Shown here piece after piece: positions 1 through 37,403 of a stretch of DNA of 37,403 nt; the stretch's first letter is position 1, and the number at the start of each line of letters is the position of its first letter. The notes under the pieces were generated by a model. The model did not search any database. It saw only the letters and a list, made by a program, of their open reading frames with translations, and had not been told where the DNA came from. Position numbers and translations under genes: made by a program. This stretch comes from Anaerolineae bacterium (GTDB lineage Bacteria; Chloroflexota; Anaerolineae; Anaerolineales; E44-bin32): NCBI GenBank assembly GCA_011174845.1, contig DUEW01000176.1:1-37403 (forward strand). Reading direction: 5' to 3'.

Positions 1-330
1 GATGAGGTGGAGTACTGCGGCTTTATCTCAGGTCGCGAGGTGGATAAATTTGCTATCCGAGGATTAACCCCGATACCTGGTTCGGCGATAAAGACGCCGA
101 TCATCGCCGAGTGCCCGATCAACATTGAGTGCCGGGTGAGTCATCATCTTCCATTGGGAAGCCATGACCTGTTTATCGGAGAGGTGGTGGCGGTGCAGAT
201 CAGCTCAGAGGTGCTGGATGAAAAGGGTCGAGTGGATGACAGAAAAAATAAACCAATCCTCTTCACCGCCAACGAATACTGGGGGTTGGGTGAGCTACTA
301 GGATCGTACGGGTTCAAAAAAACAGGTTAG
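1..330 (+). CDS. Flavin reductase-like (flavoredoxin) protein, C-terminal part
   Basis: The reading frame is open from the first base, so the 5' end lies outside the window; only about 109 C-terminal residues are visible. Segments such as TPIPGSAIKTPIIAECPINI and HDLFIGEVVAVQ are typical of the split-barrel FMN-binding flavin reductase/flavoredoxin family, which binds FMN and passes electrons between NAD(P)H or iron-sulfur partners and FMN. It ends 12 bases before the next gene, so it is probably the first visible gene of the formate dehydrogenase operon. Family assignment is fairly secure. The physiological partner is not known; a role as electron carrier for the adjacent dehydrogenase is inferred from position alone. 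Confidence 0.75.
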   Translation, partial: DEVEYCGFISGREVDKFAIRGLTPIPGSAIKTPIIAECPINIECRVSHHLPLGSHDLFIGEVVAVQISSEVLDEKGRVDDRKNKPILFTANEYWGLGELLGSYGFKKTG

Positions 331-342
331 CGACCAATAAAC

Positions 343-1161
343 GTGAACCTACCACAAGAAGTCCTGACTGAAGAAACGCGCCAGATCGTAAGCCGGTTGC
401 TTCGCGACAATCAAGTCGTAGGTGTGATAGGCTTGCGCACCGAACACAATCACACCGGTCCGCACCTCTTCACATCGGCAGATGATCTTAAAGAATTGAC
501 CTTAGAACCCCGCTACCCTCTGGCTACCATCTGTCAGGCGATTCTCTCCAGCCTCTCACAGGGTAAATTAGGCGTGATCGTAAGAGGTTGCGACGAACGA
601 GCGTTGATCGAGATGGCCAAGTTGACCAATATCGAGATGGAGCGGCTCGTGCTCATCGGATTGTCTTGTTCGGAAGAATTGGCGCGTCAATGTCGATGTA
701 GACGACCTTACCCCAGCCACATCGACGTCGGTGAGATCGTGGAAGGGGTCTCGCCCCTGGAAGATACGCAAGTTCGGAGATTGCTGGAGCAGAATGTAGA
801 GGAGCGACTGGCATTTTGGCAACAGGAGTTTGCCCGCTGCATCAAGTGCTACGGTTGCCGAAACATCTGCCCTGTTTGTATCTGCACAGAGTGTGTCTTG
901 AAGGAAGAATGTTGGGTGGAACGAGGCCAGATCCCTCCCGAATTACAGTTCCATCTTATCCGAGCTTACCACATCGCTGACAAATGCGTCGGCTGCGGCG
1001 CATGCGTGGCTGCCTGTCCGATGGAGATCCCCATGACAACGTTTTACACATTGGTGCAAGAGAAGCTCAGGGAACTCTTCGACTACGAGCCTGGGCTGGA
1101 CACAAAGCAGAAGTCACCTATAACGACGACCCTGGAGGAGACGCCGCTCCGTGAACTATAA
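343..1161 (+). CDS. FrhB-like iron-sulfur protein, probable formate dehydrogenase beta/electron-transfer subunit
   Basis: This 272-aa protein starts at GTG. Residues about 10-160 resemble the FrhB/FdhB type (coenzyme F420 hydrogenase/dehydrogenase beta family). The C-terminal half is rich in Cys: C166/C169/C172/C176 form a CxxCxxCxxxC [4Fe-4S] motif, C179/C181/C184/C190 follow, and C215/C218/C221/C225 form a second ferredoxin motif (CVGCGACVAACP). Such proteins move electrons between the catalytic dehydrogenase and a flavin or ferredoxin carrier in the cytoplasm. The gene overlaps the formate dehydrogenase start by 11 bases, which implies translational coupling and a shared complex. Whether it binds a flavin cannot be judged from the sequence. 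Use of F420 specifically is not supported here; related proteins also serve non-F420 systems. Confidence 0.75.
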   Translation: MNLPQEVLTEETRQIVSRLLRDNQVVGVIGLRTEHNHTGPHLFTSADDLKELTLEPRYPLATICQAILSSLSQGKLGVIVRGCDERALIEMAKLTNIEMERLVLIGLSCSEELARQCRCRRPYPSHIDVGEIVEGVSPLEDTQVRRLLEQNVEERLAFWQQEFARCIKCYGCRNICPVCICTECVLKEECWVERGQIPPELQFHLIRAYHIADKCVGCGACVAACPMEIPMTTFYTLVQEKLRELFDYEPGLDTKQKSPITTTLEETPLREL

Positions 1162-3226
1162 AACGGTCCTGACCGTCTGTCCTTATTGCGGCTGCGGGTG
1201 CGGTATGTATCTGCCAGTTCTCGATGGCCAACTGGGGCAACCCATCCCTGATAAGACTCATCCCCTCAGCGAGGGTCGGCTATGCATAAAAGGCTGGGCT
1301 GCTAGCGAACATGTTGTCAGCCCGGATCGCTTGACCCAACCCCTGGTGAGAACTGGAGATGATCTGAAGCAAGCGACCTGGGACGAAGCCCTCGACCTTG
1401 TCGCTTCTCGGTTGATGACCCTCCGTGATCGTCACGGTCCTGACAGCCTGGCCTTTCTTTGTTCAGCCAAATGCACCAACGAAGAGAACTACCTGCTCCA
1501 GAAGTTCGCCCGGACAACGGTCGGTACAAATAACGTCGATCACTGCGCTCGCCTTTGACACTCCCCCACCGTGGCCGGTCTGGTCACAGCGTTTGGCAGC
1601 GGGGCAATGACCAACTCGGTTCCAGAGATCGAGGAGGCCGACTGCATCCTGGTCACCGGATCTAATACAAGTGAGAACCATCCTCTCATCGGCGCCCGAA
1701 TTCTCCGGGCTCAGCGGAAAGGGGCCAAGCTGGTCGTGGTGGACCCCAGGCACATACATCTGGCTCAGTTCGCCGATATCTATGCTCGATCCCGACCAGG
1801 CACTGACGTTGCTTGGGTAAACGGGCTGATGCACATCATCCTCACGGAAGGCTGGGAGGATCGCGAATTCATCGCCGCACGCACCGATGGCTTTGAGCGA
1901 TTGAAGGAGAAAGTAGCCGAGTACTCACCCGAGAGAGTTGAAGCGATCACTGGCATTAAGCAGGGACAACTGAGGGAGATTGCCCGTCTGTATGCTGGAG
2001 CAGAACGGGCATCGATCGTCTACGCGATGGGCATCACCCAGCATACTACCGGCACAGACAACGTGCTCTCGTTGGCCAACTTAGCGATGCTGACAGGAAA
2101 TGTGGGTAAACGGGGCACAGGGGTCAATCCGCTGCGGGGACAGAATAACGTTCAGGGCGCATGCGACGTAGGAGGACTGCCGAACGTCTTCCCCGGCTAC
2201 CAACAGGTGACGGATCCTAAGGTGCGGGAGAAATTCGAGCAGGCCTGGGAGATCAAACCGGAATTCAAAGGTCTCCCGCAGGAGCCAGGTTTAACGTTGG
2301 TCGAAATGATGAACGCCTGCGCCGAGGGTACATTAAAGAGCATGTTCATCCTGGCTGAGAACCCCGTGCTCTCCGATCCCGATGTCAATCATGTACGCGA
2401 GGCGTTACAAAATTTAAAATTCCTGGTCGTGCAGGATATCTTTCTCACAGAGACTGCCGAGTTGGCCGATGTGGTCCTCCCAGGCAGCAGTTTCGCTGAG
2501 CGCGATGGAACGGTGACCTCCACCGATCGTAGCGTACAGCGTATGCGGAAAGCTGTCGAGCCGCCAGGCGGTGCTCTGCCCGATTGGGAGATCATCTGTC
2601 AGGTAGCGAAGCGATGTGGGGGCAATGGTTTCGAGTACGATTCTCCGGAGGAAGTGTTCGCCGAGATGGCACATTTAACCCCCATCTACGGTGGCATCAA
2701 TTATTCGCGACTGGAGAATGAGTGGTTGCGTTGGCCGTGTAGCTCGCCCGAGGATCTTGGAACTGAATTCTTGCACCATGATCAATTCGCTAAAGGACGG
2801 GGACTCTTCACAGCGGTGGAATACAGAGAACCGGTAGAATTGCCAGATGAACAGTACCCGTTCATGCTTACCACTGGTAGGCAAATCTTCCATTACCACA
2901 CGGGCACCATGACACGGCGCTCACCCAGCCTCGCCCGGGAAGTGGAGCAGGGCTTTATCGAGCTTAGCCCTTATGATGCACTACAGTTGGGCGTGCAGGA
3001 TGGCGAAAAGGTGACGGTTGCCTCCCGGAGAGGGGTGATCGAGATCAAAGTCAAAGTGACATCCACCGTATCCAGAGGATTGGTGTTTATTCCATTTCAT
3101 TTTGCTGAAAGTGCAGCGAATGTGCTCACTCACCGGGCGCTGGACCCCGTGGCCAAGATCCCGGAGTTTAAGGTTTGCGCTGTTTCGGTCAGCAGAGGTC
3201 CGCAGCCGGATGTCAGATGTGATTGA
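1151..3226 (+). CDS. fdhF: Formate dehydrogenase catalytic (alpha) subunit, selenocysteine-containing
   Basis: Read through the in-frame TGA at 1556-1558, this is one 691-aa molybdopterin oxidoreductase (E. coli FdhF is 715 aa). It oxidises formate to CO2, or the reverse, at a Mo or W bis-pyranopterin centre. An N-terminal [4Fe-4S] site is visible at C10/C13/C17/C45. Selenocysteine would be residue 136 in the context CARL-U-HSPTVAGL, matching the CARV-U-HGPSVAGL context of E. coli FdhF, with the active-site His next to it. Downstream blocks such as MLTGNVGKRGTGVNPLRGQN are also typical, and the C-terminal molybdopterin-dinucleotide domain is present. The GTG start overlaps the upstream FrhB-like gene, and the 3' end overlaps the HdrC-like gene by 17 bases. 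A frameshift or pseudogene is unlikely because the frame is the same on both sides of the TGA and a SECIS hairpin follows it. No membrane anchor or Tat signal is seen, so it should be cytoplasmic. Confidence 0.93.
1556..1594 (+). promoter_or_regulatory. Bacterial SECIS element directing UGA to selenocysteine
   Basis: The UGA at 1556-1558 is followed by a hairpin with stem GTGGCC (1571-1576) and GGTCAC (1582-1587) closing a GGTCT loop (1577-1581). Exactly 18 nt separate the UGA from GGTCT. As recalled, the same spacing and the same loop occur in the E. coli fdhF SECIS element, where SelB binds this loop. The hairpin lies inside the coding sequence and keeps the frame. Confidence 0.88.
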
Positions 3227-3713
3227 GAGTCTCGCGAGCAAATACGGGCTCTATCTTTGCGTGGAATGTGGCAAATGCGTCGCGATCTGCCCCATGGGAG
3301 AGATTTATACCCACGTTTCATACGAGATCTCACCCCGCGGGATCATCGAAAGGATACTGCTGGATCCTGAAATCCCAGAGGATGATTGTTTGTGGTTCTG
3401 CCTGACCTGTGATTTATGTACCAATTTATGCCCTGCGGGTGTGCGCTTTCGTGATTTCGTTGAAGTGGCTCGCCAAGTAGCCATTAAGAATGGTATCACG
3501 GAGTACAGTTCATTTTGTGACGGGTGTGGCACCTACCTCTATCCCGAACACATCCTAGGGTACCTAAAACAAGAGTTGGGGGAAACCGCCGAGGAGCTCC
3601 TGACGCTCTGCCCCAGGTGTCGACGTTACGATTTCGGGGAAAAGCTAAAAGCGCAGATTCCGGGAAAGCGAAAGGTAGGCTCTCTCGAGGTGGAGACGGG
3701 AGACAGCCGGTGA
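3210..3713 (+). CDS. HdrC-like two-[4Fe-4S] protein with C-terminal CxxC pair
   Basis: This is a 167-aa protein. The ATG at 3210 is chosen because homology begins at MSDVIES; the frame upstream only shadows the formate dehydrogenase gene. Two ferredoxin motifs sit at C17/C20/C23/C27 and C64/C67/C70/C74, the layout of HdrC/GlpC-type electron-transfer subunits. After residue 100 there are two further CxxC pairs, C103/C106 and C134/C137, which could form a zinc ribbon or another metal site; this tail is not part of plain HdrC. It overlaps the formate dehydrogenase stop by 17 bases and the MoaD-like start by 4 bases, so all three are translationally coupled. It probably carries electrons away from the dehydrogenase. 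No HdrA or HdrB gene is visible. Confidence 0.78.
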   Translation: MSDVIESLASKYGLYLCVECGKCVAICPMGEIYTHVSYEISPRGIIERILLDPEIPEDDCLWFCLTCDLCTNLCPAGVRFRDFVEVARQVAIKNGITEYSSFCDGCGTYLYPEHILGYLKQELGETAEELLTLCPRCRRYDFGEKLKAQIPGKRKVGSLEVETGDSR

Positions 3714-3994
3714 AGGTACATCTAAAAATCTTCCTCCCCACATTGCCCGAGGCGATAGGTGATAACGAATTGGAGGTCGAGTTTGCGGGATCAACGGTCA
3801 ATGATCTGATTGCATCCTTGGTCGAGCGGTATGGTCGGAAAGCCAAGGAAGCACTTTACGATGAGCAGGGTCAGTTCGATCCATTGATCCAGGTGTTGCT
3901 CAACGGAGAGGTGTGGGTGACCCGCGACCAGCTTGATACAACCCTGCAAGACGGTGATGACCTTATATTTATGATGATGATGGCGGGAGGGTGA
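3710..3994 (+). CDS. MoaD/ThiS-family ubiquitin-like sulfur carrier
   Basis: This 94-aa protein starts with the GTG at 3710, which overlaps the preceding stop codon (GTGA). It has the beta-grasp pattern of MoaD (MKVHLKIF..., then AGSTVNDLIASL) and ends with MMAGG. The C-terminal Gly-Gly is what MoeB/ThiF-type enzymes adenylate and convert to a thiocarboxylate. In molybdopterin synthase that sulfur goes into the dithiolene of the cofactor used by formate dehydrogenase. As last gene of the formate dehydrogenase operon it is most simply a dedicated MoaD for the Mo/W cofactor. A ThiS-like or other sulfur-relay role cannot be excluded, since no MoaE is next to it. Confidence 0.8.
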   Translation: MKVHLKIFLPTLPEAIGDNELEVEFAGSTVNDLIASLVERYGRKAKEALYDEQGQFDPLIQVLLNGEVWVTRDQLDTTLQDGDDLIFMMMMAGG

Positions 3995-4073
3995 CCTCGC
4001 AAGCTTACGTGTTTTCATCTGACCGTAGGTTGTGGAAGAATGCGCTTCATTTGTCCAATATAAAATTAGATAA

Positions 4074-4106
4074 AACCCCGTCGTCTCACATCGACGGGGT
4101 TAATTT
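4074..4106 (+). terminator. Rho-independent-type terminator after the formate dehydrogenase operon
   Basis: A perfect 10-bp stem, AACCCCGTCG (4074-4083) with CGACGGGGTT (4092-4101), closes an 8-nt loop and is followed by AATTTG. A-rich sequence on the left side (TAGATAAA) means it may also work for the convergent gene on the - strand. It lies 80 bases after the MoaD-like stop. Confidence 0.75.
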
Positions 4107-4161
4107 GTCAGGAAATCAGGTACCCGAGGGGATGCTAGAAGAAACTCAATCCCATGTGACG

Positions 4162-4584
4162 TTAGAATCTAGAAGCTAACACCTTGGCCGATAGAGCCAA
4201 CCCACCTGTAATCCCAAGGCCGGCAGCGACAACCAAGTTGCCATATAAGATGATCGCCATTGGCGTGGCGATGATAATCGTAAACATCGAGATCCCAGTA
4301 GCGGCTTCAAGCGGGCTGGGTGCCACGAGGGCTGCCATCAAGCCCAAAGGCGCAAACAACAGATAGCCCACATGAATCATGCCTCTACCAAGCGGTGAAT
4401 TTAGCCCTGAATAGGCAGCTATAAATAGACACCCACTTAGAATGCCTGCCAAGAATAGACCGATCACCTCGGCTACCAATGTCGCACCAGAAGGCAAGTA
4501 TCCAAAATGGAGTGCCATCAGACCAAGCCCTAGGAACGGCCAGGTAAGCCCAATGAGCAAGATAAACAATTTGCGAACGTTCAT
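4162..4584 (-). CDS. Small integral membrane protein, function unknown
   Basis: This 140-aa protein has four predicted membrane segments: about residues 5-27 (LFILLIGLTWPFLGLGLMAL), a second around VAEVIGLFLAGILSG, a third at GYLLFAPLGLMAALVA and a last one at MFTIIIATPMAIILYG. The start is placed at the second of two adjacent ATG codons (4584) because GGGAGG lies five bases upstream of it; 4587 is the alternative. The frame continues upstream to 4647, but no ribosome-binding site is seen there. I recognise no family. It is transcribed convergently towards the formate dehydrogenase operon and divergently from the mutase gene. A role in transport or membrane stability would be guesswork. Confidence 0.6.
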   Translation of the reverse strand: MNVRKLFILLIGLTWPFLGLGLMALHFGYLPSGATLVAEVIGLFLAGILSGCLFIAAYSGLNSPLGRGMIHVGYLLFAPLGLMAALVAPSPLEAATGISMFTIIIATPMAIILYGNLVVAAGLGITGGLALSAKVLASRF

Positions 4585-4743
4585 CATACCCTCCCGGCAA
4601 GCGCTGTTGCTTACGTCATTCACTTGCAGGTCAGCGATTTCTTGCATTGTGCCACGAATCCAACCCCCAGAGGACGATTTGCAAGTTCACTGTAAGCCGG
4701 TAGCTGGGAGCTTGAGGCCACCGCATGTAAGTTACTATGCCCA

Positions 4744-4752
4744 TGCTATAAT
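4744..4752 (+). promoter_or_regulatory. Extended -10 promoter (TGCTATAAT) for the acyl-CoA mutase gene
   Basis: TGCTATAAT (4744-4752) is a perfect extended -10 element 36 bases upstream of the ATG at 4788. No good -35 box is found at 16-18 bp, which fits an extended -10 promoter. The identical nonamer lies upstream of the gene at 18513. Confidence 0.55.
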
Positions 4753-4787
4753 CGCCCTCAAACGTGAAAATCAACTTGGAGGCCCAG

Positions 4788-6467
4788 ATGTTCGATCGGG
4801 AGAAGCTTGAAACACTACGACTTGCGTTAGAGGAGTGGGAAAGGGATACGCTCAACGAAATCCTAGATCGCGTGCCAGAGCGTCGGGAGCAATTTATCAC
4901 TACCTCCTCTGAGCCGATCAATCGCCTTTACACTCCTTTAGACATCACAGGCATGGATTTCTTGCGGGATCTGGGCCTACCAGGAGAATATCCCTTCACA
5001 CGAGGTGTTCACCCAACACTTTACCGCGGAAAACCATGGACGATGCGAATGTTCGCTGGGTTCGGTACCGCCGAGGAGACCAATCAACGTTTCCGTTACT
5101 TGCTCGACCAAGGTCAAACCGGTTTATCCACTGCATTCGATCTACCGACATTGATGGGTTACGACACCGACGCGCCGGAGGCGCTCGGAGAGTTCGGTAA
5201 ATGTGGTGTAGCGATCTCCTCACTGAAAGATATGGAAATCCTATTCCATGACATTCCACTCGATCAAGTCTCTACCAGCATGACGATTAATTCCCCAGCG
5301 GCCGTGATCTGGGCAATGTACATTGCAGCGGCCGAAAAACAGGGCGTTCGTCAGGAACAACTCCGAGGCACGATCCAAAATGACATTCTCAAAGAGTACA
5401 TCGCTCAAAAGGAATACATCTTCCCGCCTAAACCCTCGATGCGCTTGGTGATCGATACCTTCGAATACGGCAGCAATCACTTACCATTGTGGAACACGAT
5501 TTCGATCTCGGGGTATCACATTCGAGAGGCGGGTTCAACCGCAGCCCAGGAACTGGCTTTTACACTGGCGGATGGGATGGAATATGTGCAATGGGCGGTG
5601 GATCGCGGCTTGGAGATTGACAACTTCGCTCCTCGTTTATCTTTTTTCTTCAACGCCCATAATGACTTCTTCGAAGAGATCGCCAAGTATCGTGCCGCTC
5701 GTAGAATCTGGGCTCAAGAGATGCGGAACACCTTCGCTGCTAAAAACCAACGCTCTTGGCTGATGCGCTTTCACACCCAAACCGCCGGTGTTAGTCTGAC
5801 CGCTCAACAACCAGAGATCAATATCGTGCGTGTTGCCATTCAGGCACTGGCAGCAGTTTTGGGGGGCACCCAATCGCTTCACACCAACTCGATGGACGAA
5901 GCGTTGGCTCTTCCCTCCGAATACGCCGCTACGATCGCCCTTCGCACTCAACAATTCCTACTTGAGGAATCAGGTGTAGCAAATACCATCGATCCACTTG
6001 GAGGATCGTTTTTTATTGAAGCGATGACCGACCGAATGGAAATTCAAGCGAGAGAGTACTTCCGTCGGATCGACGAGTTAGGTGGTGTACTTCCTGCGCT
6101 CGAGGTCGGTTTTTTCCAGCGGGAGATCCACGAGGCAGCCTATCGTTACCAGCGCGAGATCGACCAGGGGCAGCGTAATATCGTCGCTGTGAATGCTTAC
6201 CTCGACGATGCACCCTTAAAGATCCCACTCTTGGAGTTGGATCCGGAGGGTTATAAGCGTCAAGTTGAGCGCTTGGAGGAGCTTCGTCGCACTCGTGATA
6301 ACGGTGCAGTCGGCCAAAAGCTCGATCGGTTACGCATCGCTTGCCAAGGCACAGAAAATACGATGCCGTTCATCCTCGAAGCCGTTCACGCTTATGCCAC
6401 ATTAGGAGAAATCATTGATGTGATGAGGGAGGTCTTCGGCACCTACGAAGAACCAAGTTGGATGTGA
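4788..6467 (+). CDS. Acyl-CoA mutase large subunit, methylmalonyl-CoA mutase family (isobutyryl-CoA mutase-like site)
   Basis: This 559-aa protein covers only the substrate-binding TIM-barrel domain of the adenosylcobalamin-dependent methylmalonyl-CoA mutase family; the B12-binding domain must come from a separate small subunit that is not in this window. Start ATG 4788 has TTGGAGG just upstream; an earlier ATG at 4764 is less likely. Family blocks [28 protein letters not shown] and SGYHIREAG are clear. Numbering happens to match P. shermanii mutase. Position 89 is Phe, where methylmalonyl-CoA mutase has Tyr89. Position 207 is Gln, where it has Arg207. His244 is kept. Phe/Gln is the pair reported for isobutyryl-CoA mutase, because the carboxylate of methylmalonyl-CoA need not be bound. 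Most annotation pipelines would call it methylmalonyl-CoA mutase; the substrate is inferred from two residues. Confidence 0.9.
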
Positions 6468-6494
6468 ACATCCATTTCGTTGTTTTCATGTAAA

Positions 6495-6545
6495 AACCCC
6501 TATGAAGATGCTCTTGAGTTTGGTACATCATTGGGGTTCTTGCCT
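6495..6545 (+). terminator. Possible terminator hairpin after the mutase gene
   Basis: AACCCC (6495-6500) can pair with GGGGTT (6533-6538), with a further GATG/CATC pairing inside (6507-6510, 6526-6529). The loop is long and only TTCTTG follows, so this is a weak candidate. It begins 27 bases after the stop codon. Confidence 0.35.
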
Positions 6546-6574
6546 AGATCTTGTCCGAAATTTACCGAAGGTGC

Positions 6575-6611
6575 ACTCAGGATGACATTCTCAGAAAATG
6601 TCATCCTGAGT
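6575..6611. repeat. Perfect 15-bp inverted repeat at the edge of foldback element C
   Basis: ACTCAGGATGACATT (6575-6589) and AATGTCATCCTGAGT (6597-6611) are exact reverse complements around a 7-nt spacer. The right arm is the outer end of the repeat described at 6597-6764, so two repeat ends appear to be joined head to head. It could also act as a transcript-end hairpin. Confidence 0.7.
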
Positions 6612-6764
6612 GAAACCCTTCAACGGATCCGTACGTCCCGAGCGAAGCCGAGGGGCTCAGACCAGGCTCCGTGAAGTGAAGGATCTCGTTTTCCGACTTG
6701 AAGAACCTCTTTCTCCCACCAACCAGATTCTTCTCCCCTAGCGCCGTTGAGAATGACATCTTCA
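6597..6764 (-). repeat. Foldback repeat family I, copy C (inverse orientation to copy B)
   Basis: About 168 bp. Its sequence is the reverse complement of the element at 9941-10102, with roughly 85-90% identity in the first 95 bases by eye. The shared core includes CGAGCGAAGCCGAGGGGCTC and CCAGGCTCCGTGAAG, and the far end carries AGCGCCGTTGAGAATGACAT. The ends resemble each other in inverted form (TGTCATCCTGAG / GAATGACATC). It lies between convergent genes and has no coding capacity beyond chance frames. Confidence 0.7.
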
Positions 6765-6898
6765 GGTGTGATCTCATGACTGAAGAAAGAGATACAAAGG
6801 ATAAGATCATTCACCTCGTCAAGATGATGGAACAAAGAGCGCTTACCTGAGATCTATATGATACGTTTACCCAAACGGACCTAAGCAGAGCATGGATC

Positions 6899-7207
6899 TT
6901 AAACTGACACAGGAGGCATTTCGAAGGTTGCCTCAGGATTCTCCCCCACCGGCGATAATTCCCCCCAATCTTTCGCTCCAAAGTAATGCACCGCGGTCTT
7001 GAGCAACATCCGAGTGTGGATGAGGAAATAATTCCGGACGACGGGGTCCAACTCTTTCAGAAAGGATTCAATATCCACTTGTAGGTCATCCATCGGGCGA
7101 CGGATATAAATTCTCAACCAATCGATGGCATTTTGACGATACGGTTCCTCTAATGAGCCGATCCAATCCACCATCTCCGTAGCTTCCCTCTTACAGCTTC
7201 CCATCAT
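6899..7207 (-). CDS. Small hypothetical protein
   Basis: This is a 102-aa soluble, acidic, helix-rich protein (LEEPYRQNAIDWLRIYIRRP, then VDIESFLKELDPVVRNYFLI). A strong ribosome-binding site, AGGAGGG, sits seven bases upstream of the ATG at 7207, which is the main support that the gene is real. No membrane segment, Cys motif or known domain is recognised. It is a single gene transcribed towards the repeat-containing spacer, and divergent from the phosphofructokinase gene. Function unknown. Confidence 0.6.
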   Translation of the reverse strand: MMGSCKREATEMVDWIGSLEEPYRQNAIDWLRIYIRRPMDDLQVDIESFLKELDPVVRNYFLIHTRMLLKTAVHYFGAKDWGELSPVGENPEATFEMPPVSV

Positions 7208-7424
7208 ATTTAATCCCTCCTATCCAGCAGCGATCCACTTACACTAACGGTACGATGAAAGGGATGCAAGCTTCAGGCCATAAGCACAAGGAGGCAAGCT
7301 TGCAGTCCTTCAGATAGAACGTACAAAATCCTTGATGAAGCCGTCTTATTTCGGTTAAGATTGAGGAGAATGCGAGCGAATGGAATAGTAAAATAGATCA
7401 GGTATATTTCCAGGAGGCGAAGCC

Positions 7425-8633
7425 ATGGTGGGTACTAAAAAGACAAAAGGCGTGATCGCAATCCTCACTGGTGGTGGGGATGTCCCTGGGCTCAATCCTG
7501 CGATCCGGGCAGTGACCATACGAGCCCTTCATGAAGGCTATCAGGTTATCGGCTTTCGCCGCGGTTGGGCGGGTCCCGTCGGCTTTATCCACGAGAAAAA
7601 TGCCGATAATAGTAAATGCTTCCAAGTGCTGACCGAAGAGATCGTCAATAAAGCAGGCAGAACTGGCGGAACTTTTTTGCACACCTCACGCACAAACCCT
7701 ACACGAATAGCCAAGGCTGACGTTCCTGAGCATCTGAGAGAACAATATAACGAAGAAGTGAACGATCTAACACCGGAGGTCATCAAAACATTGGACCATT
7801 TGGGGGTGGACTATCTCATCCCGATTGGAGGAGACGACACGCTGAGTTATGCGGTGCGTTTGTATCAGGAAGGCATAAAAGTGGTCGCCATCCCTAAGAC
7901 GATGGACAACGATGTGCCCGGAACAGATTATTGCATCGGATTCAGCACCTGCGTGACCAGGACGATCGAGATGACGAACCGTTTGCGAACCACAGCAGGC
8001 TCTCATGAAAGAATCATGGTCGTTGAGGTGTTTGGTCGGTATGCTGGCTTCACCGCGATGCTCCCCACAATGGCAGGCGCAGCGAATCGATGCGTCATCC
8101 CGGAATATGAATTCGACATCGATGATCTTACCAGGCTTCTGGTCAACGACCGCTGTCTAAACCCAAGCAAATATTCCGTGGTGCTCGTCTCGGAAGGCGC
8201 GATGTTCAAAGGTGGAGAGATGATCTTCCAGGACACCCTTAAAGATGCCTATGGGCATATGAAGCTTGGGGGCATCGGTGACTTAGTTTCAGTGAAAATC
8301 AAAGAACTTTCGCCGAAATATAACAACGGCATACCGGTTAACACCATCACCCAAAAACTTGGGTATCTGGTACGGGGAGGCGATCCCGATGCCATTGATT
8401 CGATTGTGCCAATGGCTTACGGGAATCTCGCCCTAGACTTGGTCCTCGCAGGGATCCACGGCCGGCTCGTCGTGCTCAAGAACGGACGATATGACAATGT
8501 CCCTATTGATGTCGTCATCAGTTCAGCCAAAATTGTAAATATAGAGAAACATTACAATAGAGAGCGATTGCGCCCACAATACAAGAGCTTCGCGATGAAG
8601 CCACTCTTTCTCATGACCAGCGAACTGGACTGA
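7425..8633 (+). CDS. Phosphofructokinase, PPi-dependent type by signature residues
   Basis: This 402-aa enzyme of the PfkA superfamily phosphorylates fructose 6-phosphate in glycolysis, or works in reverse in gluconeogenesis if PPi-linked. The N-terminal TGGGDVPGLN loop is at 15-24. The phosphate-donor loop reads GGDDT (135-139), with Asp where ATP enzymes have Gly, and the catalytic loop reads IPKTMDND (156-163), with Lys158 where ATP enzymes have Gly. Asp plus Lys is the established signature of pyrophosphate-dependent enzymes. ATG 7425 has CAGGAGG upstream. A second phosphofructokinase with ATP-type loops is encoded at 10496. The radical SAM gene follows 20 bases downstream and is probably cotranscribed. 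A role in sedoheptulose phosphate metabolism, known for some PPi enzymes, is also possible. Confidence 0.88.
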   Translation: MVGTKKTKGVIAILTGGGDVPGLNPAIRAVTIRALHEGYQVIGFRRGWAGPVGFIHEKNADNSKCFQVLTEEIVNKAGRTGGTFLHTSRTNPTRIAKADVPEHLREQYNEEVNDLTPEVIKTLDHLGVDYLIPIGGDDTLSYAVRLYQEGIKVVAIPKTMDNDVPGTDYCIGFSTCVTRTIEMTNRLRTTAGSHERIMVVEVFGRYAGFTAMLPTMAGAANRCVIPEYEFDIDDLTRLLVNDRCLNPSKYSVVLVSEGAMFKGGEMIFQDTLKDAYGHMKLGGIGDLVSVKIKELSPKYNNGIPVNTITQKLGYLVRGGDPDAIDSIVPMAYGNLALDLVLAGIHGRLVVLKNGRYDNVPIDVVISSAKIVNIEKHYNRERLRPQYKSFAMKPLFLMTSELD

Positions 8634-8653
8634 TCTCGGGACGGGTAATCACG

Positions 8654-9589
8654 GTGAGCACCTTCGAGCCATGTTACTTGGCTTTACATCGAACAGGTGA
8701 ATTAGCCCACAGGGCAGAGCTTGCTCGTCAACACGAGAAGACCTGTGATCTTTGTGCCCGCTATTGCCGCGTCGATCGATCTGAGCGTCACGGAGCTTGC
8801 CGCATTGGAACGAAAGCATGGGTTGCTTCTTACGGCCCCCATCACGGCGAAGAAGAACCTCTGCGTGGCTGGCGTGGATCTGGAACGATCTTTTTCACAT
8901 GGTGTAATCTTCGTTGCCAATACTGCCAAAATCATGATATCAGTCAAGGACGCGCGGGACGCGAGGTTGAATCCGAGGAATTGGCAGCCATCATGCTCAC
9001 TCTTCAAGAATCTGGTTGCCACAATATCAACCTCGTTTCTCCTTCCCATGTCGTAGCGGAGATCCTTGAAGCTCTCGTCATCGCTGTTGATCATGGTTTA
9101 CGCTTACCTCTGGTGTACAACACTGGAGGTTATGACTCACCAGAGGCTCTCACATTGCTTGACGGCGTGGTCGACATCTACATGCCGGACATGAAATACA
9201 GCGACCGCTTGGTCGCCAGAAGGCTCTCGAAAATCGGCAACTATCCAGAGGCCAACCAAACCGCGATCCGTGAGATGCACCGCCAAGTGGGAGATCTAAA
9301 GCTGGACTCGCGAGGCGTAGCTCAACGAGGTCTCTTGGTGCGTCATTTGATCCTTCCAGAAGGATTGGCAGGTACTGATGAGATCGTCCGTTTCCTAGCT
9401 GAAGAAATTTCCACCAACACTTACTTGAATTTAATGGATCAATATCGCCCTTGCTTCAAAGCTCATGAGTACCCTCCACTTAACCGCAGGCTAACATCCG
9501 ATGAGTACTCGGAGGCTCTCAAGATGGCTCAGGATGCCGGATTGAACCGTCTAGATGAGCGTCGCAAGGCGTTCTTTCTGGCATGGTAG
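8654..9589 (+). CDS. PflX-like radical SAM protein
   Basis: This 311-aa protein carries the radical SAM motif CNLRCQYC (C84, C88, C91), which binds a [4Fe-4S] cluster that cleaves S-adenosylmethionine. An N-terminal Cys group, CDLCARYC (C31, C34, C38) plus C49, matches the uncharacterised PflX branch (COG1313) of the pyruvate formate-lyase activase superfamily. The C-terminal block YLNLMDQYRP is also typical of that branch. The GTG start at 8654 is 20 bases after the phosphofructokinase stop; its ribosome-binding site is weak. No glycyl radical enzyme is visible in the window, so the target is unknown. True PflA activity is not implied. Confidence 0.82.
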   Translation: MSTFEPCYLALHRTGELAHRAELARQHEKTCDLCARYCRVDRSERHGACRIGTKAWVASYGPHHGEEEPLRGWRGSGTIFFTWCNLRCQYCQNHDISQGRAGREVESEELAAIMLTLQESGCHNINLVSPSHVVAEILEALVIAVDHGLRLPLVYNTGGYDSPEALTLLDGVVDIYMPDMKYSDRLVARRLSKIGNYPEANQTAIREMHRQVGDLKLDSRGVAQRGLLVRHLILPEGLAGTDEIVRFLAEEISTNTYLNLMDQYRPCFKAHEYPPLNRRLTSDEYSEALKMAQDAGLNRLDERRKAFFLAW

Positions 9590-9800
9590 GCCCCTTTCCT
9601 TCTTCATTGACAAACTGATATTCAGCTTCCTTAGGAATTTTTGTCCACATCGTTAATCCAACAATAGATGGTTGATGTGGGTCTTGACCTCCCCACGCTT
9701 CAATCGATAGCTTGGTGGATTGAGGAAATGAGCACAAGGGACGCGGAAACAGATTTATACTTCTGCCAAGCGTAGAATTCGCTGAGGGCTGTAAACCCAT
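9590..9800. other. Gene-free spacer, nothing recognised
   Basis: This 211-base stretch after the radical SAM gene contains no frame with a ribosome-binding site, no clear terminator hairpin and no repeat match that I can see. It leads into the foldback repeat cluster at 9801-10372. Confidence 0.5.
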
Positions 9801-9920
9801 GTTATTCTGAGCGCCGTTAAGCGCAAAGAATCCCTGTGATTCAATGGCTTCAAAGGCTTCATTATAGGGATCCTTCGCGGAGCCTGTCCTGAGCGCAGCC
9901 GAAGGGCTCAGGATGACATA
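9801..9920. repeat. Foldback repeat family I, copy A (diverged)
   Basis: It begins TTATTCTGAGCGCCGTTAAG and ends GGGCTCAGGATGACATA. The outer ends pair imperfectly (ATTCTGAGC against GCTCAGGAT), and ATCCCTGTG / TATAGGGAT pair further inside. It shares the GAGCGCCGTTA(A/G)GCGC end with copy B at 9941, 20 bases downstream, in the same orientation. Confidence 0.6.
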
Positions 9921-9940
9921 AGAAACACCATACTCTCTTA

Positions 9941-10102
9941 ATGTCCTTCTGAGCGCCGTTAGGCGCGAAGAATCTCGTTGTTAGGAGAAGTAAGTAGCTC
10001 AAGACGAAAAACGAGATCCTTCGCTTCACGGAGCCTGGCCTGAGCCCCTCGGCTTCGCTCGTGACCTACGGCTCCGTCGAAGGGTTTCGCTCAGAATGAG
10101 AT
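9941..10102 (+). repeat. Foldback repeat family I, copy B
   Basis: About 162 bp. It starts TGTCCTTCTGAGCGCCGTTA and ends TTTCGCTCAGAATGAGATA, so the termini are inverted relative to each other, with AATCTCG / CGAGATCC pairing inside. It is a nearly full-length reverse complement of the element at 6597-6764. Bases 10105-10330 behind it contain further broken pieces (for example CCTTCGACGAACTCAGGAC), and no gene is evident there. Confidence 0.7.
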
Positions 10103-10324
10103 AAAGATTCCCCGCAGAAGTAGGGACGACTGGCCAGCTGTGTCGTGAGCTAAGTCGAACGATCACCCCTACAATGGTATAAGGTGTCCTTCTGAAGGCC
10201 CCATTGAGAACTCTTCGGCAAGCCACCTTCGACGAACTCAGGACAGGCAGGACGCGGCCTGAGGGAAACCAAAGGGTCCCTCAATTAACGCAAAAGAAAT
10301 GATCATCCTTGAACATCCTCACAC

Positions 10325-10372
10325 ACGAAAAACCCCTGTGTTTCAGCTGGTTCGTGAGCCTCCACACAGGGA
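10325..10372 (-). terminator. Terminator of the dnaE-phosphofructokinase operon
   Basis: On the - strand, CCCTGTGT (10371-10364) pairs with ACACAGGG (10341-10334) across a 22-nt loop and is followed by GTTTTTCG. Stem plus T-run lies about 125 bases past the phosphofructokinase stop. It may have been recruited from the surrounding repeats, since copy A has similar CCCTGTG sequence. Confidence 0.5.
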
Positions 10373-10495
10373 TCCCTTGCTTCGCTACAATGACAGGAAA
10401 AAAGTATGAAACGATTATTCTCCTTGGTGACCAGACACAATCAATCTACTTAGATGATCGCTTCGCCGATTGAAACTACTGATCAAGATGATGAC

Positions 10496-11467
10496 TCAGC
10501 GTGCAAGGATCTTCGCCATCTCATAGAATTCAAGGTTAGGTTCTCGTGACTGCGCCACTACCTGCTCCAGTGGAATCGTCACGATCTCTCGACCTTGAAG
10601 ACCGACCATCACATCGCTCGTGCCTTTGAGAAGCGCCTCTACAGCTTCAACTCCCATCCGTGTCGCCAACATACGATCAAAAGCGGATGGACTCCCTCCA
10701 CGTGGAACATGTCCCAGGATGGTCCCCCTTGTCTCAAAACCCACTTCACGAGTATTGAGGTGGTCTTCTACCTCTTTTACACTGAACTTAGCTCCCTCGC
10801 CAACGATGATGATGGCATGCGTCTTCCCTCGAGCGTACGCATCCTCGACCGCATCACCCACCTGCTCCAATGGCATCTCAACTTCTGGAATCAGTATCAC
10901 CTCAGCACCACAAACGACGCCCACCAGCAACGCCAGGTAACCACATCGCCTCCCCATGGTCTCTACCAGGAATGCGCGTTGGTGTGAGGAAGCCGTGTCA
11001 CGTAGTTTATCAACCGCCTCCATGATCGTATTCAGCGCCGTGTCCACGCCGAGAGACATGTCCGTCCCCCAAATATCGTTGTCGATCGAAGCGGGTACAC
11101 CAACGACCGGAACCCCCCACCCGGCTAGCGCATGGGCGCCCTTCATCGAACCGTCCCCCCCGATCACGATCAGCCCCTCAATTCCCGCCTCGTTCAGTTC
11201 CCGCAACGCCTGTCGTTGACCCTTACGCTCGAGGAATTCCGGACAGCGCGCCGTTCGTAGAAATGTTCCACCGCGCTGTAAGATCCCGCCTACATCTCTC
11301 GCCCTCAAGGATTCCATCTCTCCACGGATCAGGCCGTCAAAACCCTCCTGAATGCCTATGACTTCCATCCCTTGCGAAATGGCCATACGTACGACCGCTC
11401 GAATACAAGGGTTAATGCCGGGTGCATCGCCACCCGAGGTTAGCACGCCGATCGTACGATATTTCAT
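10496..11467 (-). CDS. pfkA: ATP-type 6-phosphofructokinase
   Basis: This 323-aa protein has the usual length of bacterial PfkA (about 320). It converts fructose 6-phosphate to fructose 1,6-bisphosphate. Visible features are TSGGDAPGIN (10-19), the donor loop GGDGS (103-107) with Gly as in ATP enzymes, and the catalytic loop PASIDND (125-131) with the catalytic base Asp129. Ala126 stands where E. coli has Gly124, and not the Lys of PPi enzymes. The ATG overlaps the dnaE stop by four bases (ATGA), so translation is coupled; dnaE near pfkA is a recurring neighbourhood in Gram-positive-like genomes. The ATP preference is inferred from residues. The second, PPi-type enzyme at 7425 makes the pair unusual. 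Confidence 0.92.
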   Translation of the reverse strand: MKYRTIGVLTSGGDAPGINPCIRAVVRMAISQGMEVIGIQEGFDGLIRGEMESLRARDVGGILQRGGTFLRTARCPEFLERKGQRQALRELNEAGIEGLIVIGGDGSMKGAHALAGWGVPVVGVPASIDNDIWGTDMSLGVDTALNTIMEAVDKLRDTASSHQRAFLVETMGRRCGYLALLVGVVCGAEVILIPEVEMPLEQVGDAVEDAYARGKTHAIIIVGEGAKFSVKEVEDHLNTREVGFETRGTILGHVPRGGSPSAFDRMLATRMGVEAVEALLKGTSDVMVGLQGREIVTIPLEQVVAQSREPNLEFYEMAKILAR

Positions 11468-14400
11468 TGAAGCCTCAGAGGTTCTACGCTGATCGATCCC
11501 TCACCCAATAACGCACGGAGCTGGGTATACAAATCGGGGCAATACCCGGTTGTCGAGCTGGGGAACTCCAAATGATAGCGGCGCGAGGTTTCATACACAT
11601 GGAACACAAAACGGTCATTACCCGGATAGGAAGTCAATAGACCGTGCACACGACGCATACGCAACGCGTCACGCCTTCGGTCACCGGTTGACTTCAAGAT
11701 GATCGTCACCATTTGCGGATCACCTCGCTCTGTACGATCCGCTTCCAGTGACACAAATGATGTGTACGAAATAGATTCGGTCGAGGCGGCTGTTTGGAGA
11801 CGTGCGTCCGGCTCTGTGACTTGAGGAACGACCTTCGATTCTGTGACCCAAGTTTCACCCCCGGCAGGTGATTGTGGAACGGACTGCGACTCTTCAGGTT
11901 CCGACTCAGATCGGATATCCATGGGAGGAGGTGGTTCATCCATCGTCTGAGCCATCGTTGCTTCAACTGGTATGTCATCCCATACATCCATCTCGGGGAC
12001 TTGTTGTGGATCATAAAAATCAACATCGAGTGAAATCGGTTGTGGCTCTTGCACCAGTTCATCGGGAATATCTTCAAGTGGCGGCGATCCCATATCATGA
12101 GCTTCTTGGAGCGGTTTAATGTTAACCAAATCGGCGCTGATCATGTCTACCAAGATCTTAGGATCACCACGTTCACTATCGACCTTACCCTTTACCAGCA
12201 CAATCATGCCTGACTGCAGCCACTTTGAGACATCTCTCCAAACCCTGTTGAAGACCACCAAGTCAACCATCCCTTGCAAGTCCTCGATGGTCACAAAGCC
12301 CATGGCCTTTCCTGTACGCGTCTGATAAGGTCGAACATTACAAACCTCCCCCGCCACGCAAGCTTGTTGGCCATGTTCTGCATCCCTCAGTTCAGCACTG
12401 AAATGAGTAACAACACTTGCCAGATTTTCCATGTGAGGCGTAAGAGGGTGGTCCGAGACATAGACCCCAAGCAATTCTTTTTCCCAACTGAGTTGCCGAC
12501 GTCGCGGAACCTCAGAAGGTCCAGTAGATAGAATCAGGCTATCTGTGAGACCAGTCTTGCCGCCGAAGAATGACATTTGACCGATCTCAATTGCCCGGAA
12601 ATGCGCTGAGGAGAGGCTGAGTACACGCTCGAGCGAATCCAACACAGCGATGCGTGACGCTAGACAATCGAGCGCACCTACCCGAACTAAACTCTCGAGC
12701 GCTCGCTTACCCACTTGTCTCAAATCCACCCTACGTGCGAAGTTCGCCAAGCTTTCGAAGGGCCCGCCTTCACGCCTTGCAGCTAAAATTACCTCGACCG
12801 CGCTATCCCCGACGTTCTTTACCGCGCTCAAACCAAAACGAATCGCCGGCGGGAGACCATCCCGATCCTCAATCATGAAGTCAAGGCCACTGGCATTAAT
12901 TTCCGGTGGGAGCACATCGAAGCCCATTCGCCGACAATCAGCGATGTAGAGAGCAACCTTATCTGTGTCGTGCTTGAATACCGAGAGCGTCGCTGTCATG
13001 AACTCGATGGGATAATGGGCTTTGAGGTAAGCAGTTTGCACCGCAATCACGCCGTAGTCCGCGGCATGGGCTTTGTTAAAGCCGTAGCGGGCGAAATTCT
13101 CCCAATCATCAAAGATGCTGCCAGCGATCTGATGTCCGATATCACGTTCTGTTGCGCCCTGGATGAAATTTGCGCGGTGTTTCTTCAGTGCTTTGGCCTT
13201 CTTTTTTGCGATCGCTTTCCGGAGGTCGTCAGCTTCTGAGGGGGTGTAGCCAGCGAGATCCATCGCGGCAGACATGATTTGTTCTTGATAGACCGGGATG
13301 CCAAAGGTTTCCTTGAAGATTTGTTCAAGGGCCGGGTGACGATATTCAACCTGCTCCCTGTCATGCATGCGGTTAATGTAGGTTGGTATAAATTCCAACG
13401 GTCCAGGTCGATAGAGAGCTACCATGGCTACCACATTAGCCAACTCACGCGGTTTCATATCCATCAAATAGCGACGTATCCCGGCACCTTCTACCTGGAA
13501 GACGCCCAACACCTCACCACGCCCTAATAATTTATAGGTTTCTGCATCATCCAGCGGGATCGAGTGTATGTCGAGTTCAACACTATGCCGCTCGTGAATT
13601 AGATCACAAGCCCGAGCCATCACCGTCAGCGTCGAAAGTCCCAGGAAGTCGACCTTAAGTAATCCGAGTGAGTCGAGCACGTTCAGGTCAAATTGTGTCA
13701 CAGATCCGATGGGGGTTTCATCGGAGTTACCCCCCGTAGGGCGATGGAGCGGGATATATTCAATGATCGGTTTGTCGGTGATGATCACCCCTGCAGCATG
13801 CGTTCCAGCATTTCGTGCCACCCCCTCTAATTGTGTGGCGGTATCAATGAGCTCCCGTATGTAAGGGATCTCTTCATAAACCTCTCGCAACGAAGTAACA
13901 CGCTCCATTGCTTCCTGTATGCTGATCGGTTTACCTGGGATCGCAGGAATCATCTTCGCCACTCGGTCGACTTCAGGGAGCGGGATGTCTAACACCCTTC
14001 CAACATCACGAATAGCGGCTCGAGCACCCAAGGTTCCAAAAGTGATGATTTGGGCTACTTTGTCACGACCATATTTGTCGGCCGTATATTCAAGCAGTTT
14101 ACACCGTAAATCATCTTGGAAATCGAGGTCGATATCGGGCATGGAGACCCGACCTGGGTTTAGAAAACGCTCAAAGATCAAGCCATGCTCAATCGGATCG
14201 ACGAGCGTGATTTCAAGACAGTAGGCTACGATCGAACCGGCCGCAGAGCCGCGCGCGTTATACCAAATACCTTGTTCCCGGGAGAAACGGCATAAATCCC
14301 ACACGATGAGAAAGTAAGCGTTGAAGCCCATCTGGTTGATGATGCCCAATTCATAGTCAAGACGTTCTTGCAGAACTGGATCCTTCGCCCTAGAGCCATA

Positions 14401-15324
14401 GCGTTTAATCAATCCATCTTCACACAGCCTGTGTAGATATGTCGCAGAAGTATAGCCTTCAGGTACATCGAAATTCGGAAGACGATAGCCCTTGAAATCG
14501 AGGTCTACCTCACACCGATCAGCGATCCATAGTGTGTTTTTTAAAGCCTCAGGAACATCCCCAAACAGCTCTTCCATCTCTTCCGGCGTTCGAAGGTAAT
14601 ACGATGGATCGGTCATCCTCATTCGATCAGGATCCGACCGTACGGTACCCGTTTGAATGCATAGTAGGATGTCTTGGAGTTCTGCATCTTTCGGATAAAC
14701 ATAATGGACATCATTGGTGGCGACCAAATGCCCTTGATAGCGTTTGGCCAACTCAATGAGGCCTTTGTTCACATCCGGCAGTTCGGGGATATCGTGATGC
14801 TGTAATTCAAAGAAGAAGCGATCGCGTCCAAAGATCTCGATATACCAATCGACCAATTGCTGTGCATTTTTGGACCTGCCCTCCTGCAAGGCGCGGGGGA
14901 CCTCACCGGAGAGGCAACCAGTTGTGGTGATTAAACCTTCGCTGTGTGACGCGAGAAACTCATGGTCGATGCGCGGACGATAGTAGAAACCATCAAGCTG
15001 AGCAGCGCTGGCTATCTTTAGCAGATTACGGTAGCCGATGTCATTTTCAGCCAGAAGCAAGAGGTGAAAGGTTCGAGAATCGAGTCTTGGATCTCGATCC
15101 TGCATTCCACGCGTTGCCAAATAGGTTTCCATTCCGATGATCGGTTTAACACCAGCTTGCTTGGCGGTTCGATAGAAGCCTATTACGCCATACATCGCGC
15201 CATGGTCGGTGAGAGCGATGGCCGGCATGCCAAGCTCCACTGTCCGGTCGATCAACTTGGGAATACGGCAAAGGCCATCCAGTAGGGAGTATTCTGAATG
15301 TACGTGAAGGTGAACGAAAGACAT
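11464..15324 (-). CDS. dnaE: DNA polymerase III alpha subunit
   Basis: This 1286-aa replicative polymerase belongs to the DnaE1 class. The PHP domain opens with HLHVHSEYSLLDG (about 5-17) and ALTDHGAMYG. The palm active site includes PDIDLDFQDD (396-405), with the first catalytic Asp pair. Tandem helix-hairpin-helix and OB-fold (GEVCNVRPYQTRTGKAMGFV) regions follow. Residues about 1078-1205 form a long acidic and Pro-rich linker (for example VWDDIPVEATMAQTMDEPPP), unlike the compact E. coli tail, before a final domain of about 80 residues. The protein synthesises the chromosome with the beta clamp. ATG 15324 is preceded by a modest G-rich site. The stop overlaps the start of the phosphofructokinase gene by four bases. 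Confidence 0.96.
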   Translation of the reverse strand: MSFVHLHVHSEYSLLDGLCRIPKLIDRTVELGMPAIALTDHGAMYGVIGFYRTAKQAGVKPIIGMETYLATRGMQDRDPRLDSRTFHLLLLAENDIGYRNLLKIASAAQLDGFYYRPRIDHEFLASHSEGLITTTGCLSGEVPRALQEGRSKNAQQLVDWYIEIFGRDRFFFELQHHDIPELPDVNKGLIELAKRYQGHLVATNDVHYVYPKDAELQDILLCIQTGTVRSDPDRMRMTDPSYYLRTPEEMEELFGDVPEALKNTLWIADRCEVDLDFKGYRLPNFDVPEGYTSATYLHRLCEDGLIKRYGSRAKDPVLQERLDYELGIINQMGFNAYFLIVWDLCRFSREQGIWYNARGSAAGSIVAYCLEITLVDPIEHGLIFERFLNPGRVSMPDIDLDFQDDLRCKLLEYTADKYGRDKVAQIITFGTLGARAAIRDVGRVLDIPLPEVDRVAKMIPAIPGKPISIQEAMERVTSLREVYEEIPYIRELIDTATQLEGVARNAGTHAAGVIITDKPIIEYIPLHRPTGGNSDETPIGSVTQFDLNVLDSLGLLKVDFLGLSTLTVMARACDLIHERHSVELDIHSIPLDDAETYKLLGRGEVLGVFQVEGAGIRRYLMDMKPRELANVVAMVALYRPGPLEFIPTYINRMHDREQVEYRHPALEQIFKETFGIPVYQEQIMSAAMDLAGYTPSEADDLRKAIAKKKAKALKKHRANFIQGATERDIGHQIAGSIFDDWENFARYGFNKAHAADYGVIAVQTAYLKAHYPIEFMTATLSVFKHDTDKVALYIADCRRMGFDVLPPEINASGLDFMIEDRDGLPPAIRFGLSAVKNVGDSAVEVILAARREGGPFESLANFARRVDLRQVGKRALESLVRVGALDCLASRIAVLDSLERVLSLSSAHFRAIEIGQMSFFGGKTGLTDSLILSTGPSEVPRRRQLSWEKELLGVYVSDHPLTPHMENLASVVTHFSAELRDAEHGQQACVAGEVCNVRPYQTRTGKAMGFVTIEDLQGMVDLVVFNRVWRDVSKWLQSGMIVLVKGKVDSERGDPKILVDMISADLVNIKPLQEAHDMGSPPLEDIPDELVQEPQPISLDVDFYDPQQVPEMDVWDDIPVEATMAQTMDEPPPPMDIRSESEPEESQSVPQSPAGGETWVTESKVVPQVTEPDARLQTAASTESISYTSFVSLEADRTERGDPQMVTIILKSTGDRRRDALRMRRVHGLLTSYPGNDRFVFHVYETSRRYHLEFPSSTTGYCPDLYTQLRALLGEGSISVEPLRLQ

Positions 15325-15373
15325 CCGCGACCCGCCGGTTGGGACTCACTTCCTTCAAAAGAGGTTGGCAGGC

Positions 15374-15379
15374 ATTATA
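15374..15379 (-). promoter_or_regulatory. Possible -10 element for dnaE
   Basis: TATAAT reads on the - strand at 15379-15374, about 50 bases before the dnaE ATG. No convincing -35 box is present at the expected distance, so this is a weak call. Confidence 0.35.
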
Positions 15380-15484
15380 GCCCCGCTTAAAGGGCCGCGC
15401 CAGGTTTCAGACTGAATAACTGGAAATTTTAAGATTTCACGCCTAACTCATGCAAGATCATTCCTTTCGAGCAAAGATAAATAA

Positions 15485-15511
15485 AACAGGGGTGACGCGT
15501 ACGTCACCCCT
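15485..15511 (-). terminator. Terminator of the sigma/anti-sigma/beta-helix operon
   Basis: A perfect 10-bp stem, AGGGGTGACG (15488-15497) with CGTCACCCCT (15102-equivalent arm at 15502-15511), closes a 4-nt CGTA loop. On the - strand it is followed by GTTTTATTT, as expected for a rho-independent terminator about 80 bases past the stop at 15592. Confidence 0.8.
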
Positions 15512-15591
15512 TTAGAAGACACCCCCAAGATCACACTGCATTTGAGAAGCACAAGCAAAGTTCTACATACCAGCTACTGAGCGCCTCTGGA

Positions 15592-16614
15592 TTAGCTCTG
15601 CTCCTCCGGTTCATCAGTCGGTGGGACCTCGACGATCGATTTCTCTTCAGTAGGAACTGCTGCAGCGGATATCACGTAGGTCTGTGTTCCGAAACGCGAT
15701 AGGACCACACCTCCAAGCCCAATCGCACTCACCAGGAATGGCGCTAGCCAACCTACACAGGGGATGAAATTGATCCCGTTCACGACTAAACTGAGGACCA
15801 AGGCACCCAAACCTGCCATGACAACGGGTTGATACTCCTGGTTGAGTGCAATCGCTAAGCGCTTGCCGATCTCTAATCCTAAGGCGATCCAGCCAAAAAC
15901 AACAGCCACAACCAGTATGATCACACCGATGATGCTCACTGGAATGAGGCATATCGTAATCATCAACAGGAGTAGCAAGATCGGAGCGACGACGATCGTT
16001 AATAGGCCTATCCCTCCCGTGGCGATGGGTTGGCCGATCACCGTCGAGGCTACACGACTGGTGGGCTTGGGCCAGAAAATCACCCCGAGCACTGCCAGTG
16101 CCGCAAGCATGAAGCTCTGAAATAGGTACCCTATCACACGTGCTTGGATTGAGACCCAGGCGCCAGGAAAACCGCGAAAGGTCTTCGCGAAATCGAAGTT
16201 GAAGTTGTCAACATTGAAGGGGAATACAAGACCTTCTCCCTCGTAAAAGTCACCCTCGATGCGCGCTGTGCCTTTTGAGACATTGCCACCTATTTCCCAT
16301 ACATCACCGCGTACCACCGCGCTTGATCCGAGGGTGGCGTTGCCCCCAACTACGACAAGATCACCATCGATCTCACCATTAGCGTCAAGGTTACCGCCAA
16401 TGATTGCCACGGAGCCCTCAACCGTAGATCCCTGCTGCAAGACAACTGCTCCCCCCAAGACCGCCAGATCACCATCCAGCGTTTCTCCACTGCGCAGCGT
16501 GAAGCTCCCCCCTAACACGACCCTGCTGTCGTATAGGCCACCCGCGAAGGCAGTCACCGGCAGGGCAAGGGCAAGGATCAGGATCAAAGTTGCTAGAACT
16601 GCTATACGTTTCAT
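15592..16614 (-). CDS. Exported beta-helix (polymer-forming/bactofilin-like) membrane protein
   Basis: This is a 340-aa protein. The ATG at 16614 is chosen because AAAGGAG lies eight bases upstream and a signal-like segment follows (MKRIAVLATLILILALALPV, Ala-rich end at about 24). Residues about 30-130 repeat a short unit of the form G(D/S)LxVxGGxxxLxxxxxVxG, as in right-handed beta-helices of the polymer-forming cytoskeletal (bactofilin-like) type. Then come four or so hydrophobic segments (VIGYLFQSFMLAALAVLGVI, IGLLTIVVAPILLLLLMITI and others) and an acidic Pro/Glu-rich tail. It starts four bases after the anti-sigma stop, so it belongs to that operon and is a likely cell-envelope effector or sensor. 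The exact role is unknown. Confidence 0.78.
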   Translation of the reverse strand: MKRIAVLATLILILALALPVTAFAGGLYDSRVVLGGSFTLRSGETLDGDLAVLGGAVVLQQGSTVEGSVAIIGGNLDANGEIDGDLVVVGGNATLGSSAVVRGDVWEIGGNVSKGTARIEGDFYEGEGLVFPFNVDNFNFDFAKTFRGFPGAWVSIQARVIGYLFQSFMLAALAVLGVIFWPKPTSRVASTVIGQPIATGGIGLLTIVVAPILLLLLMITICLIPVSIIGVIILVVAVVFGWIALGLEIGKRLAIALNQEYQPVVMAGLGALVLSLVVNGINFIPCVGWLAPFLVSAIGLGGVVLSRFGTQTYVISAAAVPTEEKSIVEVPPTDEPEEQS

Positions 16615-16618
16615 GACA

Positions 16619-17158
16619 TTACTCCTTTCGAATCCTTCGATATCTAAATCGATTAATTGAGACAACCCAGAGGGTTGCCAAGCCTGCAAGACTAAGTGGC
16701 AGAGAAACTCGGTAAACCAACGGAATGCTATCTATGGATGCATCAAGCAGAATGCCCATAATCATTCGAAACAGGTGTAAATTAGCGACCAAATTAGCGA
16801 CCTTACTTCCCCACACCATGAGGGTGGGAATTGCGGGTTGAAATAACGGCAGCAACTCAGTTCCAAAGAGGAATGCCAAGCCCACCAACCCTAACGCGGT
16901 GGTAAACAACACCGCGCTCATTTGACGTTGATGAGTCCGACGACGGTGGTCAGCTAAGCGAGATCTCCAACGCTGAGTGAAACCCGGTAAAGGCGCAACC
17001 AGCGAAGCCGAAAGGATCTGATCCTCGATGTTCGTCCAAGCGTTAGCTAAGGCACGACAATTATCGCAGGTCGTCAGATGATCTTCGAGATCACGGGCTT
17101 CATCACTCGAGAGAGTCTTCCGCTCAAAGAGCCAAAATTCATAAGGCTGATGCTTCAT
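16619..17158 (-). CDS. Anti-sigma factor with zinc-finger (ZAS) domain
   Basis: This is a 179-aa protein. Its ATG at 17158 is preceded by GGGAG, and it overlaps the sigma-factor gene by 20 bases. The N-terminal HxxxCxxC motif (H27, C31, C34) is the hallmark of zinc-binding anti-sigma domains that hold an ECF sigma factor. A membrane segment follows at MSAVLFTTALGLVGLAFLFG (about 82-101), with others at about 110-130 and near the C terminus (LPLSLAGLATLWVVSI). It would keep the sigma factor encoded upstream inactive at the membrane until an envelope signal arrives. The short extracytoplasmic parts give no clue to that signal. Confidence 0.85.
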   Translation of the reverse strand: MKHQPYEFWLFERKTLSSDEARDLEDHLTTCDNCRALANAWTNIEDQILSASLVAPLPGFTQRWRSRLADHRRRTHQRQMSAVLFTTALGLVGLAFLFGTELLPLFQPAIPTLMVWGSKVANLVANLHLFRMIMGILLDASIDSIPLVYRVSLPLSLAGLATLWVVSINRFRYRRIRKE

Positions 17159-17741
17159 CACATCTCCCAGATGCCCCCACTGCCACACTCTTACGGACCA
17201 TCCATTGTTCGGCGAGGTACCGCCGAGATCGATGGAGACGGCTTTTTACTGCAGAGACAGAAATCGATAAACATTGCGCAATTTCTTCATAGGAAAGGTC
17301 GTACCAATAGCGCAGGATCAACGCTACCCGATCTTGATCCCCAAGGTGCTCCAAGATCTCCCTGACAGTTTCTTGCTCCTCTTTTACTGTGAGCGCCGCT
17401 TCTGGCCCCGGTGTGTCATCTGATTTTTGCTGCCATGGCAGCAGCTCATCAAGCGATTGGATCGGATACCTCCTTCGACGCAATCGATCGATGCAGTGAT
17501 GGGATGCAATGGATAACAACCATGTTGCGAAACGGCGTTTGGGATCGTAGCGGCTCAATCCACGGTATGCTCTCAAGAAGGTCTCCTGCGCCGCATCTTC
17601 GGCTTCCGATGGGTTACCTAACATTCGGTAACACAAGTTGAAAACAGGCACTTGGTAAACCTCTACCAGCTTGGCGAACGCGTCGTCGTCGCCCTGCTTA
17701 GCACGGTGTATCCATTCACTGTCGTTAGCGCGTTCACCCAT
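17139..17741 (-). CDS. ECF (RpoE/SigW-like) RNA polymerase sigma factor
   Basis: This 200-aa protein has the two-domain ECF layout. Region 2 covers about residues 22-92 (EAEDAAQETFLRAY, then RRFATWLLSIASHHCIDRLR), and region 4 covers about 125-177 (YEEIAQCLSISVSAVKSRLH), separated by an acidic linker. It directs RNA polymerase to a small regulon. It is the first gene of an operon with its anti-sigma factor and an exported beta-helix protein, the usual arrangement for envelope-stress sigma factors. No obvious GGAAC-type autoregulated promoter was found upstream. Cognate promoters cannot be predicted from this window. Confidence 0.94.
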   Translation of the reverse strand: MGERANDSEWIHRAKQGDDDAFAKLVEVYQVPVFNLCYRMLGNPSEAEDAAQETFLRAYRGLSRYDPKRRFATWLLSIASHHCIDRLRRRRYPIQSLDELLPWQQKSDDTPGPEAALTVKEEQETVREILEHLGDQDRVALILRYWYDLSYEEIAQCLSISVSAVKSRLHRSRRYLAEQWMVRKSVAVGASGRCDEASAL

Positions 17742-18449
17742 GCTTTCTGGCTGCCTTTTGATTTGTTTCTATCCATCTATACGTAAAATGAGCAATTGGG
17801 TTGCACGTATTTTCGCCACAATCCGTGCCACTATCCAATACAATGATTAAACATCAAGAATGGCGATCATGTCGCCCCACATTGTAGGCTTCCCTCGACC
17901 ATTCTTTCCTCAACACGATCACTCCGAAGATCATCCATATTTAAAAACCGACGCGGGTCTTGGTAGGAGCCAATGTGACTGGACCGCACTCTTTTACTGC
18001 GGCAAGAAAAGCTTTGCATAATTGTGGGACTTTCGGTCTTTTGCCTTCGAAATGTGCCTCGATGGAAAAGCAACCACAGGAGTGCCGTTGATTCCGATTG
18101 GCGAAACAGCAACCACACTATGGGCACATCCATGATGGTCGCTTATTTTCTACGGCGATTCTCCCCTTCGTTTAAACTGGCCTTCGCGGAACTTGATCAT
18201 GTTTGGATTTGAGGTCAGCTTTGCCATTATACCCGTGTGTACGGGATGAATATGTCAACGATTTGGTATGACAAATATCTACATAATACTTGGACCATCG
18301 TGATTATTTTCTGCCAAACTCATTTCGTCGTGAACGATCTCTGGCGATTGGATTTGAACGTTACGAGATTCCAACCTATGCATTGACTACTTGTTAGATG
18401 AACCTAAGGTTTCCGATCTATAGTCCGATTTAATCAACAAGCGCCTAAC
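17742..18449. other. About 700-base gene-free stretch between divergent genes
   Basis: This divergent spacer, between the sigma-factor gene and the gene at 18513, is long for this compact region. Short open frames exist on both strands (for example 17867-18133 on the - strand), but their composition is Arg/Ser-rich and they lack ribosome-binding sites, so I do not call them. No tRNA cloverleaf, riboswitch or repeat family copy was recognised. It must hold the sigma operon promoter. Confidence 0.5.
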
Positions 18450-18470
18450 TTCAAGATCTAACATCATGCA

Positions 18471-18479
18471 TGCTATAAT
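18471..18479 (+). promoter_or_regulatory. Extended -10 promoter (TGCTATAAT)
   Basis: TGCTATAAT at 18471-18479 lies 33 bases upstream of the ATG at 18513. A weak -35-like TTCAAG is 18 bp upstream (18450-18455). The nonamer is identical to the one in front of the mutase gene at 4788. Confidence 0.55.
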
Positions 18480-18512
18480 TCACACTTACTACATCTCTAG
18501 GTAAGAAAGTCA

Positions 18513-19241
18513 ATGTTCAAGCGTCTGCGTCATCTGCTCAATCTACCCTCAAAGCAAGAAGACATCGTTGATGAACCCCAAGTTGATCAGGAAAAGGTAA
18601 CCGCTGATTCTCCATTCCCTAAGCCAAGCGAACTCTCTTCCTTCGATGAGGCTCTTGGATACCTTGATAAAGTTCAGAGCAAAATTAATAAGCTGGCGGA
18701 GGAATTTGCAGGCGGAACGATCAACCGAGCTCAATTCAATGAACTTTATGATCACTACCGGCGTGAACAACTAATGGTTAAACAGTGGATCGACCTCTAT
18801 CCGGAATCAGACGCGTGGAAAGAAGCTACGACTGAAGGTAAAAGTGTTATTATCCGCGCTGAACACAAGGCCAGAGTCATAGGCTATGCGGTATATGAAA
18901 ACGAATCAGGTATGCCTCTGAATACTATTGGTCAATTCGAAGTCGAAGCAGAGCTTGCGATACCCATGTTGTCTTCCTACCGGGCTGCGACGAAAGAGAT
19001 CTTCGGAGCAGGGATGCGTTCTTCGGAGATCGAGGGGGGACGGTGGTTATGCTACATGCCTGGGGAGTTCACAACACTCATGGCTCTTTTCTCCACTGAG
19101 CCAGCATCGACTCAGTTGGAGGCGATGGAAAATCTCCACCGACTCTTCGAGCGTGCCAACCGCAACTTATTGACTCGAAAAGTTGTCGATCCAGACGAAC
19201 TCGTATTTCCTCACACCTACTTCCTGGGACTTCTGAAGTAG
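18513..19241 (+). CDS. Hypothetical protein, possible C-terminal roadblock-like domain
   Basis: This 242-aa soluble protein starts at an ATG with AGGTAAG upstream and has its own extended -10 promoter. Residues about 45-95 look like a helical hairpin (LGYLDKVQSKINKLAEEFAG, then QFNELYDHYRREQLMVKQWI). Residues about 110-225 alternate strands and helices (VIGYAVYENESGMPLNTIGQ, LCYMPGEFTTLMALFSTEPA, LENLHRLFERAN-like end), which recalls roadblock/LC7 regulatory folds, but I cannot confirm this. No membrane segment or catalytic motif is visible. It is a single gene, convergent with the ABC exporter. It could be a regulatory or scaffolding protein; the function is unknown. Confidence 0.7.
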   Translation: MFKRLRHLLNLPSKQEDIVDEPQVDQEKVTADSPFPKPSELSSFDEALGYLDKVQSKINKLAEEFAGGTINRAQFNELYDHYRREQLMVKQWIDLYPESDAWKEATTEGKSVIIRAEHKARVIGYAVYENESGMPLNTIGQFEVEAELAIPMLSSYRAATKEIFGAGMRSSEIEGGRWLCYMPGEFTTLMALFSTEPASTQLEAMENLHRLFERANRNLLTRKVVDPDELVFPHTYFLGLLK

Positions 19242-19275
19242 CGACATCGAACTATCTTCCGTTATCGTTTTATAG

Positions 19276-19294
19276 GGGCGGGGCAATCCCGCCC
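19276..19294. terminator. Hairpin between convergent genes, possible bidirectional terminator
   Basis: GGGCGGG (19276-19282) pairs with CCCGCCC (19288-19294) across GCAAT. It lies 35 bases after the + strand stop at 19241 and about 130 bases after the - strand stop at 19426. Neither side has a real T-run, so termination is uncertain; it may instead be a remnant of a TAGGGGCG-type dispersed repeat. Confidence 0.4.
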
Positions 19295-19425
19295 ATACTT
19301 CATTGAGGACATAGTAGGCAGAGTTTGGCGGGAATCTCAAACCGAATGAACGAGGATCGGACCCACTATGTGGTGAGGTCCATTGGAAAACCACGTCCAC
19401 CTGCAGGATGTAGAAGAGAGACGGA

Positions 19426-21357
19426 TTAATTGGCCTGAGGATGAAATTGAGTCTCATGTAGACGGGCGTACAATCCGCCGCGAGCTAACAACCCTTCATG
19501 CCGACCCTGTTCGACCAAACGACCCTCGTCCATGACCAAGATCAAGTCAGCCCCCATGATCGTGCTCAAACGATGAGCGATCACCAGAGAAGTCCGACCT
19601 CGCATGACCCGTTCCATGGCATCTTGGATGAGCGCCTCGGATTGTGAATCGAGGTGACTGGTAGCCTCGTCCAAAATTAAAACTTTAGGATCTTTTAGCA
19701 ACACACGCGCGATCGCTACGCGTTGTCTTTCACCACCCGATAAGCGATAGCCCCGCTCGCCAACAACCGTATCATAGCCATCGGGCAGGGAAACAATGAA
19801 GTCGTGAATATTTGCCGCACGGCAAACCGCTTCTAACTCCTCCTGGGTCGCGTCTGGCTTGGCATAGAGAAGGTTTTCGCGAAGTGTGGCGTGAAATAGG
19901 TACGTTTCCTGTGTGACCATACCTACATGTGTAGCAATTGAATCGAGGGTCAAATCGCGCAAGTCATGGCCATCGAAGGTCACGCGACCCTCAGTAGGAT
20001 CATATAAGCGTGGCAAGAGATAGGTAATGGTCGTCTTGCCGGCACCGCTCGGGCCGACAAGCGCTGCCACCTGTCCGGGATGAATTTCAAAGCTGACATC
20101 CCAGAGAGCATAGCGTACAGGTTCATCATCGCCCGAAGCACCATCTCCATCTTTACGTGCTACCTTCGGTGCGATGTAGCTGCTATGCGTGCGCCAGGAG
20201 AAACGGCGGACTTCTTCTAATCCTACCGGTGCTCCCTTCGCTTCTTGATAGCTGAACGCTACTCCCTCAAAACGAAGATGACCACGAGCATCGGTCAGGG
20301 TTAATGCCCCTGGTCGATCGGTGATCTCAATTGGTAGATCGAGTACCTCAAATACGCGTTCGAAGCTCACCATCGAGGTGGCGAACTCGACTCTCGCGTT
20401 GGTTAATGCTATCAAAGGACCATACAAATCACGCAGATACACACTGAAGGCGACGATCGTTCCAATCGTGAATACACCGCGGAGCACCAGATGACCACCT
20501 GCCCAGAATACCAACGCCGTCCCAATCGCGCTTACCAAGCTCAGTGCCAAGAAAAACCACCGACCGATCACGGCTTGTCTCACACCTATATCACGAACCT
20601 GGGCAGCATTCTCGGAAAAACGTTCCACTTCTGATTGATACCGTCCGAAGATCTTCACCAACAAGGCACCGCTGATATTCAGCGTCTCGTTCATCATGGC
20701 GTTCATGCGAGCGTTGAGCTCCAATGCTTGACGTGCGATTCGACGTAATACATCACCCACACGCCGCGCTGGTAACACGAAAAGCGGTAAGATGGCCACT
20801 CCCAAGAGGGTTAAACGCCATTCGAGCGAGAGCATTACGGCCAATGTAGCGACGAGGGAAAAGAGATTACTGGCAAGTGTAATCAGCGTCCCAGTGACCG
20901 CACGTTGAGCGCCGATGACGTCGTTGTTAAGGCGGGACATCACCTCTCCCACTTGGGTATGGGTGTAGAAACGCAGGCTCATACATTGGAGATGTGTGTA
21001 CAAAGCACGTCGCAGATCGAAGATGATCCCCTCTCCAATTCTGGCACTGGCATAACGTTGCGCCACCCCGAGCAAGCCATTGGCTAGCGGTACGGCGATC
21101 ATCCCCAGCGCTAACAAATTTAATCGGAGAAAGTCCCATTGAGGAAGAGCGTTGTCAAGCAGGTCGCGCATCAACAACGGAGGTAGAAGTGATAGGAGCG
21201 ATACACCAAACATCGTGGCCAGCATGATCACAATCCCACGCCAGTAGGGTCGAGCGTAACCACCAACCCGGCGTAGCAGTGCTTGACTGACCTCGGGCCG
21301 ATCCTGTTCTTCGTCGTACCGGATATAGGAAAACCACCCTCCTCCGTGATGCCCCAT
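19426..21357 (-). CDS. ABC exporter half-transporter (MsbA/MDR-like)
   Basis: This 643-aa protein fuses a six-helix type IV exporter membrane domain (about 35-320) to a nucleotide-binding domain. Walker A is GPSGAGKTT (435-443), the signature is LSGGERQ (539-545), and Walker B ends VLILDE (559-564), followed by ATSHLD. It would work as a dimer to export lipid, drug or peptide; the substrate cannot be read. A roughly 45-residue insertion, about 371-416, separates the beginning of the nucleotide-binding domain (VAFSY) from ALWDVSF, next to the A-loop. ATG 21357 has AAAGGAG upstream. The gene stands alone, with no partner half-transporter nearby. Confidence 0.93.
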   Translation of the reverse strand: MGHHGGGWFSYIRYDEEQDRPEVSQALLRRVGGYARPYWRGIVIMLATMFGVSLLSLLPPLLMRDLLDNALPQWDFLRLNLLALGMIAVPLANGLLGVAQRYASARIGEGIIFDLRRALYTHLQCMSLRFYTHTQVGEVMSRLNNDVIGAQRAVTGTLITLASNLFSLVATLAVMLSLEWRLTLLGVAILPLFVLPARRVGDVLRRIARQALELNARMNAMMNETLNISGALLVKIFGRYQSEVERFSENAAQVRDIGVRQAVIGRWFFLALSLVSAIGTALVFWAGGHLVLRGVFTIGTIVAFSVYLRDLYGPLIALTNARVEFATSMVSFERVFEVLDLPIEITDRPGALTLTDARGHLRFEGVAFSYQEAKGAPVGLEEVRRFSWRTHSSYIAPKVARKDGDGASGDDEPVRYALWDVSFEIHPGQVAALVGPSGAGKTTITYLLPRLYDPTEGRVTFDGHDLRDLTLDSIATHVGMVTQETYLFHATLRENLLYAKPDATQEELEAVCRAANIHDFIVSLPDGYDTVVGERGYRLSGGERQRVAIARVLLKDPKVLILDEATSHLDSQSEALIQDAMERVMRGRTSLVIAHRLSTIMGADLILVMDEGRLVEQGRHEGLLARGGLYARLHETQFHPQAN

Positions 21358-21404
21358 ACCTGTCTTCTCCTTTCTATGACGATATATGAGGAATTCTTTA
21401 GAGG

Positions 21405-21410
21405 ATTATA
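21405..21410 (-). promoter_or_regulatory. Possible -10 element for the ABC exporter gene
   Basis: TATAAT reads on the - strand at 21410-21405, about 48 bases before the ATG at 21357. No strong -35 box is seen. Confidence 0.4.
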
Positions 21411-21447
21411 ACGCAGTGGAAGACCCTGAGACGCTAAGAAAACCAGG

Positions 21448-21480
21448 AATCCCCCACCCGTTTCACCCCGGTGGGGGATT
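21448..21480. promoter_or_regulatory. Perfect 11-bp hairpin in a divergent promoter region
   Basis: AATCCCCCACC (21448-21458) and GGTGGGGGATT (21470-21480) are exact reverse complements around an 11-nt loop. The element lies between the divergent starts of the ABC exporter (21357) and the small gene at 21531, where a plain terminator is not expected. It could be a leader hairpin or attenuator of the small gene, or end an unseen transcript. Confidence 0.5.
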
Positions 21481-21530
21481 TCTACGTCCGCTATCACTGC
21501 TTATCCTAGATCTGAATAAAGGAGAATACC

Positions 21531-21794
21531 ATGGACAGCTTCCTCGCTTCACCCCTCGAACCCAACAGGTTTCCATTAAATTGCGATATGCACACGCTCG
21601 CCTGTTTCCGACGTACGATGGGCAAAGATGACCAGGAGATCCTTGACGATCTGTTGTACTCCGTGAGGCATCATTGGCCATTTAGAGAAAACGCCGCCCA
21701 CCTAACGCCATTAGAATTGTTACTCATGACGATGATGGTTGAGCAGAGGAAAGAGATGGTGCGCTTGATGAGCTTAGTGGAGAGGAAGCCTTAA
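21531..21794 (+). CDS. Small hypothetical protein
   Basis: This is an 87-aa protein. AAAGGAG lies seven bases upstream of the ATG at 21531, which supports a real gene. The C-terminal half is helical and amphipathic (LTPLELLLMTMMVEQRKEMV), possibly an oligomerisation helix, and the N-terminal part contains two Cys (CDMHTLAC). No known domain is recognised. It is a lone gene followed by the foldback repeats at 21853-22202 and preceded by a strong hairpin. Function unknown. Confidence 0.6.
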   Translation: MDSFLASPLEPNRFPLNCDMHTLACFRRTMGKDDQEILDDLLYSVRHHWPFRENAAHLTPLELLLMTMMVEQRKEMVRLMSLVERKP

Positions 21795-21852
21795 AAATTG
21801 ATTTTAGAAAGATGGATGCGGCTACAGAAAGCACATTCCGTCTATTCATCGT

Positions 21853-21905
21853 CTGCAACCGCAGGCTTTAGCCTGCGCTGCGCAACTAAAGGGTGCGGCT
21901 ATAGA
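21853..21905. repeat. Foldback repeat family II, copy 1
   Basis: A 53-bp unit with outer arms CTGCAACCGCA / GTGCGGCTATAG, an inner perfect hairpin GCAGGCTTTAGCCTGC, and CGCTGCGCAACTAAAGGG. The left arm has drifted slightly from the GTAGCCGC seen in copies 2 and 3. Confidence 0.8.
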
Positions 21906-21935
21906 CCTAGACCTTCCATTCCTTCTGTGCGTTCC

Positions 21936-21987
21936 CTGTAGCCGCAGGCTTTAGCCTGCGCTGCGCACCCTAAAGGATACGGCTACA
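21936..21987. repeat. Foldback repeat family II, copy 2
   Basis: A 52-bp unit in the same orientation as copies 1 and 3. Arms are TGTAGCCGCA and ATACGGCTACA, and the inner hairpin GCAGGCTTTAGCCTGC is identical. The middle reads GCACCCTAAAGG instead of GCAACTAAAGG. Confidence 0.8.
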
Positions 21988-22032
21988 TTGGATTTCACCT
22001 CCCCGAGAGGACGCTTATAACACAAGATCATC

Positions 22033-22087
22033 GTAGGGGCGCACGGTCGAAGATGCTGGGCGATTTTCCCAGCCCGTGCACCCCTAC
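22033..22087 (+). repeat. Foldback repeat family III, copy 1
   Basis: A 55-bp unit with arms GTAGGGGCGCACG (22033-22045) and CGTGCACCCCTAC (22075-22087), one mismatch between them, and an inner CTGGGCGATTTTCCCAG hairpin. It differs from the reverse complement of the unit at 24767-24821 at only about three positions. Confidence 0.8.
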
Positions 22088-22150
22088 AGTGTTTATCCAT
22101 ATCGCAGGGACAGAGAGTATGCTCCCCAATGCTTATCCTAGGATGTTTCT

Positions 22151-22202
22151 CTGTAGCCGCAGGCTTTAGCCTGCGCTGCGCAACTAAAGGGTGCGGCTAC
22201 AG
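22151..22202. repeat. Foldback repeat family II, copy 3
   Basis: A 52-bp unit with arms CTGTAGCCGCA and TGCGGCTACAG pairing perfectly, and the same inner GCAGGCTTTAGCCTGC hairpin. All three copies plus a family III element fill the 517-base spacer between convergent genes. Confidence 0.82.
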
Positions 22203-22311
22203 ATCTTCCTTCCCATATAAAAAGCATTCTTGCTAAACGAACTAACCGATAATGTTGAGCGTGATTCTCACTGATCTACCGCAATAGCTCATCATCCGAT
22301 GAGGAAAGTTT

Positions 22312-23217
22312 TCAATCCCTTCTCGGAAAGAACGAGCTTAATTTCTCGGGCCCCGCGACGATCTCTCTCGCGACATATAGTGTCCCACCCTCTTCTAATT
22401 TTGGTTTTATCCACCACTTAATCATCGTGATCTCTCCGCTCTCGATCTCAATCCCAGTGATACTGCGAGGGTGCACACAACTGCCGGTGTTGAAATAAGG
22501 CGGGGTTCCAGGTTTGGGGAACATCGGTCGATGGGTGTGACCACAGATGAATATTAGATTCTTCGACCGAACCCAACGGATATATTCTCCCTCGACTATC
22601 CTTCGTTTCTTGTAATTCTTTGCCGGGCTCGTGGGATCCCGGATACCTAGGAGTTGGAGGTGTCGCCAAAAATGGCGCGAGATAAACCTGGCTACCCACC
22701 ACAAAGTTTCGCCTAACAAATCCCCTTGATGACCATGAGCCAGAAAAATGCGGTTGGCTGTGTCCCAATGTCGTAGGACAATCCCCTCATGCACTTCGAT
22801 ACCATCAAATAAAGGCTCATATCGCTGAGTTTGCTCGTCGTAATATCGATAGAGAGTCCTTTCGACGACCTTGGGGTCTTTGCGCTCAATATCGTGGTTT
22901 CCAAATATGAGGTACAACCGTCCTTCCTCGTAGAAATCGCGCATCAGAAAAAAAACGTGGCTGTGCGCTTTCCTAATATCCTCAAATCGCTTATTCTCGT
23001 GCAGCTCATCACTGTCCCCAATCTCAATGCAGGTGAACCCCCGTGCATAATAATGCTCCAAGGCAAAATAGAAGAGGTTTTGGTTGTGGGCAAAATCATC
23101 GGCCCAACTGTTATCTCCCCGATGGCAATCGCTGAAGAGAACGATCTTGCTCGAATCATTAAAGGGGATCTCTTCCGACATTTCCAAGACTTCAGTCAAT
23201 CGCTCGAATGTGGACAC
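22312..23217 (-). CDS. Calcineurin-like metallophosphoesterase (LpxH-like)
   Basis: This 301-aa protein starts at GTG 23217 with AGGAGG six bases upstream. Metal-binding blocks are SDCH (29-32), GDSDE (67-71), GNHD (106-109), HGHQGD (161-166) and GHTH (226-229), the order of two-metal phosphoesterases. The SDxHxGD opening and GHTHRP ending resemble UDP-2,3-diacylglucosamine hydrolase (LpxH), but the GDSDE block differs from the usual GDLFE/D, and the protein is about 60 residues longer. A lipid A role is doubtful if the host lacks lipopolysaccharide, as Chloroflexota generally do. The true substrate could be another phospholipid, nucleotide or phosphoprotein. The M20 peptidase gene lies about 100 bases upstream in the same direction. 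Confidence 0.85.
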   Translation of the reverse strand: MSTFERLTEVLEMSEEIPFNDSSKIVLFSDCHRGDNSWADDFAHNQNLFYFALEHYYARGFTCIEIGDSDELHENKRFEDIRKAHSHVFFLMRDFYEEGRLYLIFGNHDIERKDPKVVERTLYRYYDEQTQRYEPLFDGIEVHEGIVLRHWDTANRIFLAHGHQGDLLGETLWWVARFISRHFWRHLQLLGIRDPTSPAKNYKKRRIVEGEYIRWVRSKNLIFICGHTHRPMFPKPGTPPYFNTGSCVHPRSITGIEIESGEITMIKWWIKPKLEEGGTLYVAREIVAGPEKLSSFFPRRD

Positions 23218-23315
23218 CTTCAGCCTCCTGGAAGCAGATTATTCCAATCGGTCTAGTTTTCGGGAAAATCCCTCATTTTCTAATCTACGAAATACTACGA
23301 AACACCGATAATAAC

Positions 23316-24650
23316 TCATTCCCCAAACCGTTGGAGGACAGAATAGATCGCATTGGTACCGAACTCGACAGCATCCACTGGGAGGCGTTCATTTGTGGCA
23401 TGAGCCAGATCGAAGAATTTAAACTCCTCCGGTAATTTCATCGGTGTGAAGCCATAGCTTTGGATTCCTAAACGAGAGAAATGGCGGGCGTCCGTAACGG
23501 CAGGTAATAGCATAGGCAAGACGATGCCTCCTGGATCGAATTCTTGCAAGACTGCCGCCAAAGTATTAAAGAGGCCCATATCAAGTTCTGCTGGTCCAGC
23601 GTCGTACCAAATGAGTTCAAGCTCGACATCGTCCTCAAGGACTGGTCGCAACTCCGTGATCATATCATCGGGGGTAAAACCAGGGAGTAAGCGGCCATCC
23701 ATTTCGAAGACGATCTTACTTGGGATGACATTGATTTTGTCACCCCCATGGACAATCGTGGCATTGACCGTGTTACGGAATAAAGGCTCAAAGTTATTCT
23801 TATGTTCTCCTGTCAGCTTTAGCACGGTGTCGGTCAGAGCCGGATTCAGCAATTGACGTAGCACAAACCCCTGAGCCAGTGGCAAGGAAGAGCTGATGAT
23901 TTCAAACATCTGCCGCGCTGCGGTTGTAATGTGAATAGGCAACCGGGATCTGTCCAATCGTTGCAGGACTCGGCCTAGCTTGGCCATCGCACCACCGCGC
24001 ATCGGCCTCGATCCATGCCCCCCAGGTCCTCTCACCGTACCTCTCATCCAACATATTTGCTTTTCCGCAACTTGAATTGGATAGAAGGTCTTCCCTGCGA
24101 TGTAAAAGGAAGCCCCACCAAATTCTCCGAGGGCATATCGGATCCCCTCGAATTGATCTGGATGTTCATCCACCATGTGCATCGCCCCGTATACGCCACC
24201 CGCTTCTTCGTCACACAAAATAGCCAACACAACATCACCCGGTGGAGATAAATCCTCGGCTTTCGCGCGCAGGACCGCGGCCAACATCATGGCTACGCCG
24301 CTCTTCATGTCCAATGCCCCTCGACCCCAGATGTACCCATCGTGCACCTTCCCCTCAAAAGGAGGGTATGTCCAATCTTGATCCTCGGTCGTGACCACGT
24401 CCACATGGCCGTAAAGCAACAGCGGTGGAGCTGATCCCCGACCCTTCAAACGGGCGATCAGGTTCGGTCTGTTAGGGTCTTTGGCAAAGATGCTGGTATC
24501 CATACCCGCATCATTAAGCAGGCGATCGATGTACATCACGCACTCCACTTCATTGCCGGGAGGGTTGGTCGTGTCAAAACGAATCAGGTTTTGGAGTAGT
24601 TCAATCGGGCGAGTATATAAGGGATCGCTTGAAGCTTCAGCCATGGCCAT
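23316..24650 (-). CDS. M20-family metallopeptidase/deacylase
   Basis: This is a 444-aa protein. The ATG at 24650 is chosen because GGGAGGAG lies just upstream. Zinc ligands and catalytic residues follow the M20 pattern: GHVDVV (His82, catalytic Asp84), GALDMKSG (Asp114) and DEEAGG (catalytic Glu148, ligand Glu149). TDARHF provides the next ligand region, and a late His lies in DLAHATNERL. A dimerisation domain fills the middle (about 190-330). Members cleave dipeptides, N-acyl amino acids or succinyl-diaminopimelate; the substrate cannot be named from the sequence. The PPGNE and GRGALDMKSG blocks are closest to the ArgE/DapE/ACY1 group. No signal peptide is seen, so it is cytoplasmic. Confidence 0.9.
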   Translation of the reverse strand: MAMAEASSDPLYTRPIELLQNLIRFDTTNPPGNEVECVMYIDRLLNDAGMDTSIFAKDPNRPNLIARLKGRGSAPPLLLYGHVDVVTTEDQDWTYPPFEGKVHDGYIWGRGALDMKSGVAMMLAAVLRAKAEDLSPPGDVVLAILCDEEAGGVYGAMHMVDEHPDQFEGIRYALGEFGGASFYIAGKTFYPIQVAEKQICWMRGTVRGPGGHGSRPMRGGAMAKLGRVLQRLDRSRLPIHITTAARQMFEIISSSLPLAQGFVLRQLLNPALTDTVLKLTGEHKNNFEPLFRNTVNATIVHGGDKINVIPSKIVFEMDGRLLPGFTPDDMITELRPVLEDDVELELIWYDAGPAELDMGLFNTLAAVLQEFDPGGIVLPMLLPAVTDARHFSRLGIQSYGFTPMKLPEEFKFFDLAHATNERLPVDAVEFGTNAIYSVLQRFGE

Positions 24651-24766
24651 CTTCGCTCCTCCCCACAATGTGCGGCCATTTTAGCTCGCTGTTCCACTTT
24701 TTGGTAACGGTTTATCGATGTCAGTCTGAGTGACGATAAGCGCGATAAACTCGTCGGTCGGAACAA

Positions 24767-24821
24767 GTAGGGGCGCACGGGCTGGGACAATCGCCCAGCA
24801 TCTTCGAACGTGCGCCCCTAC
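24767..24821 (-). repeat. Foldback repeat family III, copy 2
   Basis: Perfect 13-bp arms GTAGGGGCGCACG (24767-24779) and CGTGCGCCCCTAC (24809-24821) with an inner GCTGGG / CCCAGC hairpin. It is inverted relative to the copy at 22033. It sits in the 302-base spacer between two same-strand genes, about 130 bases past the crotonase stop, and could end that transcript. The rest of the spacer shows nothing else. Confidence 0.82.
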
Positions 24822-24952
24822 ACTTGGATATTTGTCTCGCATATGTGCATAAAATCGTTGAAATTCCCTTGAACCTGCTTAATGACTCTACGATTTCCCA
24901 CCACCTAAAAATTGTATCCAATCCCTCCATACCGCATCGTATACCCTTAAGT

Positions 24953-25741
24953 TCATTCACCCACAAAGCTCGGTGGTCGACCTTCGATGAAGCTGCCGAT
25001 CGCTTCCTTAAAATCCGGGCTCTCGAGCAATTCTGCTTGCACATCAATTTCCAGCTCTTGGCTAGCCCGCAGGGAAAGGTGTGAACCTGCATCGATGATA
25101 CGTTTCGCTCCTGCGACGGTTCGAGGGGGCAACTTTATAAACTTCTCTGCTAAGGACATAACTGCCTGATCAAGCTTCTCAGGTGGAACCACCTTATGCA
25201 CTAAGCCATGTTTCTCGGCATCACTGACTTTAATGAAATCGCCTAACAGAATCATCTCCTTGGTCAAACCCACGCCTGCAATGCGCGTCACCCTCTGAGT
25301 CCCCATGATGACAGGCAGCCCTCGTTTCACCTCTGGAAAACCCATGATCGTGCGCTGACTGGCAATACGAAAGTCACAACACAGAGCCAGGATCACCCCT
25401 CCACCGAGGCAAAATCCACGGAGCTTGGCGATGGTCGGTTTTTCAAGCGCCTCGAACGAATCCAGACACTCTTGGAGATCCCTCAGTGCCTCACGAAACC
25501 GACTCTCTGAAACGTCAGTCATTAGACTAAGAACAGCAATGTCGACACCCGTAGAAAAGTGTTTACCCATGCCCTCCACGATGACTACCCATATGTCCTG
25601 ATTATTCTGTAGTTGGCCTGTGACATTGCGTAACTCCTGGAATGTCTCTACTGTCAAATTATTCGCATGATCAGTTCGATTGAGGGAAAGGGTCGCGATC
25701 CGACCCTCCTCACGAAGAAGCCAGTGTTGATACTCAGACAT
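24953..25741 (-). CDS. Enoyl-CoA hydratase/isomerase (crotonase) family protein
   Basis: This is a 262-aa protein, the typical crotonase length. ATG 25741 has GGAGG upstream. The oxyanion-hole regions HFSTGVD (61-67) and CLGGGVI (111-117) are present, so it should bind an acyl-CoA thioester. Aligned with rat hydratase, the position of catalytic Glu144 (GGGCEL) is Ile117 here, while Glu164 is kept as Glu137 (GFPEVKRG). A one-Glu site is known in delta3-delta2 enoyl-CoA isomerases and other crotonase subgroups, so hydration is not assured. Annotation as a plain enoyl-CoA hydratase should be treated with care. It is a single gene between terminator-like structures. Confidence 0.9.
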   Translation of the reverse strand: MSEYQHWLLREEGRIATLSLNRTDHANNLTVETFQELRNVTGQLQNNQDIWVVIVEGMGKHFSTGVDIAVLSLMTDVSESRFREALRDLQECLDSFEALEKPTIAKLRGFCLGGGVILALCCDFRIASQRTIMGFPEVKRGLPVIMGTQRVTRIAGVGLTKEMILLGDFIKVSDAEKHGLVHKVVPPEKLDQAVMSLAEKFIKLPPRTVAGAKRIIDAGSHLSLRASQELEIDVQAELLESPDFKEAIGSFIEGRPPSFVGE

Positions 25742-25780
25742 TATGCCCCTCCACCAAGCCATGGGGTGAAGCTTGGATTA

Positions 25781-25828
25781 AATAAATGGCAGCGAGCATC
25801 GGATGAAGGACACTCGCTGCTTTGGTGA
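25781..25828 (-). terminator. Terminator after the DegV gene
   Basis: GCAGCGAG (25789-25796) and CTCGCTGC (25813-25820) form an 8-bp stem with a 16-nt loop. Read on the - strand, it is followed by CATTTATTTAA, a fair T-rich tract. It lies about 145 bases past the DegV stop. Confidence 0.55.
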
Positions 25829-25965
25829 ACAAACAATGAACACCTCTTCCAAAGGAACGGATAAAAGATCGACCCTCGCCAGCTACATAGAATATTGAGA
25901 AACCAGGCTGGTAGATTTGACGCCTCAGGGTATAAATTGTCTCAAGTGTATCTCTTTTCTTCCTC

Positions 25966-26805
25966 CTAAACCTTATAGCCTGTCAACATCAACACACCCG
26001 GGCCGCCATGAACTGCCAGCGAAGCCACCAAGTCGGCGATCATGATCTCCTTACAGTTGAAGTGCGATTTAGCTCGTTCAAGCAGAGCTTGTCCCTCCTC
26101 GGGTGCCCTGGCATGTACAACGGCCAGGTTTACAGGGTCCGTCAACCCCAGGGTCTCCTCTGTGAATGAGATCAGGCGATCGGTGGCTTTTCCGCGCGTA
26201 CGAATGTTCTCACGGGCTTCCAGAACACCATCCTCCAAGGTGATGATCGGTTTGACACTTAATAGCGATGCTAAGGCACCTTGTAGTGTACCTACGCGTC
26301 CACTCATCTGGAGGTATCTCAAAGTCGCAGGGGTAAATACGAAGGTATGCCGATCGCGGATACCCTCCAGTCGCCTCAAGATCTGCTGGCGATCTTGGCC
26401 TTCTTCGATCGCCCTGGCAGCTTCAAGGACCATCCAACCTGTTCCCAGGGAGATGCTCAGTGAGTCGAAAACCTCCACATCGGCCTGGGGGACCATGGAT
26501 TTCGCTAACACTGCTGACTCATACGTGCCACTGTGCTTGCTGGTGATGGTGATCGCTAGGATCGAATGTCCTTGCTCGGTAAGTTCCGTATAGTGTTTAG
26601 TAAACCAAGCGGGAGTTGGTTGCGCGGATGTGGGAAGGATGCCCATTTCATCGATCTTGCGATAGAAGGTATCGCGATCGATGTCGATCTCTTCCTCATA
26701 AGTCTCGTCGCCGAATTGTATGGAGATGGGTGCGACGCGGATATCATAACGCTTGAGGACATCCTCTGAAAGATTATTTGTGCTGTCAGTGACAATTTTG
26801 ATCAT
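25966..26805 (-). CDS. DegV family fatty acid-binding protein
   Basis: This 279-aa protein has the full DegV/FakB length. Family blocks are IVTDSTNNLSED at the N terminus, PTSAQPTPAWF, SKHSGTYESA and YLQMSGRVG. Proteins of this fold bind a fatty acid; FakB members present it to the FakA kinase for acyl-phosphate formation. No FakA gene is adjacent, so kinase partnership is unproven. ATG 26805 has AGGAGGAG eight bases upstream. It is a single gene followed by a hairpin terminator. Confidence 0.93.
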   Translation of the reverse strand: MIKIVTDSTNNLSEDVLKRYDIRVAPISIQFGDETYEEEIDIDRDTFYRKIDEMGILPTSAQPTPAWFTKHYTELTEQGHSILAITITSKHSGTYESAVLAKSMVPQADVEVFDSLSISLGTGWMVLEAARAIEEGQDRQQILRRLEGIRDRHTFVFTPATLRYLQMSGRVGTLQGALASLLSVKPIITLEDGVLEARENIRTRGKATDRLISFTEETLGLTDPVNLAVVHARAPEEGQALLERAKSHFNCKEIMIADLVASLAVHGGPGVLMLTGYKV

Positions 26806-27067
26806 GTTTTTCGCTCCTCCTCGGTAGTTGAGTGTGTTTCACCTGTGTCGTCTGCACAGAACCAGGTTGAGAACAAAGGGCCGCCTCAACCCGATCTAAA
26901 CCACACCCCCATCACGTACAAGTGCTCCTGTATCGTTATAACCCCTAATTTCTCGCTTGGTCTCGCGACACGGATCCCTCAACCGTCTTCATCGTTCATA
27001 GTCGGCCATTCGAATGCGATGTTGGTGGCTTTCTGTGCAGCATTTCTCGAGAAGGAAATCATCTTAC

Positions 27068-27838
27068 CTACCCCATTCCACCCGAGATCCTCATCCCTCC
27101 ATCAATGACTAGAATTTCCCCGTTCACATAATCCGATAAAGGAGAAGCTAAGAATAGAGCCGCTCCAACAATGTCTCCCGGTTCACCCAAACGACCGAGA
27201 GGCGTTGCATCACGAACAGCTTGAGCGATGGCATCCGACTCCCATAAAGCTCGACTAAATTGGGTTTTGATCACCCCAGGAGCGATGGCATTGACTCGGA
27301 TTTTAGAAGGACCCAACTCCATCGCTAAAACCTTGGTCATCATGATCAACCCAGCTTTGGAAACACTATAAATACCCAATCCAAGCGAAGGTCGGATTCC
27401 AGCGGTTGAAACCATATTGATGATCACACCACCACCCCGCTCCTCCATGATGGGAGCTACCTGTTGGCAGAGGTAGAATGCTCCTCGCAAATTAACCTCC
27501 AGGATTTTGTCCCATAGGGCAGAGGTCGCGCTTAAAATCGGTCCGAAATGGGGATTGGTGGCCGCGTTGTTGATGACGATATCGACACCACCGAAGGTTT
27601 CGACAGTCTGTTCAACTAATGCTACGACTGTCGCCTCTTGACCCATGTGGGCAGCAATCGCTAACGCTGTGCCCCCACGAGACTCGATCTCAGCCGCCAC
27701 TGCATCGACGCCTTCCTGTTTACGACTTGCAACAACCACCCTGGCTCCAGCTTCGGCGAACGCCAGCGCTATCGCTCGCCCAATCCCTCGCGAACCACCC
27801 GTAATGATAGCCACACGATCCGTTAAGTCATAGGTCAT
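27068..27838 (-). CDS. SDR family oxidoreductase (FabG-like)
   Basis: This 256-aa classical short-chain dehydrogenase/reductase has the cofactor loop TGGSRGIG (13-20), NNAA, Asn116, and the catalytic Ser144, Tyr157 and Lys161 (YSVSK). Arg39 at the end of the second strand favours NADPH. ATG 27838 follows AAGGAGG. It could reduce a 3-oxoacyl thioester or oxidise a sugar or alcohol; the substrate is not readable. The MFS gene lies 90 bases upstream on the same strand, with a decayed foldback repeat in between. They may be one transcript. Confidence 0.93.
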   Translation of the reverse strand: MTYDLTDRVAIITGGSRGIGRAIALAFAEAGARVVVASRKQEGVDAVAAEIESRGGTALAIAAHMGQEATVVALVEQTVETFGGVDIVINNAATNPHFGPILSATSALWDKILEVNLRGAFYLCQQVAPIMEERGGGVIINMVSTAGIRPSLGLGIYSVSKAGLIMMTKVLAMELGPSKIRVNAIAPGVIKTQFSRALWESDAIAQAVRDATPLGRLGEPGDIVGAALFLASPLSDYVNGEILVIDGGMRISGGMG

Positions 27839-27879
27839 AGGATTCCTCCTTATTTCTGATCATCTCTTTCGTCCTCATG

Positions 27880-27933
27880 TTTAGCCACAGGCTTCGACCT
27901 GCGTTGAAACGCACCCTGATTGATCCGCCTACA
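27880..27933. repeat. Foldback repeat family II, decayed copy
   Basis: TTTAGCCACAGGCTTCGACC, a following CTGCG, GCACCCTGATTGATC and CCGCCTACA match copy 2 (21936) with many changes. The right arm overlaps the MFS stop codon: TAG comes from the TGTAGGCGG arm read on the - strand. Confidence 0.6.
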
Positions 27934-29188
27934 TCGCTCCATTTCCACTCTCAAGCTGAATATCCCCAACAACGGAACGAGCTCCCCAGAGCATCACCAG
28001 CGCTGCCAGTAGACCTAACGACGCGAAGACGACCATGCCAACTCGTAGATCCATTTCGACATCCGACAGCCAGCCAATGAGGGGTGCTGAGGGAAGGTTA
28101 CCCAGATAATGCGTAAGAAATAAGAATATACTCTGCGTTGTCGCTCGGAATGCTGGAGGTGTCACATCATGGATTTGTGGTCCATTGCAGGAAAAATTAA
28201 ACGAAAAGAGAAAAAAAGCCATTCCTACGGTGATCAAGAACACTGTGCGATCTGCCGCAAGAAGGCCTACGATACCCAGTGGTGTCCCTATCGCCAGGCC
28301 CAGGCCCATGGTTATCAATTTCCCGCCAGGATGTCTTTGGCTCAAATAATCGCCTAGCCAACCACCCGCCAGCACCCCCACGACACCAACCACGACTTGT
28401 GCCACACCTGCGACTGTTGCTGCTGAGGCCAGCGTGTAACCATGATAACGCTGCAAGAATGTCGGCATCCAGAAAATCAAGCCCCCAGTCGCAAGGTAGA
28501 TCAGAATGCCACTTGTATAAACGACCCTCAAAGTTGGTATACGGATCAGATGGCGGAGTGCATCTGCCGCAGGCTGAGGTGTGGGCGAAGTACGTGGACT
28601 CTTCTGGACAGATGGGTTCATCCGTGAACGTGTGCCAAACCGCCAAATGAGCCACGCCAGGAGTAGCCCAGGAAGACCGGCGACGATGAACGATGTCCGC
28701 CAACCTAAACTCTGCGCGATCACACCGCTTGCCAGGTAACCTGTCGCGGAGCCTAGTATTAAGCCCACCGCATGAATGCCAACCGCCTGTGCTCGAAATG
28801 TGGCGGGAAAGACCTCCGATAGCACCGCAAGCGCGGGAGGCCCATACCCCCCTTGACCGACACCCACGCCCAGGCGGGTCACGATGAGGGACAAATACGA
28901 ACCCGCTGTGCCGGTGAGAGCCGTCGCTGCGCTCCATAGGGCAACGACAACAGCGATGATCCGCTGCCTACCCCATCGATCGGCTATGATCGCTAAAACC
29001 ACCGCCGCCAATGGGTAGGTGAACTCGAATGCGCTGTTCATCCCACCCACCTGCATGTCAGTTAGATGAAACTCAGCTTTGATCGCCTCGGCCAGCACGG
29101 AAACAATTTGTCGGTTGTAGAAATTAAACCAGTTCGCGAGAACGAGTAGACTTAACGTGTGCCAAGCGTAACGACGGATGCGGGGCAA
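27929..29188 (-). CDS. MFS transporter
   Basis: This 419-aa protein has about twelve membrane segments. The loop after helix 2 reads ADRWGRQR, the major-facilitator signature, and the N-terminal NWFNFYNRQIVSVLAEAIKA resembles the spinster/organic-anion type of carrier. The start is probably TTG at 29188, with AGGAG five bases upstream; no ATG fits as well. It would move a small organic molecule across the inner membrane using the proton gradient. It lies upstream of the SDR gene, so a shared catabolic substrate is possible but unproven. The C-terminal end lies in a decayed repeat. Confidence 0.88.
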   Translation of the reverse strand: MPRIRRYAWHTLSLLVLANWFNFYNRQIVSVLAEAIKAEFHLTDMQVGGMNSAFEFTYPLAAVVLAIIADRWGRQRIIAVVVALWSAATALTGTAGSYLSLIVTRLGVGVGQGGYGPPALAVLSEVFPATFRAQAVGIHAVGLILGSATGYLASGVIAQSLGWRTSFIVAGLPGLLLAWLIWRFGTRSRMNPSVQKSPRTSPTPQPAADALRHLIRIPTLRVVYTSGILIYLATGGLIFWMPTFLQRYHGYTLASAATVAGVAQVVVGVVGVLAGGWLGDYLSQRHPGGKLITMGLGLAIGTPLGIVGLLAADRTVFLITVGMAFFLFSFNFSCNGPQIHDVTPPAFRATTQSIFLFLTHYLGNLPSAPLIGWLSDVEMDLRVGMVVFASLGLLAALVMLWGARSVVGDIQLESGNGAM

Positions 29189-29357
29189 AGGGACTCCTGG
29201 GGTTTAGCTCAGGCAAGGAATTCTCATGATCAGAATTAACAACCCACAATCTCCAATCAGGTTATGATCGGAGCACCTTCATATGAGAAAGAATCACGTG
29301 CCGCGTCTTTACATGGACTGTAGACAAGAATCGATGAAACCACAACCATCTCTTGTA

Positions 29358-29458
29358 TGTCATTCCAGGCGCCATCAGGCGCGAAGAAACCTTGGGATGT
29401 AACTTTCTTATATGGCTCATCCCAGGGATTCCTCGTCGCTCTGCTCCTCGGCATGACA
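29358..29458. repeat. Foldback repeat family IV, copy 1
   Basis: Outer arms TGTCATTCC...GGCATGACA, and an inner TTGGGATG / CATCCCAG pair around a short loop (29394-29425). The GCGCCATCAGGCGCGAAG motif is shared with the neighbouring copy at 29469. Confidence 0.65.
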
Positions 29459-29468
29459 CGGCCCTACT

Positions 29469-29553
29469 TGTCATTGCGAGCGCCACAGGCGCGAAGCAAT
29501 CTCCTCAACCAAAAGATTGCTTCATCGCCCTTACGGGCTCCTCGCAACGACAT
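29469..29553. repeat. Foldback repeat family IV, copy 2
   Basis: The left arm, TGTCATTGCGAGCGCCACAG then GCGCGAAGCAATCT, pairs with AGATTGCTTC and CTCGCAACGACA on the right, around a short AT-rich loop. It lies in the divergent spacer of the MFS and methyltransferase genes. Such TCATTGCGAGCG units are widespread small non-coding repeats in bacteria. Confidence 0.75.
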
Positions 29554-29664
29554 GAGGGTAGTTCAGATAAATTCGTATTTGAGGTTAACAACATAAACCC
29601 AGTGTGGGATGGAAATTTCCAACTTACAATAACAGAGAGGCTAAAACCATAAGGTGTGGAACAA

Positions 29665-30360
29665 ATGCGAGGCTGGATCCTACCCCCACCCATCGAACCC
29701 ATAAAAACCAAGCAGCAATTCGAAGCAGAGAGGGTCGCTAAAGTTACGTGGCTCATTCAGCATGAATTCCTCAAATCTGATCGCATCAAGGATGCCTTGC
29801 TGAAAGTCCCCCGGGAAGACTTCATCCCTGAAAATTACCGAGATTATGCCTACCTTGAAGTCCCTTTTCCGCTTCCTGGCGAACGGGCGACCATCTCGTG
29901 CCCGCACAGTTATCCCCTGTTTTATGAGCCTCTGGGCTTGGATCGTGGGGACAGGTTTCTAGAAATCGGTTTGGGCTCTGGTTATGGGGCAGCGATTGCG
30001 AGAGAAGTTGTGGGACCAGAGGGACTCGTTGTCTCGATCGAAATCGATCCCCTTACCTTTGAGTACGCAAAGGGAAATCTTGAGCGTGCAGGCTACAGTG
30101 ACATTGTGCTCGTGAACGGGGATGGCGGTCTTGGTCATCCAGAATTTAGTCCTTTCGATAAAATCGCGATCACCGCAGCATGTGTCGCGATCCCACCACC
30201 TTTGATCGATCAATTAAAGATAGGAGGAAGGCTCATTTCACCAGTTATTAAAGCTGATGTTCAAGACCTGGTTCTATATGAAAAAGATTCGGAGGGTGTT
30301 CAACGGCTTACGATCTGCGAAGTGCTTTACGTTTCTTTACGGGGGATCTATGGTGCATGA
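29665..30360 (+). CDS. pcm: Protein-L-isoaspartate O-methyltransferase-like protein
   Basis: This is a 231-aa protein. Start ATG 29665 has AAGGTG eight bases upstream; GTG 29656 is an alternative. The SAM-binding motif I, EIGLGSGYGAA (100-110), is clear. Before it, ATISCPH (75-81) matches the TISAPH active-site segment of isoaspartate methyltransferases, and PREDFIP fits the VPRexFvP block. It would methylate L-isoaspartyl residues in damaged proteins so they can return to aspartate. The central FPLPG segment is shorter on homology than in E. coli Pcm, so a related protein methyltransferase is possible. Confidence 0.85.
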   Translation: MRGWILPPPIEPIKTKQQFEAERVAKVTWLIQHEFLKSDRIKDALLKVPREDFIPENYRDYAYLEVPFPLPGERATISCPHSYPLFYEPLGLDRGDRFLEIGLGSGYGAAIAREVVGPEGLVVSIEIDPLTFEYAKGNLERAGYSDIVLVNGDGGLGHPEFSPFDKIAITAACVAIPPPLIDQLKIGGRLISPVIKADVQDLVLYEKDSEGVQRLTICEVLYVSLRGIYGA

Positions 30361-30413
30361 ATAGCAGCACACCACCCACCTAGACCGGATCGATCAATAT
30401 GGATGCAGTCAAC

Positions 30414-31229
30414 TTATTCCATCGTCAATCGGCGCACCTCACGCGTTTCAAAATCATACTTTGCTATACCTATGGAAGTAAGTAATGTGAGGATGGCTTG
30501 AACAAAAAGGGTCGGAATCCATGTGAGCAGGCCGGAAACTGTATAGATACTGAAAAACAAGCCTCCGGATAGAATCAATGGTAAATATTGCTCGTAAGGC
30601 TTCAGCGTCTGGTCGAAGAAACCATCCATAAAACTTTGAAATTCCTCTCTGAATTCGATGACCATCTCCTGGCGTCCTTCCTCAGGGGCGCGTAGCACGA
30701 ACTGTTTCTCCATAGGTTCCATTAGGAATTCAATATAACGGTCAGGGATTGTAAAACCTTCCCTGGCAATGGATTCCCGAATCCCGATATAGAAGCTCCC
30801 ACATGCCACCAGGATGAGACCTATCAACAAGATATTCTGGTTTTGGCTAATGGGTCGCACAGTGAAATCAATCTGTTTCTCAAGTCCTCTCATGACATTG
30901 CTCGCATATCCAACGCCAAGAAGTACGAAGACGAAAGTCAGGACTCCGCTAACCACGGTCACTTGCCAACCAAGTAGCATGGCCAAACCAGAAAGGAGGA
31001 AAGCTATCGCCGACACCCACAAAGGCCTCAAGAGCGCAGCCACCAGGCCAGCACAAATCAGCATCAATCCGAGCGATAAAAGGATCCAAAGGAGTAGGTA
31101 AAGGAGTTCGATTGAGGGAGCAATGAGCAGCTGATCGAATTCGCCAATCTGTTTACAGATCGTTCCAAAGAAATATCCTGCTCCGGTCATCAGGATGATG
31201 AAAATAAAATTTTTCGCCCAACGATTCAT
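30414..31229 (-). CDS. Polytopic membrane protein, function unknown
   Basis: This 271-aa protein has about six to seven membrane segments: FIFIILMTGAGYFFG near the N terminus, LLYLLLWILLSLGLMLICAG, LWVSAIAFLLSGLAML, VVSGVLTFVFVLLGVG, NILLIGLILVACGSFYIG, and two near the C terminus (YLPLILSGGLFFSIYTVSGL, LFVQAILTLLTSIGI). A soluble stretch of about 60 residues (about 160-220) separates the last pair. ATG 31229 is chosen because AAAGGA lies eleven bases upstream; an earlier ATG at 31274 has no ribosome-binding site. No family is recognised. It lies just downstream of the large kinase gene on the same strand, about 245 bases away. Confidence 0.65.
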   Translation of the reverse strand: MNRWAKNFIFIILMTGAGYFFGTICKQIGEFDQLLIAPSIELLYLLLWILLSLGLMLICAGLVAALLRPLWVSAIAFLLSGLAMLLGWQVTVVSGVLTFVFVLLGVGYASNVMRGLEKQIDFTVRPISQNQNILLIGLILVACGSFYIGIRESIAREGFTIPDRYIEFLMEPMEKQFVLRAPEEGRQEMVIEFREEFQSFMDGFFDQTLKPYEQYLPLILSGGLFFSIYTVSGLLTWIPTLFVQAILTLLTSIGIAKYDFETREVRRLTME

Positions 31230-31473
31230 CTCAGCACTTATCCTTTCAATCGTAGGCTTGTATCCAATCTCCATTACGCAGATTGGTAGAATTTTCCTGT
31301 TTAGATAAAACTACTAAATTCCGATTCCCCTCTCTATAAGCATACGATTCTGAAGCAGCCACCAAATCACACACCTAGGGGAATCCCTTAGGTATGCCAA
31401 CCAAATCTAAATAATGATCACTAATTGAGTAAAACAGGAGACCATCTACTAAAAGACTCCATACACAAAAATC

Positions 31474-34400
31474 CTAATGCGGCTCAAGGACGATCTCTTT
31501 GTACCACGATCTAAATGCTCCTGCTATTTGGACTTTTTTCACCCACGGTTTCACAAGGATATGCCAGCGTATGTAAGTCAAAGGGATGATTGGGACTTCG
31601 TCCACCAGGATCCTCTCCGCCTCATGGTACATCTTCATACGTTCTTCCTGGTCACCTACCCGGCGCGCCTCTTCTACCAGGTTTTCATAGGTTTCATTGT
31701 GCCAGCGAGTTAGCTCCTGGAAGTGTGCCGTCCTCATGAAATTATCAGGGTCAGGGTAATCTGCAGCCCATGCCATCGTGAATAGATGAGGCGGTTCCTC
31801 GACAAGCCGTTTGCTATACTGGCTCCACTCAAAATGTTCGCACTTGATTTCAACCCCCAGACTCTCGTACCATTGGTCTGCCAAGCTGGGAGCTCTCACG
31901 CAATCTCCACCAAAAAAGAACTCGACAGAGGGGAAACCAACACCGTCAGGGTAACCAGCTTCCTTCAGGAGATCTTGTGCTCTTTTAGGATCACAAGATG
32001 TCTTGATCTCTTTTGTATGACCTAGTAACCCCGGCGGCACAAAACCACCTAAGGCAGGGAAATCAAAACCTCTCAATGTTTCATCCGCCAGCCTTACTTT
32101 ATCTGTGGCCAGAGCGAAGGCCTGACGAACTCGAACATCATCAAAAGGCGGTCGACTTGTGTCAAATCCCACGTAGCTGGTAACTGTTTCGGGGTATGAG
32201 AGATATTCACCTGCAAAACCTTGCCTCGCGCGATCGTTCTCGATGGAATGCGGCCATAGCCCATAAATGTCCAGAGCACCGTCTACGTACATCTGCAATT
32301 TTTTGGATCGATCCGCAATCAGGCATAGTTCCACCTGTTCCACATTACCTGGGAAACTGCCAGGGTAGCGAGGATTCCGGGTCAAGGTCATTGATCTTCC
32401 CGGTTGCCATTCCTCCAAGCGGAATGGACCGTTGGTGACCAGATTTCCCAGCTCGGTCCAAGCTTCCCCATGCTCTTCGACGATATGTCTGGGCACAGGG
32501 AAACCCACAGAAAGCAAGTGCAGGGCATACCCCACTCGATCCTCATGCTCAAACTCCAGCGTCATGTCATTCAACGCCCTTATACCTACACAATCGGGAT
32601 CGGTCACTTCACCCTTGTGGAAAGCTCGTGCACCCTTGATGCTGTATAGCAATTGGGCGCTAGGGGAACCAAGCGCAGGATCTAAGACGCGCTTCCAAGT
32701 GTATACAAAGTCATGAGCCGTCACTGGGTGTCCGTCGCTCCAGTAGAAATCATCGCGCAGGTGAAATATATACTTTCGCCCGCCCTCCAATACCTCCCAA
32801 CGTTGGGCGATCTCAGGCACGATGTCCAATTCCGGTGTGACTGTGATCAAACCGCTGAAGAGATGCGCGATCACGTCCATTGAGTATGTGTCATGCGCCT
32901 TCACCGCATCAAGCGTCGATGGATCTATCCAATGATCAACTCTCAGCGGATGAGGTGCGGGTTCCATCAAGCCCTCGTCAATCACTTCTCCCGCGCGTTG
33001 TAAGAACGCAAATCCTTCCTCGTATGCATGTCGGGCAGATTCAAAGTTGTAGGCCAGGTGATGAGTCAAGCCTAATTTCATCAGCGTTCTCGCTGCTCGA
33101 TCGTACTCCTTCTGTTCTCTTAGGAAATCTAAAGCCCGTTCGTAATAATCGATCGCCTCGCGGTGCGCATGCAATGCACGTGCCTTATCTCCAGCTGTAA
33201 GTAAATTCTCGATCGCCTTTTCAGCCTCCCCTGCCTCTGTATAATGACGGGCTAACTGAACGGCGATCTCGTCCCTGCGTCCTTCGTAAAGCTCATCAAG
33301 GACGGAGGCGATCTCACGGTGCAATAAACGACGTTCTCCTGGGCTGAGCTCGTTATACAGATAGCGCTGGATGACGGTGTGTGCAAACTGGTAGCGCGAC
33401 AGGTGATAGCGACCTACCCTCACCTCGCTCCCCACCCGAACAAGACGGTGTCGCTTCTCAAGTTCTTGAGAAAGCTCACGCAAGAGCTTTCTTTCACCAA
33501 TCTCCTGTACCCGAGCGATGACCTGGGCGGTGAAATCCTCCCCCTCCACACTGGCCACCGAAAGGATCTCTCGCAGCTCCGTCTCCAGTCGACCCACGCG
33601 CTCTTCTATCACCCCTTCCACCCGAGCCGGCAGCGTTCCCCAATCCAGCGCCGGACCTTCGACCCAACGCCCTTGCTTATCAAGAATTAAATCCCCCCGC
33701 TCCTGCATCGCTCGTAACAATTCGATGGTGAAGAGCGGATGGCCGCTTGTGTGGCGGTATAATGCCTGGCGGAAACCTTCATCCAACCGATTGGGTTCTG
33801 TATCCAAAAAGGCATCCACAAAATCCCGGTCTTCAGCTTCATCCATTTCACCAAGATCGATCCAGATATCACCAAAGTAGCGCTTCATCTCAGTAAGCAT
33901 CTTTTCCAATGGATGGCGCCCACCGTTTCTTCCCAGAGCAACCTCATCGGGACGATAAGCCCCAGCGATGAGGATCCGAGCTCCCTCGATGCGCCTGCTG
34001 AGATGGAAAATCAGGTCGATGGAACCTGTATCCGCCCATTGAAGATCATCGAGAAGGATCATCAAGGGACGTTGAGATGCAAGTTCACAGAGCACATTTG
34101 CGTATTGATCAAAAAGATGGGTCTGTTCCAACTCGCCTGGGGTTGCCCTTTCGCGACTGACCAATGCTCTTAGTCGATCCATCCATGGCGCTTTATCCAA
34201 CGTAGCCGCTGTTGCACGTTTTTCCAGATCACCACCAAATATAAAAAGATCGACCAAGTCAGGACCGTTATCGATCAGCATCTCTATGGTGGCAGGAAGA
34301 TGATTCCACAACCGCCGGGCGTGATCCTGTGTGATCGTTCCAGCAGACCATCGACCTTCAACATCCCCGGTGAGCATTCCTAACACGTCACGGAAGGGAA

Positions 34401-35514
34401 GGTAGGGATCGCCGGTTCCTGTGTGTGGGTTGCAGCTTCCTGAAGCTACTAATAACTCTCCATTCTCCTCTTGAGCTCGCTTTGAGAATTCCTGGAGTAA
34501 AGCTGTCTTGCCATTCCCTGCATTACCTGTGACGAAAACCACCTGACCATGACCCCTGAGCGCTTTATGTAGAACTTCATCAAGCCGAGCCAATTCATGT
34601 TCACGACCAACAAACACGGGATATTCAACCTCCCGCTCCCCCTCCACCCCTTCGAGAAAGGACGGGAGTCCAGATTCATCAGCCATGTCCCCCTCGATGG
34701 CTAGGGCTTGCCGATATGCTTCCATCACCATTGATACATCGACGTAGCGCTCAGCAGGATTCTTAGCTGTCGCCCGTTGGATCAGACCATTCAACGCCTT
34801 CGACATTTTCGGGGATGGCCCTCTGATCGAGGGCAGGGGTTGATTGAGATGTTTCTGAATCAACTGCACCGGCGTCAATCCTGGGAAGGGATGTTCACCC
34901 ACCAACATTTCATAGAGAACCACCCCTAACCCATAGATGTCGGTTTTTGGTGTGACTGGCTCACCCTTAGCTTGTTCCGGTGCCAGATAGAAAACCGACC
35001 CGACGATCTCACCCGTCTTGGTCAAGCCTTCCTCAACCAAATCCTTGGCGATCCCAAAGTCGGTGAGATAACCGTTGCCCTCCTCATCTAGCAGGATATT
35101 CTCTGGTTTCAAATCCCGATGCACCACCCCCTGTTTGTGCGCCACATTCAGCGCTTCCGAGAGCTGTTCCAAGAGCCGGCCAGCAGCTTCAACACCCAAA
35201 GGACCGCTCTTGAGCGCATCTACCAGGCTACCTCCCCGCAGCCAACGCATCACAAGGAAGGCACCCTCCTCATCCCGCCAGTAATCATACAGCGGCACGA
35301 TGTGGGGGTGCTCGAGTTTGGCCACCATGCGGGCTTCGACCTCGAAGCGACGCACGAATTCGGGATGATCGGCATACTCAGGCAGGATGACCTTGATCGC
35401 CACCTCGCGATCGACGGCCGGCTGCTCGGCGCGGTAGACGACGCCGAACCCGCCTTCGCCGATGCGTTCGATCAGCTTGTAACCTCGAATTTCTTTACCG
35501 CTCAAGTCATCCAT
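31474..35514 (-). CDS. Ser/Thr protein kinase-AAA ATPase-TPR-solute-binding-protein fusion
   Basis: A 1346-aa protein (ATG 35514, AAGGGA upstream). Residues about 8-275 are a Hanks-type kinase: glycine loop GEGGFG (19-24), VAIK with Lys41, HRDLKPEN (132-139), DFG (152-154) and APE (178-180), so it looks active. Residues about 300-560 are a STAND-like AAA ATPase: Walker A GNAGNGKT (330-337) and Walker B LMILLDD (484-490). Helical repeats including TPR-like units follow to about 850. Residues about 853-1346 match the SBP_bac_5 peptide/nickel-binding family (WSDGHPVTAHDFVYTWKRVL, TNGPFRLEEW). No signal peptide or membrane segment precedes any domain, so the binding domain should be cytoplasmic. 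It could be a single-protein ligand sensor with kinase output. Confidence 0.9.
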   Translation of the reverse strand: MDDLSGKEIRGYKLIERIGEGGFGVVYRAEQPAVDREVAIKVILPEYADHPEFVRRFEVEARMVAKLEHPHIVPLYDYWRDEEGAFLVMRWLRGGSLVDALKSGPLGVEAAGRLLEQLSEALNVAHKQGVVHRDLKPENILLDEEGNGYLTDFGIAKDLVEEGLTKTGEIVGSVFYLAPEQAKGEPVTPKTDIYGLGVVLYEMLVGEHPFPGLTPVQLIQKHLNQPLPSIRGPSPKMSKALNGLIQRATAKNPAERYVDVSMVMEAYRQALAIEGDMADESGLPSFLEGVEGEREVEYPVFVGREHELARLDEVLHKALRGHGQVVFVTGNAGNGKTALLQEFSKRAQEENGELLVASGSCNPHTGTGDPYLPFRDVLGMLTGDVEGRWSAGTITQDHARRLWNHLPATIEMLIDNGPDLVDLFIFGGDLEKRATAATLDKAPWMDRLRALVSRERATPGELEQTHLFDQYANVLCELASQRPLMILLDDLQWADTGSIDLIFHLSRRIEGARILIAGAYRPDEVALGRNGGRHPLEKMLTEMKRYFGDIWIDLGEMDEAEDRDFVDAFLDTEPNRLDEGFRQALYRHTSGHPLFTIELLRAMQERGDLILDKQGRWVEGPALDWGTLPARVEGVIEERVGRLETELREILSVASVEGEDFTAQVIARVQEIGERKLLRELSQELEKRHRLVRVGSEVRVGRYHLSRYQFAHTVIQRYLYNELSPGERRLLHREIASVLDELYEGRRDEIAVQLARHYTEAGEAEKAIENLLTAGDKARALHAHREAIDYYERALDFLREQKEYDRAARTLMKLGLTHHLAYNFESARHAYEEGFAFLQRAGEVIDEGLMEPAPHPLRVDHWIDPSTLDAVKAHDTYSMDVIAHLFSGLITVTPELDIVPEIAQRWEVLEGGRKYIFHLRDDFYWSDGHPVTAHDFVYTWKRVLDPALGSPSAQLLYSIKGARAFHKGEVTDPDCVGIRALNDMTLEFEHEDRVGYALHLLSVGFPVPRHIVEEHGEAWTELGNLVTNGPFRLEEWQPGRSMTLTRNPRYPGSFPGNVEQVELCLIADRSKKLQMYVDGALDIYGLWPHSIENDRARQGFAGEYLSYPETVTSYVGFDTSRPPFDDVRVRQAFALATDKVRLADETLRGFDFPALGGFVPPGLLGHTKEIKTSCDPKRAQDLLKEAGYPDGVGFPSVEFFFGGDCVRAPSLADQWYESLGVEIKCEHFEWSQYSKRLVEEPPHLFTMAWAADYPDPDNFMRTAHFQELTRWHNETYENLVEEARRVGDQEERMKMYHEAERILVDEVPIIPLTYIRWHILVKPWVKKVQIAGAFRSWYKEIVLEPH

Positions 35515-35599
35515 ATCATCTGTCCCTTTGAGAAATCGTTGTACGATTGTACAAGCTTCGAGGAAATATCCACTCCGATGCTGATAGGATGACAATGAT

Positions 35600-37403
35600 T
35601 CATTCTACACCACGCTCAGCACTGGCCTCCAAGATCTCCCGATTGATCCGCACGTTATCGAACCAGCTATTTCGCAGTTCCTCATCAGAGAAGTTGCTCG
35701 CCACGAGCATCACCCGCTCATAAGCACGCCGCAGGTACTCATCAGCTTCCTGATCTTGATCCTGGGCGCGGAGGATCTTCGAGTGGATGAAGAACCGTCG
35801 TTCAGGCATATATACAGAGGGATTAATCTCTGCCATTTCAATGGTCTCTTTCGAATACTTCAGAGCTTCATCAAGCATACCTAGCTCGAGACACAAACTA
35901 GCCACGACTTCTAGACAAAAATCGTGCTGAAAATAATCATCCTTAGGAGTGATCTCTAAAGATCGTTTACCAAGATTCAATCCTCCTTGGAACTTTTTTG
36001 GATCTCCTTTTTGTAGGATGGAATACGCTTGAGAAATATAGGCATTACCAAGATTTTCCTCATCCTCCGCGTCCTTCGCACCCTTTTCGACCTGACGTAG
36101 GATTTCGCTTGCACTTTCATAAGCCCCCAAAGCAGCTAGCCCGCGGCTCATCCAACTAAGTGAGAACAATTTTCCACTGATGCTGCCAACCCGTTCCATG
36201 TTCTCGGAGGACATCCGAAATTCATCAATCGCCGATTCGTATAGCCCAATTTCAAATAATCCAAACCCTTTGAAACGGACCAGGAAGCCAATTAACCATT
36301 CGTCCTCCTCGCTCATTGCCTTTGTAATTAACGGTTCGAGAAATGCAAACATATCTTCGAACTTGCCCTCGCGAACGTAGTGAGACAGCAGTAGATTGGA
36401 CACCGCAAAACCAATTCCAATCGAAGAACCAATGGCATTAGCAAGCTTAAGAGATTGCCACAGGGATTTATAGGATTCTTGATATTGACCAAGCCAAACT
36501 TGGATAATCCCGATGACGTTTAAGGCGTTACACTCCTCATGCTGATCCCCAAGTTCTCGATGCAGCGCTAACGCTTGTTCCGCAAAAGGTAATGCCTCGG
36601 GATGTTGGTATTGATTGATGTGGGCGATCGCCAATCGTCTCAGACTGGTCGCCTCTTGGCGCCGGTCACCGGCTTCCTGGCTTGCTGCCACCGCTTCCAG
36701 CACCGCTTCCAGCGCTCCATCAAAATCCCCTAACGAACCCAATGTCAGCGAGAGGATATGCAGGCAGATAGCTGCCTCTCCCAACATCCCTGCCTCTTTG
36801 AAACGTTCGAGTGCTGCTCCTAGATGTTTTCGAGCTTCAACATAATCACCCTGATACCAATGGAAGAGCCCTAACTGACGAAAAGCCTTGCCCTCACGTA
36901 CTCGATCTCCCAGCGTTTTCGAGATCTCCACTGCACGCTGTGCTGGATCCTTTGCTTCGATATGGTCTGTTTCTAGATGGTAATCCGCCAAAGCGAGCTG
37001 AGCATCACAACGACGAGTATCGTCATCCATTAGCTCAGCGAGATCTACCATAGCGCTCACATCCGCTAGATGCTTCTCTCTCAATGCGATCAGATTATAA
37101 ATCCCCGCTCTTGAGGCCAATAAATCGAAACGATCCGGATGGTTGTCCGTTAATAATTCAAGCGCCTCGGAGTAGTAGCGAATGGCTTCCTCATTGGCGT
37201 ACTTGGCTCTTGCCTGATGACCAGCCTGGGTAAGATAGTGGAGGGCTTTATCACTTACGCCTCCACGTTGATAATGAAAAGCCAGTTGAACCGCGAATTG
37301 ATCCGCACTTCCGGCGAACAATTCTTCCAACACATCTGCGATCTCGCGATGCAGCAAACGACGTTCCCCAGGGCTCAACTCGTTGTACAAATAACGCTGG
37401 AAA
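35600..37403 (-). CDS. TPR-repeat C-terminal part of a paralogous kinase/ATPase-type protein (partial)
   Basis: The frame is open through the window edge, so the N terminus is missing; about 601 residues are visible. The start of the visible part, QRYLYNELSPGERRLLHREI, is nearly identical to residues 716-735 of the neighbouring fusion protein, so both are paralogues and this one very probably also has ATPase and perhaps kinase domains upstream. From there on it is a long helical array of TPR units (for example ASQEAGDRRQEATSLRRLAI, LHRELGDQHEECNALNVIGI) to the C terminus, with no solute-binding domain. It ends 85 bases before the start of the fusion gene, in the same direction. It is likely a protein-interaction or signal-integration protein. 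Confidence 0.85.
   Translation of the reverse strand, partial: FQRYLYNELSPGERRLLHREIADVLEELFAGSADQFAVQLAFHYQRGGVSDKALHYLTQAGHQARAKYANEEAIRYYSEALELLTDNHPDRFDLLASRAGIYNLIALREKHLADVSAMVDLAELMDDDTRRCDAQLALADYHLETDHIEAKDPAQRAVEISKTLGDRVREGKAFRQLGLFHWYQGDYVEARKHLGAALERFKEAGMLGEAAICLHILSLTLGSLGDFDGALEAVLEAVAASQEAGDRRQEATSLRRLAIAHINQYQHPEALPFAEQALALHRELGDQHEECNALNVIGIIQVWLGQYQESYKSLWQSLKLANAIGSSIGIGFAVSNLLLSHYVREGKFEDMFAFLEPLITKAMSEEDEWLIGFLVRFKGFGLFEIGLYESAIDEFRMSSENMERVGSISGKLFSLSWMSRGLAALGAYESASEILRQVEKGAKDAEDEENLGNAYISQAYSILQKGDPKKFQGGLNLGKRSLEITPKDDYFQHDFCLEVVASLCLELGMLDEALKYSKETIEMAEINPSVYMPERRFFIHSKILRAQDQDQEADEYLRRAYERVMLVASNFSDEELRNSWFDNVRINREILEASAERGVE

Follow-up and report, generated by a model that had tools for sequence, protein, structure and literature searches.

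The two genes lying next to each other at the end of the DNA stretch analyzed here (37,403 nucleotides; referred to as the window) probably encode two STAND-type signalling ATPases with a Ser/Thr kinase as the output, one of which has an OppA-like domain in place of the repeat sensor, and the modules of which appear to be of different ages; we assign this reading a probability of about 0.6. The window is the entire contig C86 of a draft genome (G000; 3.13 Mb, 233 contigs, 81% complete). The two genes are adjacent, and both are on the minus strand (Table 1). One of them is complete and is called the fusion below, and the other, called the neighbour, is an open-ended frame of 600 aa, the contig ending inside the gene. 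The open frame of the fusion (31474-35595) has 1373 aa when counted from an upstream TTG, and this frame was used for the residue numbering. The start is likely to be the ATG at 35514 (residue 28), as judged from the aligned Met of the neighbour: the frame on contig C26 of the same genome, which is described below, begins at a Met aligned to fusion residue 28. Two genomes of the same genus (G002 and G004) were found by search and were used for comparison.

The fusion gave Pfam matches in the order Pkinase, AAA_16, TPR (sub-threshold; residues 806-865), and SBP_bac_5 (residues 925-1289), and the partial neighbour protein gave a TPR array, so that the different C-termini described in the original prediction were recovered. 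This is the effector, ATPase, arm, and C-terminal module order of STAND proteins, with a kinase at the front and an SBP or TPR module at the end. The kinase scored 181.1 bits (cut-off 31.7) and was assigned as a Hanks-type Ser/Thr kinase; VAIK, HRDLKPEN, and DFG, which we take to be the kinase motifs, are all present in the translation. The AAA_16 domain scored 86.3 bits (cut-off 32.6), as expected of the P-loop ATPase of a STAND protein; the translation contains GNAGNGKT and LLDDLQWAD, and we take GNAGNGKT to be Walker A and LMILLDDLQWAD to be Walker B. The rest of the ATPase region (residues 543-740) is inferred to have a helical/winged-helix make-up; no Pfam match was obtained there at 0.01, and a search with residues 323-880 against the PDB sequences returned no STAND structure (one match, E 0.009). 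The TPR_12 match of the arm (E 0.00013, 22.5 bits) is below the cut-off of 30.1, and a model of residues 740-1373 from a five-row alignment (mean pLDDT 56, pTM 0.40) was too poor to use. The SBP_bac_5 match (242.2 bits, cut-off 32.4) covers profile positions 2-359 of 368 and is thus full-length.

Table 1. Positions of the fusion, its parts, and the neighbour in the window (residues in the 1373-aa numbering)
Feature	Residues	Positions	Strand	Basis or remark
Fusion gene, kinase-ATPase-arm-SBP_bac_5, complete		31474..35514	-	likely ATG start at 35514
Ser/Thr protein kinase domain	39-285	34741..35481	-	Pfam Pkinase, 3.5e-53
AAA_16 P-loop ATPase domain	328-542	33970..34614	-	Pfam AAA_16, 4.2e-24
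Remaining ATPase (NOD-like) region	543-740	33376..33969	-	alignment with homologues
YLYNELSPGERRLLHREI block in the fusion, family motif	745-762	33310..33363	-	alignment
Arm	741-872	32980..33375	-	largely helical in a model of low confidence
Zone where similarity to kinase-TPR paralogues fades	~820-836	33088..33138	-	alignment
SBP_bac_5 (OppA-like) domain	881-1373	31477..32955	-	Pfam, 1.2e-71; PDB OppA 1b05
Codon of Asp1279, in WAADYPDPD	1279	31759..31761	-	alignment, opposite the Asp in WCADYNEP of OppA
Neighbour gene, 3' part: end of ATPase region and TPR array		35600..37402	-	open at the contig end
YLYNELSPGERRLLHREI block in the neighbour		37340..37393	-	alignment

Membrane segments were called by hydropathy alone (19-residue windows, threshold 1.6). 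No window reached a mean of 1.6 in the fusion (maximum 1.46), the partial protein (1.58), or the C26 piece (1.17), compared with a peak of 2.7 in the hydrophobic frame next door (30414-31274). In four relatives (L036, L041, L062, and L065), windows above 1.6 were found, all within the ATPase region. None of the 25 NCBIfam families listed for the fusion attained its own cut-off. Assignment to antiphage defence (PD-T4-6 / MAD6) was rejected, as the matches listed by PADLOC (25 of 34) all fall within residues 26-342 and cover the kinase part only. The 19 further frames of the window were scanned with Pfam; among them were an MFS frame, a frame of the ABC exporter type (19426-21357), and the above-mentioned hydrophobic frame, which is unassigned, and no importer permease for peptides was present among the 19. 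The window also has two phosphofructokinase genes on opposite strands (7425-8633 and 10496-11467; about 2 kb between them), and a Molybdopterin oxidoreductase frame (1571-3226) with a Fer4 iron-sulphur frame upstream of it (343-1161); the match of the former starts at profile position 97, and the frame may be split or mis-started. On contig C179 of G000, kinase matches at two loci (L005 and L008) read through one and two TAG stops; these are possibly decaying kinase copies, or the stops are near the match ends.

Since the window is the whole contig and no sequence beyond 37403 can be read from it, the end-to-end alignment of the two proteins suggested in the original prediction was made by proxy with G002. 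The intact G002 counterpart of the partial gene (L059 4339-8301, 1321 aa) carries Pkinase and AAA_16 by Pfam, and a lack of these domains in the upstream part, which would have contradicted the proposed module exchange, was therefore not observed. The missing 5' part in G000 is very probably on C26 (4716 bases), which ends inside a frame matching fusion residues 26-735 at 66%. At the protein level, the last 710 aa of C26 and the 600 aa of the window are each 85% identical to the G002 protein (residues 5-714 and 721-1320, respectively). At the DNA level, the identities are 83% for the C26 piece and 86% for the window piece, the former match stopping at base 2138 of the G002 gene and the latter starting at 2160, with 21 bases between the matches. 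Upstream of the piece on C26 is another frame (L074 1-2490), with an open start and 830 aa, and all of it aligns to the corresponding G002 frame at 81% identity. Thus, on the synteny with G002, the partial gene very probably encodes a kinase, an ATPase, and a TPR array, and the ends of C86 (window 37403) and C26 (L002 3636) appear to fall within this one gene. The frame directly upstream of the G002 pair (L059 8386-11652) is AfsR-like, BTAD-NB-ARC-TPR by Pfam, and there may accordingly be three STAND-type genes in a row. On the window side of the pair, six window proteins gave no tblastn match at 1e-4 to L059, L060, or L074.

The near-exact match that had been noticed between the partial protein and the fusion was confirmed at the YLYNELSPGERRLLHREI block (18/18 residues identical). 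A loose form of this block is present in 33 of the 57 ATPase-core frames, including frames that lack both a kinase and an SBP; the YLYNELS block is thus a family-wide motif, and was ruled out as a mark of special kinship between the two genes. Identity between the fusion and its TPR neighbour of G002 was 0.76 (residues 28-322), 0.61 (323-740), 0.62 (741-800), 0.51 (801-835), 0.16 (836-880), and 0.11 (881-1373), and in the same six bins the identity between the fusion and its own G002 orthologue was 0.79, 0.87, 0.88, 0.94, 0.89, and 0.74. As a control, two TPR-type genes stayed aligned past the same border (0.51, then 0.39). Against six kinase-TPR proteins, the mean identity of the fusion was 0.13-0.23 in every bin past residue 836. 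Against eight SBP proteins with a distant type-B ATPase, it did not exceed 0.38 in any bin to residue 790, and of the 18 bins past this residue 12 reached at least 0.5 (range 0.32-0.70); with eight SBP proteins that have a type-A ATPase, identity was raised in both parts. From these bin-wise identities to TPR and SBP proteins, the C-terminal change was placed in the arm, at about residues 790-836. The shared core and the break that had been expected of the alignment were therefore found, but the break is a slope across some tens of residues and not a sharp point.

Two histories of the pair were considered. In one, a duplication was followed by a C-terminal swap and then by recurrent gene conversion between the neighbours, affecting the 5' kinase part, a course of events that we regard as plausible at slightly under even odds. 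In the other, an ancient ATPase-SBP protein, related to those of the cyclase or BTAD type, gained the kinase of its neighbour, so that it was the N-terminal module that was swapped; this, too, we would back at a little short of an even chance. The tandem position speaks for the former, as does G004, where this slot is occupied by a kinase-ATPase gene of the TPR type. G004 consists of a single contig; behind its orthologue of the partial gene (L060 8651-12622) comes a second kinase-ATPase gene with a TPR C-terminus (L060 4480-8637), the open frame of which starts within 13 bases of the end of the first. In a quick kinase tree, the kinase of this second gene groups with that of a kinase-RCC1 protein (support 99), and the fusion kinase groups with its G002 orthologue (95); L060 4480-8637 was therefore regarded as another occupant of the slot and not as the fusion orthologue. 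In favour of the latter history, the kinases of the genus form one clade of eight in the quick tree (97), and this clade includes the kinase-RCC1 protein without AAA_16. The kinase-RCC1 frame itself (L061 2481-7343, in G004) joins a genus-clade kinase to RCC1 repeats with no AAA_16 between them, so that this kinase part has a further kind of C-terminal partner.

Four-fold synonymous identity was compared between the kinase (residues 28-310) and the ATPase core (residues 323-735). In three tandem pairs it was 57% (60/106), 49% (50/102), and 52% (56/107) for the kinase, and 28% (31/111), 22% (24/110), and 26% (31/117) for the core (Fisher p 2e-5, 5e-5, and 1e-4). No such drop was seen in three orthologue pairs (52 vs 55, 60 vs 58, and 66 vs 60%; p 0.62, 0.81, and 0.27), and the dispersed pair F2-E2 showed the drop weakly (p 0.055). 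When the tandem pairs were pooled in 50-codon bins, the identity fell from 0.49 (residues 278-327) to 0.23 (328-377), that is, at the kinase/ATPase border. The core bin of residues 628-677 rises to 0.42 in the tandem pairs; over the cores as a whole, paralogues of the genus have 0.27-0.30, which is near chance (0.25-0.26). At four-fold sites, therefore, the tandem kinase parts are near the age of the orthologues and the ATPase parts are saturated, a pattern that favours the capture of a kinase by an ATPase-SBP protein. The same cores are as saturated as in comparisons with other genera (0.27-0.28), which tells against the duplication-first history; because of this saturation, the duplication would have to predate the genus. 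On the other side, the same synonymous pattern is found in two TPR-type copies of G004, which weighs against kinase capture, and gene conversion alone could thus explain the pattern. Conversion tracts would also give the observed peak at the 5' end (0.73 at residues 28-77, declining along the kinase) and are in line with three stretches of 41, 35, and 29 bases in the kinase N-lobe that are shared without a mismatch by the fusion and C26. Note that in residues 28-120 the chance four-fold identity is 0.35 and the proteins of the genus reach 0.45 against other genera as well, so that part of the kinase signal may come from constraint or composition; with the kinase C-lobe alone, p for the tandem pairs was 0.07, 0.013, and 0.008. 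The second break at the kinase/ATPase border makes the high kinase identity a later event, and the plainest reading is that the kinase parts were recently copied or gene-converted among the paralogues of the genus. The data support the view that the ATPase cores of the two neighbours had diverged long before. Thus, the proposed module exchange after a gene duplication was upheld as regards the paralogy, the common kinase-ATPase core, and the change of the C-terminal module, but is too simple for this pair.

For the wider comparison, a family set of 59 frames was compiled, including the window fusion (L077) and the C26 piece (L002). Trees were reconstructed from 58 core rows and from 34 SBP rows (>350 aa); L106, which has no ATPase match, was left out, and rows taken from the window and from C26 themselves stood in for L077 and L002. 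In the SBP tree, three cyclase-/BTAD-type proteins with a type-A ATPase (L033, L034, and L104) group with three kinase-type proteins in which the ATPase is of type B (L041, L062, and L065) at 100/99. This six-protein group was rejected in the ATPase tree (p-AU 3e-55), and a single clade of the 12 type-A ATPase rows was rejected in the SBP tree (p-AU 2e-66), the formal p-values being weakened because the groups were named after the trees had been inspected; the likelihood gaps of the two tests were 163 and 143 units. The conflicting trees support an exchange of SBP modules between ATPase cores across the family as a whole, and the exchange that had been predicted for the pair would hold family-wide in this sense.

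The placement of the fusion itself was examined with trees of 35, 33, and 32 rows, from which the type-B ATPase rows and others were left out. A clade of the fusion ATPase core with L033/L034/L104 was not rejected (p 0.276), as a capture of the kinase would predict; but a clade with the kinase-TPR proteins of the genus was likewise not rejected (p 0.079, and 0.47 when L087 was added). A clade with all of the type-A SBP rows of the cyclase, BTAD, or no-N-terminus classes gave p 0.082. Further points against kinase capture are that the SBP of the fusion does not group with those of L033/L034/L104 (rejected in the SBP tree, p 5.7e-5), and that in the ATPase tree the fusion with L136 (p 0.039) and the fusion with L136 and L033/L034/L104 (p 0.042) were marginally rejected. 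The placement became no firmer when the halves of the ATPase core were treed apart or when L136 was added. The fusion core thus fits with either the kinase-TPR or the cyclase/BTAD-SBP proteins, and the C-terminal swap and the N-terminal kinase capture are both plausible. Against the history of duplication, swap, and conversion, the combination of kinase, type-A ATPase, and SBP was found only in G000 and G002 among the 59 family frames.

The best PDB match of the SBP part was OppA (1b05, E 1.5e-56), followed by 4toz (3.2e-56), near full-length; the part is nearest to OppA and MppA, and the PDB matches also include nickel- and haem-binding proteins. In OppA-like binders, the Asp of the ADY motif binds the amino terminus of the peptide, and the aligned Asp is present in 29 of 34 fused SBPs and absent from five. 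The domain starts at about residue 880, in a protein that has no membrane segment predicted by hydropathy, and there is no importer permease among the 19 further window frames. As it is apparently not exported and lacks a permease partner there, it was classified as an SBP-like domain and not as the transport SBP of an ABC importer. From the near full-length likeness to OppA, the conserved Asp, and the hydropathy, a cytoplasmic ligand would be expected, and as a first guess an oligopeptide is the putative ligand. That the SBP-like part is instead a scaffold or a decayed remnant we consider unlikely: its apparent cytoplasmic location, the missing permease, and the loss of the Asp in the five relatives would agree with this, but the near full-length match, the Asp retained in the others, the 74% identity of the SBP part between the G000 and G002 orthologues, and the wide occurrence of the arrangement argue against it. 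Matches spanning ATPase and SBP (from position 480 or before to position 1000 or beyond of a 1051-aa query) were obtained for 10 of the 27 family genomes and for at least 41 of the 396 class genomes, the window's own included; the latter value is a lower bound because two candidates were scored per genome. With an arm-SBP query under a strict cut-off, two positives were obtained among 301 genomes drawn across the phylum, one of which was the window's own. A chimera of the draft assembly is very improbable, since, for all that the genome is in 233 contigs and the contig ends inside the neighbour gene, G002 has the same fusion and gene order on a contig of 12,193 bases and SBP fusions occur in many other genomes.

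The same ATPase chassis was found in Anaerolineae with kinase, cyclase, or BTAD-like N-termini and with SBP or TPR C-termini. An SBP match was present in 36 of the 59 family frames, the N-termini of which were kinase (8, the window's included), cyclase (2), BTAD-like (18), and none detected (8, of which three are cut by locus ends). The N-terminus labels were assigned by BLAST against reference domains, and the BTAD labels other than that of L070 rest on BLAST to L070; Pfam, applied to 14 frames of relatives, detected BTAD in L070, and Guanylate_cyc in both L067 and L069. In G017, a kinase-ATPase-TPR gene (L068 2658-6401) has downstream of it, on the same strand, an SBP_bac_5-like frame of its own (L068 451-2106), the start of which resembles that of a lipoprotein; this is possibly an unfused pairing of the two.

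Known systems resemble parts of this arrangement. According to the available parts of two articles, the ADP form of STAND ATPases is closed by the arm and the sensor, an inducer opens it, and multimerization follows; there, the arm is suggested to be what is left of a TPR, with different sensors having been grafted onto it, and the arm/sensor break observed here falls where this idea would place it (PMC4381067, PMC6468293). MalT and PH0952 have the ATPase, the arm, and the C-terminal sensor as here, and the MalT sensor binds a small ligand (the same parts of PMC4381067 and PMC6468293). PknK of Mycobacterium tuberculosis, a Ser/Thr kinase, is counted among STAND proteins in the available part of one of them (PMC4381067), and in this the kinase-ATPase part of the fusion is like it. 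Unlike the fusion, MalT has DNA binding as its output, and its sensor is TPR-like and not a solute-binding domain. As for PknK, the difference is that here one of two neighbours ends in an OppA-like domain. OppA and MppA (SBP_bac_5) share the near full-length likeness and the aligned ADY-motif Asp; unlike them, the SBP of the fusion is internal to a kinase and ATPase protein. SgrR-type regulators have an SBP_bac_5 domain behind a DNA-binding domain, without an ATPase or a kinase, and are a precedent for an intracellular SBP_bac_5 sensor. AfsR/SARP regulators consist of BTAD, NB-ARC, and TPR; the BTAD-like N-terminus of many relatives (Pfam-confirmed in L070) resembles them, and they have no SBP domain, unlike the fusion. 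In TIGR03903 (TOMM system kinase/cyclase fusion), the start of the model is matched by the fusion kinase and the middle by the ATPase regions of L067 and L070; membership of the fusion was rejected (261.4 bits, cut-off 705.75). In another system, a periplasmic-binding-protein domain is placed behind membrane helices, according to the available part of PMC7159879. No description of a STAND protein with an SBP_bac_5 sensor was found in full-text literature searches, by which subscription papers were mostly not covered.

Combining the domain order with the STAND scheme, we infer sensing, ligand, switching, and phosphorylation for the fusion as follows. Both proteins would be cytoplasmic, with the C-terminal module as the presumed sensor. 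In the resting ADP form, the arm and the sensor would keep the ATPase closed. Binding of a small ligand, for which an oligopeptide is the simplest candidate, would close the two-lobed binding domain and release the arm, upon which ADP would be exchanged for ATP and the protein would multimerize; the clustered kinases could then phosphorylate one another as well as a target. The TPR neighbour would respond to a different input with the same output. As for the ages of the parts, the ATPase cores would have diverged first, SBP modules would have moved among cores in the wider family, and the kinase part would have been copied or homogenized between the genus copies much later.

More broadly, and tentatively, since we hold it at rather less than an even bet, the family may constitute class-wide intracellular receptors, in which an OppA-like sensor on a STAND ATPase is combined with an exchangeable kinase, cyclase, or BTAD output, the ends are traded at fixed borders, and the kinase parts are homogenized among neighbours. 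If this is true, a cytoplasmic peptide or solute signal would be wired to three kinds of output, and the family would supply natural kinase, cyclase, and BTAD-like versions on one kind of sensor. The grafting of sensors onto the STAND arm would be made visible by a TPR array and an SBP-like domain in the same slot of two genomes, with the module borders marked by breaks in both protein identity and synonymous identity. As the SBP domain has a defined pocket, direct binding screens would be a way to look for its ligand. The neighbouring pair would thus show how signalling switches are rebuilt from exchangeable parts.
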